Shown here: positions 1 through 64,000 of the stretch, piece after piece | Layout of the letters: every line of letters starts with the position of its first letter | How positions within the stretch are numbered: the first letter of the stretch is position 1 | NCBI GenBank assembly: GCA_949284715.1 | Contig: CASDWH010000007.1 | Coordinates: 1 to 64,000 of the forward strand | From: an uncultured bacterium | Lineage (GTDB): Bacteria > Cyanobacteriota > Vampirovibrionia > Gastranaerophilales > Gastranaerophilaceae | DNA length: 64,000 nucleotides | Reading direction: 5' to 3' | Notes under the pieces: model-generated | What the model was told of the DNA's origin: nothing | The model's input: the letters and a program-made list of their open reading frames with translations, nothing else | Database searches by the model: none | Program-made: the position numbers and the translations under genes

Positions 1-60
1 TCCAATAAGTGCTAATGCAATCAAGATTTCTACTAACGTAAATCCTTTTTTTCGTCTCAT
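1..60 (-). CDS. Type IV prepilin-like protein, N-terminal fragment
   Basis: Only the first 20 codons lie in the window; the gene continues past the left edge. Read on the minus strand it begins MRRKKGFTLVEILIALALIG. That is a short basic leader, a glycine at the prepilin peptidase site, a mature N-terminal Phe, Glu at mature position 5, and a hydrophobic helix. This is the class III signal of type IV pilins and type II secretion pseudopilins. An AGAGG-like ribosome site lies just upstream of the ATG (AGAGGTAAAAGT before it). The product should be inserted in the inner membrane, cleaved and methylated by PilD. Whether it is a major or minor pilin cannot be told from this piece. Confidence 0.85.
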   Translation of the reverse strand, partial: MRRKKGFTLVEILIALALIG

Positions 61-83
61 ACTTTTACCTCTCTTAAATTACA

Positions 84-124
84 GCGATTTATGCATCAAA
101 ATATGCATTATGGTGCATATAACG
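84..124. repeat. Left copy of a 41-bp inverted repeat
   Basis: This 41-bp segment is a near-perfect reverse complement of 366-406. It also carries internal dyad symmetry around ATGCAT/GTGCAT. It lies 24 bp upstream of the prepilin start at 60. It could be the end of a MITE-like element or an operator. No clear target-site duplication was seen. Confidence 0.6.
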
Positions 125-161
125 GCATAATTCAGAAAAACTTTAATAATTTCGGGAATAT

Positions 162-180
162 TTTTACAAAAATTTACAAA
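162..180 (-). repeat. Copy of the recurring TTGTAAATTTTTGTAAAT-type motif
   Basis: On the minus strand this reads TTTGTAAATTTTTGTAAAA. It shares the core TTGTAAATTTTTGTAA with 17866-17883 and 62696-62713. It consists of two TTGTAA half sites 10 bp apart. It lies about 100 bp upstream of the prepilin gene that starts at 60. It may be a regulator or promoter element; AT-rich chance recurrence is the alternative. Confidence 0.4.
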
Positions 181-281
181 AGTTTTAATAAAATTATTAT
201 TTTGTCCTGCTGAATTTATTTCAGCATCTTACCAACGTGGTGTTATGACTTCTTAACCGCTAAGCTCCCGAAACAAAAATA

Positions 282-304
282 GTAGGTTGGGCTTTCAGCC
301 CAAC
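282..304 (+). repeat. GTAG-headed REP-like palindrome
   Basis: The tetranucleotide GTAG (282-285) is followed by a perfect 8-bp stem GTTGGGCT/AGCCCAAC with a TTC loop. A GTAG head plus palindrome is the form of REP elements mobilised by RAYT/TnpA-REP transposases. No transposase is in the window, so this would be a non-autonomous copy. Confidence 0.45.
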
Positions 305-316
305 TATAAATTAATC

Positions 317-332
317 ATTGGGGTCCCCCAAT
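317..332. repeat. Perfect 7-bp palindrome
   Basis: ATTGGGG and CCCCAAT are separated by two bases. It sits between the two outer inverted repeats of the 84-406 element, next to the REP-like hairpin. Confidence 0.45.
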
Positions 333-365
333 CTATATACTATTCCGTTAAATAATGTGTTTTAA

Positions 366-406
366 CGATTTATGCACCATAATGCATATTTTGGTGCATA
401 AATCGC
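366..406. repeat. Right copy of the 41-bp inverted repeat
   Basis: This is the reverse complement of 84-124 with a few mismatches. On its own it forms a 14-bp stem (CGATTTATGCACCA with its complement) around an AT-rich loop. Together the two copies bound a 323-bp gene-free element. The rest of the 61-488 gap holds no coding region that I can support. Confidence 0.6.
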
Positions 407-414
407 TCAAAGAT

Positions 415-450
415 ATACAACAACAGCGGCTCCGGAATATCCGAAGCCGC
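415..450 (-). terminator. Intrinsic terminator after the 489-1303 gene pair
   Basis: A 10-bp GC-rich stem with one G-T pair (426-435 with 441-450, loop AATAT) is followed on the minus strand by a T-rich tail (TGTTGTTGT). It lies 39 nt past the stop codon of the minus-strand gene 489-842. Confidence 0.65.
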
Positions 451-488
451 CGCCGAAATAACACAAGATACTATAGCACGTAGAAAAA

Positions 489-842
489 CTATAATGCTAA
501 CAATGATTTTACAGATGCCGCATTTTCTCTTACTGTTTCGCTTGAGTGCATATTGATTGTATCTTCCAGAATATGCAGAACTTCTGTCTTGTCTTTAAGT
601 GCCAGAATTTCATTGATTGTACTCATTGCGACAACAGGGCTCAAATCATTGATACCTTTGCCTTCATTTATAATAACCACTTTAAGTGAATCGTGTACGT
701 TCTTTTTAACCAATGCTCTTGAGGTTTTTTCTCTTATATCATTATCAGAAGAGTTTGTACCTAAATTTTCTAATACTCTGATAGAATCATTATCCTGGTG
801 AGTGGTTAACGCATCTATAATTTGTGAAATTTTCTTATTCAT
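489..842 (-). CDS. Small helical-repeat (HEAT-like) protein, unknown function
   Basis: This is a 117-residue soluble protein predicted to be all-helical. Pairs of amphipathic helices such as DSIRVLENLG and EVLHILEDTINMH, and an ending ETVRENAASVKSLLAL, resemble HEAT or Armadillo repeat units that serve as protein-binding scaffolds. There is no signal peptide, membrane segment or catalytic motif. Its ATG overlaps the stop codon of the upstream gene by one base (TAATG), so the two genes are translationally coupled and probably act together. The function is not recognised. The assignment as a real gene rests on the coupling, the downstream terminator and the repeat-like sequence. Confidence 0.7.
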   Translation of the reverse strand: MNKKISQIIDALTTHQDNDSIRVLENLGTNSSDNDIREKTSRALVKKNVHDSLKVVIINEGKGINDLSPVVAMSTINEILALKDKTEVLHILEDTINMHSSETVRENAASVKSLLAL

Positions 843-1303
843 TATGCAGCCTCCATCAACTTATTCTCATTAATCCATGCCGCCTCAAGATCCACAACGG
901 GCATTTTATCCGAGATTTTATTCATTTCGGCATTTTTTCTCATAGTAGAAACTTTTTGAGAAATATAATTACCTAAGTCAGACAATGACTCAGAAAGAGT
1001 TGTTGTCTTTGCATAATTGAATGCATTAGAAAGATTTGTTTTCACTTTGTTACAGAATGCTGCTACCGGTTCCACAATCTTCCTGGAGAAGTTAGAAACG
1101 CTCCCTGCAATTGCACTCATAACCATTTTTGCTTTGTTTTGCGATTTGAGCTGTGTTCCTTCAAAAATATCAGCAGGGAGAATTGAACCGTCAAACTTTG
1201 AATCCTTGAACGGATTTGTGTGTATACTTTCCCTAGCTTTTATTTTGAAAGGAATCTCGATTTTTGTGTTCAAAATCGCACCGATTTTGTCAATTGTTGC
1301 CAT
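842..1303 (-). CDS. Hypothetical protein, 153 residues
   Basis: I do not recognise this family. The protein is basic and mostly polar, with a helical stretch rich in Ser, Lys and Asn in the second half (about residues 60-125). It has no signal peptide and no convincing membrane helix. The N-terminal part (about residues 18-40) contains IEIPFKIKARE and two more short Phe-Lys/Phe-Asp elements. That weakly resembles the F-x-G/K leaders of other unknown proteins here. AAAGGAT precedes the ATG. It is the first gene of a two-gene unit with the HEAT-like gene 489-842 and is divergent from pyk. Confidence 0.65.
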   Translation of the reverse strand: MATIDKIGAILNTKIEIPFKIKARESIHTNPFKDSKFDGSILPADIFEGTQLKSQNKAKMVMSAIAGSVSNFSRKIVEPVAAFCNKVKTNLSNAFNYAKTTTLSESLSDLGNYISQKVSTMRKNAEMNKISDKMPVVDLEAAWINENKLMEAA

Positions 1304-1515
1304 AGTATGTATCCTTTCATAAAATCTAGTACTCTACAAGGATATCAATATTAGCTGAAAATAAAATCCTGATTTTAGAGTATTATTTAAAATTTTATAC
1401 TATACTATAGTTGTATTTTTTATTATTTATCCCCTTAAAATAAAATTTAAAAATACAGTTGATAATCTAAATTTATTATGGAATATAAATAGTAGAGTAC
1501 CAAGGAGGAAATAAA

Positions 1516-2937
1516 ATGGAAAATTATACATCAACGAAAATAGTGTGTACTATAGGGCCGGCCTGTAATACAAAAGAAAAGATAATGGCACTGGCAGAAA
1601 ACGGGGCCGATATGTTCAGACTTAATGCCTCACACGGAGATTTTGCACAACACGAAGAAGTTGTAAAAAATATTCGTGCAGTTGAAGCTGAAACAAAATC
1701 ACTTATTCCGATTATGATTGACCTTCAGGGGCCAAAAATCAGAGTAGGAGAACTTCCTGAACCAATAAAAGTTAATGTAGGAGATATACTGCAATTCCAA
1801 CACAAAGATAATTACGATGGTCTGGTTATTCCTGTTGACTATAAAGGAATCGCGGAGGATGTTAAACCCGGAGATAAAATTCTTATTGATGATGGAAAAA
1901 TACAGCTTATAGCCACAGAAATTAATAATGATATCGTTTCAGCAAAAGTACTTACAAAAGGCGTAATCAACAAGAGAAAAGGTATAAATATTCCCGGCGC
2001 AACAGGCAGCCTTGAAGTTATGTCCGAAAAAGATGTTGAATACGTAAAAAAAGCAGTTGAATGGGATGTAGACTACATCGCACTCTCTTTTGTCAGATGC
2101 GCTGATGATGTAAAATTTTTGAGAGAACTAATTAAAAACAGTGATATTAAAATTATCTCTAAAATAGAAAAACCGCAGGCTATACGTAATATTGACGAAA
2201 TAATCGCTGTTTCTGACGGTATTATGGTAGCACGCGGAGATTTAGGTATTGAAACCCCTGCACAAGAAGTTCCTATTGTACAAAAAACAATTGTTGAAAA
2301 AGCCAATGTTGCACGTAAATGCGTTATCGTTGCAACACAAATGCTTGAAAGTATGATTACAAACCCGATTCCTACAAGAGCAGAAGTGTCAGATGTTGCA
2401 AACGCCATATTTGACGGAGCAGATGCTGTTATGTTATCAGGAGAAACAGCAGTAGGCGCTTATCCGGAAGCTACCGTAAAAATGATGGATGATATTGCAA
2501 AAAGCGTTCAATACAGCGAAAGAATCAACCACAACAGACTGCCGGAAAAAATGTTCCAGACAGAAAATACGGCCTCAATGGCTATCGGTGTCGCTCTTAC
2601 TGATATGATTAGAAATATTCCTAATGTAAAAGCAATTGTAACAATTTCTCAATCAGGATACACACCTAAACTGATATCTGAAAGCAATCCATCAGTACCG
2701 GTATTTGCTTGCTGCACAAGCCAAAAGCTATGTAGACAGTTAAGGCTCTACAGATGTGTTTATCCGCTCAAAATCACAGGAGCAATCGGTAAAATAGACC
2801 AGATTATGTTAACTTTACTTTCTCGCTTTTTAGTTAAAAATACCTTCCTAAAAAAAGGAGATATGATAATTGTAACAGGATCTGTACCTCATATTCTGGA
2901 GGAAGGAACAAACTTTATTAAAATCCACACAATATAA
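1516..2937 (+). CDS. pyk: Pyruvate kinase
   Basis: It converts phosphoenolpyruvate and ADP to pyruvate and ATP in the last step of glycolysis, in the cytoplasm. At 473 residues it has the usual length of the short bacterial form without the extra C-terminal PEP-utiliser domain. Visible motifs are TKIVCTIGPA at the start, MIDLQGPKIRVG, the active-site KIEKPQAIRNIDEI, MVARGDLGIE, and the MLESMITNPIPTRAEVSDVA block. The C-terminal regulatory domain follows from about residue 350. AAGGAGG sits 7 nt before the ATG. The gene is alone, with a strong terminator behind it. Confidence 0.98.
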   Translation: MENYTSTKIVCTIGPACNTKEKIMALAENGADMFRLNASHGDFAQHEEVVKNIRAVEAETKSLIPIMIDLQGPKIRVGELPEPIKVNVGDILQFQHKDNYDGLVIPVDYKGIAEDVKPGDKILIDDGKIQLIATEINNDIVSAKVLTKGVINKRKGINIPGATGSLEVMSEKDVEYVKKAVEWDVDYIALSFVRCADDVKFLRELIKNSDIKIISKIEKPQAIRNIDEIIAVSDGIMVARGDLGIETPAQEVPIVQKTIVEKANVARKCVIVATQMLESMITNPIPTRAEVSDVANAIFDGADAVMLSGETAVGAYPEATVKMMDDIAKSVQYSERINHNRLPEKMFQTENTASMAIGVALTDMIRNIPNVKAIVTISQSGYTPKLISESNPSVPVFACCTSQKLCRQLRLYRCVYPLKITGAIGKIDQIMLTLLSRFLVKNTFLKKGDMIIVTGSVPHILEEGTNFIKIHTI

Positions 2938-2942
2938 AACCC

Positions 2943-2979
2943 AAAATGGGATGACGTTTAATACGCCATCCCATTTTTT
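2943..2979 (+). terminator. Intrinsic terminator after pyk
   Basis: The arm AATGGGATGACG pairs with CGCCATCCCATT across a short AT loop, with one mismatch. T6 follows. It begins 6 nt after the pyk stop codon. Confidence 0.85.
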
Positions 2980-3005
2980 AATATATAAAAAAGAGGAGAG
3001 AATAC

Positions 3006-3482
3006 ATGTTGCATAAACTAAAATCACTAGGCAGCGAGTTCAAAACATTTGCAATACGCGGAAGTGTAATAGACATGTCTGTAGGTATCGTAATAGGTGC
3101 AGCTTTTACCAAAATTGTTGATTCTTTTGTTTCCGATATATTAATGCCGCCATTAGGCTGGGTAATGGGTAAAGTTGATTTTTCAAACCTCTACCTTACG
3201 CTGCCGGTTAACGGTAAAATCATTAATTATCCTTCTCTTGAAGCAGCAAAAACCGCCGGCGCAGTTACCATTAACTACGGAGTATTTATAAATGCCTGCA
3301 TCGGCTTCACTATTACAGCTTTTGCAGTATTTCTGCTCATTAAAAGTATAAATAAGCTCCGTTTTAATGCCGCAAAAGAAACTTCCGACGCCGGGGATGT
3401 AAAAAATAAAACCTGCCCTTATTGTTTCTCATCTATTGATATCAGAGCTAAAAAATGCCCGTTCTGTACTTCTGATGTATAA
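3006..3482 (+). CDS. mscL: Large-conductance mechanosensitive channel with C-terminal zinc ribbon
   Basis: MscL opens under membrane tension and releases solutes during hypo-osmotic shock. The N-terminal FKTFAIRGSVIDMSVGIVIG block and the first membrane helix carrying GAAFTKIVDSFV are typical of the family. The second helix (about residues 95-117) is FINACIGFTITAFAVFLLIK. After the usual channel the protein gains a short tail with two CPxC pairs (C137, C140, C151, C154), a four-cysteine zinc ribbon not found in Escherichia coli MscL. AGAGGAGA precedes the ATG. It is followed 22 nt later by a GH13 gene on the same strand, so the two may share a transcript. Confidence 0.95.
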   Translation: MLHKLKSLGSEFKTFAIRGSVIDMSVGIVIGAAFTKIVDSFVSDILMPPLGWVMGKVDFSNLYLTLPVNGKIINYPSLEAAKTAGAVTINYGVFINACIGFTITAFAVFLLIKSINKLRFNAAKETSDAGDVKNKTCPYCFSSIDIRAKKCPFCTSDV

Positions 3483-3504
3483 TATATAATAAAGGAGAAT
3501 TGCT

Positions 3505-5049
3505 GTGTTAAGAAAAATATATATAGCCTTCATTCTTTCAGCACTCATCGGTCAGACTGTTTTTGCTGATACATATATTAATGATTTAAGAAATTTATTT
3601 TTAAGTAACAAAGCAATTATACTGGCTGTAAATCTAAGAACCTTCAATTCAAAAGATACGGATAAAAACGGATTGATTGACGAAAACGAAGAAAAAGGCA
3701 CCTTCTTAAACGCAATAGAGAGGCTGGATGAGCTTAAAGATGAAGGTATAAACACCCTGCACATTCTGCCGGTTAACCCGACAGGCAAGCTTAAAGCTCT
3801 CGGCACAGCCGGTTCTGTTTACTCTCCTTCATCACTTACAGAATTAAATCCTTATCTTGGCGATGCCAATTCAGAATTAGATATAAAAGATCAGGCTCGC
3901 AAATTTATTGACGAATGTCATAAACGCGGTATCAGAGTAATTGCAGACCTGCCAAGCTGCGGGTCTTATGATATGTATCTGGAACAATCCGATTTGTTTA
4001 AAAAAGATAAAAACCAGATGCCGGTTGTGCCGACAGACTGGACTGATGTCCGGCTTTTTGACACAGGTGCTGACGGCAATCTAAATCAGGGACTTTATGA
4101 CCTGCACATTCAATATGTAGATATGGTTATGAGTCTTGGCTTTGATGGAATAAGAGCTGATGTTGCAACTCTAAAACCATATACATTCTGGAAAAACCTG
4201 ATTTCATACGCAAGAAGCAAAGACCCGAATTTCTTATTCCTTGCCGAAGCTTCAGACTCATGGAGAGAACCGCCGTCTGAATACGCAGTATTTACGCCGT
4301 ACGATAAATTATTAGAAGCCGGATTTGACGGCTACTACGGCAGCTATTTTAATATCAAAGACTGGACTAAAGGTTCTCAGCTTATTAATCACGTTAATTT
4401 TAACAGAAAACTATGCACAAAATACAACACACCTAAATCCGTTATAGGCAGTTTTACAACCCACGATGAAGTAAGCCCTGTGTTAATAAACGGCCCCAAG
4501 TTATCAGAAATGATTATATGGCTCAACACTACACTTCCGCTCAATTCCTACTATGTCGACGGATTCCAGACAGGAGCGCAATATATCTACTTCTGGGGCA
4601 ACAAAAAAGCTGATAAAACATACACTGATGATGACTATTACTTTGTCCACAGAGGCAAGTTCGATTTATTTAACTTCTCAGCAAGACCGCAGGGACAAAA
4701 CTATGATATTAACAATAATTTTATTATTGCTAATAAATACAAGAAAACATTCTCTCAAATCTTTTCAAAAGGAAGTTTCGTACCGTTGTCCGTGTCTGAT
4801 GAGTCTGTTTTTGCATACGCCCGTTCATACGGCGATAAAACAATTATAACAATCGGTAATCTGGATTTTAAAAACTCCAAACAAAAAGTTAAGATTTCCG
4901 TACCTAAAATGAACAACAAGCATAAACCAACAGTTATAAAAGGTTCTTCCGGACACTGTACACTCGTTCAGAAAAAAGATAAATTTATACTTGAAATTCC
5001 GCCCGGGGATATTCAAGTGTACTTAATTAATGACTTATCTATACAATAA
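3505..5049 (+). CDS. Exported GH13 (alpha-amylase family) protein
   Basis: This is a TIM-barrel glycoside hydrolase or glucanotransferase of family GH13; the substrate is unknown. It starts at GTG with AAAGGAG upstream. A Sec signal peptide ends near VFA-D (residues 21-22). The catalytic residues are present: nucleophile D219 in GIRADVA, acid/base E248 in FLAEAS, and D321 in TTHDE. Conserved region I, normally D-x-V-x-N-H, reads DLPSCGS, so the usual Asn-His pair is missing. Residues 51-62 form a textbook EF-hand calcium loop (D51, D53, N55, D59, E62). A beta-rich C-terminal domain follows. A shorter-leadered paralogue lies at 21873-23741. It probably acts in the periplasm or at the surface. 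Confidence 0.88.
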   Translation: MLRKIYIAFILSALIGQTVFADTYINDLRNLFLSNKAIILAVNLRTFNSKDTDKNGLIDENEEKGTFLNAIERLDELKDEGINTLHILPVNPTGKLKALGTAGSVYSPSSLTELNPYLGDANSELDIKDQARKFIDECHKRGIRVIADLPSCGSYDMYLEQSDLFKKDKNQMPVVPTDWTDVRLFDTGADGNLNQGLYDLHIQYVDMVMSLGFDGIRADVATLKPYTFWKNLISYARSKDPNFLFLAEASDSWREPPSEYAVFTPYDKLLEAGFDGYYGSYFNIKDWTKGSQLINHVNFNRKLCTKYNTPKSVIGSFTTHDEVSPVLINGPKLSEMIIWLNTTLPLNSYYVDGFQTGAQYIYFWGNKKADKTYTDDDYYFVHRGKFDLFNFSARPQGQNYDINNNFIIANKYKKTFSQIFSKGSFVPLSVSDESVFAYARSYGDKTIITIGNLDFKNSKQKVKISVPKMNNKHKPTVIKGSSGHCTLVQKKDKFILEIPPGDIQVYLINDLSIQ

Positions 5050-5061
5050 AAAGGAATAAAT

Positions 5062-6063
5062 ATGAACAACAGAATCATGTCAGGGATGCGTCCCACAGGT
5101 AAATTACACATCGGTCATTATTTAGGAGTTATTGACAACTGGGTAAAACTCCAAAATAAATATGAAAGCTATTTCTTTGTTGCAGACTGGCACGCGCTCA
5201 CTACAAAATACAATAAAACAGAAAACCTGCGTCAGGACAGTATAGATGTTGTAACCGACTGGCTGGCATGCGGGCTTGATCCGGACAAATCCACCATTTA
5301 TGTACAATCTCTGGTTCCGGAAACCGCTGAACTTCATATTTATCTGAGTATGATAACTCCGCAGCACTGGGTAGAAAAAGACCCGACTCTAAAAGATATT
5401 GTAAAAATAATTAAATCAGGGGATGGCGGCAGCGAAGAGATTACATACGGACTATTGGGATATCCTGTATTAATGAGTGCTGATATCCTCCTTTTTAATG
5501 CGTCATTTGTTCCCGTTGGAATAGATCAAGTGGCACATGTTGAAATTACCCGTGATATTGCACGCAGATTTAATTCTATTTACGGAGCTGATGTATTTAA
5601 CGAGCCTCAGCCTCTGCTAAATGAATGTTCTTACATCTGCGGAGTTGACGGAAACAAAATGGGCAAGTCCTACAATAATGATATCAAAATATCCGATACG
5701 GAAGAGTCCACCGCTAAAAGAATTATGCAGGCAATTACTGACCGTTCAAGAATCAGACGCGACGATTTGGGACATCCTGACCAGTGCGAAGTTGCTTTTA
5801 AGTACTGGCAAATATTTGGCTCCGCAGATGATATCGAAAAGACAAAACATGCCTGCGAAACAGGAACAATCGGATGCGCTGACTGTAAACGCTGTCTTGC
5901 AGCAAAAGTTAATGAACGATTCAAAGAAATCAGGGAAAAACGCAAATACTATGAAGAACATCCTGAAATTGTGAGGGATATTATATATTCAGGCTCAGAA
6001 AAAGCAAGAAAAACAGCACAAGAAACTTTGAAAGAAGTAAGAAAAGCAGTACAAATTTATTAA
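5062..6063 (+). CDS. trpS: Tryptophanyl-tRNA synthetase
   Basis: This class Ic aminoacyl-tRNA synthetase charges tRNA-Trp with tryptophan. The HIGH motif appears as TGKLHIGHYLG (residues 12-22) and the KMSKS motif as NKMGKSYN. The motif GxDQ is present as VGIDQVAHVEITRDIA. At 333 residues it is the normal bacterial length. The insert KHACETGTIGCADCKRCLA, seen in many bacterial TrpS proteins, is kept. AAAGGAATAAAT precedes the ATG, 12 nt after the GH13 stop. Its stop codon overlaps that of a small convergent gene. Confidence 0.98.
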   Translation: MNNRIMSGMRPTGKLHIGHYLGVIDNWVKLQNKYESYFFVADWHALTTKYNKTENLRQDSIDVVTDWLACGLDPDKSTIYVQSLVPETAELHIYLSMITPQHWVEKDPTLKDIVKIIKSGDGGSEEITYGLLGYPVLMSADILLFNASFVPVGIDQVAHVEITRDIARRFNSIYGADVFNEPQPLLNECSYICGVDGNKMGKSYNNDIKISDTEESTAKRIMQAITDRSRIRRDDLGHPDQCEVAFKYWQIFGSADDIEKTKHACETGTIGCADCKRCLAAKVNERFKEIREKRKYYEEHPEIVRDIIYSGSEKARKTAQETLKEVRKAVQIY

Positions 6064-6227
6064 CTTGCTCTGCGCATTAAATCAGAAAGTTTAATATCTT
6101 TAGTCTTAATAGAAACTTCTTTTTTAACAGTCTTTACAGGCTCTTTTCTATATTGAGAAAGGCCTATTGTTCTGTCTGATTTTTTTATCATAAAAAGTTC
6201 CAAAATAAAATTCAGAAAAGTTTTCAT
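6060..6227 (-). CDS. Small basic protein, 55 residues
   Basis: A short reading frame begins MKTFLNFILELFMIKKSD and ends DLMRRAS. It has a strong AAGGAG ribosome site 7 nt before its ATG. The first 14 residues are hydrophobic (FLNFILELFMI) and the rest is Lys/Arg-rich. It could be a membrane-tethered or ribosome-associated micro-protein. The frame fills the gap between trpS and the next gene and overlaps the trpS stop by 4 nt in convergent orientation. No homologue is recognised. The ribosome site and the coding-like composition are the only support. Confidence 0.5.
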   Translation of the reverse strand: MKTFLNFILELFMIKKSDRTIGLSQYRKEPVKTVKKEVSIKTKDIKLSDLMRRAS

Positions 6228-6326
6228 TACGGCTCCTTATCTATTATTATACAGTATTTTTTCTTATCTATATCATACATTAAAACTATTTTTTGTACAT
6301 AAAGCAATATCGCTCGTGGTAAAATA

Positions 6327-7061
6327 ATGATATATAAAATCCTGGAGTTAAACTTGAATTGCGATATTGAAAAAAACTTTAATCACGCTTTGAATTTATG
6401 CGAACAGAATATATGCCATAATGAAATGATTAATTTTCTTAAAACCGGTTCTGTTGCAGAAAAACAAATTGCTGCCCTCAACCTTGACTCTGTTCTTAGT
6501 CAAAATGAAGCAGAAATTTTTATATCCAACCTTACCGGCTGCGACGGAAAAATAAGGGAAGCTGCTGCCTCAAGGCTATACGACTTTGTACACGAAACCC
6601 CATTTTTCGCTATATACCCTGAAATTTTTGCCGACGCATCTATTGATATTAATGCTAATATTTCAAGACTTGTAATTGACAGTCTTACAGCCTTTAATGA
6701 TAATCAGGAATTTAAAAACAGATATTTAAATAAAATTATCGGATTTATTAAAGAGGGGTTTGATGAAATTTCAAAAATAAAATTCAGAGATAAAAAATAT
6801 GTACTAAATAAACAACTTTTTAAAATATACTGGTCATTAGAAGGACTTTCTGTTTTTTCTGAATCTGTCGATGGAAAAACGCTTATGCATATACTGGAGA
6901 ATGTTTTAGCACGCCCAGAATATACCATAAGAGAAAAAGCCGCAAAAATTTTATCAAAATACAAAAATAACAGCAGTTTCAAAGCATTATATGACAAAGT
7001 TTTAAACGATGAAAATTTTTATGTCAGGTTTGCAGCACAGAGCAGCAAGGAGGGAAAATGA
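6327..7061 (+). CDS. HEAT-repeat-like protein
   Basis: This is a 244-residue helical protein without signal peptide. Paired helices such as SVAEKQIAALNLD, KIREAAASRLYDF and TIREKAAKILSKY, plus YVRFAAQSSKEGK at the end, are typical of HEAT repeats, so a scaffold role is likely. The start is uncertain. The ATG at 6327 has no ribosome site and lies 1 nt after an extended -10-like TGGTAAAAT (6320-6325). An in-frame TTG at 6354 has CTGGAG before it and would fit that promoter better. The gene overlaps rfbD by 4 nt (ATGA), so the two are coupled. Confidence 0.75.
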   Translation: MIYKILELNLNCDIEKNFNHALNLCEQNICHNEMINFLKTGSVAEKQIAALNLDSVLSQNEAEIFISNLTGCDGKIREAAASRLYDFVHETPFFAIYPEIFADASIDINANISRLVIDSLTAFNDNQEFKNRYLNKIIGFIKEGFDEISKIKFRDKKYVLNKQLFKIYWSLEGLSVFSESVDGKTLMHILENVLARPEYTIREKAAKILSKYKNNSSFKALYDKVLNDENFYVRFAAQSSKEGK

Positions 7062-7873
7062 AGGTTCTTGTAACAGGCGCCGGCGGTATGCTGGGGCAGG
7101 ATTTGTGTCCGGTACTTGAAGATGAAGGATATGAAGTTATCGAAACCACCCGGAGCAGCATGGATATTACAGACGCCGAAAGAGTTGGAAATGTCATACT
7201 TTCACATCAGCCTGAATTAATAATACACACTGCCGCATATACAGATGTAGAAAAAGCAGAAATTGAGAGAGAAGAAGCACATAAAATTAATGTGCTTGGA
7301 ACAAGAAATATAGTACATGCCTGCAAAAATTATGATATCCCGATTATCTATATTTCTACAGACTATGTATTTGACGGAGAAAAAAATACACCATACAAGC
7401 CTGAGGACAAACCGCACCCGATTAATTACTACGGAACAACAAAATTTGAAGGAGAAGAGGCCGTCAAAGAGCTGGATAAATATTATATTATACGCACGAG
7501 CTGGCTATACGGTCATCATGGGAATAATTTTGTAACAAAAATGCTTCTTCAAAATCCCGAAAAAGAAATAAAGGTTGTAGATGACCAAATCGGCTCCCCA
7601 ACCTGGACTGTTGACCTTGCAACAGGGATTGTTAACATTATCGGTAAAAAATATGGAATTTATCATATATGTAACAGCGGCGAAGTTTCAAGATATCAAT
7701 TTGCAGAGGAAATTTTTTCGGTATTCGGGATTAAAGCAAATATTGTTCCTTGCAAGTCAGAAGAGATAAAAACAAACGCCAAAAGGCCAAAGCACAGCGT
7801 TTTAAACAACAACGGCCGCTATCGTGACTGGCATATCGCCCTTAATGATTTTGCAGCTCTTGCCGAGTTTTAG
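7058..7873 (+). CDS. rfbD: dTDP-4-dehydrorhamnose reductase
   Basis: This short-chain dehydrogenase/reductase makes dTDP-L-rhamnose by NADPH-dependent reduction, the last step of the rhamnose donor pathway for surface polysaccharide. The Rossmann motif is VTGAGGMLGQD at the N-terminus. STDYVFDG and YYGTTKFEGE (catalytic Tyr-x3-Lys) and RTSWLYG are all family hallmarks. The 271-residue length fits. The other rml genes are not in the window. It is coupled to the upstream HEAT-like gene. A related NAD-dependent epimerase is the only alternative. Confidence 0.93.
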   Translation: MKVLVTGAGGMLGQDLCPVLEDEGYEVIETTRSSMDITDAERVGNVILSHQPELIIHTAAYTDVEKAEIEREEAHKINVLGTRNIVHACKNYDIPIIYISTDYVFDGEKNTPYKPEDKPHPINYYGTTKFEGEEAVKELDKYYIIRTSWLYGHHGNNFVTKMLLQNPEKEIKVVDDQIGSPTWTVDLATGIVNIIGKKYGIYHICNSGEVSRYQFAEEIFSVFGIKANIVPCKSEEIKTNAKRPKHSVLNNNGRYRDWHIALNDFAALAEF

Positions 7874-7981
7874 GTTAAAATTATAACAAAATGTAAAATT
7901 TTTCACGCAATTTACGCCATTAAAGCAAATCTTTTTATTCATTGATTTAATATAAATGCCAATAAAGTTAAGGATTTCTTT

Positions 7982-8089
7982 ATGCTACAGCCAATTCAAC
8001 AGTTATCTTTTGCAAATAAATCATATTTCTAGCCGGCAGAAAAAAGACCGGTCAAGAATAATAACATACAAAAACGAAATAATGAGCTG
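7982..8089 (+). other. Probable true 5' end of the next gene, interrupted by an in-frame TAG
   Basis: An ATG at 7982 has a good AAGGA site 7 nt upstream. It opens a frame MLQPIQQLSFANKSYF and then meets TAG at 8030-8032. The same frame continues without further stops into the gene at 8090. The N-terminus resembles the MLQPISQ start of the AAA protein at 36261. Reading resumes only at weak sites. This looks like a recent nonsense mutation or, less likely, a read-through codon. Confidence 0.6.
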
Positions 8090-9331
8090 ATGCAAACCAA
8101 CGCTTATTATCTTCCTGCGAATATAACATTCAGCGGCAAAAATAATTCAGCGCCTGTTGAAACAACCGCTGATTATATGCCCCAAATTATGAGTAACGAC
8201 CACCTTGATTTACCAAATATCCGCGTATTTGAATATCCTGATACAAAGTTACAATTATTTTTAAATACCCCTAATGTAAGTAATAAAGATGAAAAAAATA
8301 AAATAGCAGTTAAATTCTACCTGTCAAATAATGAACAAGATACTGATTATACAAATAACTTTATTGCAATATATTTAATTAACAAGCAGTTAGAAATGAA
8401 CAACCTAAATTTTAAAGCAGAAACAAATAATAACGGTTTTTATACAATTAACGGAGTAATTGATAATACAAACTTAGAAGCAATACAAGCTTTAAATAAA
8501 ATTATTACAGAACCCTGTTTCAACGATAAAGACTTTGAAGAGGCAAAAAAAATATTACATTATGTTTTTCCAGATAATACAAATATAAACGAAATAAATT
8601 TATCACACTTTAAGAATGACTATAAAAACATGCTCAAAAATGCTGATGCAAAATATTTTATAACTTTGGACAGAGAACAATTAAATATAAATAAAAAAGA
8701 ATTATTTAACGCGCTTAATAGTAATTTAAATGAATTTACAATCTCCAAAAAGAGGAACTCAACAACCTTTATCCCTAATACAGAAATGAAGATTGCACAT
8801 AAAATATTAAATACCGAGAATATGATTCATACACAATACCCCTTTGTCAGCAACTCCGTGAGAGATTCACTCATTGCTATTTTTAGTTCTCTGGTAATAA
8901 TGATGAGTAAAAGTAAACTATTTTCTTGTGATACAGAAATAATGCAACAAGATGTGTTTGATAAAATACTATCAAATAATAATTATATTTACCATCAACT
9001 AAGCTTCAAGCCGAAAGGGAAAAACCTTGATAATAATGACCTGATAAATACAGAACTATCGAAGCAACAAGAATTTCTAAAAACTTTTACTGCCGATGAC
9101 GAAGTAACCAATACGGTCTTAGATGCAATAAAAAAACATTATAAAGAATTAATAAAAGAAGATTTTAACAATGACTCAATTATAACAGCAAATGAGGCCT
9201 TGTATAATTATGATTACGACAGTTTTAAAATAAATGAGATAATTGACTCTATAAATGCAAAAGATATTGAAACACACATCCAAACTTATTTATTAGTGCA
9301 GCCGCCAATTGTTCTTCTGGAAGAAAAATAG
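8090..9331 (+). CDS. Degenerate M16-peptidase-like protein (start disrupted)
   Basis: This is 413 residues from the first ATG after the upstream TAG. The pattern fits weakly to the insulinase/M16 fold: LPNIRVFEYPDTKLQLFL, then a domain ending CFNDKDFEEAKKIL, then a second half with YPFVSNSVRDSLIAIFSSL and KSKLFSC. The zinc motif HxxEH is absent, so it would not be a peptidase. ITFSGK near the N-terminus matches the F-x-G element seen in other unknown proteins here. No signal peptide is seen. The ribosome site at 8090 is poor. It may be a pseudogene or be expressed from the upstream ATG by read-through. Confidence 0.5.
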   Translation: MQTNAYYLPANITFSGKNNSAPVETTADYMPQIMSNDHLDLPNIRVFEYPDTKLQLFLNTPNVSNKDEKNKIAVKFYLSNNEQDTDYTNNFIAIYLINKQLEMNNLNFKAETNNNGFYTINGVIDNTNLEAIQALNKIITEPCFNDKDFEEAKKILHYVFPDNTNINEINLSHFKNDYKNMLKNADAKYFITLDREQLNINKKELFNALNSNLNEFTISKKRNSTTFIPNTEMKIAHKILNTENMIHTQYPFVSNSVRDSLIAIFSSLVIMMSKSKLFSCDTEIMQQDVFDKILSNNNYIYHQLSFKPKGKNLDNNDLINTELSKQQEFLKTFTADDEVTNTVLDAIKKHYKELIKEDFNNDSIITANEALYNYDYDSFKINEIIDSINAKDIETHIQTYLLVQPPIVLLEEK

Positions 9332-9404
9332 CAAAGGGTTTTTAACATAAAAGTTCAAAATATAGCACAAACAATTAAAAATGTTGGGAATTTAACTAAT
9401 AAAA

Positions 9405-9440
9405 AAAAACACCTTTCATTAAACAATGAAAGGTGTTTTT
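9405..9440. terminator. Bidirectional intrinsic terminator
   Basis: A 16-bp perfect stem (9405-9420 with 9425-9440) has an A-run on the left arm and a T-run on the right. It lies between the convergent M16-like and flavodiiron genes and can stop transcription from both sides. Confidence 0.88.
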
Positions 9441-9447
9441 ATTTATA

Positions 9448-10638
9448 CTATACTAAACCAAGTGATTTGTGTTTTTCATAAATTGAATTTACAAGTACAT
9501 CAAGTTTAGCAAAATCATCTTTTTTAGGTTTACCTTTAACCTGAACCGGCTCAACTATTTCCGGCTTTATCGGAGCGATACATTCAACAATCTTATCAAA
9601 CAATTTACCGCCCCAGCCGTACGAGCCTATAATTGAAGCAAATTTAGCTTTTGGTTTCAAGACTCCTGCGAGGTATGCAACATTGACAGCCGCCGGATGA
9701 GGGCCGGCAAGAACCATAGATACCCCCATAACAATTGTTGTTGCGTCAACAAGTGCCACAGCTAAATCTCCAAGATTTCCGCGAATTACATCATACTTAA
9801 AGACTTCTATCCCTTTTGCTTTTAAACCTTTTTCAACATAGTCCGCCATTTCCTCAACAGAGCCATACATTGAAACATAAGGAAGCAGCACGAGATTTTT
9901 ACCCTCATCCGCTGTCCAATCCTCATAAAGGGATAAGATATATTCAAGCCCCTCGTCTTTATACATCGGGCCGTGGCTCGGGCATATAACATCTACATTC
10001 ATTTCGCGAATTTGTGCAGTGTATTTTTTAGAAAGCATTCTAAACGGCATCATAATTTCCGCATAATACTTTTTAATTCCCCTTGTAAGTTTATCTGACG
10101 GAACTGCAAAAACTTCATCAAATGTATGATGTGAACCGAGAAAATCACAGGTGAATATAACATTTTCTTCTTTTAAAAGAGTAAACATTGTATCCGGCCA
10201 GTGAACCCCCGGAGCAAGAATAAATTTAAGGGTTTTACCGCCCAAATCCAATTCTTCGTTATTTGAAATAACCTGAATTCTATCCTCGGGAACAAGAAGC
10301 ATTTCCTTTATATTCCCTGCAACATTACCGTTTGTAACAACTTTTGCCATCGGGTACTTATTGAGCAGTGCAGGGATTGAGCCGGAGTGATCCTGCTCGC
10401 CATGATTTGCGATTATATAATCAACTCTGTTAATCCCGTTTTCATCAAACGATTTCAAATACTGTTCGGTAAATTTAGGATACATCGTATCAATTACCGC
10501 AATTTTATCATTTCCTTTAACAATATAAGAATTGTAAGTAGTGCCATTATCAAGCGGAATAAGTTCATCAAATATAACACGGTCAAAGTCATTTATACCG
10601 CAATATAAAACAGAATCTGTTATCTTTTTAAACGACAT
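9448..10638 (-). CDS. A-type flavoprotein (flavodiiron protein)
   Basis: This enzyme reduces O2 to water or NO to N2O and protects anaerobes. The N-terminal metallo-beta-lactamase domain carries the diiron ligands H79, E81, D83 (in NHGEQDH), H146, D165 and H222, all present. The C-terminal flavodoxin domain (from about residue 250) begins LVLLPYVSMYGS and includes IIGSYGWGGK for FMN binding. The length of 396 residues is that of the minimal class A protein with no rubredoxin or flavin reductase extension. TAAGGAG precedes the ATG. It lies downstream of a TPR gene on the same strand, 65 nt away, and probably has its own promoter. Confidence 0.95.
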   Translation of the reverse strand: MSFKKITDSVLYCGINDFDRVIFDELIPLDNGTTYNSYIVKGNDKIAVIDTMYPKFTEQYLKSFDENGINRVDYIIANHGEQDHSGSIPALLNKYPMAKVVTNGNVAGNIKEMLLVPEDRIQVISNNEELDLGGKTLKFILAPGVHWPDTMFTLLKEENVIFTCDFLGSHHTFDEVFAVPSDKLTRGIKKYYAEIMMPFRMLSKKYTAQIREMNVDVICPSHGPMYKDEGLEYILSLYEDWTADEGKNLVLLPYVSMYGSVEEMADYVEKGLKAKGIEVFKYDVIRGNLGDLAVALVDATTIVMGVSMVLAGPHPAAVNVAYLAGVLKPKAKFASIIGSYGWGGKLFDKIVECIAPIKPEIVEPVQVKGKPKKDDFAKLDVLVNSIYEKHKSLGLV

Positions 10639-10703
10639 AATTATTCTCCTTAATTAAACTAAACTATAATTATTCTATATTAAAGATAATTTATAATAAA
10701 TAG

Positions 10704-11243
10704 TTACTTAATACGTTTTTCTAAAGATTCAACCGTATCAAGCCTGTCGCTATGCAAATATAACAGAGCCTGGGTTCTTCCGCTCAATGCAGGCTCATAG
10801 AGAGGGTTCAATTCTATCGCTCGGTCAAAAGCTTCACACGCTTTTCGGTAATTCTTTAAATTACAGTAGCACCAGCCGATATATGTATAGTCAAACTCTT
10901 TATCCTCCGAAAGTTCAAGGGATTTCAATAATTCATCAAGCGCCTCCTGATATTCTTTCTGCATAAATTTACTTAATCCCAGCCCTCTCAATGCATTAAG
11001 ATTTTCAGGATATACAGCAAGAATTTTTTCGGCATATCTCTCCGCTACAGCATAATTTTCGTTCTGAAATGCCGTTTCCATTTTCTTCATAATACTTAAT
11101 AATCTTAACTTGCCAGTAAGCCCTGCCAGTTTTTCTATTAAAGATTCTATTTCTATGCTCTCCCTTGAAATATCCGTATAATCTAAGTATAACACATACG
11201 GCGAAAGAGCATAGTTTTTTATTACGGATGTTTTCTTATTCAT
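10704..11243 (-). CDS. TPR-repeat protein
   Basis: This is a soluble 179-residue protein with about three tetratricopeptide repeats between residues 60 and 165. Signature stretches are YAEKILAVYPENLNALRGLG, YQEALDELLKSLELS and YRKACEAFDRAIELNPLYEP. Such repeats bind partner proteins; the partner is unknown. There is no signal peptide, so it is presumably cytoplasmic. The ribosome site is weak. It is divergent from the transglycosylase at 11341, which also carries TPR-like repeats. Confidence 0.85.
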   Translation of the reverse strand: MNKKTSVIKNYALSPYVLYLDYTDISRESIEIESLIEKLAGLTGKLRLLSIMKKMETAFQNENYAVAERYAEKILAVYPENLNALRGLGLSKFMQKEYQEALDELLKSLELSEDKEFDYTYIGWCYCNLKNYRKACEAFDRAIELNPLYEPALSGRTQALLYLHSDRLDTVESLEKRIK

Positions 11244-11340
11244 AAAATTAGGTTACAATATTATCAGGTTATTTTTTAATACCGGACAGGGCGCCCCTCT
11301 GTATATGTTACAAGTAATTTATAATTTGGAATCAAAACTG

Positions 11341-13311
11341 ATGGAAAAGATTAATACTAAAATTTTATATGTTATAGTTTTTGTTTTATTTACACTGTTC
11401 ACAATACTTATAATTGATATCTCAAGAGCAGAATCTACCGGTTTTCAGAATTATAGCAAAGCCCTTGCTGAATATAAGCTGCAAAACTATGAGGCTGCAC
11501 AGGAACTTTTTTCCAAAGTCCCTGTTTTTTCAAGTGTAAAATCAGCCGCAATGTTTAGAGAAGCCCGATGCTACACACTATTAAAAGATAATGAAAATGC
11601 AAAAAAGAAATACAAGAAAATATTTCTCTTTCATCCGCGTTCATCAATTGCCGTACTTAGTTTATACAACATGGGAGTACTAAACTTTGAAGAACAAAAT
11701 CTTACCGCTGAAAAGTATTTTAAAAAGATTGTAAAAAAATATCCGTCTTCGCAATACGCAGAGCCTTCACAATATTATCTGGCTCAAATAAATTTATTAA
11801 AAACCGCAGAGGCAAGTGAAAAAAAGCAGGAAAAATTAACACAGGAAGCTATTCAAAAACTCTACAGCTATTTAACCGAATCTCCGTCAGGCAAGTTTGC
11901 TCCATCCGCAATTGACACCTTAGTACAGCTCGGTGCAGTCAATACAGCTTATGATAACCTTATTATTGCAAAATCTTATTATGAACTTGGCGATTATCAA
12001 AAATCCAAAATATATATGGATAAAACAAAACGCGAAGAAAACTGGGACTCCTGGGCTAAACTTGCAATAAAACTCAATGATAAAACTCATGCTAAACAAT
12101 ATATAGAAGAAGGTTTAAATAAATCTTCTGAAACTGTTGAAAACGAAGAATTATACAAAATTGTAGACATTTATCTGACCTTTTTCCCTTCTAAAAAAGA
12201 CGGGTTAAACAGGTTAAACGGACTATTTAAAAATAAAAAAATTAAATGTTCCGACTATATTTTATATCTGGATTGCAATACTAAATCAGGTAACAGTAAA
12301 ACCGCGTGTTATAAAACTTTGTATGAACAATATCCCAACGGACAATTTGCAGCAGATGCGCTTGCAAACGTATTTCTTGACAAATACCTAAACAAGCAAT
12401 ACTCTGATGTTGATAGATTTGGCAAAATCCATATGAAAAAATTTCCGGATGCTAAATCAGCCCCTATGATTTCATACTTTATGGGTAAAATGTCAGACAA
12501 AACAAAACACCACGAGGCAGCTAACGCTTATTTCAAGCACACATTAGCGAAATATCCTGACAGTTATTACGCTTACCGCGCATATCTATCATTAAACAAA
12601 GATCTTCAATTGTTTGACGAATCAACTCTTGATGCTGTAAAAGTTGTATTTCCGTACAAAAAATCTATGGAAAAGAATCTGGTTATTAAACTTGCACTGC
12701 TCGGCGACTATGATCTGGTTGAAGAGATTTGTAAATCAGACGGTTTTGTCCAAAGCTGGATTGCATACAAAAAAGGACAGTATACACGTTCCTGTATCCT
12801 TGCCCGTGAAGCTATGGACAAGCTGCCGGTAAAACCTGAATTTGATGATTTAAGATGGCGGTTAGTTTACCCGATACACTACTGGGATACAATTACAAAA
12901 TACCGATATACAAATAATCCGGTTCTTCTATTATCAATTCTGAAAGAGGAAAGCCATTTTAATCCCAAAGCAGAAAGCCATGCCGGGGCAAAAGGTTTAA
13001 TGCAAATGATGCCGGCAACTGAAAGAGAGCTAATTGCAAGCTATAATATCCAAAAAATAAAAAATCCCACTGTTAATGACATTAAATTAGGAAGTATTTA
13101 TTTTGCAAATCTGCTTTACCAGTTAGATAACAAAGCATTATTTGCACTTGCAGCATATAACGGCGGTATCGGCTCTGTTAAAAGCTGGCAAAAATCACTA
13201 AAGTTTAATAATATAGACGAATTTGTAGAACAAATTCCATATCAGGAAACGAATAATTACGTTAAGAAAATTATCAGAACTTACTGGATGTACACAAATA
13301 TTTATAATTAA
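11341..13311 (+). CDS. Membrane-anchored soluble-type lytic transglycosylase with TPR-like repeats
   Basis: It cleaves peptidoglycan between MurNAc and GlcNAc to form 1,6-anhydro ends in the periplasm. An N-terminal hydrophobic segment (about residues 7-26) is a signal anchor or signal peptide. Residues 35-500 are helical repeats of the YbgF/TPR type (for example YSKALAEYKLQNYEAAQELF). The C-terminal SLT domain (about 515-640) has the catalytic Glu537 in KEESHFNP, then GAKGLMQMMPAT and LAAYNGG. The ATG at 11341 is preferred over one at 11305. A TATAAT at 11320-11325 lies between them, and the hydrophobic segment then starts close to the N-terminus. Confidence 0.93.
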   Translation: MEKINTKILYVIVFVLFTLFTILIIDISRAESTGFQNYSKALAEYKLQNYEAAQELFSKVPVFSSVKSAAMFREARCYTLLKDNENAKKKYKKIFLFHPRSSIAVLSLYNMGVLNFEEQNLTAEKYFKKIVKKYPSSQYAEPSQYYLAQINLLKTAEASEKKQEKLTQEAIQKLYSYLTESPSGKFAPSAIDTLVQLGAVNTAYDNLIIAKSYYELGDYQKSKIYMDKTKREENWDSWAKLAIKLNDKTHAKQYIEEGLNKSSETVENEELYKIVDIYLTFFPSKKDGLNRLNGLFKNKKIKCSDYILYLDCNTKSGNSKTACYKTLYEQYPNGQFAADALANVFLDKYLNKQYSDVDRFGKIHMKKFPDAKSAPMISYFMGKMSDKTKHHEAANAYFKHTLAKYPDSYYAYRAYLSLNKDLQLFDESTLDAVKVVFPYKKSMEKNLVIKLALLGDYDLVEEICKSDGFVQSWIAYKKGQYTRSCILAREAMDKLPVKPEFDDLRWRLVYPIHYWDTITKYRYTNNPVLLLSILKEESHFNPKAESHAGAKGLMQMMPATERELIASYNIQKIKNPTVNDIKLGSIYFANLLYQLDNKALFALAAYNGGIGSVKSWQKSLKFNNIDEFVEQIPYQETNNYVKKIIRTYWMYTNIYN

Positions 13312-13336
13312 AAAAAAAACCTCTCTAAGCGAGAGG
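13311..13336 (-). terminator. Intrinsic terminator for the hsp20 transcript
   Basis: The stem CCTCTC/GAGAGG has a 5-nt loop and, on the minus strand, is followed by nine T residues. It touches the stop codon of the convergent transglycosylase gene. Confidence 0.75.
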
Positions 13337-13421
13337 ATTGAGCGATGAGGATTTCAAGTATATGATAACTTTTTATTACGATTTTTTCATTGCAGTTTAG
13401 TAGTAGATTACTCCGGGATAA

Positions 13422-13446
13422 AAAGGGTGGACTAATTCCACCCTTT
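13422..13446 (-). terminator. Second stem-loop downstream of hsp20
   Basis: A perfect 10-bp stem AAAGGGTGGA/TCCACCCTTT with loop CTAAT is followed by a short T-run on the minus strand. It is closer to hsp20 than the 13311 hairpin and may be the main stop. The rest of 13312-13504 shows no gene. Confidence 0.6.
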
Positions 13447-13504
13447 ACCGCATCAATACAGCCTGATAATCTCTAGAAGTACGGCTGCGGCGGTTTCCAA
13501 TCTT

Positions 13505-13981
13505 CTAAGATATTTCTAATTTATGAGAGGATGCTTCCTTTTCTGTTATTTTAGGAACGCTAATATTTAGTACTCCATTTTTATATTCAGCAGTACTTTC
13601 CTCCGGCTTTACAGGGGTATCAAAAGAAATTGTACGCTGATATTTACCATACCTGAATTCGCACGTATGATATTTTATATTCTTTTCTTTTTCTTGTTGT
13701 TCTTCTTTCTCTTCTTCAATTTTTGCTGTTATCGTCATAAAATCATTATCCAACTCAACATCAATATCTTCTTTTTTTACACCAGGAAGCTGCACTTTAA
13801 CTTTATACATCTTATCAGTTTGTTTAACCTCTACAGCAGGGCGCCATATTGAATTTTTCTTCAATGTAAGCGGATTAGAAAATACCGGATGTAACACTGT
13901 ATCTCTTAAAAAATTATTCAATTCATTATGTATACTATCAAAATATAAATCAGGCTCACGTATTATTAAATCTGTTTTCAT
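13505..13981 (-). CDS. Small heat shock protein (Hsp20/alpha-crystallin)
   Basis: This is an ATP-independent holdase that binds unfolding proteins in the cytoplasm. The alpha-crystallin domain runs from about residue 45 to 150. It starts WRPAVEVKQTDKMYKVKVQL, continues with PGVKKEDIDVEL and ends with the conserved EYKNGVLNISVPK. A Glu/Lys-rich insert (EEEKEEQQEKEK) sits in the loop between strands, longer than in many relatives. AAAGGAG precedes the ATG. No CIRCE element was found upstream, so control by HrcA is not indicated. Confidence 0.95.
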   Translation of the reverse strand: MKTDLIIREPDLYFDSIHNELNNFLRDTVLHPVFSNPLTLKKNSIWRPAVEVKQTDKMYKVKVQLPGVKKEDIDVELDNDFMTITAKIEEEKEEQQEKEKNIKYHTCEFRYGKYQRTISFDTPVKPEESTAEYKNGVLNISVPKITEKEASSHKLEIS

Positions 13982-14137
13982 TCTGTCTGCTCCTTTCGAT
14001 TGACTCTCTTATATTAACCGTGTTTTTTTATAAAACATTAGCCGTTAGTACTATATTTTTCCATCACCCCTGTACAACAGGAGAATAGTTAAATAATATT
14101 GCTCATTAATAATAAAAAGAGAAAAAGGGGACATAGA

Positions 14138-15154
14138 ATGAATATAATATTTTATGATTTTAGGGATTCAGAGAAAGAGTATTTCGTAAACCACCCTAAC
14201 AACGATTTTAATATAAAATTTGTAAAAACTCCGCTTAATGATGATACAGAAATTAGTGAACACGATGCGCAGGAAACCTGTATTATCAGTATATTTACTA
14301 CCTCAAAGATTACAAGTACAGTTCTCAATAAATTCAAAAACTTAAGAATGATTGCTACGCGTTCAACAGGATACGACCATATTAATATAGACGAATGTGC
14401 AAAGCGCAATATCCGGGTAGTAAATGTTGAACATTACGGGAAAAACTCTGTAACAGAATATACAATAGGCATGATTATTGCACTAATCAGAAAAGTAGTT
14501 CCGGCAATAAATGACGTGCGAAAAGAAAATATCAATACACAAAACTATATCGGAGGAGATTTAAACAAACTAACACTCGGAGTAATAGGAACCGGCGCAA
14601 TAGGCTGTTCTGTCTGTAAAGTGGCCAAATCGCTGGGTATGAATATTATTGCAAACGACATACAAAAAAATCTCGAACTGAATAATATAGTTAACTATGT
14701 AGATTTTGAAACACTTCTTAAGGAGGCAGATATTATAACACTGCATATCCCGTATACAAAAGAAGCCTTTCACCTGATATCGGAATATGAATTATCTCTG
14801 ATGAAGCCGGGGAGTTATATAATTAATACCGCCCGCGGAGAATTAATAGATACCGCTGCGCTGTATAATGCAATAGAAAGCGGCAAAATTGCAGGCTGCG
14901 CGCTTGATGTTTTAGAATGTGAAAATGTTATAATTAACAATGATGAACAGTTAATCTCTACCATTTCTAAAGCTGATAAATTCTGTATACAACGAACAAT
15001 AATTACACAAAAACTTGCTGAATTTGATAACGTGATTATCACACCGCACATCGCATACAATACAATAGATGCTGTTAATACTATTCTTGAAATTACATTC
15101 CAAAATATAAGAAACTACCTGAAAGGAGATAATTCAACCAATCGCATTGTTTAA
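14138..15154 (+). CDS. D-lactate dehydrogenase (D-2-hydroxyacid dehydrogenase family)
   Basis: It reduces pyruvate to D-lactate with NADH, or acts on a related 2-oxoacid. The NAD-binding motif is GVIGTGAIGCSVCKVAKSLG (about residues 145-165). The catalytic Arg lies in NTARGELIDT, the Glu is probably in DVLECENV, and the His is in ITPHIAYNT. The 338-residue length fits. The start at 14138 has AGGGGA 6-7 nt upstream, whereas an in-frame TTG at 14099 has none. It is divergent from hsp20 and ends 2 nt from the convergent gene 15157-17742. A specificity other than lactate is possible. Confidence 0.9.
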   Translation: MNIIFYDFRDSEKEYFVNHPNNDFNIKFVKTPLNDDTEISEHDAQETCIISIFTTSKITSTVLNKFKNLRMIATRSTGYDHINIDECAKRNIRVVNVEHYGKNSVTEYTIGMIIALIRKVVPAINDVRKENINTQNYIGGDLNKLTLGVIGTGAIGCSVCKVAKSLGMNIIANDIQKNLELNNIVNYVDFETLLKEADIITLHIPYTKEAFHLISEYELSLMKPGSYIINTARGELIDTAALYNAIESGKIAGCALDVLECENVIINNDEQLISTISKADKFCIQRTIITQKLAEFDNVIITPHIAYNTIDAVNTILEITFQNIRNYLKGDNSTNRIV

Positions 15155-15156
15155 AA

Positions 15157-17742
15157 CTAAGCCTTTTTAAGTTCGGTAATATTAGGATCAAGAACTTTCC
15201 TGCCAATATTTTCAAAATTTATAGAACAGAAATTTTTAGTTCCATAGCTGAATATTTTTTCAACAACACCAACCCCGAACTTAACATGAATCACCCTGTC
15301 GCCTTGCTGAATGGGATCACTATGAACAAGTGCATCCTCGGGTATTTCAGCAGTATAAATCGGCACCGCAGGTGCAGCCGTATTACGCTGCTGTAAAACA
15401 GCACCGTCATCGGAAGGTATTTTAGGCAGTTGATCTTCTTCAGGCAGTAAATCCGAATGTTCGGCGACATAATCATCCGTAAATGCATTTAAATCATCTT
15501 CAGGAGATGTTTCTTCAAGCTCGATATCATCACTGCCTACCAGTTCTTCAATAAAATCAAGGTCATCCTCTGACAATTCATCTGAATCATCTTGATGAGG
15601 CGCCATATAAACTTTATCAACATCGCGCCTTATTTCCTCATCAAGAAGTTCCTCCGGAGTTTTCTCCGCGACGGTTTCGTCATCAGCAACCTCTGATACC
15701 CCTTCTGCTTGTTCATTAGAGGCTAACGATAATTCTTCATCTGAAGAATTATCTCCTGCAAAACGTAATTCGGTATTATCATCTTCTTCTACAGGCAAAG
15801 TGTCAGAATTATCAACAGAAGAATCACTTATATCATTTGTAAAATCTAATTGCTCTTCCAGCTCAACGGAAAGTTCAGGAATTTCTTCTTCCAATTCTAA
15901 TTCCGAATCATCTTCTTGCAGCGGCGGCTCGACAGGTTCATATAGCGGCATTTCTTCTTCGCTTGAACCGTCAGTAAGGTCATCTGCGTATTCTTCAACA
16001 ACAGCCGCCTCTTCAGTCGAAACAGATTTTTCTTCAGCAGTGCTGTATTCCTGTTTCGGCTCTGCCGGCTGTTCTATGGGCGCTGCATCTACCACTTCAA
16101 GTGTTTCATACTCTTGCTCTACAGACGGCATATCTATCGCCTCAAGCTTTTGTTCTTTTACATCTTCAGTGATATCAGATTCATCTTCACTAACTACTTG
16201 CGGTTCCATTATTGATTGTACAGGTAATTCCTCAACCGGCTCCTGATACTCAGGCTCCGGCTGGGCTTCGGCTCCCGGCGGATTTTCTTTAGCAGAGGCA
16301 GAATTTTGTTCATCAGCAACATTCTCCTCTGGAGTATAATCTGTGATTTCAACTACAGGTTCCTCTTCCACTACAGGCAGCGGTTCATATTCACCTGCTG
16401 TTTCCGGCTCATCCGGCGCTGAAGGAGATGTTTTGTTCTCAAGGGTTTCCTGGTTCACAGCCTCTTTAAGCTCTCCTGATGAGAAAGTTTCTTCGTTATT
16501 TGTGACGTTAGTTTCTGTTAGAATTTTTTTCGATTTTTTATCCGGCGCAAGCAGGACTTCCGTTATCTCTTTTAGCTGAAAAATAAATGAATACGGTGCT
16601 GAATACTTTCCGGCATAAATATATTTATCAGATTGTAAATTTTTCAAAAGGAACTTACAGTAATCAAAATTATCTGGTTTCTTTATCCCGCCAAATACAA
16701 TCATTCCACTGAAATTCTGCTTAAAGGCTGATAAAAATCTGCAATTTGAATTAACAACACAAGAGGTTATTACATTAGTATTTTCAATAATCTCTTTAAC
16801 TAACTCTTTATTTATAAAATTATCAGCCAGTTTAGCAAACGCATATATTTTAATATCTGTGTTTTTAAATGATTCAAGAATAAGGCTAATATATTCACTG
16901 ATAAATATTCCGGGAATCTGTGCAAGATTAATTACTATCGTTCCGGGGCCGTACTCAGACAAGGTTGTCCAATCCATAACTTCGTCATGAGAATTCGCAA
17001 AAATTCTCATAGCAGCAAGTTTTTCAAGCTTTGTTTTAAAGAAAAACAAACTCATATTGTTAGAATAATCAAGTACTTCATCAATAACCGACTTAAATGC
17101 GCCAAACGGAATATACGGAACAGTTGAGGCATACTCTCTTAACTCTGAAAAAATAGAATTAACAATTGCTCTGCTTTCATCAGTAATATCTGAAAAATAT
17201 TTATTGTAAATAAACTCAACAGCATGCGCATTAAGAGGAAGTTTAAAATCTACTCCGGCTGTCAGCTTGACACCTTCAGAAGTTCCATTTGTATCAAAAA
17301 TCAAAGTGTTATAACCTAAATTTTGAATCTGCCATGCCAGATTACTGATTATCAAACTAGCATGTGAAGGATTTTCTGCTGCAATTAAGATTTTATTATC
17401 AAGAATACCTTTATCTGCTGTAAGAATACCTGTTTCATAAGCCAATTCACCAAATATAATATCTTTATTTTTTCCCAGATTAGAAACTATATCTGTAGAA
17501 TTTAGTTTTTCACATAATGCATCTTTTGACAGATTCTGAATATTAACCGCAGCAAGCGGACTATCAAAATACGCTAACAATTTGGCAAAGAGCATATAAG
17601 ATGCAGCGCTGTTTTCAACATACAAAACCTGAGCAACATAGTTATTGTCCTTATCACTAATTTTAAGCAGTGATGAAACTCCTACAGGTTTACTACTCTC
17701 AATTTTTATTAAATTGCCTCTAATATCTAATATTTTCATCAT
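15157..17742 (-). CDS. HerA-like protein with lost P-loop, acidic linker and PcrA-type C-terminal Tudor domain
   Basis: Residues 1-75 resemble the HAS-barrel that begins HerA/VirB4-like ATPases. Residues 110-390 follow the layout of the DUF87/HerA ATPase core, including NTLIFDTNGTSEG. The Walker A position reads ILIAAENPSHAS, with no GxxxxGK[ST], so ATP hydrolysis is doubtful. Residues about 405-800 are strongly acidic and low in complexity. The last 50 residues (GDRVIHVKFGVGVVEKI onward) match the Tudor-like C-terminus of PcrA/UvrD helicases, which binds RNA polymerase. The product may link transcription to a DNA process; this is inference. AGGAATAC precedes the ATG. The whole architecture is unfamiliar to me. 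Confidence 0.6.
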   Translation of the reverse strand: MMKILDIRGNLIKIESSKPVGVSSLLKISDKDNNYVAQVLYVENSAASYMLFAKLLAYFDSPLAAVNIQNLSKDALCEKLNSTDIVSNLGKNKDIIFGELAYETGILTADKGILDNKILIAAENPSHASLIISNLAWQIQNLGYNTLIFDTNGTSEGVKLTAGVDFKLPLNAHAVEFIYNKYFSDITDESRAIVNSIFSELREYASTVPYIPFGAFKSVIDEVLDYSNNMSLFFFKTKLEKLAAMRIFANSHDEVMDWTTLSEYGPGTIVINLAQIPGIFISEYISLILESFKNTDIKIYAFAKLADNFINKELVKEIIENTNVITSCVVNSNCRFLSAFKQNFSGMIVFGGIKKPDNFDYCKFLLKNLQSDKYIYAGKYSAPYSFIFQLKEITEVLLAPDKKSKKILTETNVTNNEETFSSGELKEAVNQETLENKTSPSAPDEPETAGEYEPLPVVEEEPVVEITDYTPEENVADEQNSASAKENPPGAEAQPEPEYQEPVEELPVQSIMEPQVVSEDESDITEDVKEQKLEAIDMPSVEQEYETLEVVDAAPIEQPAEPKQEYSTAEEKSVSTEEAAVVEEYADDLTDGSSEEEMPLYEPVEPPLQEDDSELELEEEIPELSVELEEQLDFTNDISDSSVDNSDTLPVEEDDNTELRFAGDNSSDEELSLASNEQAEGVSEVADDETVAEKTPEELLDEEIRRDVDKVYMAPHQDDSDELSEDDLDFIEELVGSDDIELEETSPEDDLNAFTDDYVAEHSDLLPEEDQLPKIPSDDGAVLQQRNTAAPAVPIYTAEIPEDALVHSDPIQQGDRVIHVKFGVGVVEKIFSYGTKNFCSINFENIGRKVLDPNITELKKA

Positions 17743-17865
17743 GTATTCCTAAATAGATTTTAGCATGAAAAACTAAATATACACTATATATTTTTTTTAT
17801 TATTTAATATTCTTTTAAAGCTTATTACAAAAGGTTTTAAGGGTTATATATTTTATAGAAAATAA

Positions 17866-17883
17866 TTGTAAATTTTTGTAAAT
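17866..17883 (+). repeat. Copy of the 18-bp TTGTAAATTTTTGTAAAT motif
   Basis: It is identical over 18 bp to 62696-62713 and shares the core with 162-180. It lies 72 nt before the ATG of the 17956 operon, inside a 213-bp AT-rich gap that has no other gene. Confidence 0.5.
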
Positions 17884-17955
17884 TTTATATTAAATAAATA
17901 GCAAATTTAGATATTTTTGAATTTTGATATATATGGTAGTGTATTTGGAGTTATT

Positions 17956-19095
17956 ATGATACCAAAAGTAACAGGTGATACAGTAAATTACGCTGCGGTA
18001 CGTAAGGAACGTAATAATCCTGCGCAGCAAAAGAAAGAAAATGAGGAGCCGAAAGTCCTTTCAAGCAGCATTAAAAACCGCAGCAAGGCCGGTTTTCACA
18101 GGACAACAAATGCCTTTACCGAATACTGGGTAAAAGGACTTAAAGGGGATATTAATTCAAACTTTTATGAATTTTTAGCAATGGGACGTGTGCCATATAT
18201 TCTGGGCAGTGCAACTTTTATAGGGGTATTCAATGCCGCAAGTCAATTTTTTGACAGCAGAGGGATGCAGCAATCAAAAAAAATAGGGCTTAAATTAGCA
18301 ACCGGTGTTATTTTCTACGCTTTAGCCAAAACACTATCCAAAGACTTGATTACAAGACCGGTATCATGGGCAACAGGCATTGATATTGAACAGCCATACT
18401 TAAATGTTGTCTATCCGTTCCCTAAAGTCATCACGCGCCAGCCGCCGAAACCAAATGATAAAAACGGAAGCAAAGCGCCGGTAAGAATAATTCAGGATTT
18501 AGATCCGCAATATCAATACCAAAAACTATGGGAAAGCGGAGAATTTCCAAGAATTGACCTCGTTAAACCTGAATTTTTCGACAAAGTAGCAAAGAAGAAT
18601 GGACTGGGCGAAAACCTTAATTCCGCAGAAAGTGAAGTTAAACCAATTCTTAAAAATGTTATTTCTACTGCAACAACAGCCTCAAGAATTTCTTCTTTCT
18701 TATGGGCGGCATGCGGGGTTGCACTTGCAGCATGCGGAAATTGGGACAGCTATTATGATACATACCTGAGCGGAACAAAACTTGGTAAAAAAGTAGTTAA
18801 AAAAGATGCCACATTTAAAGAAAAAATGGGGGCTAAACTCAGTAATATCTGGCAGCATACAGTAGAAGGAACGAAAGCTTTGAAAGACACATTTAAAACC
18901 TCTGCTAAAGAATTTTATTTTGGCGCCCCTGGTTCCAAAGGATTCAAGAAACATGCAGGAAAAGCCCTGCTGTTTACTGCAGCAGGTTCTACAATCTTCG
19001 GTGTTGCAAATACAATAATAAGAGCGCGCAATATGGGGAAAAACCTGTGTGACACAAAAGTTATAGATGATTCAAAAGACAGTATGGTGATGTAA
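17956..19095 (+). CDS. Multi-pass membrane protein of unknown function
   Basis: This is 379 residues, not recognised. The N-terminal 45 residues are polar and lysine-rich. Hydrophobic segments follow, including YILGSATFIGVFNAASQFF, KLATGVIFYALAKTL, SFLWAACGVALAACG and LLFTAAGSTIFGVANTII. No signal peptide or catalytic motif is seen. The ATG at 17956 has TTGGAG 6 nt upstream. An in-frame TTG at 17917 lacks a ribosome site. It is the first gene of a three-gene operon; the next gene starts after a single base. Confidence 0.75.
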   Translation: MIPKVTGDTVNYAAVRKERNNPAQQKKENEEPKVLSSSIKNRSKAGFHRTTNAFTEYWVKGLKGDINSNFYEFLAMGRVPYILGSATFIGVFNAASQFFDSRGMQQSKKIGLKLATGVIFYALAKTLSKDLITRPVSWATGIDIEQPYLNVVYPFPKVITRQPPKPNDKNGSKAPVRIIQDLDPQYQYQKLWESGEFPRIDLVKPEFFDKVAKKNGLGENLNSAESEVKPILKNVISTATTASRISSFLWAACGVALAACGNWDSYYDTYLSGTKLGKKVVKKDATFKEKMGAKLSNIWQHTVEGTKALKDTFKTSAKEFYFGAPGSKGFKKHAGKALLFTAAGSTIFGVANTIIRARNMGKNLCDTKVIDDSKDSMVM

Positions 19096-19096
19096 T

Positions 19097-21883
19097 ATGG
19101 CAATAAGTAGAATTCAAAATCAAACACCTTTCACACAAAGGCCAAATGTTGACCAAAATTCAAGTAATGTTGCAATGGAGCGGCTGCTTCCGCTGCCAAA
19201 AAGACATTACAGAAACCATAATGAAATCCCGGATTCTGTAAACAGAATTAAACCTGAACCGGGACAAGGCCACTTACTAAACGGCGGGCTGTTTGCATCT
19301 ATCGGCCGATTCTTCTCTAACCGTATTTACGATATTAAATCGGTCTACAAAGGTTATACAGGAACCGCAAATGATCATCAGTTAGGAAGAACCAATGATG
19401 TAGGCCTGGTTCTCGGCGGTCTTGGCATTGCCTCATTCTTGACTACAAAACGGATAGCAACAATGCCTAAACACATGGAATTTGTTGGTTTAGCCTCGTT
19501 CTTAACATCTATGGCTCTCTGGCCTAAAATTGGTATATTCGGCCCCGCAAGAGCTGTTCACGGATTCGATGCAGATAAACGATACATAGACGATCAGGGC
19601 AGAAATAAATCAGTATTTCAAGATCCAAACTATGTACCGTTTGAATTATTCAACGGCAAGAAAAAAAGCGAAAATATTTCCGCAATAGCCGATTATATGG
19701 GCATAGCAAAAGATGCAACCAATAGAAACGAAATGGCAAAAGACCAGATGAGGAAAATAGCCATCCAAAATAACACCCTATGGATGCTTACCTCGGGAGT
19801 CGCAGTTCCAACCCTTACAGCATTGCTATGCAACGGTTTTGAAAGAGTTTACGAACCACTCATTGTTAAGCACAAAGCTTCACAATACAATAAAAAACTC
19901 AATGCAATGTATAATGAGTTAATTACAACCCCAAAAGAAAATAACAAGTCTTCTGACGCTGCTAAAAAACTGCTGGGCAAAATAATGAATTTTGCAGCAT
20001 TAGAAGATTCTGAGAAAATATTAAAAGGTGAAGATGTTATAAATTTTGCTAATACCGTAGCAAAAGATTCCCCATCAGGTATCTCTGCTGCACTTGCAAA
20101 AGATATTACAGCAATGCTTACTCATCCTGATAAAGTTGTCCTTGACAATAAATATATCGAAAATCTTGTTAAAAATATTGAAGTTCAGTTCCAGGGACAC
20201 AAATATCTTAAAAATGCCATCATCTCCTTTGATGATGTACTTAATGCACTATCTCCTGTTAAACCACAGGAGGGTGAACAACAAAAATTTAAAATATCAG
20301 AGATTAAAGCAGCTTTCAACAATAACGAACCTATAACAAAAAAACAATTTGAATTATTACTCAAAGACGGTGTTGTCGTTGATAAGCAGCGACTCATAAA
20401 TGCAGTAACAAAGGCTGTAGGACAAAAGATTGAAAATACTCAATTTACTAATTCCGGCAGTATTTCTTCCGAAACAGTTTTACAGCGTGTAAAACAAATG
20501 GCTATTAATGAAATCAATGGAAACAATATTATTCCAAAATCAGAAAAACTTATTATGACAAAAGATGCCGCTCTAAATATCCAAAAGATGGCGGCTCCTC
20601 TTGCCGAATACATTACCAGACTGCAACAATTACGGGAAATTAATGACTTAAAAATGGGTAATATTGCAGATTCCCAAAACGCGTTCTTCTGGAAAAAACT
20701 GGAAAAAACCTTCACTAATATTGTATTCCCAAATAACGTTATTACATCTAAATCATTTAAAACTTTAGTTGATAATACTGATGATATCGAAAAAGCTGCA
20801 AGGAAAAATCTTGAAAAACTCGTACGAGATGAAGAGCTTTATAAAAAAGCAATTAAAGAAATTGATGAAATCAAAATGACTTATTTAAAGGAAATCTTTG
20901 GCAGCAATGAAGCTCAATATGTACAATATAATGATTTCATAAAAGGTTCTAACCAGCTAAACGGAGTCAACTGGAATGTACGAACTTATGGGGCCTATGG
21001 CACGGAAATTGATAAGTTTATTGAATTACAGACAAAACTTGCTAATAATTTTAATACAAATATTCCTCAGGATACACCGTTTAAAAACCTGATGAAAGTA
21101 CTTATAAACAGACCCCGTGATAATGCATATAATTATACAGTTGCATATCACGAAGTTGAAGAAAATGTTAAAAAGATAGAAAACTTCATAACCGCATGCG
21201 ACAGAATTATTCATTCAATGGATATTTACAGAAGAGCGCATCTAGGAGAAATCGCACCTGATAAAAAGCCTATTGAAGCAGAAATGTTTAATCAGGCAAA
21301 ACACAATGTTATAGGGGCAATGTCTACAGATTTCTTCTCCAAGTTTAATAACAGAAACAGACCGCTTGTTTTCAAAGATTATATGAACCTCATTTACTGT
21401 GAAAACGGATATCTGGATAATGCGACAAAACAAGCGCTGCAAAAAGAATCGCGATATACAGTAGAAGGCTGGATTGATAAAACCAGAAGATTACTATTTA
21501 ATGACCACGCAAACTGGCAGTATTCAGAATTTACAAACAATAACGTATTTCTGAAACCTTATGATGATGCTCTGCTTTCATCTCCTAATGCAAGGTTCCG
21601 TGCGGAAGGCAAAAATCCGGTTGAGTTTCTGAATCAAGGTATTAAAAACTCATATAATAGTAACAAATGGTTAAGAATGTTTGGCGGACTGTTTATCGGC
21701 GTGTTCAGCCTTTCAATTATTGCCCAATTCTTCTTCGGAAAAAAAGATTCAACAATCCCTCTTGAAAAAGACAGAATTGCACGTTTAAAACAAGAAAGTC
21801 TTGAAAAACAAAATACAGATAACAATCAAAAAGATTTAAAACCGGAAAACAAGATTGAAGAGGAGGCTGCAAATGCAAATTAA
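19097..21883 (+). CDS. Large membrane-associated protein of unknown function
   Basis: This is 928 residues, not recognised. Hydrophobic stretches lie near the N-terminus (DVGLVLGGLGIASFLT, FVGLASFLTSMALWP, about residues 95-145), around 230-260 (LWMLTSGVAVPTLTALL) and near the C-terminus (MFGGLFIGVFSLSIIAQFFF, about 862-885). The 550-residue middle is polar and helical with Lys and Asn in abundance. The tail is charged. It starts 1 nt after the previous stop and overlaps the GH13 gene by 11 nt. The three are therefore one transcript and probably one complex or pathway. The position of the helices suggests a large soluble domain held between membrane anchors. Confidence 0.75.
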   Translation: MAISRIQNQTPFTQRPNVDQNSSNVAMERLLPLPKRHYRNHNEIPDSVNRIKPEPGQGHLLNGGLFASIGRFFSNRIYDIKSVYKGYTGTANDHQLGRTNDVGLVLGGLGIASFLTTKRIATMPKHMEFVGLASFLTSMALWPKIGIFGPARAVHGFDADKRYIDDQGRNKSVFQDPNYVPFELFNGKKKSENISAIADYMGIAKDATNRNEMAKDQMRKIAIQNNTLWMLTSGVAVPTLTALLCNGFERVYEPLIVKHKASQYNKKLNAMYNELITTPKENNKSSDAAKKLLGKIMNFAALEDSEKILKGEDVINFANTVAKDSPSGISAALAKDITAMLTHPDKVVLDNKYIENLVKNIEVQFQGHKYLKNAIISFDDVLNALSPVKPQEGEQQKFKISEIKAAFNNNEPITKKQFELLLKDGVVVDKQRLINAVTKAVGQKIENTQFTNSGSISSETVLQRVKQMAINEINGNNIIPKSEKLIMTKDAALNIQKMAAPLAEYITRLQQLREINDLKMGNIADSQNAFFWKKLEKTFTNIVFPNNVITSKSFKTLVDNTDDIEKAARKNLEKLVRDEELYKKAIKEIDEIKMTYLKEIFGSNEAQYVQYNDFIKGSNQLNGVNWNVRTYGAYGTEIDKFIELQTKLANNFNTNIPQDTPFKNLMKVLINRPRDNAYNYTVAYHEVEENVKKIENFITACDRIIHSMDIYRRAHLGEIAPDKKPIEAEMFNQAKHNVIGAMSTDFFSKFNNRNRPLVFKDYMNLIYCENGYLDNATKQALQKESRYTVEGWIDKTRRLLFNDHANWQYSEFTNNNVFLKPYDDALLSSPNARFRAEGKNPVEFLNQGIKNSYNSNKWLRMFGGLFIGVFSLSIIAQFFFGKKDSTIPLEKDRIARLKQESLEKQNTDNNQKDLKPENKIEEEAANAN

Positions 21884-23741
21884 TTCTTTATTCAATGTAA
21901 AAATTCTGAATACCCAGATGAATTTCAAAGCAAATCCGGAAGAAAACAAAACAACAGCGGCTGAATCAAACAATACAAATCAGACAAATCCTTTTGACAA
22001 ATATTTGGATAGTCAGGCAGCCGTTAATTCCGTTGCCGTAAAAAAAACAAACGCTGTTAATGATAAATTACCTGAGAATGTAGAATACCAAAATAATCTG
22101 CGTTCCAAAATCCATAATAATGATGCAATAATAATGGCAGTCATTCCAAGAATGCTGGGAGCAAAAGATTTAAACGGGGACAGAAGAATTAATCCGCGTC
22201 TTGGAGAAAAACCCGGAACATTCCTTAGCTGTATTGATAAACTTGATGATATAAAAAATCTTGGAATTAATACACTTCACCTGCTGCCAATCCACCCGCC
22301 GGGGAAGCATAAAGCAATGGGAACAGCAGGTTCTGTTTATGCACCGCTAAAATTTGTTGAAGATAACGGTGATATTGCGATTGATCCTGTTCTGGTTGAT
22401 TTTTCAGACCCGAGAAGCCCCAAAGAACAATTTAAAACATTTATTGATGCCTGTCACGAGCGAGGTATAAGCGTAATGTTAGACCTGCCAAGCTGTGCCT
22501 CATTAGATATGAGCAATAACGAACAGGAATTAATGGCGCGCGGCAGACACGGAGAAGACAAGTGTCCGCAAGGATGGGTTGATATCAGAATGTTTGACCC
22601 ATGGGCCGATGAAACTAAACGTCTTTTAAATCCCAAATTATTAGAAATGCATAAACAACTTGTTGATAGTTGTATAGAACTCGGTGTTGATGGTATCAGA
22701 GCTGATGTTGCCCGTGCGAAACCTACTGAATTCTGGGATATATTAATTAATTACTCACACGAAAAAGATCCGGAATTTGCATGGCTTGCAGAAACCTATA
22801 CTTATGAATGTGCATCACCGCAGTTAAATATGATGCACGACAGACCTATTGACTCATTAAGAGCCGGCTTTGACTGTTACTACGGTCAATATCACATGTT
22901 CCATGAAATGAAAGCCGGAGAGTTCATAGATTATGTAACAATGAACCTGGACTTAACGAACCGTGATTACGAAGGTGATGGAATAAAAGAACTTGCCGGG
23001 AAATCTTTAATTGGTTCTTTTACAACCCACGACGATATGTCAGCTATGACCAGAGGCGGCGAGATTTTCAGTAATTTATCTACAATTATCCAATCTACAG
23101 TACCGATGACAAATCCATACTATGTTGACGGATTTCAGTATGGCGACTACTATGATTACCCGTATGCGGGCAAGGAAGATATAGAAACTCAGACTGATAG
23201 TAATATAAATAAAGTTCATCCGTACAAACTTGATTTATTTAACTTTGCGGCTCCGTCAGAAGGTAAATGCCACGATATAGGCCGGGTTATGAAAGAAACT
23301 AATGAAATGCGTCAAAAATATAATGACGTAATCACAAAAGGCAGTTTTATAGAGCTCTACAAAGAAGGCGACAAAGGTGACTGGGTTATCCCGTATGCCA
23401 GAACATTAAACGGCAAAACTCTGGTTGTTATTGCCAATAAAAATGTTAACCGCCCAATTTCAGTAAAAGTTTTTGTTCCGGGCATAAAAGAAGGACAAAC
23501 TCTTAAAAATGAAGCACCGTCTTATGGTGAGAAGAGTGAATTTCAAACCTTTGAAAATGAAATAAGCGCAATCCTTGCACCTGCTAAAGCCTATGTATTT
23601 GAAGTTGATACACCGGAATTAGAAGAATATTATCAGGATTTCGTTTATAAACAAAATTTCGATAAAGGAAAGCTAATTCAAGAAGATACCGTCAAAGACA
23701 TAGAAGATGTTTCTGATAAAGATAATAAAAATATTAAATAA
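21873..23741 (+). CDS. GH13 (alpha-amylase family) protein without signal peptide
   Basis: This is a 622-residue paralogue of the exported protein at 3505-5049. Catalytic residues D278 (GIRADVA), E307 (LAETY) and D387 (TTHDD) are kept. Region I again reads DLPSCAS in place of D-x-V-x-N-H. The EF-hand-like loop of the paralogue is degenerate here (DLNGDRRINPRLGE). The first 80 residues are polar and include MNFKAN at residues 16-21, an F-x-K element shared with other unknown proteins, and there is no Sec signal. The ATG at 21873 has a perfect AGGAGG. It is the last gene of the operon. It is likely an alpha-glucan-active enzyme acting with the two upstream membrane proteins. Confidence 0.85.
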   Translation: MQINSLFNVKILNTQMNFKANPEENKTTAAESNNTNQTNPFDKYLDSQAAVNSVAVKKTNAVNDKLPENVEYQNNLRSKIHNNDAIIMAVIPRMLGAKDLNGDRRINPRLGEKPGTFLSCIDKLDDIKNLGINTLHLLPIHPPGKHKAMGTAGSVYAPLKFVEDNGDIAIDPVLVDFSDPRSPKEQFKTFIDACHERGISVMLDLPSCASLDMSNNEQELMARGRHGEDKCPQGWVDIRMFDPWADETKRLLNPKLLEMHKQLVDSCIELGVDGIRADVARAKPTEFWDILINYSHEKDPEFAWLAETYTYECASPQLNMMHDRPIDSLRAGFDCYYGQYHMFHEMKAGEFIDYVTMNLDLTNRDYEGDGIKELAGKSLIGSFTTHDDMSAMTRGGEIFSNLSTIIQSTVPMTNPYYVDGFQYGDYYDYPYAGKEDIETQTDSNINKVHPYKLDLFNFAAPSEGKCHDIGRVMKETNEMRQKYNDVITKGSFIELYKEGDKGDWVIPYARTLNGKTLVVIANKNVNRPISVKVFVPGIKEGQTLKNEAPSYGEKSEFQTFENEISAILAPAKAYVFEVDTPELEEYYQDFVYKQNFDKGKLIQEDTVKDIEDVSDKDNKNIK

Positions 23742-23743
23742 TA

Positions 23744-23778
23744 AAAAATACCGGAGCAATAAATACTCCGGTATTTTT
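23744..23778. terminator. Bidirectional intrinsic terminator
   Basis: A 13-bp perfect stem AAAAATACCGGAG/CTCCGGTATTTTT with a 9-nt loop follows the GH13 stop. It also serves the convergent small gene at 23792. Confidence 0.88.
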
Positions 23779-23791
23779 CTACACAAATAAA

Positions 23792-23980
23792 CTATTTTAC
23801 ACTATCTTTTATAACAATAAGATTGTTAAATATTTTCATAACACAGGTAGGCAGCACTACTTCATGCAATCCGTCAGCAATACTTATTATACTGCCGGCT
23901 TTAAGTACTACATCTTCACCTTTGTACTGAAACGTATAATCATCTTTTCTGTCTGATCTGATAGTTATTTTATTATCCAT
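23792..23980 (-). CDS. Small hypothetical protein, 62 residues
   Basis: The sequence starts MDNKITIRSDRKDDYTFQYK and looks like a small beta-rich domain. There is no signal, membrane segment or known motif. The ATG at 23980 has AAGGAT 7 nt upstream. A longer frame from 24013 lacks a ribosome site. It is convergent with the GH13 operon and downstream of rpsR, but a terminator separates it from rpsR. Confidence 0.6.
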   Translation of the reverse strand: MDNKITIRSDRKDDYTFQYKGEDVVLKAGSIISIADGLHEVVLPTCVMKIFNNLIVIKDSVK

Positions 23981-24010
23981 GTTTGTAATCCTTATAATAG
24001 AGTATAAACA

Positions 24011-24051
24011 CAAAACAAAGCGGAATTAATCCCCCAGGAGATTAACCCCGC
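24011..24051 (-). terminator. Intrinsic terminator after rpsR
   Basis: On the minus strand, GCGGGGTTAATC pairs with GATTAATTCCGC (12 bp with two G-U pairs). A T-rich tail (TTTGTTTTG) follows. Confidence 0.75.
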
Positions 24052-24065
24052 CTTATTTAATACAA

Positions 24066-24299
24066 TTAGTCAAAAACGTATCCGATAATAGATGCTTCAC
24101 GAGCGCGTTTAACTGCTTTTGTAATCATTCTCTGGTGCTTAGCACAGTTTCCTGTTACACGTCTGGGAATAATTTTACCAGCTTCAGTCAAATAGCGTTT
24201 CAATTTAGACGCATCTTTATAATCGATTACATCGACATGTTCAGCGCAAAACGAACATGTTTTGCGTTTTTTCTTGTCTTGTAAATCTTGTTTTGCCAT
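24066..24299 (-). CDS. rpsR: 30S ribosomal protein S18
   Basis: This is a small-subunit ribosomal protein that contacts S6 and 16S rRNA. The core [20 protein letters not shown] is diagnostic. Cysteines CSFC near residues 15-18 together with the CAKH pair give the zinc-binding (C+) form of S18. It is 77 residues, the normal length. It is the last gene of dapF-rpsF-ssb-rpsR and follows ssb as in most bacteria. Confidence 0.97.
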
Positions 24300-24335
24300 T
24301 GTTTTAATTTGCCTTTCTAGCCTTAGATATTATAC

Positions 24336-24752
24336 TTAAAATGGAATTTCTTCCTCGTTAATAAGTTCGTTAACATCTTCCATTTCATCATTATCGGAAT
24401 ATTTAACGATAGGTTCGCCGGACTCAACAGCCGCCATTGATACAGCAGAGGCACCGCCGATTTTTTCTATTGTATTAGCATCCAGTTCAAAAACTTTTCT
24501 TTCATTGCCTCGTTCGTCTTTAACATTTGCAATTTGCAAAGCGCCTTCAACCAAAACCCTATCGGCTTTTGAAAGAGTAGAAAGAACCTCCTGATGGGAC
24601 TGTCTTTTAGAAATTACCCGCAAAAGCATCGGCTCAGCATTACGTTCATCAATAGATACTACAAACGATGAAACCGAAACATTATTTTGAGTAAAACGCT
24701 CTTCGGGAGTTCTTACTATAGTCCCTGTGATTACTGCTTTTGCTAATGACAT
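24336..24752 (-). CDS. ssb: Single-stranded DNA-binding protein
   Basis: This OB-fold protein coats single-stranded DNA in replication and repair. The N-terminal OB domain (about residues 1-105) contains RTPEERFTQNNVSVSSFVVS and a VLVEGALQI block. The acidic tail ends EEIPF, the peptide that recruits partner enzymes. At 138 residues it is a short SSB. Its ATG overlaps the rpsF stop by one base (TAATG). The order rpsF-ssb-rpsR supports the call. Confidence 0.93.
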   Translation of the reverse strand: MSLAKAVITGTIVRTPEERFTQNNVSVSSFVVSIDERNAEPMLLRVISKRQSHQEVLSTLSKADRVLVEGALQIANVKDERGNERKVFELDANTIEKIGGASAVSMAAVESGEPIVKYSDNDEMEDVNELINEEEIPF

Positions 24753-25054
24753 TATACTTCCTGTGCTTTCTTAGATGATTCTAAAAACATTGTTCTGATA
24801 ACATTTTCATTAAGTCTTAAGTTCCTTGTAAAATCAGCAACTTTTTCTGCGGGGAGAGAAAGTACCGTATTTACAAAAAAACCATCTCTAAAGCTTTGAA
24901 CATCAAATGCAAGTTTTTTGCGTCCGATTTTATCGGAAGAAACTACTGAACCGCCCATTTCAGCTATATCAGAGTTTAATTTTTCTACAACCTTATCTAC
25001 TTCTTCTGAATCGAGATTGGGTTTAAGAATAGTTAACAATTCATAATTTTTCAT
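24752..25054 (-). CDS. rpsF: 30S ribosomal protein S6
   Basis: S6 binds S18 in the central domain of the small subunit. The protein begins MKNYELLTILKPNLDSEEV and contains DKIGRKKLAFDVQSFRDGFF and NLRLNENVIRTMFLE. The ATG at 25054 has AAGGAG upstream and gives the family length of 100 residues. A longer frame to 25123 would run into the dapF region and is not needed. Confidence 0.97.
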   Translation of the reverse strand: MKNYELLTILKPNLDSEEVDKVVEKLNSDIAEMGGSVVSSDKIGRKKLAFDVQSFRDGFFVNTVLSLPAEKVADFTRNLRLNENVIRTMFLESSKKAQEV

Positions 25055-25100
25055 ATTTATATTTCTCCTTATACAAAAGATTGTAACATAAACATAAAAA

Positions 25101-25949
25101 TTACAATACGAAATCGCCTTCAAAAGTATAATTTGCAGGGCCTGTTAAAAATACTGGATAATTAGTATCACCCTCAGAGCCTTGCCACTCAATCGTTACA
25201 GCACCACCCGGAAGATTTACGGAAACATTACTTTCTGTTAAGTTATTTAAAATTCCGGCGACAACAGAAGCACAGGCACCCGTTCCGCAGGCTAAAGTAA
25301 TTCCGCATCCCCTTTCCCAAACACTCAAATCAATTTCATTTTTTGATATTATACGAACAAATTCCACATTTGTTTTTTCAGGGAATAGGGGATGTGCTTC
25401 TATTTCTGCACCGTATTTTTTTGCCATATCCATTGTATTTTCATCAGTAAATATTACAAAATGCGGATTTCCCATTGAAATCGCATTGCCTGTAAATACC
25501 GTCTCTTTTAATTCTATAGAACAGTTCAAGCTCTTTTCACCCCCAAACGGTATATGCTCTGGCTCCAGAACCGGTATAGACATTTTTACACTAACATCTC
25601 CATACGATAAAATCCTTGGAGTAATTATTCCTGCGCCTGTTTGTACTGTGAATTCATTTTTTTCAATATTTTTTTTATCATATAAATATTTTGCAAAACA
25701 TCGCATTCCGTTACCGCACATTTGCGCGGTAGAACCGTCAGAATTATAAAAATACCAGCCGATATCAGCTTCGGACTGAGTTTTATTATCCGGTATAATC
25801 AAGCCGTCAGCCCCGGCGCCAAAATGTCTGTCACACAGCTTCCTTGCTAAATCAGCCATAAACATCCTGGATTTTTTATACTCAGAATATTCAAGTATTA
25901 TAAAATCATTTCCACACCCCTGCATTTTAGTAAAATGTATAGTGTCCAT
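25101..25949 (-). CDS. dapF: Diaminopimelate epimerase
   Basis: It interconverts LL- and meso-diaminopimelate for lysine and peptidoglycan synthesis. The N-terminal KMQGCGNDF, the first catalytic cysteine in MCGNGMRCF and the second in LACGTGACAS are all present. It is 282 residues, normal for the family. GGAGAAG precedes the ATG at 25949. An alternative ATG at 25964 lies 8 nt behind a TATAAT and could serve a leaderless transcript. It lies upstream of the rpsF-ssb-rpsR group on the same strand. Confidence 0.96.
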   Translation of the reverse strand: MDTIHFTKMQGCGNDFIILEYSEYKKSRMFMADLARKLCDRHFGAGADGLIIPDNKTQSEADIGWYFYNSDGSTAQMCGNGMRCFAKYLYDKKNIEKNEFTVQTGAGIITPRILSYGDVSVKMSIPVLEPEHIPFGGEKSLNCSIELKETVFTGNAISMGNPHFVIFTDENTMDMAKKYGAEIEAHPLFPEKTNVEFVRIISKNEIDLSVWERGCGITLACGTGACASVVAGILNNLTESNVSVNLPGGAVTIEWQGSEGDTNYPVFLTGPANYTFEGDFVL

Positions 25950-25992
25950 CTCTTCTCCATCCATTCACACTTATTATACATTATTTTATGGA

Positions 25993-26328
25993 TTACACAA
26001 TAGAAAATTTTCTATTTCTGAGTTCACGTTTATCCTCTTCTAAATCTATTGTATTAACAAATAATTTAACCCGATTATCATAACCTGTAAGATTAAGAAG
26101 TGCAAATACTTCGGCTATCGGATTTAGTAGAATCACTTTTTCACCGTTACTTTCAAGAAAATCAAAAAACTCATTAGAGAGCAACTCAACGTTGCCCATG
26201 TCAATTACCGGAAGCTTCTCCCGCCCTGGTGCTAAAAAAAATGTCCTTATCTCTTCCACTGTTTTTTTAGAAAGAATCCGAAACTTAGGACACAAAATAA
26301 TATAATTTTCCGTTTCATAGGTAATCAT
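25993..26328 (-). CDS. STAS-domain-like protein
   Basis: This is a 111-residue cytoplasmic protein with the alternating strand-helix pattern of STAS (anti-anti-sigma) domains. LPVIDMGNVELLSNEFFDFL corresponds to the strand and phospho-helix region, followed by KVILLNPIAEVFALLNLTGY. The usual phospho-acceptor Ser/Thr is S at LLSNEF. Family members bind anti-sigma kinases or act as regulators. No kinase or sigma gene is nearby, so the partner is unknown. An extended -10 lies exactly 6 nt before the ATG, suggesting a leaderless mRNA. Confidence 0.65.
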   Translation of the reverse strand: MITYETENYIILCPKFRILSKKTVEEIRTFFLAPGREKLPVIDMGNVELLSNEFFDFLESNGEKVILLNPIAEVFALLNLTGYDNRVKLFVNTIDLEEDKRELRNRKFSIV

Positions 26329-26334
26329 ACTAAA

Positions 26335-26343
26335 ATTTTAACA
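26335..26343 (-). promoter_or_regulatory. Extended -10 promoter of the STAS gene
   Basis: On the minus strand TGTTAAAAT gives TG-n-TAAAAT. The ATG follows after 6 nt, so transcription would start at or next to the initiation codon. Confidence 0.5.
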
Positions 26344-26412
26344 ATTCAGAAACATTTCCTGCATTACCGAAACTTATAAGATTTGTATAACTTTAGTATA
26401 AGTTTATATTTA

Positions 26413-26934
26413 TTAATAAATAACCCTGTGCTGTGAAATTACAATATTTACCTTCTTATCAAAGCTATCTGTCGGAATCGACTCGAAAATCAATTCGTCA
26501 GGGACAGCAAAAATTGTAAAGTTTTTATATTTGTTTAAAAATCTGTCATAGCACCCTTTACCATATCCAAGCCTGTTTTTATGTATATCGGCACAAAGTC
26601 CCGGCATGAGGATTAAATCAATAACTTCCGCACCCACAGGTTCTGTACACGGCTCCCAAATTTTATATGATGATAAACAAAGAGAATCATTACGCTTCCA
26701 TAGACAGGGAACTATCTCCATATTTTCCAGTCTTGGAAGATAAAAATTCTTTTTACCATCAACAAGTGTTAATAAATCAAGTTCTCCTTTTTTAGGATAA
26801 TATAACATTACGTTTTTAGCAGATTTATAGACCTCAAGCTCCCGTATTTTTCCCTGTATTATCAGGCTTATTGCATCTATATCAAGATTTTTCCTTATCT
26901 CCCTAGATTTTTTCCTGTAATCCGTTTTATCCAT
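26413..26934 (-). CDS. 5-formyltetrahydrofolate cyclo-ligase
   Basis: It converts 5-formyl-THF to 5,10-methenyl-THF with ATP, recycling a folate storage form. The signature LMPGLCADIHKNRLGYGKGC followed by YDRFL is diagnostic. The N-terminal DYRKKSREIRKNL is also typical. The ATG at 26934 gives 173 residues, a normal length. The frame extends upstream to 26994 but that stretch is a hydrophobic, AT-rich translation of the promoter. A TATAAT sits exactly 6 nt before the ATG. Confidence 0.92.
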   Translation of the reverse strand: MDKTDYRKKSREIRKNLDIDAISLIIQGKIRELEVYKSAKNVMLYYPKKGELDLLTLVDGKKNFYLPRLENMEIVPCLWKRNDSLCLSSYKIWEPCTEPVGAEVIDLILMPGLCADIHKNRLGYGKGCYDRFLNKYKNFTIFAVPDELIFESIPTDSFDKKVNIVISQHRVIY

Positions 26935-26940
26935 ACACAC

Positions 26941-26946
26941 ATTATA
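26941..26946 (-). promoter_or_regulatory. -10 box of the folate cyclo-ligase gene
   Basis: TATAAT on the minus strand is followed by GTGTGT and then ATG. The 6-nt gap puts the transcription start at the start codon. The -35 is poor. Confidence 0.5.
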
Positions 26947-27050
26947 CAACAGGAAAATGTTACAAAAAATTAATATATACAAACAAAAAGTCAATTATTC
27001 AAATTTAAGTTACTTTATATATCTAAAATATATAAACAGGAGAGAGAACT

Positions 27051-27362
27051 ATGTCAATAATTTCAGGGAACTTACCGGAACAAGCGTATAACAACAGGTT
27101 ACAACTGGTAAAAAAACCAACGCAGCAGCTAGAAAAAAAGACATTTTTAATAAAAAGACAACAACCCCTGCTTAAAAAAAGATATTATTCGCCAAACTAT
27201 GACAGAAAAATGATACAAAGGATGCTTTCGCACAATTTTGATTTAACCGGCAGAATTTTAGACACAAACTCTGATGGATATATTTCAAAAGAAGAGTTTG
27301 AGAACAAATATAATCCTGAAGTCCTTAATCAGTATAAAAATAATCCGTTTTTAGAGAAATAA
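27051..27362 (+). CDS. EF-hand protein, 103 residues
   Basis: The C-terminal half holds a canonical EF-hand loop, DTNSDGYISKEE, within ILDTNSDGYISKEEFENKY (about residues 74-92), so calcium binding is likely. The N-terminal 60 residues are basic and Gln-rich with no signal peptide. AGGAGAG precedes the ATG. Its stop codon abuts murJ in convergent orientation. The function is unknown; a calcium-sensing or structural role is possible. A similar EF-hand loop occurs in the GH13 protein at 3505. Confidence 0.75.
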   Translation: MSIISGNLPEQAYNNRLQLVKKPTQQLEKKTFLIKRQQPLLKKRYYSPNYDRKMIQRMLSHNFDLTGRILDTNSDGYISKEEFENKYNPEVLNQYKNNPFLEK

Positions 27363-28952
27363 TTATTTTGATAGGAATTTACCTGCCGCACGGGAACAAA
27401 GCTCTTTTGCATACTCCATTTTTAAAAGGAGATTGAATATAGTATAACTTCCAAAACATACAAGTCCAACAGCAAGTATTTTTACGATTTCAAAAATATA
27501 TTTAGGAAGCGGCATTACAGATATCCATTTGGAGAGGATTATACAGAGTACAGAAGATAAACTTCCGGCTGCAAGCATTTTACAAAGATTTTTAAAAAGT
27601 GCTGCATAATCCAGTTTTATTTTTTTAAACACAAATATTCCAAGCAGAACAGCATTAAACAGTGTGATAAACGATGTTGAAAGTGTAATGCCGGCAATCC
27701 CCATATTGAATTTTGTTATTAATATAACATTAAGCAGATATTTTAACAGTATAGAACAAGCTGCCACTATAAAAGGAGTTTTGGAATCATTGAAAGAATA
27801 ATAAATCCTTGTTATAGAATCTCTAAACACATAAGGAAGAATCGAAATAGACAGATAACATAGAGCTTCTGTCACCATCATTACAGCCTGTGAATCAAAC
27901 GCACCGCGTTCAAAGACAAGACTTATCGCATCTTTTGCGAGCAATAGCACACATATAATAATAGGTATCGACATAAAAAATAAAACCCCGACACCTTTAT
28001 TAAAGTAGTTCTTTATTCCGTCGTAGTCTTTATCTGCAACATATCGCGAGAACAAGGGGAACAGCGGGACAAGAAAAGCTGTCACAAGGATTCCAACGGG
28101 GAACTGAAAAATTCTGTTTGCATAAACAACCGCAGTCCAGGCACCTTCTCTTAAGGAGGAAGCAAAAAACATATCAATATAAATATTAATCTGTCCTATT
28201 GTTGAGCTAAGAACCGCAGGAAAAAGCAGTTCACAAATCAATTTAAAATTCGGATTATTAACAAACTCAAAGTTAGGCTTAATCCTGAATCCTATCTGTC
28301 TGAGTTTTGGATACTGGATAATAAGCTGCAATAATCCGCCAATAGTTGTTGCCCATGCCAGCACCAGACCATTCGGATCATCACCGCATAATAGAACCGC
28401 AGCTATTATAACAAGGCTTAAAACAATAGGCGACATGTTAGGCAGCGTAAACTGTTTATAACAAACAAGCAGCCCGTAATAAATTCCTATTATTCCGCCA
28501 AAAAGTATAACCGGCGACATTATTTTAAAATGTTCAGCCGCAAGCGTTACAAGTTCGTTACTGCCATTTGATATAATAAAACTCATAATCTGCGGAGCAA
28601 AGAAATAACAAATGACTGAAAATAATCCGAACAAAATAAATGTTCCGGTAAAAAAAGTTGAATAAAGTTTATTAACCTCTTCCGGCGGTTTGGTATTAAG
28701 ATTGGGGATTATTTTTGAAAAAACGGAAACCGTTGCGCTATGGAAAGGCCCGCCGACACCGCCGAGTAAAATAATTGCAAGCGAGGGTATCTGATTTGCA
28801 TAAAAATAGGCATCAGAAACAGTCGACGCACCGTAATGGCCGGCAAGCACCATATCACGAAGGAAGCCTATAAATTTCGATAAAATCGTAATAACAGCAA
28901 TCAGCCACGCAGCTCTTAAAATTCCGTTTGTTTCCGTCTTACTTTGTGTCAT
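27363..28952 (-). CDS. murJ: Lipid II flippase MurJ
   Basis: This MOP-superfamily membrane protein flips lipid II across the inner membrane for peptidoglycan synthesis. About 14 hydrophobic helices are visible. The N-terminal AAWLIAVITILSKFIGFLRD and the YASTVSDAYFYANQIPSL-like region (GASTVSDAYF) carry the conserved Arg and Asp of the family. The length of about 529 residues fits. The start at 28952 has GAGGAAT 6 nt upstream; the frame runs to 28967. It overlaps the upstream spoIID-like gene by 14 nt, so the two are coupled. Confidence 0.95.
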   Translation of the reverse strand: MTQSKTETNGILRAAWLIAVITILSKFIGFLRDMVLAGHYGASTVSDAYFYANQIPSLAIILLGGVGGPFHSATVSVFSKIIPNLNTKPPEEVNKLYSTFFTGTFILFGLFSVICYFFAPQIMSFIISNGSNELVTLAAEHFKIMSPVILFGGIIGIYYGLLVCYKQFTLPNMSPIVLSLVIIAAVLLCGDDPNGLVLAWATTIGGLLQLIIQYPKLRQIGFRIKPNFEFVNNPNFKLICELLFPAVLSSTIGQINIYIDMFFASSLREGAWTAVVYANRIFQFPVGILVTAFLVPLFPLFSRYVADKDYDGIKNYFNKGVGVLFFMSIPIIICVLLLAKDAISLVFERGAFDSQAVMMVTEALCYLSISILPYVFRDSITRIYYSFNDSKTPFIVAACSILLKYLLNVILITKFNMGIAGITLSTSFITLFNAVLLGIFVFKKIKLDYAALFKNLCKMLAAGSLSSVLCIILSKWISVMPLPKYIFEIVKILAVGLVCFGSYTIFNLLLKMEYAKELCSRAAGKFLSK

Positions 28953-30573
28953 CCGATTCCTCATCACGGCCTAAATCTATAAATGCTTTTATTTCTTTTC
29001 CTGAATTACCTCGATCAGGAGGATAAAAGATTACTTCATTCTCTCCTTTTTGTAGATGCTTTGAAATATCATATTCAAAGTTCTTTTGTAAAAAACCTCC
29101 GCCCAGACCAATTTCAAGCAGTAAACCATTTATTCTAACCGGCAGCATTTTAGCATTTTGGTAGTTGTCTATAACAACAAAGCCTCTTTTTTCCGGCGTA
29201 TAAAATTTTTGTTTTACAGGAACTTCTTTTATAACAGCAGGGGTTGTGCCGATTGTTATCCCCGTATAATAGTGTTTAAGAATATCTTTATAGCTTTTAT
29301 TAAGCTTCGTTCCCATAAATCCCGCCCCGTACTGACTCATACCAACGCCATGCCCGAAGCCTCCGCCGCTTGCTGTAATATTAGTTATATTTCCGGCCTC
29401 ATCGCGTTCTATATCAAGAACAAAGTTAGCACTGGGCAGCGCCTTGCCACGGTTCAAGAGAAGCCGTCTTATAATAAGTTCTTTCCTCACAAGATAGTTA
29501 CCGCGTTCCGTATCTATTTCTATTTCCATAATTTTACCGGACTCACCGCGCTTAACAACCTTTATATCTTTTACCTTATATATAAAATTATCCTGCGGCG
29601 GCGGTGTTATAAAACCTGTTTGTGCAAGAGATTTCAAATTCATATTAATATCTGTTTCAAACTCCTCTAAAGTCCAGGTTCTCTTCCATCTATAGTACGG
29701 CGAATCCATATCATATGCTGACGGAATTGAGGTATAAAACGCTCTTGCATTTTCTTCTTTAGTCATTGGAATAAACGAAAGCATATCGGGTTTTGCAACA
29801 AGATACGGCTTTTGCTCTGCGGGAAACTGGTATTTATCTGAAAACGAATTTGCATAACTCTCTGTATATCCGCCGGCTGTAGAGCTATACAATGCCAGTA
29901 TAAGTTCACCTTTATATGATGCAACCTGTCCTTCCGTTTCTTCTACCGCCTGATTTGAAATTTCTTCTTCTGTATTGGCGCCAAAATAAACCTGACTTGC
30001 TACGCTGTCTACCACATCAAACTCCTCATACGCTTTGCATCTCGGTGCAAGAACATAGTTTCTTGCTGCAATTGTCTGAGCTTTTAAAGCCTCCAATCCG
30101 AACCTTACAGGCATTTCATTTGGAACCACTCCTTTTAAATAATCCTGCATTTCTATAATATTAATTATATAAAAACCATCTTTCTGCTTAGTTCTGCAAA
30201 ACTCCATTGCTCCGTGATAAACAGCGGGTTTTCCTTTACGTTTTAAGCCGTCAATACCTATTAAACCCTTTTCAGAAACAACAACAAAAGACTGCAATCC
30301 CAGAGTTTTTTCATTATCAATATTTACAAGAAAAGAATCTTCTTCATGTGTTACCCGCAATATTTTAGATGCAGGTATTTTTGCTATAATCCGCTTGGTA
30401 GCTTTATCACATATCATATAGTCATCTGTTGCATACATAATAACGTCCGAGTGTTTTACAGACTGAAAATTATTATCCGTAATTCCCACACGTACAATAT
30501 CTTCAGCAAATGCAGCAGGAATCAGGAAAAACAAGACCAGATAAAGTAAACTCCTGACTATTTTAGTTCCCAA
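28939..30573 (-). CDS. SpoIID/LytB-domain protein (exported)
   Basis: A signal peptide (LLYLVLFFLIPAAFAE) directs it to the periplasm. The SpoIID domain (about residues 125-420) carries YLKGVVPNEMP, ALKAQTIAARNY, YSSTAGG and GGGFGHGVGMSQYGA. SpoIID enzymes are lytic transglycosylases acting on peptidoglycan strands lacking side peptides. Nothing else here points to sporulation, so it probably serves general wall remodelling. A beta-rich tail (residues 460-544) is extra. It overlaps cysS by 16 nt upstream and murJ downstream. A shorter relative is at 38989. Confidence 0.92.
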   Translation of the reverse strand: MGTKIVRSLLYLVLFFLIPAAFAEDIVRVGITDNNFQSVKHSDVIMYATDDYMICDKATKRIIAKIPASKILRVTHEEDSFLVNIDNEKTLGLQSFVVVSEKGLIGIDGLKRKGKPAVYHGAMEFCRTKQKDGFYIINIIEMQDYLKGVVPNEMPVRFGLEALKAQTIAARNYVLAPRCKAYEEFDVVDSVASQVYFGANTEEEISNQAVEETEGQVASYKGELILALYSSTAGGYTESYANSFSDKYQFPAEQKPYLVAKPDMLSFIPMTKEENARAFYTSIPSAYDMDSPYYRWKRTWTLEEFETDINMNLKSLAQTGFITPPPQDNFIYKVKDIKVVKRGESGKIMEIEIDTERGNYLVRKELIIRRLLLNRGKALPSANFVLDIERDEAGNITNITASGGGFGHGVGMSQYGAGFMGTKLNKSYKDILKHYYTGITIGTTPAVIKEVPVKQKFYTPEKRGFVVIDNYQNAKMLPVRINGLLLEIGLGGGFLQKNFEYDISKHLQKGENEVIFYPPDRGNSGKEIKAFIDLGRDEESDDTK

Positions 30574-31931
30574 ACCGTTCCCTCTTTCCCATCCTTTAAT
30601 ACTATTCCTAATTTATCCAAACCTACACGAATATTATCGGCAACAGTCCAATTTTTCTCTTCTCTTGCTTTTTTTCGTTCCTGTATGACTTCTTCCATAT
30701 TCCGGTAATTAGTTCCGAGTTCTGAATTAAGTGATTTAAGCAGCTCGCTTAACTCTTCTTCTGAAAGTTTTTGTTTTTCAAATGTAAAACCAAGAGTTGA
30801 TGCAAGTTTATATAAAACAGTAAATGCGCCTTCTTCATCTTTATTAGCTTTATTAGTCAATTCAAATAACACAGCAAGTGCCTTCGATGTGTTTAAATCA
30901 TCATCCATAGCAGAAATAAAGTCATTATATTCAGCAAATTCTGTAATATCAAGAGTATCATCAACCCGTGTACGTTTAGCGTTTAACATCCGTTTAACCC
31001 CCGCAGCCGCAGACTGTAGCGCCTCATCTGAAAATTCTACCGGCATTCTATAGTGATTTGTCAGTATAAAAAATCTTATTGTATTGCTGTCATAATTTTT
31101 AAGCAAGTCATCTATAGTTAAAAAATTGCCAAGTGATTTTGACATTTTTTCCTTATTAATAGTTACAAATCCGTTATGCAGCCAGTAGTTTACAAATTTA
31201 CACCCGTTAGCACACTCAGACTGGGCAATTTCATTTTCATGATGCGGGAAAATCAAATCAGCCCCGCCGGCATGGATATCAATAGTTTTGCCTAAATATT
31301 TGCGGCTCATTGCAGAGCATTCTATATGCCATCCCGGACGCCCGACACCCCACGGGGATTTGTATCCGAACTTTTCATCTTTTTTCCAGAGTGCAAAATC
31401 CAAAGGATCTTCTTTTTGAACCCCTACTTCGACACGTGCGCCGCTTTCTAAAGCATCAATAGGCTGTTTTGAAAGACGGCCGTACTCAGGGAATTTTTTT
31501 ACCCTGAAATATACATCGCCGTTAGTTTCATACGCAAATCCTTTTGCTATCAAATCCTTAATCATTCCTATCATTTCGCCAAGAGTTTTTGTTGCAAAAG
31601 GTTCAATGTCAGGCCTCAGATTATTAAGCGCTTTCATACTGTCAGTAAAACGGTTATACCAGTATGTTGAAACTTCCTCAGGAGTTTTCCCCTCTGTTTC
31701 GGCTTTCTTAAGTATTTTATCATCAACATCAGTAACATTGCGGCAATATGTTACATCGTACCCTTTAAACTTCAAATATCTATACAATACATCCCAGGTA
31801 ATATAACATCTGGCGTGGCCAAGGTGTGCATTGTCATACACAGTAGGCCCGCATACATACATTTTTACTTTATTCTCCTCCATCGGTTTAAATTCCTCTA
31901 ATTTATTTGTATAAGAATTATGAAGTTTCAT
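30558..31931 (-). CDS. cysS: Cysteinyl-tRNA synthetase
   Basis: It charges tRNA-Cys. The zinc and HIGH motifs are in YVCGPTVYDNAHLGHARCYI, the WHIECSAMSRKYLG block is present, and KMSKSLGN closes the active site. At 457 residues it is the usual bacterial size. AGGAGAAAAG precedes the ATG. It sits between yhcH and the spoIID-like gene in a seven-gene minus-strand run. Confidence 0.98.
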   Translation of the reverse strand: MKLHNSYTNKLEEFKPMEENKVKMYVCGPTVYDNAHLGHARCYITWDVLYRYLKFKGYDVTYCRNVTDVDDKILKKAETEGKTPEEVSTYWYNRFTDSMKALNNLRPDIEPFATKTLGEMIGMIKDLIAKGFAYETNGDVYFRVKKFPEYGRLSKQPIDALESGARVEVGVQKEDPLDFALWKKDEKFGYKSPWGVGRPGWHIECSAMSRKYLGKTIDIHAGGADLIFPHHENEIAQSECANGCKFVNYWLHNGFVTINKEKMSKSLGNFLTIDDLLKNYDSNTIRFFILTNHYRMPVEFSDEALQSAAAGVKRMLNAKRTRVDDTLDITEFAEYNDFISAMDDDLNTSKALAVLFELTNKANKDEEGAFTVLYKLASTLGFTFEKQKLSEEELSELLKSLNSELGTNYRNMEEVIQERKKAREEKNWTVADNIRVGLDKLGIVLKDGKEGTVWELK

Positions 31932-31939
31932 CTTTTCTC

Positions 31940-32392
31940 CTAATAATCAATTGCTAATTTTATCACTGCTTTTTTCATTGTTGTATTTGTATTACATTTC
32001 ACTCCTGGTTTATGGATTTCGTCAGGAAATATAATCATAAAATCACCTGTTTCCATTGTAATATAATCACCGCCCGCGCCGTCTAAAAACTCTATATCAC
32101 GTTCAGGTACATAAGGAACTTTATCTGAACAGAGTTTTCTTCTGCACATACCTATTTTTTCCTCGCCGGATATTATATATTGTATATCAATATATTTTTT
32201 GTGAAGTTCCCAATCCGCACTATCTCTGGTTGTATATGTATTTATGTTTATATAAAACTTTTCTCCGTCAATCAAATACTTTCCATCAGCCAGGGCTGAT
32301 AAATTCTGCTCTTTAATATAGCAAAGAGCTTTTTTAATACCTTCCGACAGATCGTAGTACTTCTCTGCATTTATTAATGAATCTTTTATCAT
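31940..32392 (-). CDS. YhcH/YjgK/YiaL family protein
   Basis: This is a 150-residue cupin-like protein. The conserved WELHKKYIDIQYIISGEEKI and FPDEIHKPG motifs contain the metal-binding His and Glu residues. The family includes NanQ, a sialic-acid anomerase, and other small sugar-handling proteins. The substrate here is unknown. Its ATG overlaps the trmH stop (ATGA). cysS follows 8 nt after its stop. Confidence 0.9.
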   Translation of the reverse strand: MIKDSLINAEKYYDLSEGIKKALCYIKEQNLSALADGKYLIDGEKFYININTYTTRDSADWELHKKYIDIQYIISGEEKIGMCRRKLCSDKVPYVPERDIEFLDGAGGDYITMETGDFMIIFPDEIHKPGVKCNTNTTMKKAVIKLAIDY

Positions 32393-33150
32393 ATTAACCT
32401 CATTTTGTACATAATTATACCTGCTGAAAGCGCAAGGTTAAGAGATTCAACAGAATTTGTCATTTCTATTGTTATATTTGTATCCGTAATCCCTTTTAAC
32501 TCTTCACTTAAGCCCTCTGCTTCCGACCCAAAAAACACACAGGATTTTTCCGGAAAATTATACCCGCTTAAATACACCGCATTATCTTGCACCGGCAGTG
32601 TTCCTATCTTAGTAAATTCTTTAAGTAGATTTTTTAATTTGTTTAAATCATCTATTACAGAAATATTATTTTTCCATAAATTCCCGACACTGGAGCGAAC
32701 GCATTTCGGATTATAAATATCAACCGTATCCTTGTATAAAATTACACCGTCAATACCGAATGCCGGCGCTGTTCTGAGTATTGTACCCAGATTTCCCGCA
32801 TCTTTTATTCCTTCTAAAAGAACGACCCGCTTTGCAGTGCTAATCCATTCATCAGAAATAGTTTTTTGAATCCCGGCTGCAACTATTGACGGAGGTGTGT
32901 CCGTCGTAGAAATTTTTTTTAAAACAGCTTCATTTGTTTTTATAATTTCAATACCTGAATTTAAATAACCGCTGATATCTTCCGGTTTTTCTACAAAAAC
33001 CTTTGTTAATACAACTCCCGCCGATATCGCTTCTTCTACAGCCTTATTCCCCTCTATCAAAAACAACCCCGTTTCCGCTCTAAACTTCTTTTGCCGGAGT
33101 TTTACCATTTCTTTTACCGTTTCATTTGTAAGCGATGTTATTTCTATCAT
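32389..33150 (-). CDS. TrmH/SpoU-family RNA 2'-O-methyltransferase
   Basis: This SPOUT-fold enzyme methylates a ribose in rRNA or tRNA using S-adenosylmethionine. The N-terminal L30e-like domain (to about residue 90) is followed by the catalytic domain. That domain carries LLEGIKDAGNLGTILRTA, VFFGSEAEGLS and NSVESLNLALSAGIIMY, the three SpoU motifs. The start at 33150 overlaps the pepP stop (ATGA). An upstream in-frame start at 33174 would lie inside pepP. The target nucleotide cannot be read from the sequence. Confidence 0.92.
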   Translation of the reverse strand: MIEITSLTNETVKEMVKLRQKKFRAETGLFLIEGNKAVEEAISAGVVLTKVFVEKPEDISGYLNSGIEIIKTNEAVLKKISTTDTPPSIVAAGIQKTISDEWISTAKRVVLLEGIKDAGNLGTILRTAPAFGIDGVILYKDTVDIYNPKCVRSSVGNLWKNNISVIDDLNKLKNLLKEFTKIGTLPVQDNAVYLSGYNFPEKSCVFFGSEAEGLSEELKGITDTNITIEMTNSVESLNLALSAGIIMYKMRLI

Positions 33151-34703
33151 ACAAGTAAAAACTCCTCCAGCCATATTTTTTCCATCTTGTTTAGCATACT
33201 AAAATCAATAAGTTTTTTTTCATAAGGCATTTGGGCAAAAGAATGAATTTTATTACCCGAAAAATAGCAGGAATTTTCGAGCCGGACTCCAAAGGTTTCA
33301 GGGTTATAAAGCCCGGGTTCTATTGTAAAACACATACCGTTTTGTAAAGGTGTCTTGGCAATATCTGAAGTGCTTAAATTAGGCGGAGCTTCATGAACAT
33401 TAATTCCAAGACCGTGGCCTAATCCATGTCCGAATGCATAACCCGGAATTGGCTCGTTATTAACCATATCACGGGCAATTTTATCAATATCATAACCTGA
33501 TATATTTTCAGTAATCTCTGTATTAAAGGCGTTTAAAAACATTTTAAGCACAAATGTGTATACCTTTTTATACTCATCATCCGGTTCGCCTTTAAAAAAT
33601 ACCCTTGTGATATCTGTTGCAAGCCCGTTGTCATAATACGCTCCGCAGTCAATAAGAACTAAATCCCCATCTTTTACAATCTCCTCATTTGAACATTTAG
33701 AATAATGTGCAAGCGCTGAATTTTTATTTTTAGCAACAATAGATTTAAAACTTAAGGAGCGGGCGCCTGTTTGTAAAAAATTTTTCTCTAAAACTTCGGC
33801 AATTTCGTACTCGGTAGTTTCTTTTACTGCCATTATAAATTCCCGTGTTGCTAAAAGAGCCTCATCTGTAGCCTGAAAAGCTTTTTTATAACTTTCAATC
33901 TCTTCGCTGCATTTTATTGATTTCATCAAACTTACAGGAGAAGTTCTGTGTTCAGGATAACGTATTGCAGCATAATCTTTTGCATTTACAGAAGATTTAT
34001 CAACATATACAGGATAGTCTATTTTACCCAGTATCTCTTCACAGCAATCAAGCGGCATATACATCAGATTATTAATTTTTAACCCGGTAGTATCCATATC
34101 TGTAAACAAAATATTTTCATAATTTGTTAAAAGTAATTTCCCTTGAATTTTACTTGAATAATTTTCACTAAAATCTCTGCCATTTACAAGATATGAAACT
34201 TCTTCCAGATTTGATAAGAAAAACGGCCGCGGAATTACAGCAATTTTCTCTTCAAAACCTTTTCCACACAAATCAAAAGGCAGCACTTCAATTTTATTAT
34301 GATTAAATTTAGTATAAAAATTAACCGGATCTAGATTTAAAAGTTTTACATTGATATCTTTAAAAGCTTCAACCCGTAACTGAGAATTTTTTTCAGCAAC
34401 AATACCAAGCACAGAACCCGGCGGAATTAATTTTCTAATTTCATAGTCCTGCCGCTGTCCTGTTTGGAGTTTAACAAGAGTAACCTCCTTACCTATTTCA
34501 AGCTCTGCCTGCGTATGGTATCTGCCGTCAACAAACAGATATATTTTCCCATCAGGACAAACAAGTGCATCACCGGTAGAGCCGCTGAATTTTGTCAGCA
34601 AATAGCGTGCATTCTCTTTTAAATCCGGATATTCTGCAAGAAATTCATTTGTCGAATTGACTAAAAGATAGTCAACACCCAATTTCTTTAAATCCACCGT
34701 CAT
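33147..34703 (-). CDS. Xaa-Pro aminopeptidase (M24B)
   Basis: It removes N-terminal residues preceding proline. At 518 residues it has the three-domain plan (two creatinase-like N-domains plus the pita-bread catalytic domain) seen in the XPNPEP1 class. Metal ligands are in LIDCGAYYDNGLATDITRVF (two Asp), FGHGLGHGLGINVHE (His), FTIEPGLY (Glu) and GVRLEN (Glu). The ATG at 34703 has AAGGA 7 nt upstream. It follows ppiC at a 9-nt gap and overlaps trmH. Confidence 0.95.
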   Translation of the reverse strand: MTVDLKKLGVDYLLVNSTNEFLAEYPDLKENARYLLTKFSGSTGDALVCPDGKIYLFVDGRYHTQAELEIGKEVTLVKLQTGQRQDYEIRKLIPPGSVLGIVAEKNSQLRVEAFKDINVKLLNLDPVNFYTKFNHNKIEVLPFDLCGKGFEEKIAVIPRPFFLSNLEEVSYLVNGRDFSENYSSKIQGKLLLTNYENILFTDMDTTGLKINNLMYMPLDCCEEILGKIDYPVYVDKSSVNAKDYAAIRYPEHRTSPVSLMKSIKCSEEIESYKKAFQATDEALLATREFIMAVKETTEYEIAEVLEKNFLQTGARSLSFKSIVAKNKNSALAHYSKCSNEEIVKDGDLVLIDCGAYYDNGLATDITRVFFKGEPDDEYKKVYTFVLKMFLNAFNTEITENISGYDIDKIARDMVNNEPIPGYAFGHGLGHGLGINVHEAPPNLSTSDIAKTPLQNGMCFTIEPGLYNPETFGVRLENSCYFSGNKIHSFAQMPYEKKLIDFSMLNKMEKIWLEEFLLV

Positions 34704-34712
34704 CAAACATCC

Positions 34713-34991
34713 TTATTCAGTAATATCTGTAAGATAAATCAGATGCCACCCGAACTGTGTTTCAACAGGTTCGGAAACTTCACCTTTCTTAAGAGCGAAA
34801 GCAGCATCTTCAAATGGTTTAACCATCATACCTTTGCCAAAATATCTTAAATCACCGCCGTTTTGGCCAGACGGACATTTTGAATACTTTTTAGCCAATT
34901 CTCCAAAATCTGCTCCGTTATCTATTTCTGCTTTTAATTTTTTAGCTTCCTCTTCTGTTTCTACCAAAATATGACTCGCTCTGATTTTCAT
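34713..34991 (-). CDS. Parvulin-type peptidyl-prolyl isomerase
   Basis: This is a stand-alone 92-residue parvulin domain, like E. coli Ppi[54 protein letters not shown] and FGWHLIYL are the family blocks. There is no signal peptide, so it is probably cytoplasmic. AAGGAG precedes the ATG at 34991. It is the first gene of the ppiC-pepP-trmH-yhcH-cysS-spoIID-murJ run. Confidence 0.95.
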
Positions 34992-35085
34992 AAAAACACT
35001 CCTTATCCTAAAATACCATACCAGTATAACACGAAAGAAAAGAGAATTGTAACAGAAATACCACAATCGGCGCTAAAGGCACAAA

Positions 35086-36261
35086 CTATGGTCTTTCAAG
35101 TTCTCCATCGGACAGCTTAATTGAATTCTCGCCTCTTTTCAAATAATCAAATTTGAAACCTTCGTTTTTACCGCTGTCAATTACTTCAATTTTATAATAT
35201 TGTTTTGCCTGATTAACGGTATTTTCAAGATTTCTGAACGAAAATCTGCGGGCTGCCATTGTTTCTGCAAGTTTTTTCAACTGGCGTTCGTTTTCCGCAA
35301 TAAATATATCGCCTCCGCTAATCCCTTTCAAGTTCATTTTCAACGCTTCAAACAAACATTCTTTATCAGGATAAGGAACCTCCACAATATTTTGAAATCT
35401 GCTCATTGCAGCCCGGTCTAATCCGTTATTTTTAGGAGATATGTTTGTTGTACCTATTACAGTTACATTAGGTGCTGTTTCATTCAGCCTGTCCATATAG
35501 TTTAAAAATACAGATCTATCCTCTAATTTTGACAAAACATGCCCGCTGCCCCGTGCCAGATTTTCCGGAGGCATTACAATTGTATCTATTTCATTAAATG
35601 TTACAACATATTTTTTTTGCGGATTTTTACCCGCAGCCGCAAGAATTTTTTCAAAAATGTATTTTAAATTTTCAACACTTTCGCCGCTCCATTTTGAATT
35701 AAAATCAGAATACAAAACCTCGGTATATTCAGCATCAAGCGATTTTGCATAAATTTTTGCAAAGAAAGATTTGCCAACGCCGGCAGGGCCGAACAAAAGC
35801 AGCCTGTTTGATGAAACCGCCTCGCCTGTTTCTTTTGTAATATTATCACCTGCCTTAGATTGTTTTACCTGTATTTCCAGTATTTCACGCAATTCTTTAT
35901 TTATACTTTTACAGTTCTCCAGCAGCGGCACCTTCGGATTATTCTTTAAAGACTCAAATCCTTTAAAGTAAATATCGGTTAAATCCTGAACCTGTTTTTT
36001 CGCAGGTGTAGATTTACCTCTTCCCAGCATAAACATAACCGCACACATTAAAAGTGTAAAAAATGTAACTGTTGACAGCACTATAGAACGCTCAGCCTGA
36101 TCAAGCTGCGCTTTTCTAAAATCATCATCTGTTTTAATCCTTTCAAATTTTTTTTCAAAAAGGAAGTATGGTTTTTCATTAACAGGATTTTGAAAAGGTG
36201 TGTTTTTAAAATTTGGATAAACTTTATGTGATAAGTTATTTTGTGATATTGGCTGCAACAT
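35086..36261 (-). CDS. Membrane-anchored AAA+ ATPase with altered Walker B
   Basis: This is 391 residues. A transmembrane helix spans about 60-80. The AAA+ module runs from about 150 to 375. Walker A is GPAGVGKS (158-165). Walker B reads TFNEID (221-226), with Asn223 where the family has Asp. The sensor region VIGTTNISP and arginine-finger region DRAAMSRFQN are recognisable. Because Glu224 is kept, slow hydrolysis is possible. The N-terminus MLQPISQ... PNFKN resembles other unknown proteins in the window. It starts 1 nt after the stop of the glycine-zipper gene, so the two are one unit. The substrate is unknown. Confidence 0.82.
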   Translation of the reverse strand: MLQPISQNNLSHKVYPNFKNTPFQNPVNEKPYFLFEKKFERIKTDDDFRKAQLDQAERSIVLSTVTFFTLLMCAVMFMLGRGKSTPAKKQVQDLTDIYFKGFESLKNNPKVPLLENCKSINKELREILEIQVKQSKAGDNITKETGEAVSSNRLLLFGPAGVGKSFFAKIYAKSLDAEYTEVLYSDFNSKWSGESVENLKYIFEKILAAAGKNPQKKYVVTFNEIDTIVMPPENLARGSGHVLSKLEDRSVFLNYMDRLNETAPNVTVIGTTNISPKNNGLDRAAMSRFQNIVEVPYPDKECLFEALKMNLKGISGGDIFIAENERQLKKLAETMAARRFSFRNLENTVNQAKQYYKIEVIDSGKNEGFKFDYLKRGENSIKLSDGELERP

Positions 36262-36262
36262 A

Positions 36263-36649
36263 TTATTTTATACCTACTTTGTCCTTTATTTTTTTAATTG
36301 TATTATCAACCTGCTCGCTTAAGTCCTCAACGCTGCTGTCATCAGTCATCCCTCCGATAATACCTCCGAGCTGTGCGCCAAGTCCTGCTCCACACCCGAT
36401 AGCTGCGGCAGTTGTTACTCCGGCAGCGGCAAGAGCAGCCAGTCCGCCTGTCAAAATAACAGCACCGGCAGCGGCAGCACCGAGAAGTCCTCCGCCGACA
36501 ATTCCTTTTAACGCTCCGCCGTCACCTTTAAACGTTAGTGTGTCAACTGCTTCACATCTTGCAGGTAAAGTTTTACCGCGATTTTTTGATAATTTTTGTA
36601 CACTGTTTCCAGATTGATAATTTTGATAAAATACCGGAGAAATTTTCAT
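36263..36649 (-). CDS. Glycine-zipper membrane protein
   Basis: This is 128 residues. An N-terminal 40-residue polar segment ends LTFKGDGG, an F-x-G element. Then comes a long Gly/Ala run (GIVGGGLLGAAAAGAVILTG and GAGLGAQLGGIIGG) that can form two tightly packed glycine-zipper helices. The tail is charged. Such segments occur in outer-membrane lipoproteins, pore formers and bacteriocins. There is no signal peptide or lipobox. AAGGGG precedes the ATG. It lies directly upstream of the AAA+ gene, its probable partner. Confidence 0.65.
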   Translation of the reverse strand: MKISPVFYQNYQSGNSVQKLSKNRGKTLPARCEAVDTLTFKGDGGALKGIVGGGLLGAAAAGAVILTGGLAALAAAGVTTAAAIGCGAGLGAQLGGIIGGMTDDSSVEDLSEQVDNTIKKIKDKVGIK

Positions 36650-36817
36650 ATTTTACCCCTTTCTTTAAGATGCAAATATTTTATAACACAAATTTATCAC
36701 TTACAAAAATTCCCCGCAAGGCTCTTAAATCATCTATTTAACAATTCTTTACATACAAATAACACATTTGAAATACTTTTATAAAATTTAACAAATCTTT
36801 ACGTAAAACGCAATTTT

Positions 36818-36846
36818 TTGTACCCGCGATTTTTTTATTGTAATAT
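36818..36846 (+). promoter_or_regulatory. Sigma70-type promoter of the decarboxylase gene
   Basis: TTGTAC (36818-36823), a 17-bp spacer and TAATAT (36841-36846) lie 32 nt before the GTG start. Confidence 0.6.
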
Positions 36847-36878
36847 ATTCTTACTAAAAGTTTTAACAGGAAAAGGCC

Positions 36879-38321
36879 GTGGCAAAATTATTAAAGGTTA
36901 AAAAAGAAGATAAAACAAAAGTGCAGGTTAAAGCGCCGATTGTAGAAGCGTTAAGACAGGCTTGGGAAAACCCGACTTACCAGTTCCATATTCCGGGACA
37001 CACAAAAGGGCGCGCAATTTTTGACGACTTCAAGAAATTAACCGGAACAAAAGTTTTATCACTTGATACAACCGATGAATTTGACAACCTCGGAACTCTG
37101 CACCCCGCAACAGGCCCGATTAAAGAAGCGCAAGAACTAGCCGCTCAGGCTTTTGGCGCAGAACGAACATTTTTTCTTCTGAACGGTTCAACCGTCGGGA
37201 ATCTTGCGATGGCGCTTGGCTGCACCAAAAAAGGGAACAAAGTTCTTGTTAACAGAAACTGCCACCGTTCTATTCTTACAGGGCTGATTCTCTCCGGCGC
37301 AGAACCGGTATGGGCAGTTCCTAAACAGGTTGAAGGCTGGTCAATATGGGGCAGTATTTCACCCAAAAATATAGAAGATGCATTAGAGAATAACAAAGAT
37401 ATTTCTCTGGTCTGGATTACTAATCCTACTTATGAAGGCGTAGTTTCAGATATAAAATCAATTTCAACAATTTGCAAACAGCACGGTGTCCCTCTAATTG
37501 TTGACGAAGCTCACGGATGCTTGTGGAATTTTAGCAGCCAATTACCGGAAACAGCTTTAAAACTCGGTGCCGATGCAGTTCTGCACTCACTTCATAAAAC
37601 AGGCGGAAGTATGAGTCAAAGTTCAATGCTGCATATTGCAAAAAATTCACTCATTGATGCTGACGCAGTCGCTAAAGCACTTAAACTTCTTCATACAACC
37701 AGCCCGTCAATGCTTCTGCTTGCAAGCCTTGATGCGGCAAGAGCTAATCTTGTAAGCCAAAAAGGGAAAAAGCTTATTGCCAGAATGATTAAAAACGCCA
37801 AGTATTTGAGAAAACGCATTGACTCAATGGAGAAAATCCATCAGTTAAAACCGGATTTCGGATTCTTAACAGATGTAACAAAAGTATTTGTAAGAATGGA
37901 CGGTATTTCCGGCAAGCGGCTTGAAACGATTCTTGAAGTCGATTTTAACATTGAAGTTGAATCAGCCTCCGATGTCGGTGTTCTGCTGCTTATTAATCAA
38001 GGAAACTCTTTTAATGATGTGAAATACCTGGCTGATTCTCTAGAAAAAATTTCTAAGACAAACTACACAGATTTGTATTATCTGGAAAACAGAAAACACA
38101 TGCCGCTCGTTGTTCCGCAAATCAAAATGAGTCCAAGAGATGCATTCTTTTCGCCAAAAGAAACTGTATCAAAGCACGACTCTATCGGAAGAATTGCGGC
38201 GGAGGTTATCGCAGAATGCCCGCCTGGAATTTCAATACTTCTCCCGGGTGAAATTATACGGGAAGAACACCTGCCTTACCTCAAAGATTATGATTTAATT
38301 GAAGTTGTTAAAGAGAGTTAA
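36879..38321 (+). CDS. Orn/Lys/Arg decarboxylase (PLP, fold type I)
   Basis: It decarboxylates a basic amino acid to a polyamine precursor. The N-terminal YQFHIPGHTKGRA, the PLP-phosphate region FLLNGSTVGNLAMALG, WITNPTYEGVV, VDEAHG and the Schiff-base lysine in LHSLHKTGGSMSQSS mark the short Bacillus SpeA/YaaO class. It is 480 residues. It starts at GTG after AGGAAAAGG. tmk begins on the last base of its stop (TAATG), as in many bacteria with yaaO-tmk. Arginine or lysine is the likely substrate; the sequence alone does not decide. Confidence 0.93.
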   Translation: MAKLLKVKKEDKTKVQVKAPIVEALRQAWENPTYQFHIPGHTKGRAIFDDFKKLTGTKVLSLDTTDEFDNLGTLHPATGPIKEAQELAAQAFGAERTFFLLNGSTVGNLAMALGCTKKGNKVLVNRNCHRSILTGLILSGAEPVWAVPKQVEGWSIWGSISPKNIEDALENNKDISLVWITNPTYEGVVSDIKSISTICKQHGVPLIVDEAHGCLWNFSSQLPETALKLGADAVLHSLHKTGGSMSQSSMLHIAKNSLIDADAVAKALKLLHTTSPSMLLLASLDAARANLVSQKGKKLIARMIKNAKYLRKRIDSMEKIHQLKPDFGFLTDVTKVFVRMDGISGKRLETILEVDFNIEVESASDVGVLLLINQGNSFNDVKYLADSLEKISKTNYTDLYYLENRKHMPLVVPQIKMSPRDAFFSPKETVSKHDSIGRIAAEVIAECPPGISILLPGEIIREEHLPYLKDYDLIEVVKES

Positions 38322-38929
38322 TGAAAAAAGGTTTATTTATAACTTTTGAAGGTGCAGACGGCTGCGGTAAAACAACCCAGCTTAATCTTCTTTCCGATTA
38401 TTTAAAAAACAAAAGGGATGTAATTATTACAAGAGAACCCGGCGCAAAAGGTCTGGGAGAGAAGCTAAGAGAAATTTTGCTTAACTATGACGGGGATATT
38501 GCTCCACAGTGCGAATCATTTTTATTTTTGGCAGACAGGGCGCAGCATATTGAACAAATAGTTAAACCGGCTGTTTCAGAAGGCAAAATTGTACTCTGTG
38601 ACAGGCATACAGATTCTACAGTTGCCTATCAGGGATACGGAAGAGGATTGAATCTTGAAGAAATCCATTACCTTAATACTCTTGCAACAGGCGGGCTTAA
38701 ACCGGATTTGACAGTGGTTTTTGATGTAGATATTGAAACCTCGCTATCCAGAGTCGGCAGCGAAAAAGACAGAATGGAGGCTGCCGGGATTGACTTCTTT
38801 AACAGGGTGAGAAACGGATATCTTGAAATTGCAAAACAAGAACCGCAAAGGGTTAAAGTCATTGATGCAGCTAAAAGCATTGATGAGGTTTTCAATGATC
38901 TGCTAAAACTGGTCACTCCGCTTATATAA
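38321..38929 (+). CDS. tmk: Thymidylate kinase
   Basis: It phosphorylates dTMP to dTDP for DNA synthesis. The P-loop FEGADGCGKTTQ, the DR motif ITREPG, CDRHTDSTVAYQGYGRGL and the LID region GSEKDRMEAAG are all present. It is 202 residues, normal. It is translationally coupled to the decarboxylase gene. Confidence 0.97.
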   Translation: MKKGLFITFEGADGCGKTTQLNLLSDYLKNKRDVIITREPGAKGLGEKLREILLNYDGDIAPQCESFLFLADRAQHIEQIVKPAVSEGKIVLCDRHTDSTVAYQGYGRGLNLEEIHYLNTLATGGLKPDLTVVFDVDIETSLSRVGSEKDRMEAAGIDFFNRVRNGYLEIAKQEPQRVKVIDAAKSIDEVFNDLLKLVTPLI

Positions 38930-38953
38930 ATTATTAAACACTTTCTCCTTTGC

Positions 38954-38982
38954 TTGCCCTGAAAAATAGTACGGAGTATAAT
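38954..38982 (+). promoter_or_regulatory. Promoter of the second SpoIID-like gene
   Basis: TTGCCC (38954-38959), a 17-bp spacer and TATAAT (38977-38982) are followed after exactly 6 nt by the ATG. This predicts a leaderless transcript. Confidence 0.65.
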
Positions 38983-38988
38983 TCTAAT

Positions 38989-39864
38989 ATGAAGTTGATA
39001 AAGATTTTTTTTACATTAGCAATACTAATGCTGTTTGCCGTTCCGGCTCACGCAATCAAAATAGGGCTTTTAACAGATGCAAACAGGGCATATATTGGCG
39101 CCTCCGAGCAGGCAGAAGTTATTGATGTCAGAACAAATAAACTCCTTTTTTCAATGACAAAAATGAGAGGATATGATTTTCGTACAGACGGGCGTTATCT
39201 TACGGTAAAAATCGCCGGCAAATGGACAAAACTCCCTACTGACAATGTGGTTATCAAAACATCTCCTGAAGCATTTTTGACTGTCAAAAGAAAGTGGTAT
39301 CGCGGATTTTTCAGAGTTATTAACACAGGAGCAGGGCTTACTGTTATAAATGATATAGAACTCGAAAAGTATTTATTAGGTGTTGTTCCCTCTGAAATGC
39401 CTTCAAGCTGGGAACTGGATGCTCAAAAAGCACAGGCCATTGCCGCCAGAAGTTATGCTGTTGCAAATCTGGGTAAACGTGCAAAATACGGTTACGACCT
39501 CAATGACACAGAACAAGACCAGGTCTATAACGGAGCCTCCGTAGAAACAGCTCAGACCAACAATGCCGTTGAATCAACAAAAGGGATTGTTCTTGTTTGC
39601 AATAATAAAGTCATTCCCGCTTACTATTCAGCCTCAGCAGGCGGCAGAACACTTACAGCTAAAGAAGTATGGAATATGGATGTAAACTTTACCCGCTCCG
39701 TTCCATCTTATGACAGTAATGTAAAGAAAAAAGGGCATGGAGTCGGCATGTCACAGCATGGTGCCAATAATTTAGCTAAAATCGGGTACAATAGTTATCA
39801 AATTTTAAAATATTTTTACGCAAATACTAAATTTGCAAGACTTAACCCCGAGGTCTATAAATAA
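38989..39864 (+). CDS. SpoIID/LytB-domain protein, short form
   Basis: This is a 291-residue exported protein. The signal peptide IFFTLAILMLFAVPAHA is followed by a small beta domain and the SpoIID module. That module has YLLGVVPSEMPSSWELDAQK, AQAIAARSYAV, YYSASAGGRT and KGHGVGMSQHGANNLA. It probably cuts or binds peptidoglycan glycan strands in the periplasm. It is shorter than the homologue at 28939 and lacks its C-terminal extension. The ATG at 38989 is preferred because a promoter ends 6 nt before it; the frame extends to 38950 through promoter sequence. Confidence 0.92.
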   Translation: MKLIKIFFTLAILMLFAVPAHAIKIGLLTDANRAYIGASEQAEVIDVRTNKLLFSMTKMRGYDFRTDGRYLTVKIAGKWTKLPTDNVVIKTSPEAFLTVKRKWYRGFFRVINTGAGLTVINDIELEKYLLGVVPSEMPSSWELDAQKAQAIAARSYAVANLGKRAKYGYDLNDTEQDQVYNGASVETAQTNNAVESTKGIVLVCNNKVIPAYYSASAGGRTLTAKEVWNMDVNFTRSVPSYDSNVKKKGHGVGMSQHGANNLAKIGYNSYQILKYFYANTKFARLNPEVYK

Positions 39865-39932
39865 GTTATATCTATTTTTACCCCCATATAGGCTATATTT
39901 TAGTAGTCACGGGTTTTTCTAACAAAAAAAGC

Positions 39933-39960
39933 TTGCCAAATCCAGAAATATGTGTATAAT
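39933..39960 (+). promoter_or_regulatory. Promoter of the HU gene
   Basis: TTGCCA (39933-39938), a 16-bp spacer and TATAAT (39955-39960) lie 63 nt before the ATG. This is the strongest consensus promoter in the window, fitting an abundant protein. Confidence 0.75.
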
Positions 39961-40023
39961 AAAGAATATCAATTATGCAAATGGTTGGTGTTACAAGTAT
40001 TACAATTGTTCAAGGAGGCTATT

Positions 40024-40296
40024 ATGAACAAAGAAGAGTTAGTAAAAGAGATTTCCAAGAAAACCAAATTGTCACAAAAAACAAGTGCAGATATCCTATC
40101 TGCTTGGATTGATACAATCCAAAAAACAGTTTCTAAAGGTAAAAAAGTTACTCTTGTCGGCTTCGGTACTTTTGAAGCACGTAAGAGAGCTGCTAGAACA
40201 GGCCGCAACCCCAGAACCAGCCAGGTTATCAAAATTCCTGCTAAAACTGTTCCGGCATTCTCTGCTGGTAAAAACTTCAAAGAACTTGTTAAGTAA
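40024..40296 (+). CDS. hup: DNA-binding protein HU
   Basis: This is a nucleoid-associated dimer that bends DNA without sequence preference. MNKEELVKEISKKTKLSQ opens the protein. VTLVGFGTFEARKRAARTGR and NPRTSQVIKIPAKTVPAF form the DNA-binding arm. At 90 residues it is the standard length. CAAGGAGG precedes the ATG at 40024. It stands alone between its own promoter and terminator. Confidence 0.97.
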   Translation: MNKEELVKEISKKTKLSQKTSADILSAWIDTIQKTVSKGKKVTLVGFGTFEARKRAARTGRNPRTSQVIKIPAKTVPAFSAGKNFKELVK

Positions 40297-40327
40297 CTCT
40301 TTTACACAAGTTTAGCTTTGATTTTTA

Positions 40328-40366
40328 TAATGGATAAATTAAGTTTCAATTTATCCATTATTTTTT
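40328..40366 (+). terminator. Intrinsic terminator after HU
   Basis: A 13-bp perfect stem TAATGGATAAATT/AATTTATCCATTA with a 7-nt loop is followed by T6. Confidence 0.85.
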
Positions 40367-40398
40367 ACAATTATTCGTTCTTAAAGACAGACTAGGTA

Positions 40399-41868
40399 TT
40401 ACACCTCTCCGACTGTTTCAGTTTCAACATCCTGCCCCAGCTCTTCAAACGCAAGGACTCTGATATTGTTTATAAACTCCGCAAATACAAGAAATGCCAT
40501 ATGACGGATTTCGTATGGTGCCAGAAGAATAATTTCCTCCAAACCGGCCTCTTTTGCCTGTTTATTAATTTTTTTAACAAGTCTGGCAACTACTGCACCA
40601 TCCATTTTCACAACACCTTCCTCTTCAGCACAAAGAGATGCTTCATAAAAATGCTCTATTGTCTTTTGCGACAACTCTATAACTTTTAATGACGAACCCG
40701 TTTTAATTATATCTTTTAATATTTGTTTAGAAAGAGAAAGTCTTATTTTTTCTATTAAATGATCTTTTGATTCTTCTGATGAGAAATCATTGATTTTTTC
40801 AAATATATATACAATGTCCTTAACAGAAACTTTTTCTCGTATTAAAGAAGAAAGAATATACTTAATTTCAGCCGCAGACATATAATCAGGATAAATATTA
40901 TTAATCAAAAACGAATTACTCTCCTGAACAATTTCTAAATATTTATTTACAGCACTGTAATCAAGAATTTCATCAACCTGTTTAATAGAAATAAATTCTA
41001 ATGCCCTGCCGATAAATTGCACAGGGGTAAATTTATTAACCCAAAAATCACGTGCAACCTCTTCATCTATCCAAAATATATCTTTGCCGGTAATTTCATC
41101 CTTTACATGTATATCATTCTTTTTCTTTTTATACCCGTCAAGTTCTTCCTTAAAAATACAAACCTTACCCGGAAAAACACAGGAACGAAACACTTCAATA
41201 CCATGAAGAACAATACTAAACTCATTTGCTTCAAGGGGATCTTCATTTGAAAAAACAATATTAGGAATTACATACCCCAGAGTATCTGCTAACCGCTGCC
41301 GGATTTTTACAGTTTCTGCTAACAAATTATCCTCGGTATCCTGTATAACCGTTTCAATAAGCTCCTCAGAAAGGTTAATAACAAATTTATCCTGTGATAA
41401 TGAAGAATACATATTATCCGGAGAAATTTCTTTTATTAGCGAAAGTTTCAAAAAATCAAGCCTGTTTATTTCATCTGATAACTGCTTATTTAAAAGTTCT
41501 TTTTCTTTTAATGTAAAAGCATCATTATCAAGCTGATATTTAATCTTAGAAATTAGTTCTTTCTGCTCTTTAATTTTAACTTGAAGCTCTTTACACGTTG
41601 CATAAGGTGACAGTGTTGACGCAAACATCTTTTCCATCTGGTTTTTAAAACTTTTAATCTTTACGACATCATCAAATTCTTGTTTTTCTTCATCCTCTCT
41701 GGGCCGCATAAATATGCAATCAAAATAAATTCCGCCCTTTTTTTCCACCTCGTGCATTCCATACAAATCCCAGCCGGCAGCAGACATTTCATTAAGTAAA
41801 TCCTCTAATTCCTGCCTTTCCTCAAGCAGCGCAGATTTTATCATATATTGCATTTTTTGTCTAAACAT
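40399..41868 (-). CDS. Soluble FlhA/SctV C-terminal-domain (FHIPEP-like) protein
   Basis: Residues about 180-489 align by eye with the cytoplasmic domain of FlhA/SctV export-gate proteins. IRQRLADTLGYVIPNIVF, then EFSIVLHGIEVFRSCVFPGK, then IKYILSSLIREKVSVKDIVY, and ILLAPYEIRHMAFLVFAEFI near the end match the order of FlhA-C blocks. The eight-helix membrane domain of FlhA is absent. Residues 1-60 look like a small DUF4177-type domain (AAGWDLYGMHEVEKKGG), and 75-150 form a coiled coil. No other flagellar or type III secretion gene is in the window. It lies 12 nt downstream of the pyrimidine phosphorylase, last in the bamA-ompH operon. The role is unknown; a chaperone-docking ring is an inference. 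Confidence 0.72.
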   Translation of the reverse strand: MFRQKMQYMIKSALLEERQELEDLLNEMSAAGWDLYGMHEVEKKGGIYFDCIFMRPREDEEKQEFDDVVKIKSFKNQMEKMFASTLSPYATCKELQVKIKEQKELISKIKYQLDNDAFTLKEKELLNKQLSDEINRLDFLKLSLIKEISPDNMYSSLSQDKFVINLSEELIETVIQDTEDNLLAETVKIRQRLADTLGYVIPNIVFSNEDPLEANEFSIVLHGIEVFRSCVFPGKVCIFKEELDGYKKKKNDIHVKDEITGKDIFWIDEEVARDFWVNKFTPVQFIGRALEFISIKQVDEILDYSAVNKYLEIVQESNSFLINNIYPDYMSAAEIKYILSSLIREKVSVKDIVYIFEKINDFSSEESKDHLIEKIRLSLSKQILKDIIKTGSSLKVIELSQKTIEHFYEASLCAEEEGVVKMDGAVVARLVKKINKQAKEAGLEEIILLAPYEIRHMAFLVFAEFINNIRVLAFEELGQDVETETVGEV

Positions 41869-41880
41869 TGTAACAGCCTT

Positions 41881-43188
41881 TTATTTTATAATTTCATATA
41901 TCAAACTACCAACAGCCGGCTTTGCTCCGGATATTGTAAACCCTTTTTTACAATACTCTATTGCACTTTGTGTTTTAGTTTCATCATTAGAATAAATCGT
42001 ACAAATTGTTTCACCATTCACAACCGGTTCGCCGGTCTTTTTATTTAGAAATACGCCGACGCCGTAATCAATCGTATCAGTTTTTTTCTCCCTGCCGGCA
42101 CCAAGAAGTTTACATCCGTAAGCGATATCAAGAGCATCTATATGAGAAACATAGCCATCCTTATCAGCTTTTAATTCATACGTATATTTTACAGGCGGGA
42201 ATTTTGTGTAATCATCAATAACCCCTGCATCACCGTTTTGTGTTATTATCAATTCTCTGAATTTATCAAGAGCTTTGCCTGACAAAATAATTTCTTTGAT
42301 AAAGTTTTTGGCACTTTCCATATCGGAATACTTGCCAAGCTGAACAAGAGAAAGCGCCGCAAAATCATACGTAAGTTCTGCAATATCTCCTTCTGTTATA
42401 CCTCCTTTTAAAAATTCAATAGCTTCAATTATTTCTAAAGAATTTCCAACCGCCCTGCCTAACGGCTCATCCATTGAAGTAATAACAGCGGTTATATTTT
42501 TATTAAGCTTTTTCCCTATTTTAACCATTATCTCTGAAAGCTTAACCGCATCTTCAGGAGTTTTCATAAATGCGCCTGAGCCGTATTTAACATCGAGAAT
42601 AATATTATCAGCACCGGAAGCTATTTTTTTAGATACAACAGAAGATGCAATAAGCGGCCGGCTGTCTACGGTTGCTGTAACATCTCGCAGAGCATACAAC
42701 TTACCATCAGCAGGTGTAAGTTTCTGGGTTTGCGCACCTATTGCGACTCCTATTCTTTTTACCTGATTAATCATATCAGGAATTGAAAGAGCAGTATTAA
42801 AGCCCGGAATTGATTCAAGTTTATCAATAGTTCCGCCGGTATGTCCAAGTCCTTTTCCTGAAAGTTTTGCAACAGGAACTCCGCAGGCGGCAAGAAGCGG
42901 TATCAACGTAATAGTAACTTTATCCCCTACTCCGCCTGTAGAATGCTTATCAATAACTGACGAAGCCAGAGAGCCAAGGTTAATAACTTCGCCTGAGCGA
43001 ACCATTGCATCAGTTAAATACGCTGTTTCATCATCTGTCATTCCCTGAAAATATACAGCCATTAACCACGCACTAATCTGATAATCAGCGGCCGTTCCAT
43101 CCATAAGAGAATTGATTAAAAAATCAATCTCTTCTTTTGAGTGTTCCTTGCCCTGCTTTTTAGCTTCTATTATATCTACTATACGCAC
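41881..43188 (-). CDS. Pyrimidine-nucleoside (thymidine) phosphorylase
   Basis: It splits thymidine, uridine or deoxyuridine with phosphate, salvaging bases. DIIEAKKQGKEHSKEEIDFL, the MVRSGE segment and KHSTGGVGDKVT (phosphate site) are typical, as are LPVAKLSGKGLGHTGGT-like residues (VAKLSGKGLGHTGGTIDKLE). It is 435 residues with the C-terminal alpha/beta domain intact. It starts at GTG overlapping the ompH stop (TAGTG), with AAAGGAAT upstream. Its placement in the bam operon is unusual. Confidence 0.95.
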   Translation of the reverse strand: MRIVDIIEAKKQGKEHSKEEIDFLINSLMDGTAADYQISAWLMAVYFQGMTDDETAYLTDAMVRSGEVINLGSLASSVIDKHSTGGVGDKVTITLIPLLAACGVPVAKLSGKGLGHTGGTIDKLESIPGFNTALSIPDMINQVKRIGVAIGAQTQKLTPADGKLYALRDVTATVDSRPLIASSVVSKKIASGADNIILDVKYGSGAFMKTPEDAVKLSEIMVKIGKKLNKNITAVITSMDEPLGRAVGNSLEIIEAIEFLKGGITEGDIAELTYDFAALSLVQLGKYSDMESAKNFIKEIILSGKALDKFRELIITQNGDAGVIDDYTKFPPVKYTYELKADKDGYVSHIDALDIAYGCKLLGAGREKKTDTIDYGVGVFLNKKTGEPVVNGETICTIYSNDETKTQSAIEYCKKGFTISGAKPAVGSLIYEIIK

Positions 43189-43637
43189 TAGTTTTTAATT
43201 CCTTTTAATCTTTCAATAACAATATCTGTAATATCTACACCGCCGCAAAATACAGCTTTAATATCTATTACTGCATCTAATTTTTGTTCTGCCATGATAA
43301 CTTTTGCAACATTTTGAATTTTTGTAAATACTTCTTTCTCTTTGCTTACACGATATTTAATATATGCCTCTTCTTTAGCTTTGTATTCATTGGCAATTTT
43401 ATCTTTAAAAGCTTGTTTTTTTACAGGTGTATCAATTGATTTAAATTCTTTTTCCTTATCCATCAGATATTGCTGCAATTCCATGCCTTTTGCATCCAAT
43501 TCTTTTGCAATTGTTTTTGCTGCATCATAATTAGCGATTACTTTTTCGTAATTAATATATCCAAGCCCCTCGGCAAAAGACGGTGCAGCAAGTAATGCCA
43601 TAATTCCCATTACTAGAAACAATTTAACTTTCTTCAT
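43188..43637 (-). CDS. OmpH/Skp-like periplasmic chaperone
   Basis: This is a 149-residue exported helical protein. The signal peptide is LFLVMGIMALLAAPSFAEG. GYINYEKVIANYDAAKTIAK opens the mature part, followed by a Lys/Glu-rich coiled-coil hairpin and the closing strand that forms the Skp trimer body. Skp holds unfolded outer-membrane proteins on the way to BamA. The gene lies 17 nt downstream of bamA, as in many diderms. AAGGAGG precedes the ATG. Confidence 0.9.
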   Translation of the reverse strand: MKKVKLFLVMGIMALLAAPSFAEGLGYINYEKVIANYDAAKTIAKELDAKGMELQQYLMDKEKEFKSIDTPVKKQAFKDKIANEYKAKEEAYIKYRVSKEKEVFTKIQNVAKVIMAEQKLDAVIDIKAVFCGGVDITDIVIERLKGIKN

Positions 43638-43654
43638 TTATAAACCTCCTTAAA

Positions 43655-45580
43655 TTAGTAGTACATCATATCGCCAACCCCAAACGTAAAGTAGCCGTTT
43701 GGAGAACCGTAATCACCCGAATTGGTGAGCGGGATACCATAATCAATAGACATTGGTCCGACGCCCGGAACATATACTTTTAACCCTACACCGGCAGTAA
43801 TTGCATACAGCGGTCTGTCATACAAAGTAGATGCAATAGTCGGGTTGAAAATTTTACCGGCATCAACAAAGAACGCCAGTCTTATATTATCAAAGAATTT
43901 GAATTTAAGCCTGTCAAAGAAAGGTATAGGGGTCGTCAATTCAACAGAACCCATGATATAAGATTCACCGGTACCAACACCATTAATCTTGAAACCTCTG
44001 ATTGAATACGGGCCGCCAAGTTTATATGCCATAACTTCAGGCATTTCATCACCATGTATTTTCAAACCGCCCTTAGCAGTAAATGACAGGGCTGATTTTT
44101 TTAATATCGGCACATATTTTTTAACCATACCGGAAAGTCTGCCGTTCGTTTTTTCAAAATCGGTTAACCCGAGTGCTTCATCAAACCTTACGGCGGCCAA
44201 AACCCCGTTCCTCGGATTCATATTTGTATCCCGTGTATCATATATAAGTCCGGGGGATATATTAAAGAACGCGCCATCAGCCAATTCCTCCGCACGACGG
44301 GATATCGGAATATTATTGGCTGCATACATTGACGCAATTGTATCAGCGGCACCCTCTTTCAGGTTAATATTTTCAAGCCCCAAAGTAAATGTACTCTGGA
44401 GGTTTTCATTAAACTTCAAACGATGATATGCTGTTGCTTCCACACCTATACGCTGTTCAATTGCAAGCGGAACTTGATAGCTGCCTAAATCCCTAAAAAA
44501 TACTCTGCTCATTAATGATGTATCGGCGTTAAGGAAATATGGTTCAAAAAAGCTTAATTCAGCTTGAAAGTTCATGTGATCTTTAATTGATGCGTCACTC
44601 ATCAATACACCGGTACCAATCATACCAGATAGTGATACCCTCTGGTTTAAGCCTCTAAAGTTATTATCAGCAATACCCAGTGAACCGAATACACCGGTTA
44701 CAGAATCCAGACCGCCGCCGACAGAAACAGATGCAGTCCTCTGTTCTTTTAAAACAATAGTTACGTCATACAAATCAGGATTTTCTTCACTTACATCCAC
44801 CTGCCTGTTTACATCTTTAAAAGACTGCGTGGAATATAGTTTTACCAAGTCCTGCTTAATAAGATTTTCATTATAAACCGTGCCGGGTTCAGTCATAATA
44901 TTACGCTCTACTACGTAATCTTTCGTTTTTTCATTCCCGACAATCATTATTTTATTAATGCGCCCCTCATTAATTCTAATATTTAGAACGCCGTCCGGAT
45001 CATCATAAAAGGAGTCAATCCGTGCAAGGATATAACCTTTTGAGTAGTATTTATCATTAATTTTTTCAATTGCTTCGTTTATAGTTGTAATATTCTGCGG
45101 CTTGCCCTTTAAAGGAAGCAAATACGGCATCAGCTCTTCGGTAGAAACAACGGTATTACCTTCTATTGTAAAATCCGTTACAGGAATATTTTCCTCTAAT
45201 AAAATCTTTAAGGTTACTGTATCATCAGACGAACGGATAGGAATTGCTTTCATGTTATCCGTAAAATAACCCATATTAAAAATTTTGGACAAATCCTGCT
45301 GCAATAATTCTTCATCATACACATCACCCTTCTTCAACTGCATTACATTTTTAATATTCTCAGGGCGTATGATATTAGAACCAAGGATTTCTATATCTTT
45401 AATATAAACTGTATTAAACTCAACAGGCTGAACCGGGGTACCAATATTTATTGTGCTTGTTTCATTCAATTGCGAGGTATCAACGACACTTTCGCTTTCA
45501 GCACAAATTCCCGGGAGCATGCCAAATAACAAAAATCCCAAAATTATACTTATTACTCTCTTTGAATACTGTTTATTCAA
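43655..45580 (-). CDS. bamA: BamA/Omp85 outer-membrane assembly protein
   Basis: It inserts beta-barrel proteins into the outer membrane. A signal peptide (VISIILGFLLFGMLPGICAE) is followed by three POTRA-type repeats (about residues 50-285; E. coli has five). The 16-strand barrel contains YSIRGFKINGVGTGE, the conserved (V/I)RGF loop-6 motif. The protein ends in aromatic residues. It starts at TTG with AGGTGAG 8 nt before. It heads the minus-strand unit with ompH, the phosphorylase and the FHIPEP-like gene. A TamA-type role is less likely given the ompH neighbour. Confidence 0.92.
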   Translation of the reverse strand: MNKQYSKRVISIILGFLLFGMLPGICAESESVVDTSQLNETSTINIGTPVQPVEFNTVYIKDIEILGSNIIRPENIKNVMQLKKGDVYDEELLQQDLSKIFNMGYFTDNMKAIPIRSSDDTVTLKILLEENIPVTDFTIEGNTVVSTEELMPYLLPLKGKPQNITTINEAIEKINDKYYSKGYILARIDSFYDDPDGVLNIRINEGRINKIMIVGNEKTKDYVVERNIMTEPGTVYNENLIKQDLVKLYSTQSFKDVNRQVDVSEENPDLYDVTIVLKEQRTASVSVGGGLDSVTGVFGSLGIADNNFRGLNQRVSLSGMIGTGVLMSDASIKDHMNFQAELSFFEPYFLNADTSLMSRVFFRDLGSYQVPLAIEQRIGVEATAYHRLKFNENLQSTFTLGLENINLKEGAADTIASMYAANNIPISRRAEELADGAFFNISPGLIYDTRDTNMNPRNGVLAAVRFDEALGLTDFEKTNGRLSGMVKKYVPILKKSALSFTAKGGLKIHGDEMPEVMAYKLGGPYSIRGFKINGVGTGESYIMGSVELTTPIPFFDRLKFKFFDNIRLAFFVDAGKIFNPTIASTLYDRPLYAITAGVGLKVYVPGVGPMSIDYGIPLTNSGDYGSPNGYFTFGVGDMMYY

Positions 45581-45679
45581 GAATCTTACTCACCTAGCTA
45601 TTTTATACAAAATCATACCATAAATACGTTACTTAATAAAGTAGGAAAAAAAAAATTTTTATCGTAAAATTATGAAATC

Positions 45680-46012
45680 ATGATAGGAATAGATATTGAA
45701 GATATTTCCAGATTCAAAGACAAACCCGAAGAATTCTATAATAGAATTTTCACCGGAAATGAAATTAGTTATTGTCTTTCAAATAAAAATCCGGCCCCTC
45801 ATTTTGCTGCAAGATTCTGTGCAAAAGAAGCTGTTTATAAAGCTCTTTCTGCATGCGGAATAAAAATATCTTCTCTAAAATCAATTGAAATTCTAAAAAA
45901 AGAATCCGGCGCAGTTTATGTTAACCTGCCTGCCGACATTAATAAAACTATACATATAAGCATTTCTCACGAAAAAGAAAAAGCCATTGCTGTTGCAATG
46001 ATTGAGTTTTAA
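45680..46012 (+). CDS. acpS: Holo-[acyl-carrier-protein] synthase
   Basis: It transfers 4'-phosphopantetheine from CoA to acyl carrier protein. MIGIDIEDISRF with the metal-binding Asp, then RFCAKEAVYKAL, and SISHEKEKAIAVAM at the end are the family motifs. It is 110 residues. There is no ribosome site; a TAAAAT at 45665-45670 lies 9 nt before the ATG, so the mRNA leader is very short. It overlaps the end of the convergent LOG-family gene by 4 nt. Confidence 0.95.
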   Translation: MIGIDIEDISRFKDKPEEFYNRIFTGNEISYCLSNKNPAPHFAARFCAKEAVYKALSACGIKISSLKSIEILKKESGAVYVNLPADINKTIHISISHEKEKAIAVAMIEF

Positions 46013-46605
46013 GCTTTTACTTGATAAATATCAAGTTTACTCTCTATAGTTTCAGGCTCTATATAAGTTTTTAAATACTCAACAGCATGTTCCGGAGTAT
46101 CTGCTATATAATACATTTTACGGCTTTTTTCTTTTGCAAATTTTTCAGCTATCATAACCTCAAAAAACTCGTTTAATTTAGTATAAAATCCGTTAGTATT
46201 AAGAAGAACTATTGCTTTTTTATTATATCCGAGTTGTTTTTGTACAATCATTTCCGACAACTCTTCCAGCGTTCCAAACCCGCCGGGAAGTGCAATAACT
46301 GCTTCAGAAAGATTATCAAGTTTTGCTTTGCGCTCTCTCATTCCCTCAGTTACATAAAATTCATCACACGCTTCTTCTTTACTTACACACAATTTATAAA
46401 GCTTCTCAGGCATTACGCCTGTAACCCTTGCACCATTTGCCTTTGCAGCGGATGCAGATGCCCACATCAACCCAAGGTTGCTGCCGCCGTATACCAAATC
46501 AAATCCTGATTTGGCAAGAAGCTCGCCAAGCTGTTCAGCAGCCTCAAAGTAAGATTTGTCCAATATTGATGATGAGGAGGCAAATACGCAAACTTTTTTT
46601 ATCAT
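46009..46605 (-). CDS. LOG-family phosphoribohydrolase
   Basis: This is a Rossmann-fold protein of the lysine-decarboxylase-like/LOG group, which releases free base from nucleoside 5'-monophosphates. LVYGGSNLGLMWASASAAKA, MRERKAKLDNLS and the signature PGGFGTLEE are present. It is 198 residues. The usual annotation as lysine decarboxylase would be wrong. Its ATG follows the prepilin stop directly, with GGAGG inside that gene's last codons. Confidence 0.93.
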   Translation of the reverse strand: MIKKVCVFASSSSILDKSYFEAAEQLGELLAKSGFDLVYGGSNLGLMWASASAAKANGARVTGVMPEKLYKLCVSKEEACDEFYVTEGMRERKAKLDNLSEAVIALPGGFGTLEELSEMIVQKQLGYNKKAIVLLNTNGFYTKLNEFFEVMIAEKFAKEKSRKMYYIADTPEHAVEYLKTYIEPETIESKLDIYQVKA

Positions 46606-47181
46606 CTAAAAATTTCCTCCGACAAGATAATAATAAGAGCAGCAGCAGCCGGTTCCGCCTTTAGCACAATCTGCTTTTATCTCCTCATGAGATTTCCGTG
46701 AACAGAGAGGTTCTATTTTATCTTTGTATATATTCATCCCAAAAACATCTTTTCCCCATCTGTTAGGCGCCTCTTTTCCATTAATATCATAAAACATGAT
46801 ACCGCTTTTCTCATCTTTAGAAACCTCTTCCCATTTAAACCCTATAACATTATCCGTTCCGATTTCGTATACACTCGTAAAATCACCTATTCCGGAAGCG
46901 GCACTCCCATTCATATACTTTATTTTATAGGGTTGTATTCTCTTATAGTCAGAATCAGAAATAGATTTCATTATATATTCTTCTAATTCCTTATTACTTT
47001 TTGCCCCATACGCTCCAGCAGCAGAAAAAGCATGCGTAAGTCTATCCTGCAATGCCCGCCATTCTAAAACACGTGAGGCCTGCTTTGTATCATTAATCGA
47101 AAACGGTATTAGTAAACACCCGACTATAATAAGAATTACTGCAAGAATGCTTATTTCTACAATTGTAAATCCTTTTTTCAT
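46606..47181 (-). CDS. Type IV prepilin-like protein
   Basis: This is 191 residues. The leader MKKG is cut before FTIVEISILAVILIIVGCLL, with Glu at mature position 5 and a hydrophobic helix. The globular part is unknown. Its C-terminus is cysteine-rich (CSRKSHEEIKADCAKGGTG then CCCSYYY), suggesting disulfides. AAGGAGAG precedes the ATG at 47181, while the longer frame to 47253 has no site. It sits in the rny-ymdB-PHP-prepilin-LOG run. It may be a minor pilin or pseudopilin. Confidence 0.88.
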   Translation of the reverse strand: MKKGFTIVEISILAVILIIVGCLLIPFSINDTKQASRVLEWRALQDRLTHAFSAAGAYGAKSNKELEEYIMKSISDSDYKRIQPYKIKYMNGSAASGIGDFTSVYEIGTDNVIGFKWEEVSKDEKSGIMFYDINGKEAPNRWGKDVFGMNIYKDKIEPLCSRKSHEEIKADCAKGGTGCCCSYYYLVGGNF

Positions 47182-47191
47182 AAAACTCTCC

Positions 47192-48040
47192 TTATGCCAT
47201 ATCAAGGCGTTTTTTTTCATTAATAAGAGTATCCCAAATCCATTCAGGAACAAAATTTTTACCTAATATTATCTGTCCGTTCATAATATTCGGAGCATGA
47301 AAATCAGAACCGCCGGTAACGATAAGCCCCAGTTCTTCCGCCATTGATGAAAAATATTCAACAATTGCAGGAGAATGTTTCCTATGGTATGCCTCTATTC
47401 CTCTTAAACCATAATTCATAAGCTCTTTGATAAGCTTGTCTGCTATATCAATATCGTAAGGGTGTGCTATAACAGGAACGCCCCCGCTGTCATAAATTAT
47501 TTCTACAGCATCGAACGGAGAAACTGTTTTACGTTCTACGTATACCGGAGAATCCTTATGAATATATTTATTATAAGCCTCAATAACGCCTCCGGTGCCG
47601 CCTGCATTGGTAATCGCTTTAGCAATATGCGGACGTCCGATACTGCCGCCTTCTGCTACCATTTTTTTTATATCCTCTAACGATATTTTAATACCTGCTT
47701 TTTTGTTAAGAAGTCTTATTATTTCCTTTGTTTGTTTTAGCCTTGCATGCTGTTGGGTTTTCAGCATAGAAATAAAATCAGGCTTTGTCACATCAGGAAA
47801 ATACCCTAATATATGGACTTCATAGTCCTTATACAGTGTATTTACTTCTATTCCCGGAATTATTTTAAGGTTAATATTATTTTCTTCTATATACTTTTTA
47901 GCAACATTATAAGATAAAACATTATCATGATCCGTAAGTGCGATAGCCTCAAGGCCCGCATCAACAGCCAAATCTACAATTTTTTCCGGAGAAAAAACAC
48001 CATCGGAATAATATGTATGAATATGGAAATCAGCTTTCAT
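47192..48040 (-). CDS. PHP-domain phosphoesterase
   Basis: This is a 282-residue metal-dependent phosphatase of the TrpH/RNase AM type. DFHIHTYYSDG at the start, ALTDHDN, GIEVNT and GGSDFHAPN carry the His/Asp metal ligands. Relatives hydrolyse 3',5'-nucleoside bisphosphate or trim RNA 5' ends. Its ATG at 48040 overlaps the end of ymdB by 11 nt. The neighbours rny and ymdB support a role in RNA or nucleotide turnover. Confidence 0.9.
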   Translation of the reverse strand: MKADFHIHTYYSDGVFSPEKIVDLAVDAGLEAIALTDHDNVLSYNVAKKYIEENNINLKIIPGIEVNTLYKDYEVHILGYFPDVTKPDFISMLKTQQHARLKQTKEIIRLLNKKAGIKISLEDIKKMVAEGGSIGRPHIAKAITNAGGTGGVIEAYNKYIHKDSPVYVERKTVSPFDAVEIIYDSGGVPVIAHPYDIDIADKLIKELMNYGLRGIEAYHRKHSPAIVEYFSSMAEELGLIVTGGSDFHAPNIMNGQIILGKNFVPEWIWDTLINEKKRLDMA

Positions 48041-48875
48041 AAACACCGCCTGATTCCGCAACAGAGCATACAGAGTCATCTGTTTTATTATAACAAACAT
48101 TTATTCTTTTTATAGCAACTGTTTCAGAGTCGTTAAATACAGCCTCAATTGCATTAATCCGCATTAAGTCCTCCGGAGCTACTTCATATCTTACAGGATA
48201 CGCAGCAAGGAAACGTTTTATAGAAGTTTCATAGTCCATACCTATAACACCGCTCACACTCCCGCAAAACCCGACATCTGTAATATATCCCATACCGTTT
48301 ATTATTGTTTCATCAGCAGTCTGAACATGTGTATGGGTTCCGGCAAAAAGTGTCACACCGTGTTCGCTCAGGTATTTGCCAAGCGCAATTTTTTCAGCAG
48401 TCGCTTCAGCATGAAAATCAACTATAATATAATCAACCCAGGATTTTATTTCATTTATTTTTTCCGTTAGTATTTCCCAGGGAGAATTAACAGGAGGCAT
48501 AAATACCTGTCCTAAAGCATTCAAAACCGCAATATTTTTACCTTTTCGTTCAAAAACGCGGCAGCCGGAGCCTAACGTATTCTCAGGATAATTTAAAGGT
48601 CTGACCAGAACTTTATCTTCGTTTATATAATCAAAGATTTCCTTTTTATCCCAAATATGATTACCGGCAGTAAAACAATCTATTCCGCAGGAGAGTAATT
48701 CATCATAATTCTTTTTGGTAAGTCCAAATCCATGAGATGCGTTCTCAACATTTGCAATAACAAAATCGGGTTTATCTATAGGACTCAGTACTGACAAATA
48801 ATTTTGAACAGCAATCCTCCCCGGTCTGCCTGTTATATCACCAAAAAATAATATTTTAAACTTATTCTCCGACAT
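48030..48875 (-). CDS. ymdB: YmdB-family metallophosphodiesterase
   Basis: This is a 281-residue calcineurin-like enzyme, acting on 2',3'-cyclic nucleotides in Bacillus subtilis. FFGDITGRPGRIAVQNYL, ANVENASHGFGLT, AGNHIWDKKEI, VDFHAEATAEK and GTHTHVQTADE give the binuclear metal site. The rny-ymdB order is conserved in many bacteria. There is no ribosome site, and translation is probably coupled to rny, which ends 4 nt upstream. Confidence 0.95.
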   Translation of the reverse strand: MSENKFKILFFGDITGRPGRIAVQNYLSVLSPIDKPDFVIANVENASHGFGLTKKNYDELLSCGIDCFTAGNHIWDKKEIFDYINEDKVLVRPLNYPENTLGSGCRVFERKGKNIAVLNALGQVFMPPVNSPWEILTEKINEIKSWVDYIIVDFHAEATAEKIALGKYLSEHGVTLFAGTHTHVQTADETIINGMGYITDVGFCGSVSGVIGMDYETSIKRFLAAYPVRYEVAPEDLMRINAIEAVFNDSETVAIKRINVCYNKTDDSVCSVAESGGVYES

Positions 48876-48879
48876 TGTT

Positions 48880-50397
48880 CTATTTTGCTATTTCTGTTGT
48901 CCTAAATTCTCTTACCACAGTGACTTTAATTTGTCCCGGATAATCCAGTTCATTTTCTATTTTATTTGCAATATCTCTTGCTAGTTTTTGAGAAGCAAGA
49001 TCATCAAACATTTCTGACTGAACAATTACGCGGACTTCGCGGCCGGCCTGAACAGCAAACGACTGTTTAATACCTTCGTAACTGTTAACTATTTCCTCTA
49101 TTTTTTGTAAACGTTTAATATAAATTTCAAGAGTATCACGTCTTGCGCCCGGCCGGGATGCAGAAATAGCATCTGCAAGCTTTACCAGCACCGCTTCAAC
49201 AGTGTTAGCCGTAACACCGTCGTGATGGGCTTCAATTGCATGAATAATTTCAGGCTTTTCGCCGTAGCGCTGTGCAAGCTCAACACCCAGTTCTATATGA
49301 GTGCCTTCCTGTGTTTGGTCAACCGCTTTTCCTATATCATGAAGAAGCCCTGCACGCTTTGCGACATAAACATTTGCGCCAAGTTCAGCAGCAAGCATGC
49401 CGGCTATATGACCAACTTCCAGCGAGTGTTTAAGCACATTCTGCCCGTAACTTGTACGATAATAGAGCCTGCCCAAGTTTTTTATTAATTCTTTATTCAA
49501 ACCGATTATACCAACATCAAGAGCAGCATTTTCGCCTTCTTGCATTATCTTTTTATCAATTTCTTCTTTTGCCTTCTCAACCATTTCTTCGATTCTGACG
49601 GGGTGAATACGACCGTCTTGAATAAGTTTTTCAAGCGCTAGTTTTGCGACCTCGCGTCTTACGGGATCAAAAGATGAAAGAACCACAGCTTCTGGAGTAT
49701 CATCAATAATCAAATCAACCCCGGTTAATGTTTCAAGCGTTCTGATATTACGGCCTTCTCGCCCTATAATTCTTCCCTTCATTTCATCATTTGGAAGCGA
49801 TACAACCGAAACCGTTGATTCTACAACCTGTTCAATCATACATCTCTGCATAGTTGTAGAGAGAATTTCTTTTGACTTTTCAAGTGCAGATTCCCTTATT
49901 TTTGCTTCATTTTCTCTTATAAGCTGCATCTGTTCCTGTGCCAAATCGGTCTTTAACTGGTCTAAAAACATTTTCTTTGCTTCTTCTGCTGAAAGTCCGC
50001 TTATTCTTTCAAGTTCAGATGTTTGTTTTTGAATAATTTCAGCAAGAAAATCTTCTTTATCAATGATTTGATCTTTAAGTTTTTCTAATTCTACTTCTTT
50101 ATCAGTAACTTCCTGTATTTTATTTTCCAGAAAATCTTCGCGTTTAATAAGCTTATTTTCAAGAGTTGCAAGTTCTCTTCTTCTTTCTCTTTCATCCTCT
50201 TTAATTTGCTCACTCTCCGCCTGAAGTGCTTCTTTTGCCTTTATCAGCGCTTCTTTATGGATTATCGCTTCTTTTTGGGCTAAGTCAGCTTTACTTTGTT
50301 CAGCCATTGCCGAAAGATTGTTGTACCTTACCTGCTGGATTACCACTAATGCCAGCAGTGCTATACATACAACCGCAGCTGTGATGGTCAATATCAT
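48880..50397 (-). CDS. rny: Ribonuclease Y
   Basis: This is a membrane-anchored endoribonuclease that starts mRNA decay. A single transmembrane helix (residues 2-20) is followed by a long coiled coil (about 25-190), a KH domain ([20 protein letters not shown]) and an HD domain with the metal site [10 protein letters not shown]. The length of 505 residues is standard. It heads the minus-strand unit that includes ymdB, PHP, prepilin and LOG genes, and is divergent from mlaE. Confidence 0.97.
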
Positions 50398-50585
50398 ACC
50401 TGCACCTTGTCCTTTTCTATTCTTTTTTATCTATACGCAACTATTCGGTACATATAACCTACCGAAATATTATTTAAATTTTTTAAACAATTTCATCGCA
50501 TATATTTATCAAAAAAATTTTCTACTACATCTGTTTTAATAATATCATGCAAAATCTATTTTGTATAGGATAAAATTATTTTTTT

Positions 50586-50593
50586 GATATAAT
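50586..50593 (+). promoter_or_regulatory. -10 box with TG upstream for mlaE
   Basis: TTGATATAAT has TG one base before TATAAT, an extended -10 (TATAAT 50588-50593). The ATG follows after 6 nt and there is no Shine-Dalgarno site, so a leaderless mRNA is predicted. The remaining 50398-50587 gap shows no gene. Confidence 0.5.
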
Positions 50594-50599
50594 AACAGT

Positions 50600-51403
50600 A
50601 TGGAGCGCTTTTATTTTAAGAATACTTTCAGCTATAAAATTCTATTGGTTCTTCAGGAGTATTTAACAGTATTTCTTACCACTCTCGGACAAATAGTTAT
50701 AATGATGGGGCGCGTGTTTAAGCGCATTATAAAATTAGATGTAGATATTAAAGAACTAATTTACCAATGCGCAAGATTTGGCGTGAGTTCTCTGCCAATA
50801 ACATTATCAATTGTAGGAATGTCCTCTATTATTGTTGCAACTCAGGTTGCAGGTGAAATGATTAAACAGGGGGGAGGGAATTATGTCGGAATGTTTGTTT
50901 CACTTCTGCTGGTCAGGGAAGAAGCTGTTATCATGTCAGGATTTGCAATAATTTATATGATTGGCTCCTCGCTTGCATCAGAAATAGCTACAATGAAAGT
51001 TACTGATCAAATAAATGCAATGCGGGTTCTTAAAGTTGACCCTATAAGATATTTATTTGTTCCAAGAATATTATCGGGGATTATAATGATGCCTCTTGTT
51101 GTAATTGTTGCAACACTGTTTGGCATAATAGGCGGAGCTGTATCTTCCAACTTATCCAGCGGACTGTCTTACCGCGCATTCTTTGACTCGGTATGGTTTG
51201 GCCTGTACGTTAGAGATATGTACATAAGTATTTTTAAAGCAGCAGTATTCGGTTTTGTTATTGCTCTAATAAGCTGTACTGCCGGTTATTATGCAAGCGG
51301 GGGCGCCAAAGGGGTTGGTGATGCGACAACAAAAGCCGTTGTATGGTCATTTATTGCTATTGTTTTTATAGATATGATTTTTGCAATTGCGTTTTTCTTT
51401 TAA
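50600..51403 (+). CDS. mlaE: MlaE-type ABC transporter permease
   Basis: This is a 267-residue inner-membrane permease of the Mla/Mce lipid transporter. ITLSIVGMSSIIVATQVAGE, the LVREEAVIMSGF-type loop and EIATMKVTDQINAMRVLKVD (the conserved coupling segment) are family hallmarks. About five hydrophobic helices are visible. It is followed after 12 nt by the ATPase and then by the MCE protein. It shuttles phospholipids between the membranes. Confidence 0.95.
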   Translation: MERFYFKNTFSYKILLVLQEYLTVFLTTLGQIVIMMGRVFKRIIKLDVDIKELIYQCARFGVSSLPITLSIVGMSSIIVATQVAGEMIKQGGGNYVGMFVSLLLVREEAVIMSGFAIIYMIGSSLASEIATMKVTDQINAMRVLKVDPIRYLFVPRILSGIIMMPLVVIVATLFGIIGGAVSSNLSSGLSYRAFFDSVWFGLYVRDMYISIFKAAVFGFVIALISCTAGYYASGGAKGVGDATTKAVVWSFIAIVFIDMIFAIAFFF

Positions 51404-51415
51404 AAGGTGAAAATA

Positions 51416-52135
51416 ATGGGAATACAGGTTAAAAATTTAGTAAAAGAATTTGATAACAAAAAAGTAATTGACGATATTTCATTTAGTGTAAATGACGGTG
51501 AAATTCTTGCTATAGTGGGATTCAGCGGCTCAGGCAAAAGTACTGTTTTAAAACTTATAAGCGGACTTCTTACACAGGATTCGGGTGAAATTATTACAAC
51601 CGGTGACATTGCAATGGTATTCCAGTATTCAGCATTGTTTGATTCACTTAACGTTTTTGATAATATTTCTTTTGCGCTTGTTGAAAGGAAAGATTTGAGG
51701 AAAAAATATACACAGACCGATTTGGAAAGAGTAGTTAAGGAAAAGCTGGAACTCGTCGGCTTAAGCGGTATTGAAGATAAATTTCCATCAGAACTTTCAG
51801 GCGGTATGCAAAAGCGCGTAAGCTTTGCGCGGGCAATCGTTACAGAGCCGCAAATAATTCTTTATGACGAACCGACAGCGGGACTTGACCCTATATCTTC
51901 AACCCTTATTGAGGATTATATAGTACGGCTTAAAAAGGAAACAAATGCGGCGTCAATTGTTGTAACCCACCAGATGTCAACAATCAAGCGCACAGCAGAC
52001 AAGGTAATAATGCTGTATAACGGTAAAATTGTTTTTGCTGGAACACCGGAAGAACTGCAAAGGGAAGAAACACCTTATACAAAACAGTTTGTGAACGCAT
52101 CACTGGACGGCCCGATGAAAATGTTTGCAGAATAA
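51416..52135 (+). CDS. mlaF: MlaF-type ABC transporter ATPase
   Basis: This is the ATP-hydrolysing subunit that drives the Mla permease. Walker A is GFSGSGKST, the signature is LSGGMQKR, Walker B is IILYDEPTAGLDP and the switch histidine is in VVTHQM. It is 239 residues from the ATG at 51416, which has AAGGTGA 5 nt before. An in-frame GTG at 51407 overlaps that site. It lies between mlaE and mlaD. Confidence 0.95.
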   Translation: MGIQVKNLVKEFDNKKVIDDISFSVNDGEILAIVGFSGSGKSTVLKLISGLLTQDSGEIITTGDIAMVFQYSALFDSLNVFDNISFALVERKDLRKKYTQTDLERVVKEKLELVGLSGIEDKFPSELSGGMQKRVSFARAIVTEPQIILYDEPTAGLDPISSTLIEDYIVRLKKETNAASIVVTHQMSTIKRTADKVIMLYNGKIVFAGTPEELQREETPYTKQFVNASLDGPMKMFAE

Positions 52136-52152
52136 CGGTTTTTTGATACAAT

Positions 52153-53529
52153 ATGAGTGAGGGCAGAATGAAGGTTTCATCATCTATAAAAGTAGGAATA
52201 TTAGCACTTGTCGCTTTAACAATATTTTTTATGACCATTCTCTGGGTTAAAGGCCGCTCTTTTTCCTCGGCTGAACGTATTGAAATAAAGTTTAAAGATG
52301 TTAATGGTATGCGTCCCGGTTCCGGAGTGCAGATGATGGGATTCAGGGTCGGACAGGTAGAAGAAATTACACCTGTAGTCAATGGTTCGGAAAGCTATGT
52401 TAAGCTAAAATTTGTTATTACAAATCCAAATATTTCTATCCCAAGAGCTTCCGCTATTTCTATCCAGCAATCCGGACTTATCGGCGAGCAATTTTTAGAA
52501 ATAACCCCGCCAAACCACAGAACAATATTTCTTCCGGTTTTACAAAAAGAAGTGCTGCCGGCTGATGTACCTGTAGAAATTAAGCTGGATGACAAATACT
52601 ATGATGTAGGTGCCGTTAAAAAATCCCAAATCATTACTTCTCAGCTTGTTCCTCTAAAATTTAAAGAAAATATCAAAACACCATATGCTTATAAAATAAG
52701 TTACGTTGTTGATTTGCCCGGATTAAGGCTTCCCGAATTTATGGCAGGCAAAATAGTTACCATAAACGGCAAAAAGAAATTAAGAATTTTCCCCTGGGAT
52801 AATGCACCTATTCCATATCCTACGGAAACATCGCCGTATACAGTTATTGAGCCGATGAGAATTGCTGATTTTATGGAACTTCAATACGAAGCGGCAGAAG
52901 GACTTACCGAAACAAACAGAATTATTAACGAGCTGTTTAATGATGCTATGGTTGCAGATCTTAAACAATCAGTAACCAATTTCAAAGGTCTTACTGCGCA
53001 GGCGACATCAACATTAAGCAAAGCAGAAGCTTTAATAGAGTCCTCTCAAAAGGATTTAGATATTCTTACAGATATGATGGCTGATGTTTCTAACAACTTT
53101 AACAAACTGGCCGTCAATATCAACGGTATAATAGGCGACGAAAACTTTAAACCTGCGCTATACGATATGACAGAAGCTGTTACAAAATTATCAAACAGTG
53201 TTTCACCAATACTAAGTTCTGTTGACAGTAAAGCTTTTGCAAGCGACCTTAATGCTGTTATGCATAACCTGAACGAAATTTCTCAATCAGTAAATACTCT
53301 TACAAGCGATAAACAGGTTAAAGACAAAATAGTTACAAGTATTGATAATATAAATCTTGCACTTGCAAAACTCAATATCGCACTTGATTCCCTTAACAGC
53401 TGCTCTGAAGCCGGAGATAAAACAAATCTTGAACAGATAATTAATGATACATCTGTTTCTGTTTCCAATCTTAGAAAATTCTCGGAAAAATTAAATAAAA
53501 GATTTTTATTATTCAGACTAATGTTTTAA
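52153..53529 (+). CDS. mlaD: MlaD-type MCE-domain protein
   Basis: This is the periplasmic substrate-binding ring of the Mla system, anchored by an N-terminal helix (SSIKVGILALVALTIFFMTI). The MCE domain is KFKDVNGMRPGSGVQMMGFR through QQSGLIGEQFLEITPP. After it, about 230 residues of helix and coiled coil extend the protein to 458 residues, much longer than E. coli MlaD (183). A long helical stalk could span the periplasm. The ATG at 52153 has no ribosome site, while one at 52168 has GAGGG. No mlaB or mlaC gene is adjacent. Confidence 0.92.
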   Translation: MSEGRMKVSSSIKVGILALVALTIFFMTILWVKGRSFSSAERIEIKFKDVNGMRPGSGVQMMGFRVGQVEEITPVVNGSESYVKLKFVITNPNISIPRASAISIQQSGLIGEQFLEITPPNHRTIFLPVLQKEVLPADVPVEIKLDDKYYDVGAVKKSQIITSQLVPLKFKENIKTPYAYKISYVVDLPGLRLPEFMAGKIVTINGKKKLRIFPWDNAPIPYPTETSPYTVIEPMRIADFMELQYEAAEGLTETNRIINELFNDAMVADLKQSVTNFKGLTAQATSTLSKAEALIESSQKDLDILTDMMADVSNNFNKLAVNINGIIGDENFKPALYDMTEAVTKLSNSVSPILSSVDSKAFASDLNAVMHNLNEISQSVNTLTSDKQVKDKIVTSIDNINLALAKLNIALDSLNSCSEAGDKTNLEQIINDTSVSVSNLRKFSEKLNKRFLLFRLMF

Positions 53530-53538
53530 GGATTATTA

Positions 53539-54234
53539 ATGCAAAATAAAATTTCAATTATTATACCAACACTATTAAGACGGGATGATATTCTAAATGC
53601 ATGTATTAATGTACTGCTTAAAGACCCGGCAGTTGATGAAATCATTATTATAAATAACAATCCTAAAAAGACTTTTGAATATAATAATAAAATAGTAAAA
53701 ATATTTAATCAGGAAGAAAACCTTTATGTAAATAAAAGCTGGAATAAAGGGATAAGCCTTATTAAAAATGAAATATTCGGATTATTGAATGATGATATAG
53801 TTCCGTGCCATAATTTTTGTACACAAATTATAGAAAGCGGAATACTTGATAAACCGGATACCGGATTACTTGGTATGAACCTGTCATTTATGCCTGATTT
53901 CGGAGTCGATGAAGACGAACTTGAAAATCCCGAAATACCAGAATTTGCAAAACTTGAATTTAAACCGCTTATAGATATTGATACGCTGTCTGACTGGGGC
54001 TGCGCGATCTTGGGCCAAAAAGAAAATTATTATAATATTCCGGACTCATTAAAAATTGTACACGGAGATAACTATTTACTTTACAAAAACAAATCAAATA
54101 ACAAACAAAATTACTCTATCTGCGGGCTGCCAGTCAAACATATCCACTCACTATCAGTTCGCAGCCGCGGGTTTGAGCAAATATTGATGCAGGATTTAAA
54201 AAACTGGATGAGCATTCTTCCTGACATTTCTTAA
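53539..54234 (+). CDS. Family 2-like glycosyltransferase
   Basis: This is 231 residues with the GT-A start ISIIIPTLLRRDDILNACIN, then EIIIINNNPKK and the metal-binding acidic triad in FGLLNDDIVP. It should transfer a sugar from a nucleotide donor to a surface polysaccharide or protein; donor and acceptor are unknown. It is shorter than many relatives and has no membrane segment. AAGGA precedes the ATG, 9 nt after mlaD. Confidence 0.82.
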   Translation: MQNKISIIIPTLLRRDDILNACINVLLKDPAVDEIIIINNNPKKTFEYNNKIVKIFNQEENLYVNKSWNKGISLIKNEIFGLLNDDIVPCHNFCTQIIESGILDKPDTGLLGMNLSFMPDFGVDEDELENPEIPEFAKLEFKPLIDIDTLSDWGCAILGQKENYYNIPDSLKIVHGDNYLLYKNKSNNKQNYSICGLPVKHIHSLSVRSRGFEQILMQDLKNWMSILPDIS

Positions 54235-54305
54235 CATTCTATTGCAATATATCATATTTAATATACTATTAAGAATATACGGGGTATGACTTAAGGAGTA
54301 TATTA

Positions 54306-54905
54306 ATGAAGCTTTCTGCAACAAACAGAATTCCGCAGAATTTACAATTCAAAGGAGTAACACCAAATAAGTTAACCAAAACAGCTTATTCAGCATTGTT
54401 CACACTCACACTGCTTTCCGGCGGAAATAAAATCATACAGGACACATTTACCAAAGAACAAAAAACAAAAACAGAACAGCCAGGGCAGTATAATTCCGTT
54501 AACAAAGCGCAGAGCGTATATACCGATATGTGGGGGCGAAGCTGGGTGCCATATTCTGAATATCAGGAACTTGAAGATAAAACCTATAATGCAGAAATAG
54601 AAAAAAACGAACTTGAATCAGAGTCTGATAGAATAAACGATTTGTACTATCAGACAGAAGATTACTATTTAAGACTAAAGGAAAAATACGAAACAATCCA
54701 AAAAGATTTAGAAACTCAGAGCATCCGTCAGGAATACCGTATAGACAAGATTAATGAAACAGAAGAAAATATTATCAAAAAATTAGACCGGCTGCTGGAA
54801 TGCTTTTTTATGGGACTTTTTCCGGCATTTGCGCTTACTCTTGGAATAGGGACTATAAGGAAGCTGAATAAAATGGATGATAAAAATAATTATTTAAGGA
54901 AATAA
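54306..54905 (+). CDS. Coiled-coil membrane protein, first of a tandem pair
   Basis: This is 199 residues, not recognised. The polar N-terminus holds PQNLQFKGVTPNK, an F-x-G element. A hydrophobic segment follows (AYSALFTLTLLSGG). A conserved RSWVPYSEYQ motif lies near residue 80. About 80 residues of coiled coil follow, then a second hydrophobic helix near the C-terminus (FFMGLFPAFALTLGIG). AAGGAGT precedes the ATG. The next gene has the same plan and shares the motifs, so the pair arose by duplication. Confidence 0.75.
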   Translation: MKLSATNRIPQNLQFKGVTPNKLTKTAYSALFTLTLLSGGNKIIQDTFTKEQKTKTEQPGQYNSVNKAQSVYTDMWGRSWVPYSEYQELEDKTYNAEIEKNELESESDRINDLYYQTEDYYLRLKEKYETIQKDLETQSIRQEYRIDKINETEENIIKKLDRLLECFFMGLFPAFALTLGIGTIRKLNKMDDKNNYLRK

Positions 54906-54913
54906 AGAGAAGT

Positions 54914-55507
54914 ATGAAAATATACCCGATAACCAATAATAAAAATTATACAGGACTGAAGCCGAATAAAACAATTAATGCAGCATATTCCGCTGTTTTT
55001 TCGCTCTCGCTTCTGTCTGCAATTGCAGGAGGGGCATCTTTAACAAAAGACACCTATACCCCGAAAAACACCGAAAAATCAGAACTTAGAACCTTAGATA
55101 AACCCGCTGTTATAAAGGCACAGACAATCTATAAAGACAGTTACGGAAACAGGTGGGTGCCATACGAGGATTATCGTCAAAAATACAGAGAATACGCAGG
55201 ACATAAAGAATACATTGACATCTATAAAAGAAGAATCACTGAAGATACCGGAGAAATAAATAAATTTAATGGTGAAATACAGGAGTTGAGCAGGTATATT
55301 AATGAGGCAGAGGAAGCTATGCCGCAGATAATTGCTAAAAGCGAAGAACTGAAACAAACTAAAGAAGATATTGAAGAATATTATTCACTATTAGAAGATT
55401 CTAATCTGGAATTTGGAGCTATAGGAGTGGTATCCGGTATTTTGCTTGGCTTGATATCACGCGGGCTTTTCAATCTTTATAATAATGTTACAAAACGTAA
55501 AAAATAA
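54914..55507 (+). CDS. Coiled-coil membrane protein, second of a tandem pair
   Basis: This is 197 residues, paralogous to the preceding gene. The N-terminus reads MKIYPITNNKNYTGLKPNKT, then AAYSAVFSLSLLSAIAGG (hydrophobic), NRWVPYEDYRQ, a long coiled coil and a C-terminal helix (IGVVSGILLGLISRGLF). Shared blocks are KPNK/TPNK, the AYSA hydrophobic start, KAQ-x-[VI]Y and WVPY. It begins 8 nt after the first copy. The two may form a heteromeric membrane complex; the function is unknown. Confidence 0.75.
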   Translation: MKIYPITNNKNYTGLKPNKTINAAYSAVFSLSLLSAIAGGASLTKDTYTPKNTEKSELRTLDKPAVIKAQTIYKDSYGNRWVPYEDYRQKYREYAGHKEYIDIYKRRITEDTGEINKFNGEIQELSRYINEAEEAMPQIIAKSEELKQTKEDIEEYYSLLEDSNLEFGAIGVVSGILLGLISRGLFNLYNNVTKRKK

Positions 55508-55528
55508 ATTGGGGTAATATATATCAAA

Positions 55529-55559
55529 GGGGCTATTTAAATAACGGCCCCATTTTTTT
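55529..55559 (+). terminator. Intrinsic terminator after the tandem pair
   Basis: A short GGGGC/GCCCC stem encloses an AT-rich palindromic loop and is followed by T7. It reaches the stop codon of the convergent typA gene. Confidence 0.7.
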
Positions 55560-57351
55560 ATATATTTCTGAATTTTACAAGATCCATTTTTCTGAGTCTG
55601 ATGTTTTCGGGCGTAACTTCCATCAACTCATCATCACCTATATATTCAAGCGCATCTTCAAGCGAGAGTTCTCTGTGCGCCTGTAGTGTAACCATTACAT
55701 CGGCAGTTGCGCTTCTCATATTGGTGAGTTTTTTTGTTTTGCAGACATTTACTACAATATCCTGCGGCTTATTGCCTTCTCCTACTATCATTCCGCGGTA
55801 GACTCTTGTTTTTGGAGTAATAAAGAAAACTCCCCTGTCCTCAAATTGAGCAAGAGCATAAGGAACAGCTTCCCCCTGCTCGTGTGCAATAAGGCTTCCG
55901 TTTCTTTGTCTTGGAATATCGCCCGCGTAAGGCTTATATTCATCAAAAGTATGATACATAATACCTTCGCCTCTTGTCATACGAATAAATTCAGTCCTAA
56001 ACCCGATTAATCCTCTGGCAGGAATAGAAAACCTTATATGAGTCCTGTTATTTGCATTTCCCATTTCAAGCATATTTGCTTTTCTTTTTGCCAAACGCTC
56101 AATACAGGAGCCGGCATATACTTCCGGAACGTCAATAGTAAGATTTTCAAACGGTTCATAAGTTTCGCCATTAATAGTTTTATAAATTACCTCCGGCTTT
56201 GACACCTGAAACTCAAAACCTTCCCTTCTCATTGTTTCAATAAGAATACTTAAGTGCAATTCGCCTCTGCCGCTTACTTTAAACATATCAGTACTATCCG
56301 TATCTTCAACGCGCATAGAAACATTTTTTTCTAATTCATCATACAAACGTTTCCTAATCTGCCTGCTGGTTACAAATTTACCTTCTTCCCCTGCAAACGG
56401 ACTGTCATTTACTGAAAAATTCATCTGTAAAGTCGGCTCGTCAACTTTTATAAGCGGAAGCGGATTAATATTATTTAAATCACAAATTGTTTCACCAATC
56501 TGTATATCAGAAAATCCTGCAATCCCGACAATATCACCGGCATAAGCTTCCTCTATTTCCACACGTCCTAAATCTTTAAACCCGAAAAGTTTTGTAACTT
56601 TGCCGCGCTCGGTGCTGCCGTCGGCATGAACAAGTGTTACCGTTTCCTGTGAAGATATTTTACCGTTAGCAATTCTTCCTATTACAATACGGCCGACATA
56701 ATCATTATAATCTAATGTTGTAGCCCTGAATTGAAGCGGTTTGCCCGCATCCCCCTCAGGAGGTGCAATATTCTCAATTATACAATCTAATAATGGTACA
56801 ATGTCTTTTCTTTCATCATCAAGATTTTTTATTGCAAATCCGTTCAAACTGCTTGCATAAATATATGGGAAGTCAATTAAATCTTCTCTATCAGTCAGCT
56901 CTGTAAACAAATCAAAAACCTTATCAAGAGTTCTGTCAGGGTCGGCGGCGGGTTTATCAATTTTATTAATAACAACGATTATTCTGATACCCAGCTCGAG
57001 GGCTTTTGATAAAACAAATCTTGTCTGAGGCATAGGGCCTTCTGCTGCATCAACTATTAATAAAGCACCGTCAACCATCCCGAGAACCCGCTCTACTTCA
57101 CCGCCAAAATCCGCGTGTCCCGGAGTATCAACGACATTTATTTTATAATCTTTATAATTAATAGAAATATTCTTTGATAAAATAGTAATACCGCGTTCGC
57201 GCTCTAAATCATTACTATCAAGAACACGTTCCTGCATATGTTGATTGGTTCTAAAAGCGCCGGCCTGTTTTAGCATGCAGTCAACCAGAGTTGTTTTGCC
57301 ATGATCAACGTGTGCTATTATTGCTATATTTCGTATCTTTTTATTATCCAT
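55558..57351 (-). CDS. typA: GTPase TypA/BipA
   Basis: This is a ribosome-binding translational GTPase involved in stress and ribosome assembly. G1 is [14 protein letters not shown]2 lies in RERGITI, G3 is [15 protein letters not shown] and G4 is [10 protein letters not shown]. The C-terminal domains include [20 protein letters not shown] and [12 protein letters not shown], the TypA-specific block. It is 597 residues. AAGGAATTTGG precedes the ATG. It stands alone, convergent with the coiled-coil pair. Confidence 0.98.
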
Positions 57352-57365
57352 AATCCAAATTCCTT

Positions 57366-57414
57366 AGTGTAAAATCTACACTTAATATCATATACGCTGA
57401 ATATTATATTTCAA
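57366..57414 (-). promoter_or_regulatory. typA promoter with operator-like inverted repeat
   Basis: On the minus strand TTGAAA (57409-57414), a 16-bp spacer and TATGAT (57387-57392) form a promoter. A perfect palindrome AGTGTA-N5-TACACT (57366-57382) covers the predicted start of transcription, as a repressor site would. Confidence 0.45.
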
Positions 57415-57440
57415 CGGCAGGATAAAATAATAAAAATAAT

Positions 57441-57469
57441 TTGCATTAAAATAAATTTACCTGTATAAT
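57441..57469 (+). promoter_or_regulatory. Promoter of the prepilin/YadA/S74 gene
   Basis: TTGCAT (57441-57446), a 17-bp spacer and TATAAT (57464-57469) are followed by a leader of about 165 nt. Confidence 0.7.
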
Positions 57470-57475
57470 TAGAAC

Positions 57476-57642
57476 TAAGGTAATTCACAGCCTGAGAGGC
57501 AAAATATAGTAAAGCACATAAAGAGGATAGATTGTTGTGTTTAGCTGCGTTTGCAGGGAACAGCTCATTTAAAAAACGGGCGGTTCCGTACTCGGGCTAT
57601 TAGAGAAATGTAAAGCACTAAAAAATGAGGATATTATTTAGA
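57476..57642 (+). promoter_or_regulatory. Long structured 5' leader
   Basis: The leader holds the hairpin GCCT-GAG-AGGC, an AGCTG/CAGCT stem and a possible GGAAC/GTTCC pairing. It also has a direct repeat: GTAAAGCAC followed by an A-rich stretch and GAGGATA, at 57509-57529 and again at 57610-57633 just before the gene. It could be a regulatory RNA. It does not match the c-di-GMP riboswitch sequences I know. Confidence 0.4.
57532..57603 (+). CDS. Possible leader micro-ORF
   Basis: From TTG at 57532 (AGAGGATAGA upstream) a 23-codon frame reads LCLAAFAGNSSFKKR, then AVPYSGY and TAG. It lies wholly inside the leader of the next gene and ends 39 nt before its ATG. It could be a regulatory leader peptide or the remnant of a lost gene. 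The non-ATG start and small size make this tentative. Confidence 0.25.
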   Translation: MLCLAAFAGNSSFKKRAVPYSGY

Positions 57643-59853
57643 ATGAAAAGAATTTACAGAATCAAAGACGGATTCTCTCTTATGGAGATGATGGTTGTTA
57701 TGCTCGTCGTAGCGGTTGTTATGGCTTTATCTGCTCCGATGATTACTAAAAAAGCCGGAGGTGCAGGAGGCGCGGGATGCCTCTGGACAAGCCTGACAGG
57801 CGGCAATATCGGGTTTAATATGAACACTAATTCTATTTCTGCAATTGTCGGCGGTAACAATGACCAGATTACTACACTAGGAGTTAATGTTCCTAAATTC
57901 ACTATTGCTTCTAACTCCAATTTTCCGCATATAGGCTTTGTTCACGAAGACCTCATGTCAGGAACTTTAATGGTTGCTAACAACAACTCTATATCACTGG
58001 GAAACAATGCGAGAACTCTTGGATCTAACAGTATTGCAATAGGTACAAATGCTAATGCGGCAACTGTTAATGATACATATAAGAATTCTATTGCTATAGG
58101 TTATTTTGCTAATGCCGGCGGAACTAACTCAATTGCGATTGGAGCAAATGCAAACGCATATGACCCGGGTGTCGGAGTAGAAACGGCTAACGCGATTGCT
58201 ATTGGGGCAGTGTCAAATACTGCAAACGGGAACCACTCTGTTGCCATAGGGGAAAGATCAAACGCTGCACAGGTAAAATTCAGCAGTGTAGCTGTCGGGT
58301 GTAATGCAAATACTTATTCTTCTAATAATTCTGTCGCCGTCGGCAGATGCGCAACTACTTATGGCAGCGGTTCCTGTGCTGTTGCTGTTGGCTCTCTTGC
58401 TCGAGCTAATAAAGAAGGAAGTATTGCTATCGGAGCTACAGTAACTGATGATTTTTCTACCTTTACAACCGCTACCACCGCTGCTGGTGTTAACTCTATT
58501 GCTATCGGCCGGAGGGCTAACGCTACAAGCAATAATGTTATATGTATCGGCAACAATGCACATACTATTGCAGGGACATCAAGTATTGACGCAATTGCTA
58601 TAGGCAATAATGCTTTTGCACAAATGAATCATGGTATTGCTATTGGCAGCCATACCTGGGCGCAGGATGGATGTATCGCTATCGGTAATAATGCCAATAT
58701 AATTGGGAATAACTCTATTGCTATTGGTACCAGTGCAGGGTATACAGGGGCTGTAAATTCTGTTGCTATTGGAACAATAGCATCAGCAGATGATAGGAGT
58801 GTTGCTATCGGTAATCAGGCTGATGCTAGCGGCATAACCGATGCAGTAGTGATTGGAGATCAAACTACAGCTTTAGCCAATATGGCAACTGTTGTTGGAA
58901 GCAGTTCGTCTGCACATGGCTACGCTATAGCTATTGGAAATGACGCTCATGCTACCGGAACACGCTCTGTTGCTATAGGCAGTTCATCTACTGCCAGTGC
59001 CACCGGAAGTATTGCAATCGGAAATCAGGCTTCATGTACGGCAACAAGCGGTGTTGCTATCGGGACTGCGGCTAATGCCGGTCAGTCTGCCACCGCTCTC
59101 GGATGGGATTCCAGCGCCGCACATTATCATTCTACCGCAATAGGCGCAGGGGCTACTACTACAAAACAACACCAGATTGTAATCGGAACATCAAGTGATA
59201 CCGTCTATATTCCGGGAACTGTTGAATTTAATGACCTTCAGGTTAGCGGCAATCTTAGAGTAGTAGGAAATACCCTGCTAGGTTCATACGGTCATTATAC
59301 CGGTGTTTTTGCAACAAACAACGGGAATTACGGCTGGTTGAGAAGATATTCCGGCGGCAACGATGATAAAATCTGGTTTGGCGGAGGGGCTTCTGCTAGA
59401 TTGTACTATGCTCCCGGCAAATCTGTAACAATTAACTCAGATAAAAGACTCAAAGACATCATCGGCGAAAACTTAGACGCTATGGACAAAATTAACCGTA
59501 TCAAAGTCTATGATTTCACTTTCAAGAAAGATGATATGAAAACCCCGCATGTCGGTGTTATCGCTCAGGAACTTCAAAAAATCTTCCCTAACGCTGTTAC
59601 TAAAGACGAAAACGGGTATCTGCAAATAAGGCACGAAGATATGTTCTACACTATGATTAATGCGCTTAAAGAACTAGATGCCAGAATCAAACAAATAGCT
59701 GAACAGCTAGCAGATAACATCAAAGTCGTAACCTCTGACAGCGCCAAGATTAAAGACCTGACACTCCGCGTTAATCAGCAGGACAAGGAAATTAAGGCGC
59801 TTAAAAAAGAAATCGCTGAGCTTAAAAAAGCTATTAGCAGATTATCTAAATAG
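57643..59853 (+). CDS. Prepilin-leader protein with YadA-like head repeats and S74 intramolecular chaperone domain
   Basis: This is a surface protein of 736 residues with three parts. The N-terminus MKRIYRIKDG/FSLMEMMVVMLVVAVV is a type IV prepilin signal with Glu at mature position 5. Residues about 100-540 contain some 20 repeats of the NSIAIGxxAxA type, the left-handed beta-roll of trimeric autotransporter (YadA) heads. From about 595 the Peptidase_S74 domain begins with SDKRLKDI (candidate Ser599/Lys604 autocleavage dyad), then HVGVIAQELQKIFP. A coiled coil closes the protein (670-736). S74 domains trimerise phage tailspikes and then cut themselves off. Trimer assembly at the cell surface or on a pilus is inferred. 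There is no Sec signal or autotransporter barrel. The ATG at 57643 has GAGGA 11 nt before; one at 57625 is possible. Confidence 0.88.
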   Translation: MKRIYRIKDGFSLMEMMVVMLVVAVVMALSAPMITKKAGGAGGAGCLWTSLTGGNIGFNMNTNSISAIVGGNNDQITTLGVNVPKFTIASNSNFPHIGFVHEDLMSGTLMVANNNSISLGNNARTLGSNSIAIGTNANAATVNDTYKNSIAIGYFANAGGTNSIAIGANANAYDPGVGVETANAIAIGAVSNTANGNHSVAIGERSNAAQVKFSSVAVGCNANTYSSNNSVAVGRCATTYGSGSCAVAVGSLARANKEGSIAIGATVTDDFSTFTTATTAAGVNSIAIGRRANATSNNVICIGNNAHTIAGTSSIDAIAIGNNAFAQMNHGIAIGSHTWAQDGCIAIGNNANIIGNNSIAIGTSAGYTGAVNSVAIGTIASADDRSVAIGNQADASGITDAVVIGDQTTALANMATVVGSSSSAHGYAIAIGNDAHATGTRSVAIGSSSTASATGSIAIGNQASCTATSGVAIGTAANAGQSATALGWDSSAAHYHSTAIGAGATTTKQHQIVIGTSSDTVYIPGTVEFNDLQVSGNLRVVGNTLLGSYGHYTGVFATNNGNYGWLRRYSGGNDDKIWFGGGASARLYYAPGKSVTINSDKRLKDIIGENLDAMDKINRIKVYDFTFKKDDMKTPHVGVIAQELQKIFPNAVTKDENGYLQIRHEDMFYTMINALKELDARIKQIAEQLADNIKVVTSDSAKIKDLTLRVNQQDKEIKALKKEIAELKKAISRLSK

Positions 59854-59883
59854 AAATCGAAAAGTTTTTCAGATTTATAAACC

Positions 59884-59910
59884 ACGGCTCATCAAATGAG
59901 CCGTTTTTTT
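59884..59910 (+). terminator. Intrinsic terminator after the S74 gene
   Basis: A perfect 9-bp stem ACGGCTCAT/ATGAGCCGT with loop CAA is followed by T7. Confidence 0.88.
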
Positions 59911-61210
59911 ATTCTGATAAAAGCATCGCCCAATCATCAGACAATTTTTCCAGAATAGTTTGTACCGGAGTTTCGTCATCGGTCAAAATTCTCTGTACAG
60001 CCGTATTAACAAGCGTATTTAATTCTTTTTGATTCCTAACCTGCCTCATAACCGGTTTTATTTTCTTTAACTGTTTAGCGCCAATAGAACGCGCCTCACC
60101 TTCAAGAGTAGAATAATCATTATAAAAACCGGACTCTAAAGCTCTATTTGTTGTTGCTATAACATTTGTCATTTTGGCTAACTCCAGTTGATTATCCGAA
60201 TTTGTAAGATAGAGTGCAAAATCTAACGCTTGCTCTTTATGTTCAGCCCGTAACGGGATTACAAAATTCATTAGTGAAAAATCATACTGTCCCAATGAAC
60301 CTATAAGCTGTGGTCTGACGTCTGTCACTGCATATATAGCCGGAGCATTTTCTTTTAACATATTCAAAAAGTTTGCGCCTGACTGGAAAAACACACTTTT
60401 CCCTGACATATACTGTTCAAAAGCCTCTCTGTGGGTAATCGAAACGGTGTCTTTAGGTATAAGCCCGGTTTGATACAATTCCCGAAATTTTTCAAACAAT
60501 TCTACTGATTCCTTTGATTTTACACCTTCAGGAGAATTTAGCCCGTATTTATTCAAAATCCTGAGCATAGAATCATTATCAACCAGATTCGGCGTATAAA
60601 TATATGCACCTGATAAATCCTTTACCCGTTTGGCATTCCTGTTCATCTGTGTATAAGACACAGGATAAGGGAACGGTATCTTTGTTTCTTTTTCTGTAAC
60701 CCATTTATACCGCCTACGGGATATTTTTTTCAAAACTCTGTTCACTACTGTCTTTTGCTTTCCGATATTAGTATTTTCAAGCAAATCCTTATTAACAAAC
60801 ATAACAGATGATGTAGCATACCACGGGATTGAGTACAATATTTCGTTATATTTCAGCGAGTCAACAATCTGAGGATTATAGCCGTTCAGTTTCTCTTCCT
60901 TTATGGGTTCCAGCGCACCGCGCTGCGCAAGCAGCGCCGAAAAATCCGGATTAAGATTGATTAAATCAGGAGGATTATTACCTAATACAGCAGCAAGAGT
61001 GCGTTTCTCCCCCTCTGAAAATGGTACATCAACCCACACAATATCAACATCAGGATGCTGTATTTCATATTCGTTTATAATTTTTTCCATATATCCGGAA
61101 AATTCTCCCATCTGGAGTGTCCACACAGTCACCTGCTCCCGCGCATCTTTATTATCGGAACAACCGCTTAATGTTATAACCAGCAAAAGCAACGCAAATA
61201 TTTTTTTCAT
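59909..61210 (-). CDS. Extracellular solute-binding lipoprotein, family 1
   Basis: This is a 433-residue lipoprotein: signal peptide plus lipobox LSGC (Cys17 lipidated). The mature part shows the family-1 sugar-binding pattern: VTVWTLQMGEFSGYMEKIIN, EYEIQHPDVDIVWVDVPFSEGE, NNPPDLINLNPD and a C-terminal lobe with ALDFALYLTNSDNQ. It should bind a sugar or oligosaccharide for an ABC importer. No permease or ATPase gene is adjacent. GGAGAG precedes the ATG. Confidence 0.93.
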   Translation of the reverse strand: MKKIFALLLLVITLSGCSDNKDAREQVTVWTLQMGEFSGYMEKIINEYEIQHPDVDIVWVDVPFSEGEKRTLAAVLGNNPPDLINLNPDFSALLAQRGALEPIKEEKLNGYNPQIVDSLKYNEILYSIPWYATSSVMFVNKDLLENTNIGKQKTVVNRVLKKISRRRYKWVTEKETKIPFPYPVSYTQMNRNAKRVKDLSGAYIYTPNLVDNDSMLRILNKYGLNSPEGVKSKESVELFEKFRELYQTGLIPKDTVSITHREAFEQYMSGKSVFFQSGANFLNMLKENAPAIYAVTDVRPQLIGSLGQYDFSLMNFVIPLRAEHKEQALDFALYLTNSDNQLELAKMTNVIATTNRALESGFYNDYSTLEGEARSIGAKQLKKIKPVMRQVRNQKELNTLVNTAVQRILTDDETPVQTILEKLSDDWAMLLSE

Positions 61211-61249
61211 TTACTCTCCACAATTTGTTCTAATTATATCAAAAAACTA

Positions 61250-61278
61250 TTGCACTAATCAAAAAATAAATGTACTAT
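61250..61278 (+). promoter_or_regulatory. Promoter of the small membrane protein gene
   Basis: TTGCAC (61250-61255), a 17-bp spacer and TACTAT (61273-61278) lie 29 nt before the ATG. Confidence 0.55.
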
Positions 61279-61307
61279 TATATTGTAAAGAAGAATGGAG
61301 AATGCTT

Positions 61308-61487
61308 ATGTTAAGATTAATTATTATTGTTATCCTTGCAGGTGCGTGTTATTTTGTGTATAACAACTGGAGTAATATCACCAGCGCTTTTATTAACTCT
61401 GCAAAGCAGGAAAAAACCGTGCAAATCGTGGGTGGAACAAGAGGCGAATTAAACAGCGAAGCCCAAAAAGCGATGGAAAGAGAATAA
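61308..61487 (+). CDS. Small single-pass membrane protein, 59 residues
   Basis: The sequence begins MLRLIIIVILAGACYFVYNN, a single transmembrane helix, and ends in a polar tail GTRGELNSEAQKAMERE. GGAG lies 7 nt before the ATG. The gene has its own promoter and its own terminator, which supports it as real. No homologue is recognised; a regulatory or complex-stabilising micro-protein is possible. Confidence 0.7.
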   Translation: MLRLIIIVILAGACYFVYNNWSNITSAFINSAKQEKTVQIVGGTRGELNSEAQKAMERE

Positions 61488-61493
61488 TTTTTT

Positions 61494-61528
61494 ATACCGG
61501 TCAAGATAACTTGACCGGTATTATTATT
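61494..61528 (+). terminator. Intrinsic terminator after the small membrane protein gene
   Basis: An 11-bp perfect stem TACCGGTCAAG/CTTGACCGGTA with loop ATAA is followed by a T-rich stretch. Confidence 0.8.
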
Positions 61529-61612
61529 TCTTAACAAAACATTCACTTACCCTTTTACTCATTTATTTCTGTACTATTATTAAATATATCAGGGATTATG
61601 TGAGGTTTAAAA

Positions 61613-62656
61613 ATGATTATAATAATGGAGAAAAACGCTACCGAAAAGCAAATAAAATCGGTATGCACACATTTGGAGAATCTGGGATTCAGAATAAATC
61701 TTAACCACGGCGAAGTATACACAGTAATTGCAGCCCTTGGTGACAAACGGTTAATCCAGCCGCAGTCAATATCATCGCTTGAGGGTGTAAAAGAAGTTAA
61801 AATTATACAAGAACCCTTCAAGCTGGCAAGCCGCGAAACAAAAGAAGAAGATACAGTAATTGAATTTCCAAACGGTTTAAAAATAGGCGGAAACGAACGA
61901 CCGGTAATAATGGCCGGCCCTTGCAGCGTTGAGAGGGAAATCGACGGACTTCTGGAAGTAGCCTATGCCGCTAAAGAAATGGGCGCTAAAGTTTTAAGAG
62001 GCGGCGCATTTAAACCAAGAACTTCACCATACGATTTTCAGGGCATGGAAGAAAAAGGACTTCAATATCTCGCCGAAGCCAGAGAGAAAACAGGACTCCT
62101 CGTTGTAACAGAAGTTATGGACACACTGGATTTGCCGCTTGTTATGGAATATGCTGATATTATCCAAATAGGCGCCAGAAATATGCAAAACTTCAAACTT
62201 CTTAAAGCTGTCGGGAAATGCAGAAAACCCGTTATGCTTAAGCGCGGCGGAGCAGCAAGTATAAGAGAATTTTTACTTGCAGCAGAACATATTCTGGCTA
62301 ACGGCAACGAACAGGTTATACTATGTGAGCGCGGGGTCAAAGGTTTTGACTCTACCTACACCAGAAATGTCCTCGATATTGCTGCTGTACCTTTAATTAA
62401 AAAGCTCTCGCACCTCCCTATCATTGTAGACCCCTCTCACGGCACAGGAAAAAGATTCTTAATAGAGCCGATGAGCAAAGCAGCACTTGTAGCGGGCGCC
62501 CACGGAATTATGATGGAAGTTCACCACGACCCGGACAGGGCCTACTCCGATGGCGCTCAAAGTTTATCAATACCGCAATTCAGAGAAGTTATGACAAACC
62601 TGAATAAACTAATAGGGAGAATTGATTACGCAAATAAGCACCTCTGCTCTATTTAA
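61613..62656 (+). CDS. aroF: 3-deoxy-7-phosphoheptulonate synthase (AroF type, I-beta)
   Basis: It condenses phosphoenolpyruvate and erythrose 4-phosphate, the first step to aromatic amino acids. The N-terminal 70 residues form the ferredoxin/ACT-like regulatory domain typical of Thermotoga-type enzymes. The barrel has [38 protein letters not shown] and [14 protein letters not shown]. It is 347 residues. GTGAGG precedes the ATG. It stands alone. Confidence 0.96.
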
Positions 62657-62695
62657 AACATCAGCGGCGGATAAGGAATAAGCCGCGAACTCAAA

Positions 62696-62713
62696 TTGTA
62701 AATTTTTGTAAAT
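62696..62713 (+). repeat. Copy of the 18-bp TTGTAAATTTTTGTAAAT motif
   Basis: It is identical to 17866-17883. It lies 69 nt before the ATG of the next gene and runs directly into the aroF terminator hairpin. Confidence 0.5.
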
Positions 62714-62746
62714 AAAAAGCAATTTTGTGTTTCAAAATTGCTTTTT
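62714..62746 (+). terminator. Intrinsic terminator after aroF
   Basis: A 14-bp perfect stem AAAAAGCAATTTTG/CAAAATTGCTTTTT with a 5-nt loop can act in both directions. Confidence 0.82.
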
Positions 62747-62782
62747 ATATATACAGGGGAATTTTATAGAGGAATTATAAGT

Positions 62783-63025
62783 ATGTCTATTGGTGCAAGA
62801 GATTATATTGACAAGCTGCTCGTCAAAAAGTATGCAAATGAACAAGTCGATAACCACACAAATGTTACATCAATGGTTGACCCGAACAAAATGCTTGAAA
62901 CAATGAACGATATTGCAACCATTCAACGCAACATGTTTATGCTATCACAAAAGCTTAATATGGTTTGCTCGGCCGTCAATGCAAAACGCGCACGATACAA
63001 AGAACGTGAAGTAGTTGAACAATAA
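62783..63025 (+). CDS. Small hypothetical protein, 80 residues
   Basis: The protein begins MSIGARDYIDKLLVKKYANE and is helical, rich in Met, Asn and Lys, with no signal or membrane segment. AGAGGA lies 10 nt before the ATG at 62783. The upstream part of the frame overlaps the terminator hairpin and is not coding. It is convergent with ferritin, with no gap between the stop codons. I do not recognise the family. Confidence 0.65.
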   Translation: MSIGARDYIDKLLVKKYANEQVDNHTNVTSMVDPNKMLETMNDIATIQRNMFMLSQKLNMVCSAVNAKRARYKEREVVEQ

Positions 63026-63520
63026 CTAGCTTCTTGAATACTGATTAAGTTCATTATCCATCAGGAAAAGCGAAGCTTTGTCATCGCCAAAAGCCTTGAG
63101 CCTTTTTACTATATCAAGAGCATTGCGTTCTTCTTCTATTTGCTCATTTATATACCAGTCAATAAACGAAAGCGTTGTCCTGTCGCACTCTTCTTCCGCA
63201 AACCGCGCAACATCCATTATTGCTTCCGTTATCGTTTTTTCGTGTTCATAGATTTTTTGATATATCTCAATCGGTGTTCCCATTTCAAACAGCGGAGCAG
63301 ATATTTGTTTTAATTCTACTTTCCCGTTCCTATCAATTATAAAACCAAAAAGTTTCATTCCATGTTCCATCTCTTCCGCCGCCTGCTCTTTTGTCCGGTG
63401 TGCAAAACCGAATAAACCGATTTCCCTAAAATAAGCAGAGATTGACAAATATAAATACCCTGAATAAAATTCCCTGTTAATCTGCTCATTGATGATGTTA
63501 AGAATTCTTTCACTAATCAA
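63026..63520 (-). CDS. ftn: Bacterial non-haem ferritin
   Basis: It stores iron in a 24-subunit shell after oxidising Fe(II). The four-helix bundle has ferroxidase residues in NREFYSGYLYLSISAYF, AAEEMEHGMKLF and YINEQIEEERNA. It is 164 residues, the FtnA size. It starts at TTG with a full AGGAGG 6 nt upstream, so the rare start is well supported. It is divergent from the next gene. Confidence 0.95.
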   Translation of the reverse strand: MISERILNIINEQINREFYSGYLYLSISAYFREIGLFGFAHRTKEQAAEEMEHGMKLFGFIIDRNGKVELKQISAPLFEMGTPIEIYQKIYEHEKTITEAIMDVARFAEEECDRTTLSFIDWYINEQIEEERNALDIVKRLKAFGDDKASLFLMDNELNQYSRS

Positions 63521-63572
63521 GTTTCACCTCCTGTTTCCTTATGCAGTATAAATACAATACTGCCCGATTTCA

Positions 63573-63601
63573 TTGCCCTTACAGGCAATTTATGGTAGCA
63601 T
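63573..63601 (+). promoter_or_regulatory. Promoter of the YkgJ-like gene
   Basis: TTGCCC (63573-63578), a 17-bp spacer and TAGCAT (63596-63601) are followed by 6 nt and the ATG, predicting a leaderless mRNA. The -35 is the same hexamer as for the SpoIID-like gene at 38989. Confidence 0.55.
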
Positions 63602-63607
63602 ATTATT

Positions 63608-64000
63608 ATGGAAGAGTTTAGTTTTAATAAAGCAATTAATGCCCAGTATAATGATCTTAAAGAAAACTACAGGAAAATCTTTATTCAGGCAGCCGAAAGT
63701 ATAAGAGCAGAAGCTGATAAAATGAAACCCTCTGTTTCCTGCAACTCCTGTACGGTAAACTGCAAAGACAAGCCTCTAAATTTTACAATATTTGATAATT
63801 TTCCGGCTAAATGCCCCTATAGAGAATGGCAGCTTAAATTTATTGCGTTCTTAAACAGCGACTATAAACAATCGCTTAAAAATATGCAAAAAAGCATTAT
63901 GTTGAAAAAAGAAGATTACAACTGCTCAAAGTGCGGCGCCTGCTGCAAGCTTGCTGTATCAGAACACTCATTTGATGAATTAAAGAAAATGGCAAACCGC
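63608..64000 (+). CDS. YkgJ-like cysteine-cluster protein, N-terminal part
   Basis: The reading frame is open for 131 codons and runs off the window. It begins MEEFSFNKAINAQYNDLKEN. A first group of cysteines lies at CNSCTVNC (about residues 45-52). The YkgJ/Fli-like motif CSKCGACCKLAV lies at about 107-118. The family is thought to bind zinc or an iron-sulfur centre; its role is unknown. There is no ribosome site, but a promoter ends 6 nt before the ATG. Confidence 0.8.
   Translation, partial: MEEFSFNKAINAQYNDLKENYRKIFIQAAESIRAEADKMKPSVSCNSCTVNCKDKPLNFTIFDNFPAKCPYREWQLKFIAFLNSDYKQSLKNMQKSIMLKKEDYNCSKCGACCKLAVSEHSFDELKKMANR

Follow-up and report, generated by a model that had tools for sequence, protein, structure and literature searches.

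We find that a 736-residue protein encoded in the window (the whole 64,000-nucleotide stretch of Gastranaerophilales DNA analysed here) combines, in one chain and in this order, a prepilin N-terminus (N_methyl), a YadA-type head (YadA_head) and a Peptidase_S74 domain, as an earlier reading of the sequence alone had claimed and as Pfam and NCBIfam searches bear out. It belongs to a large, partly on/off-switching Gastranaerophilales family that probably places three-chain adhesins on type IV pili. The features of the gene are as follows.

57643..59853, plus strand: the whole gene, a modular prepilin made of leader, alpha1N helix, beta-rich domain, YadA-like head, beta-helix neck, S74 and C-terminal helix (domain searches)
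57643..57672, plus strand: class III leader MKRIYRIKDG, with the predicted prepilin-peptidase cut after Gly10, before Phe11 (+1) (PF07963 / TIGR02532)
57673..57747, plus strand: hydrophobic alpha1N helix with Glu at +5 (AlphaFold2 helix 13-35)
57784..58017, plus strand: conserved beta-rich domain past the helix, from W48 onward (alignment of relatives' N-termini; low model confidence)
58018..59220, plus strand: YadA-like head, about 22 NSIAIG-type repeats, predicted left-handed beta-roll (PF05658; pLDDT mostly 80-98; Foldseek)
59221..59436, plus strand: VYIPG motif and neck before S74, a presumed trimer-only triple beta-helix (no confident monomer model; analogy with the S74 fibres of PMC10769870)
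59437..59712, plus strand: S74 intramolecular chaperone / autoprotease, dyad Ser599/Lys604, predicted self-cut before Ser599 (59436 / 59437) (PF13884, profile matches, dyad conservation)
59632..59850, plus strand: long C-terminal helix, probably a coiled coil, within and beyond S74 (AlphaFold2 helix 664-735)
59884..59910, plus strand: terminator-like inverted repeat and T run past the stop codon (sequence read directly)

The coordinates and strand of this single open frame were confirmed. An alternative ATG start lies at 57625, six codons upstream, and we prefer 57643 because AGGA (read by eye) directly precedes it. The gene is unbroken within an 85-kb contig and its neighbours are ordinary ones: bipA/typA, a solute-binding lipoprotein gene and other housekeeping genes, with no phage gene context and, within the window, no pilus genes around it. 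Elsewhere in the window, two adjacent genes (54306-54905 and 54914-55507) are seemingly tandem paralogs encoding small proteins with a membrane segment and a coiled coil, and two similar-looking glycoside-hydrolase (alpha-amylase-like) genes, one with a signal peptide by eye, lie at 3505-5049 and 21855-23741.

At the N-terminus, where a type Vc protein would have a Sec signal peptide, there is instead a prepilin leader, matched by PF07963 (N_methyl) at residues 10-29 (E 1.2e-5; 25.1 bits, cut-off 21.2) and by TIGR02532 (26.1 bits, cut-off 16.3). With a class III prepilin motif above cut-off and two additional non-pilus modules, YadA_head and Peptidase_S74, the protein shows two features of a modular type IV pilin. 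Residues 30-110 gave no Pfam domain match, and AlphaFold2 leaves residues 31-44 disordered and 45-110 at low confidence; as no pilin globular domain is recognisable after alpha1N, how the protein docks in a filament is uncertain. The sequence-only reading had also pointed to two other prepilin-like genes in the window. One of these, at 1-60, is indeed the start of a minus-strand N_methyl prepilin cut by the contig end (34.1 bits); the other, at 46606-47181 on the minus strand, has a prepilin-like start by eye (MKKGFTIVEIS) but its product matches no Pfam or NCBIfam profile.

The head was matched by PF05658 (YadA_head) in 8 stretches (E 3.7e-36). We counted 22 copies of its motif, with a spacing of mostly 13-16 residues, against a maximum of 6 and a mean of 1 in 2000 shuffles, which agrees with the roughly 20 NSIAIG-type repeats counted earlier. 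NCBIfam reports a resemblance of the protein to YadA and EmaA, and a sequence-profile search against solved structures matches the head to those of YadA and EibD. The AlphaFold2 monomer of the full chain has a helix at 13-35 and confident repetitive beta structure at about 110-520, for which Foldseek gave BpaC (7o23, E 2.9e-10) as best match, with EibD, BoaA and YadA also found; the head is thus predicted to fold like the heads of trimeric autotransporters. The type Vc head repeats are therefore present, and the type Vc anchor barrel (PF03895) is absent, by profile search, from the protein and from 34 related genomes. A hidden YadA barrel was rejected on this ground.

The C-terminal part carries PF13884 (Peptidase_S74) at residues 599-653 (E 1.2e-14), and the candidate dyad is where it had been placed, in Ser599-Asp600-x-x-x-Lys604, so that the chain ends as S74 intramolecular chaperones do, in a C-terminal S74 domain with SDxxxK. 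Profile matches include the MyRF ICA (7dc3, E 6e-10) and a tail fibre (8jov). The C-terminal fragment yielded a low-quality model (pTM 0.28), for which Foldseek gave a non-significant match (E 0.33) to 3gw6, a phage intramolecular chaperone; S74 membership therefore rests on sequence profiles. Residues 524-637 have no confident model in the AlphaFold2 monomer, as would be expected if the neck exists solely as an intertwined trimer, though this is not evidence for a trimer.

In the source genome (2.0 Mb, 42 contigs) S74 was matched four times: in the window gene, at the end of contig C9, and once each on C21 and C36. The last two contigs begin inside near-identical copies of S74, and therefore the assembly does break there; C29 ends within a close paralog whose N-terminus is nearly identical but whose head has diverged. 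Among relatives, S74 is found in 31 of 59 genomes; their placement in the order is deduced from contigs that recur unchanged in GTDB records. A prepilin leader, detected by a pattern requiring Glu at +5, precedes it in 63 of the 65 S74 reading frames uncut by a contig end (13 further ones are cut), and likewise in 50 of 51 uncut S74 loci of GTDB contigs, an overlapping set whose contigs are all named Gastranaerophilales, Melainabacteria or unspecific bacteria. One exception (L077, identical to L130; L130:3300-4435) is leaderless, with head repeats, a stop and then S74, and is either a decayed gene or a silent recombination donor; the other (L089) is an unrelated S74 protein. As controls, no leader was found in any of 75 uncut viral S74 proteins or in 10 S74 proteins of other cyanobacterial genomes. 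At residue -1, which the pattern left free, 117 of 118 distinct genes of relatives encode Gly or Ala. SDxxxK is present in all 75 members of the first set of relatives and in 80 of 83 in the GTDB set, where one of the three without it (L174) has Cys for Ser.

The domain order was confirmed by Pfam in ten relatives and spans many genomes and genera and three families, so the order of prepilin, YadA-like head and S74 which the sequence-only reading had proposed to look for in related genomes does recur. At least 5 YadA repeats are present in only about a third (31/95) of distinct uncut members: the constant pair is prepilin plus S74, and the YadA head is one of several middles. Misassembly was rejected, given this recurrence and the unbroken window copy, as was a stray phage gene, given the leaderless viral proteins and the absence of phage context.

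The family is organised in two modes, as dispersed paralogs with like ends and unlike middles, or as operon triplets. Within-genome median identities of the dispersed paralogs, given as first 60 residues/middle/S74, are 100/58/99% in genome G003, 90/53/92% in G026, 100/50/80% in G028, 91/44/97% in G033, 77/38/93% in G317 and 88/54/87% in G109; DNA alignments have the same similar ends and diverged middles, and in a tree the S74 domains cluster by genome. The triplets, three different prepilin-S74 genes in a row, are found in families f6 and f7 and also in genomes G031 and G034; a fourth prepilin follows in several loci, and in most of those of f6/f7. The f6 triplet genes fall mostly into three orthologous groups with about one member per genome each. 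Such fixed protein triplets, bearing a three-fold chaperone, suggest, but do not show, that the products form heterotrimers. Triplet operons were seen at loci L057, L066, L079, L083, L084 and L038. Among the paralogs at L311-L320 (G317) and L056-L093 (G026), DNA similarity begins with the codon for residue +1 of the mature chain, with differing leaders and upstream DNA, and in G026 a dispersed repeat supplies several of the leaders (...MTRQA before FTLAEMM); we could not assign this start of homology to any named mobile element.

In relatives from other genera, expression of these genes is probably switched. In 20 of the 118 distinct genes, the 250 nt ahead of the +1 codon contain a sense-strand run of at least nine G, usually in the leader. 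Eighteen genes, from about 11 metagenome-assembled genomes (MAGs), have runs of 9-11 G in the leader, 44-89 nt upstream of the +1 codon (L044, L047, L050, L041, L055, L139, L142, L148, L151, L158, L168, L180, L188, L311, L317, L321, L323 and L325). For 18 of the 20, a frame opened by an upstream ATG, in most cases with an SD-like motif, enters the run, whose length determines whether it continues in that of the prepilin. Thus in G033 the frame of L044 (G10) stays open, whereas L047 and L050, paralogs that share its start MAESIDIIEFAR but have G11, stop immediately; in G028 the open copy is L041, with G11, and the closed one L055, with G10. Such ON and OFF copies within one genome make phase variation probable in these relatives, with the proviso that homopolymer lengths in a MAG consensus may contain errors. 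ON/OFF poly-G tracts typically mark proteins exposed at the surface. No such tract accompanies the window copy.

For export, genes for a PilQ-like secretin, a PilB-type ATPase and a PilC-type platform protein lie side by side in the source genome, which also codes for two PilT-family ATPases that pass their cut-off and for a single prepilin peptidase that only just passes its own. Its 13 N_methyl prepilins are all served by the single secretin and the single PilB/GspE-like ATPase; the secretin scores slightly better as GspD than as PilQ, both below cut-off. The two PilT retraction ATPases indicate a type IVa pilus. As there is no YadA_anchor and a pilus machine is encoded, type IV filament export is on offer to this protein, and autotransport and phage assembly are not. 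The earlier idea of a prepilin-headed adhesin thus gains from the recurrence of the family, the lack of a barrel and the type IVa machine, but loses the YadA head as a constant part.

We consider it rather probable that the protein is a modular minor pilin, trimerised and then trimmed by S74, and displayed by type IV pili. What follows for the protein in the cell we infer. The leader would direct the chain to the inner membrane, where prepilin peptidase would cleave after Gly10. Once the chains are in the periplasm, S74 at their C-terminal ends may hold three of them together and nucleate a trimeric fibre of beta-roll and beta-helix; after folding, the Ser599/Lys604 dyad would cut before Ser599, releasing the chaperone and its coiled coil. 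The trimmed trimer would have three alpha1N helices below, with head and neck above and distal, a polarity opposite to that of YadA in that each chain would be anchored at its N-terminal end. The type IV pilus machine could then take up the trimer, most likely as a tip like the TcpB/CofB homotrimers, and the pilus-borne trimer would expose a binding surface.

The trimer might, alternatively, be an anchored fibre and no pilin at all, with the prepilin signal merely targeting or anchoring it in the inner membrane, or permitting its release, and no pilus assembly following. This would fit a pilin part limited to alpha1N, modelled as a 23-residue helix and then a disordered stretch, and genes that in the window's genus are dispersed outside pilus operons. 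We think it unlikely: Gly/Ala at -1 and Glu at +5 (the latter part of the search pattern) are conserved, and such residues are needed in general for pilin processing and assembly; moreover, the f6/f7 operons mostly place a fourth prepilin after their three S74-prepilins, and a full type IVa machine is encoded. A tip or adapter of another type IV filament (a DNA-uptake pilus, or a cargo-carrying type II secretion pseudopilus), rather than an adhesin, would be in keeping with one secretin and one PilB/GspE-like ATPase for all prepilins, with the slightly GspD-leaning (sub-cut-off) secretin score, and with the TcpB trimer, which carries a secreted protein (PMC9565799). However, the PilT-family pair points to a type IVa pilus, and ligand binding better suits YadA-type heads and variable middles, which leaves such a tip distinctly unlikely.

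That the protein is a pilin with a working peptidase, whose S74 cleaves other proteins, seems to us very improbable. Raynaud et al. 2021 (PMC8179133) did describe the S74 module as a predicted peptidase activity, but characterised S74 domains cut themselves once and are then released (PMC10769870), and this family retains the chaperone part and the long C-terminal helix. Scarcely credible, finally, is a recent capture of a phage tail-fibre gene, or an assembly chimera, despite the frequency of S74 in tail fibres and the two contigs (C21 and C36) that start within near-identical S74 copies: the recurrence across three families speaks against both, the best viral S74 matches are at most 45% identical and none has a leader, and the window copy lies intact among its ordinary neighbours.

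Set beside known systems, the S74-pilin reading has precedents for most of its parts. Prepilin plus S74 is already among the 15 commonest modular pilin architectures (PMC8179133), so that, of the "adhesin class" of the sequence-only reading, the three-domain chain recurs but the pairing of prepilin and S74 is not new. Like those modular type IV pilins (S. sanguinis PilB and PilC; the class IPR012902 + IPR030392), the window protein has a prepilin leader and a large extra module; unlike them, it has a YadA-type head in between and no recognised pilin globular domain, and its S74 is more plausibly a cut-off trimerising chaperone than an effector peptidase. The direct mechanistic precedent is given by TcpB and CofB of type IVb pili, large homotrimeric minor pilins that can cap the pilus and for which a trimer at the tip is proposed; these trimerise via their own C-terminal beta domains, have their own pilin-like domain, and are described without S74 or a YadA head (PMC9565799).

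S74 had been taken as an ending of phage tail fibres, but it is not confined to phages. The mosaic adhesive trimers of Bdellovibrio, compared here through their published description (PMC10769870), are likewise trimeric fibres of cellular origin that end in S74; they form a repertoire of many genes, differ in their tips and cleave themselves at the SDxxxK serine, which S782A blocks. They start with a signal peptide and a conserved beta domain, and that description mentions neither pilins nor YadA-head repeats. Trimeric autotransporter adhesins (YadA, BpaC, EibD) share the head repeats and the predicted head fold, whereas the window protein lacks their barrel anchor, has a prepilin leader as export signal and would be anchored by its N-terminal end. 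The PilV shufflon adhesins of IncI plasmid pili are also minor pilins with a constant N-terminus and a variable binding part, but PilV varies by DNA inversion within one gene (PMC9045228) and prepilin-S74 through its set of paralogs, joined in some genera by poly-G tracts. For the latter, Neisseria pilC, whose product acts in pilus adhesion/retraction, is a precedent, being switched by a homopolymeric G/C tract within the gene; PilC is, however, not a pilin and lacks S74 and a YadA head (PMC5953494), and the window copy lacks a tract. In a search of open-licence papers, we found no description of a prepilin-S74 family in Gastranaerophilales, nor of the YadA-head version, the triplets or the poly-G switch.

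If the S74-pilin reading is right, S74 in a frequent modular-pilin architecture would build and trim a trimer rather than cut targets, YadA-type heads would have a second export route with a polarity opposite to that of autotransporters, and an uncultured gut lineage would have pilus adhesins with variable sequences and, probably, on/off switching. More tentatively, we envisage a Gastranaerophilales adhesin system of pilus tips made of S74-folded prepilin trimers, as homotrimers in one lineage, drawn from a repertoire that poly-G phase variation switches and whose members combine constant ends with varied middles, and possibly as operon-triplet heterotrimers in others, in which the tip of a retractile pilus would be built by a phage-type, self-releasing chaperone.

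Switching may extend beyond this family. In the fetched loci, which are biased toward the prepilin-S74 family and hence toward such an enrichment, 18 of 32 distinct runs of at least eight G lie upstream of prepilin-S74 genes; whole-genome counts find the tracts common in G028, G109 and G317 and rare in G033 and in the source genome (G000). With tracts this frequent outside the family in some genomes, the local enrichment does not set prepilin-S74 genes apart. Leaders of ordinary prepilins also contain poly-G (L339, L350, L353), in L339 directly before GFTLAE, and taken with the genome-wide tracts of G028, G109 and G317 we read this as a larger phase-variable gene set. In the source genome, a poly-C run (G000:C18:22158-22166) lies about 100 nt upstream of another prepilin.
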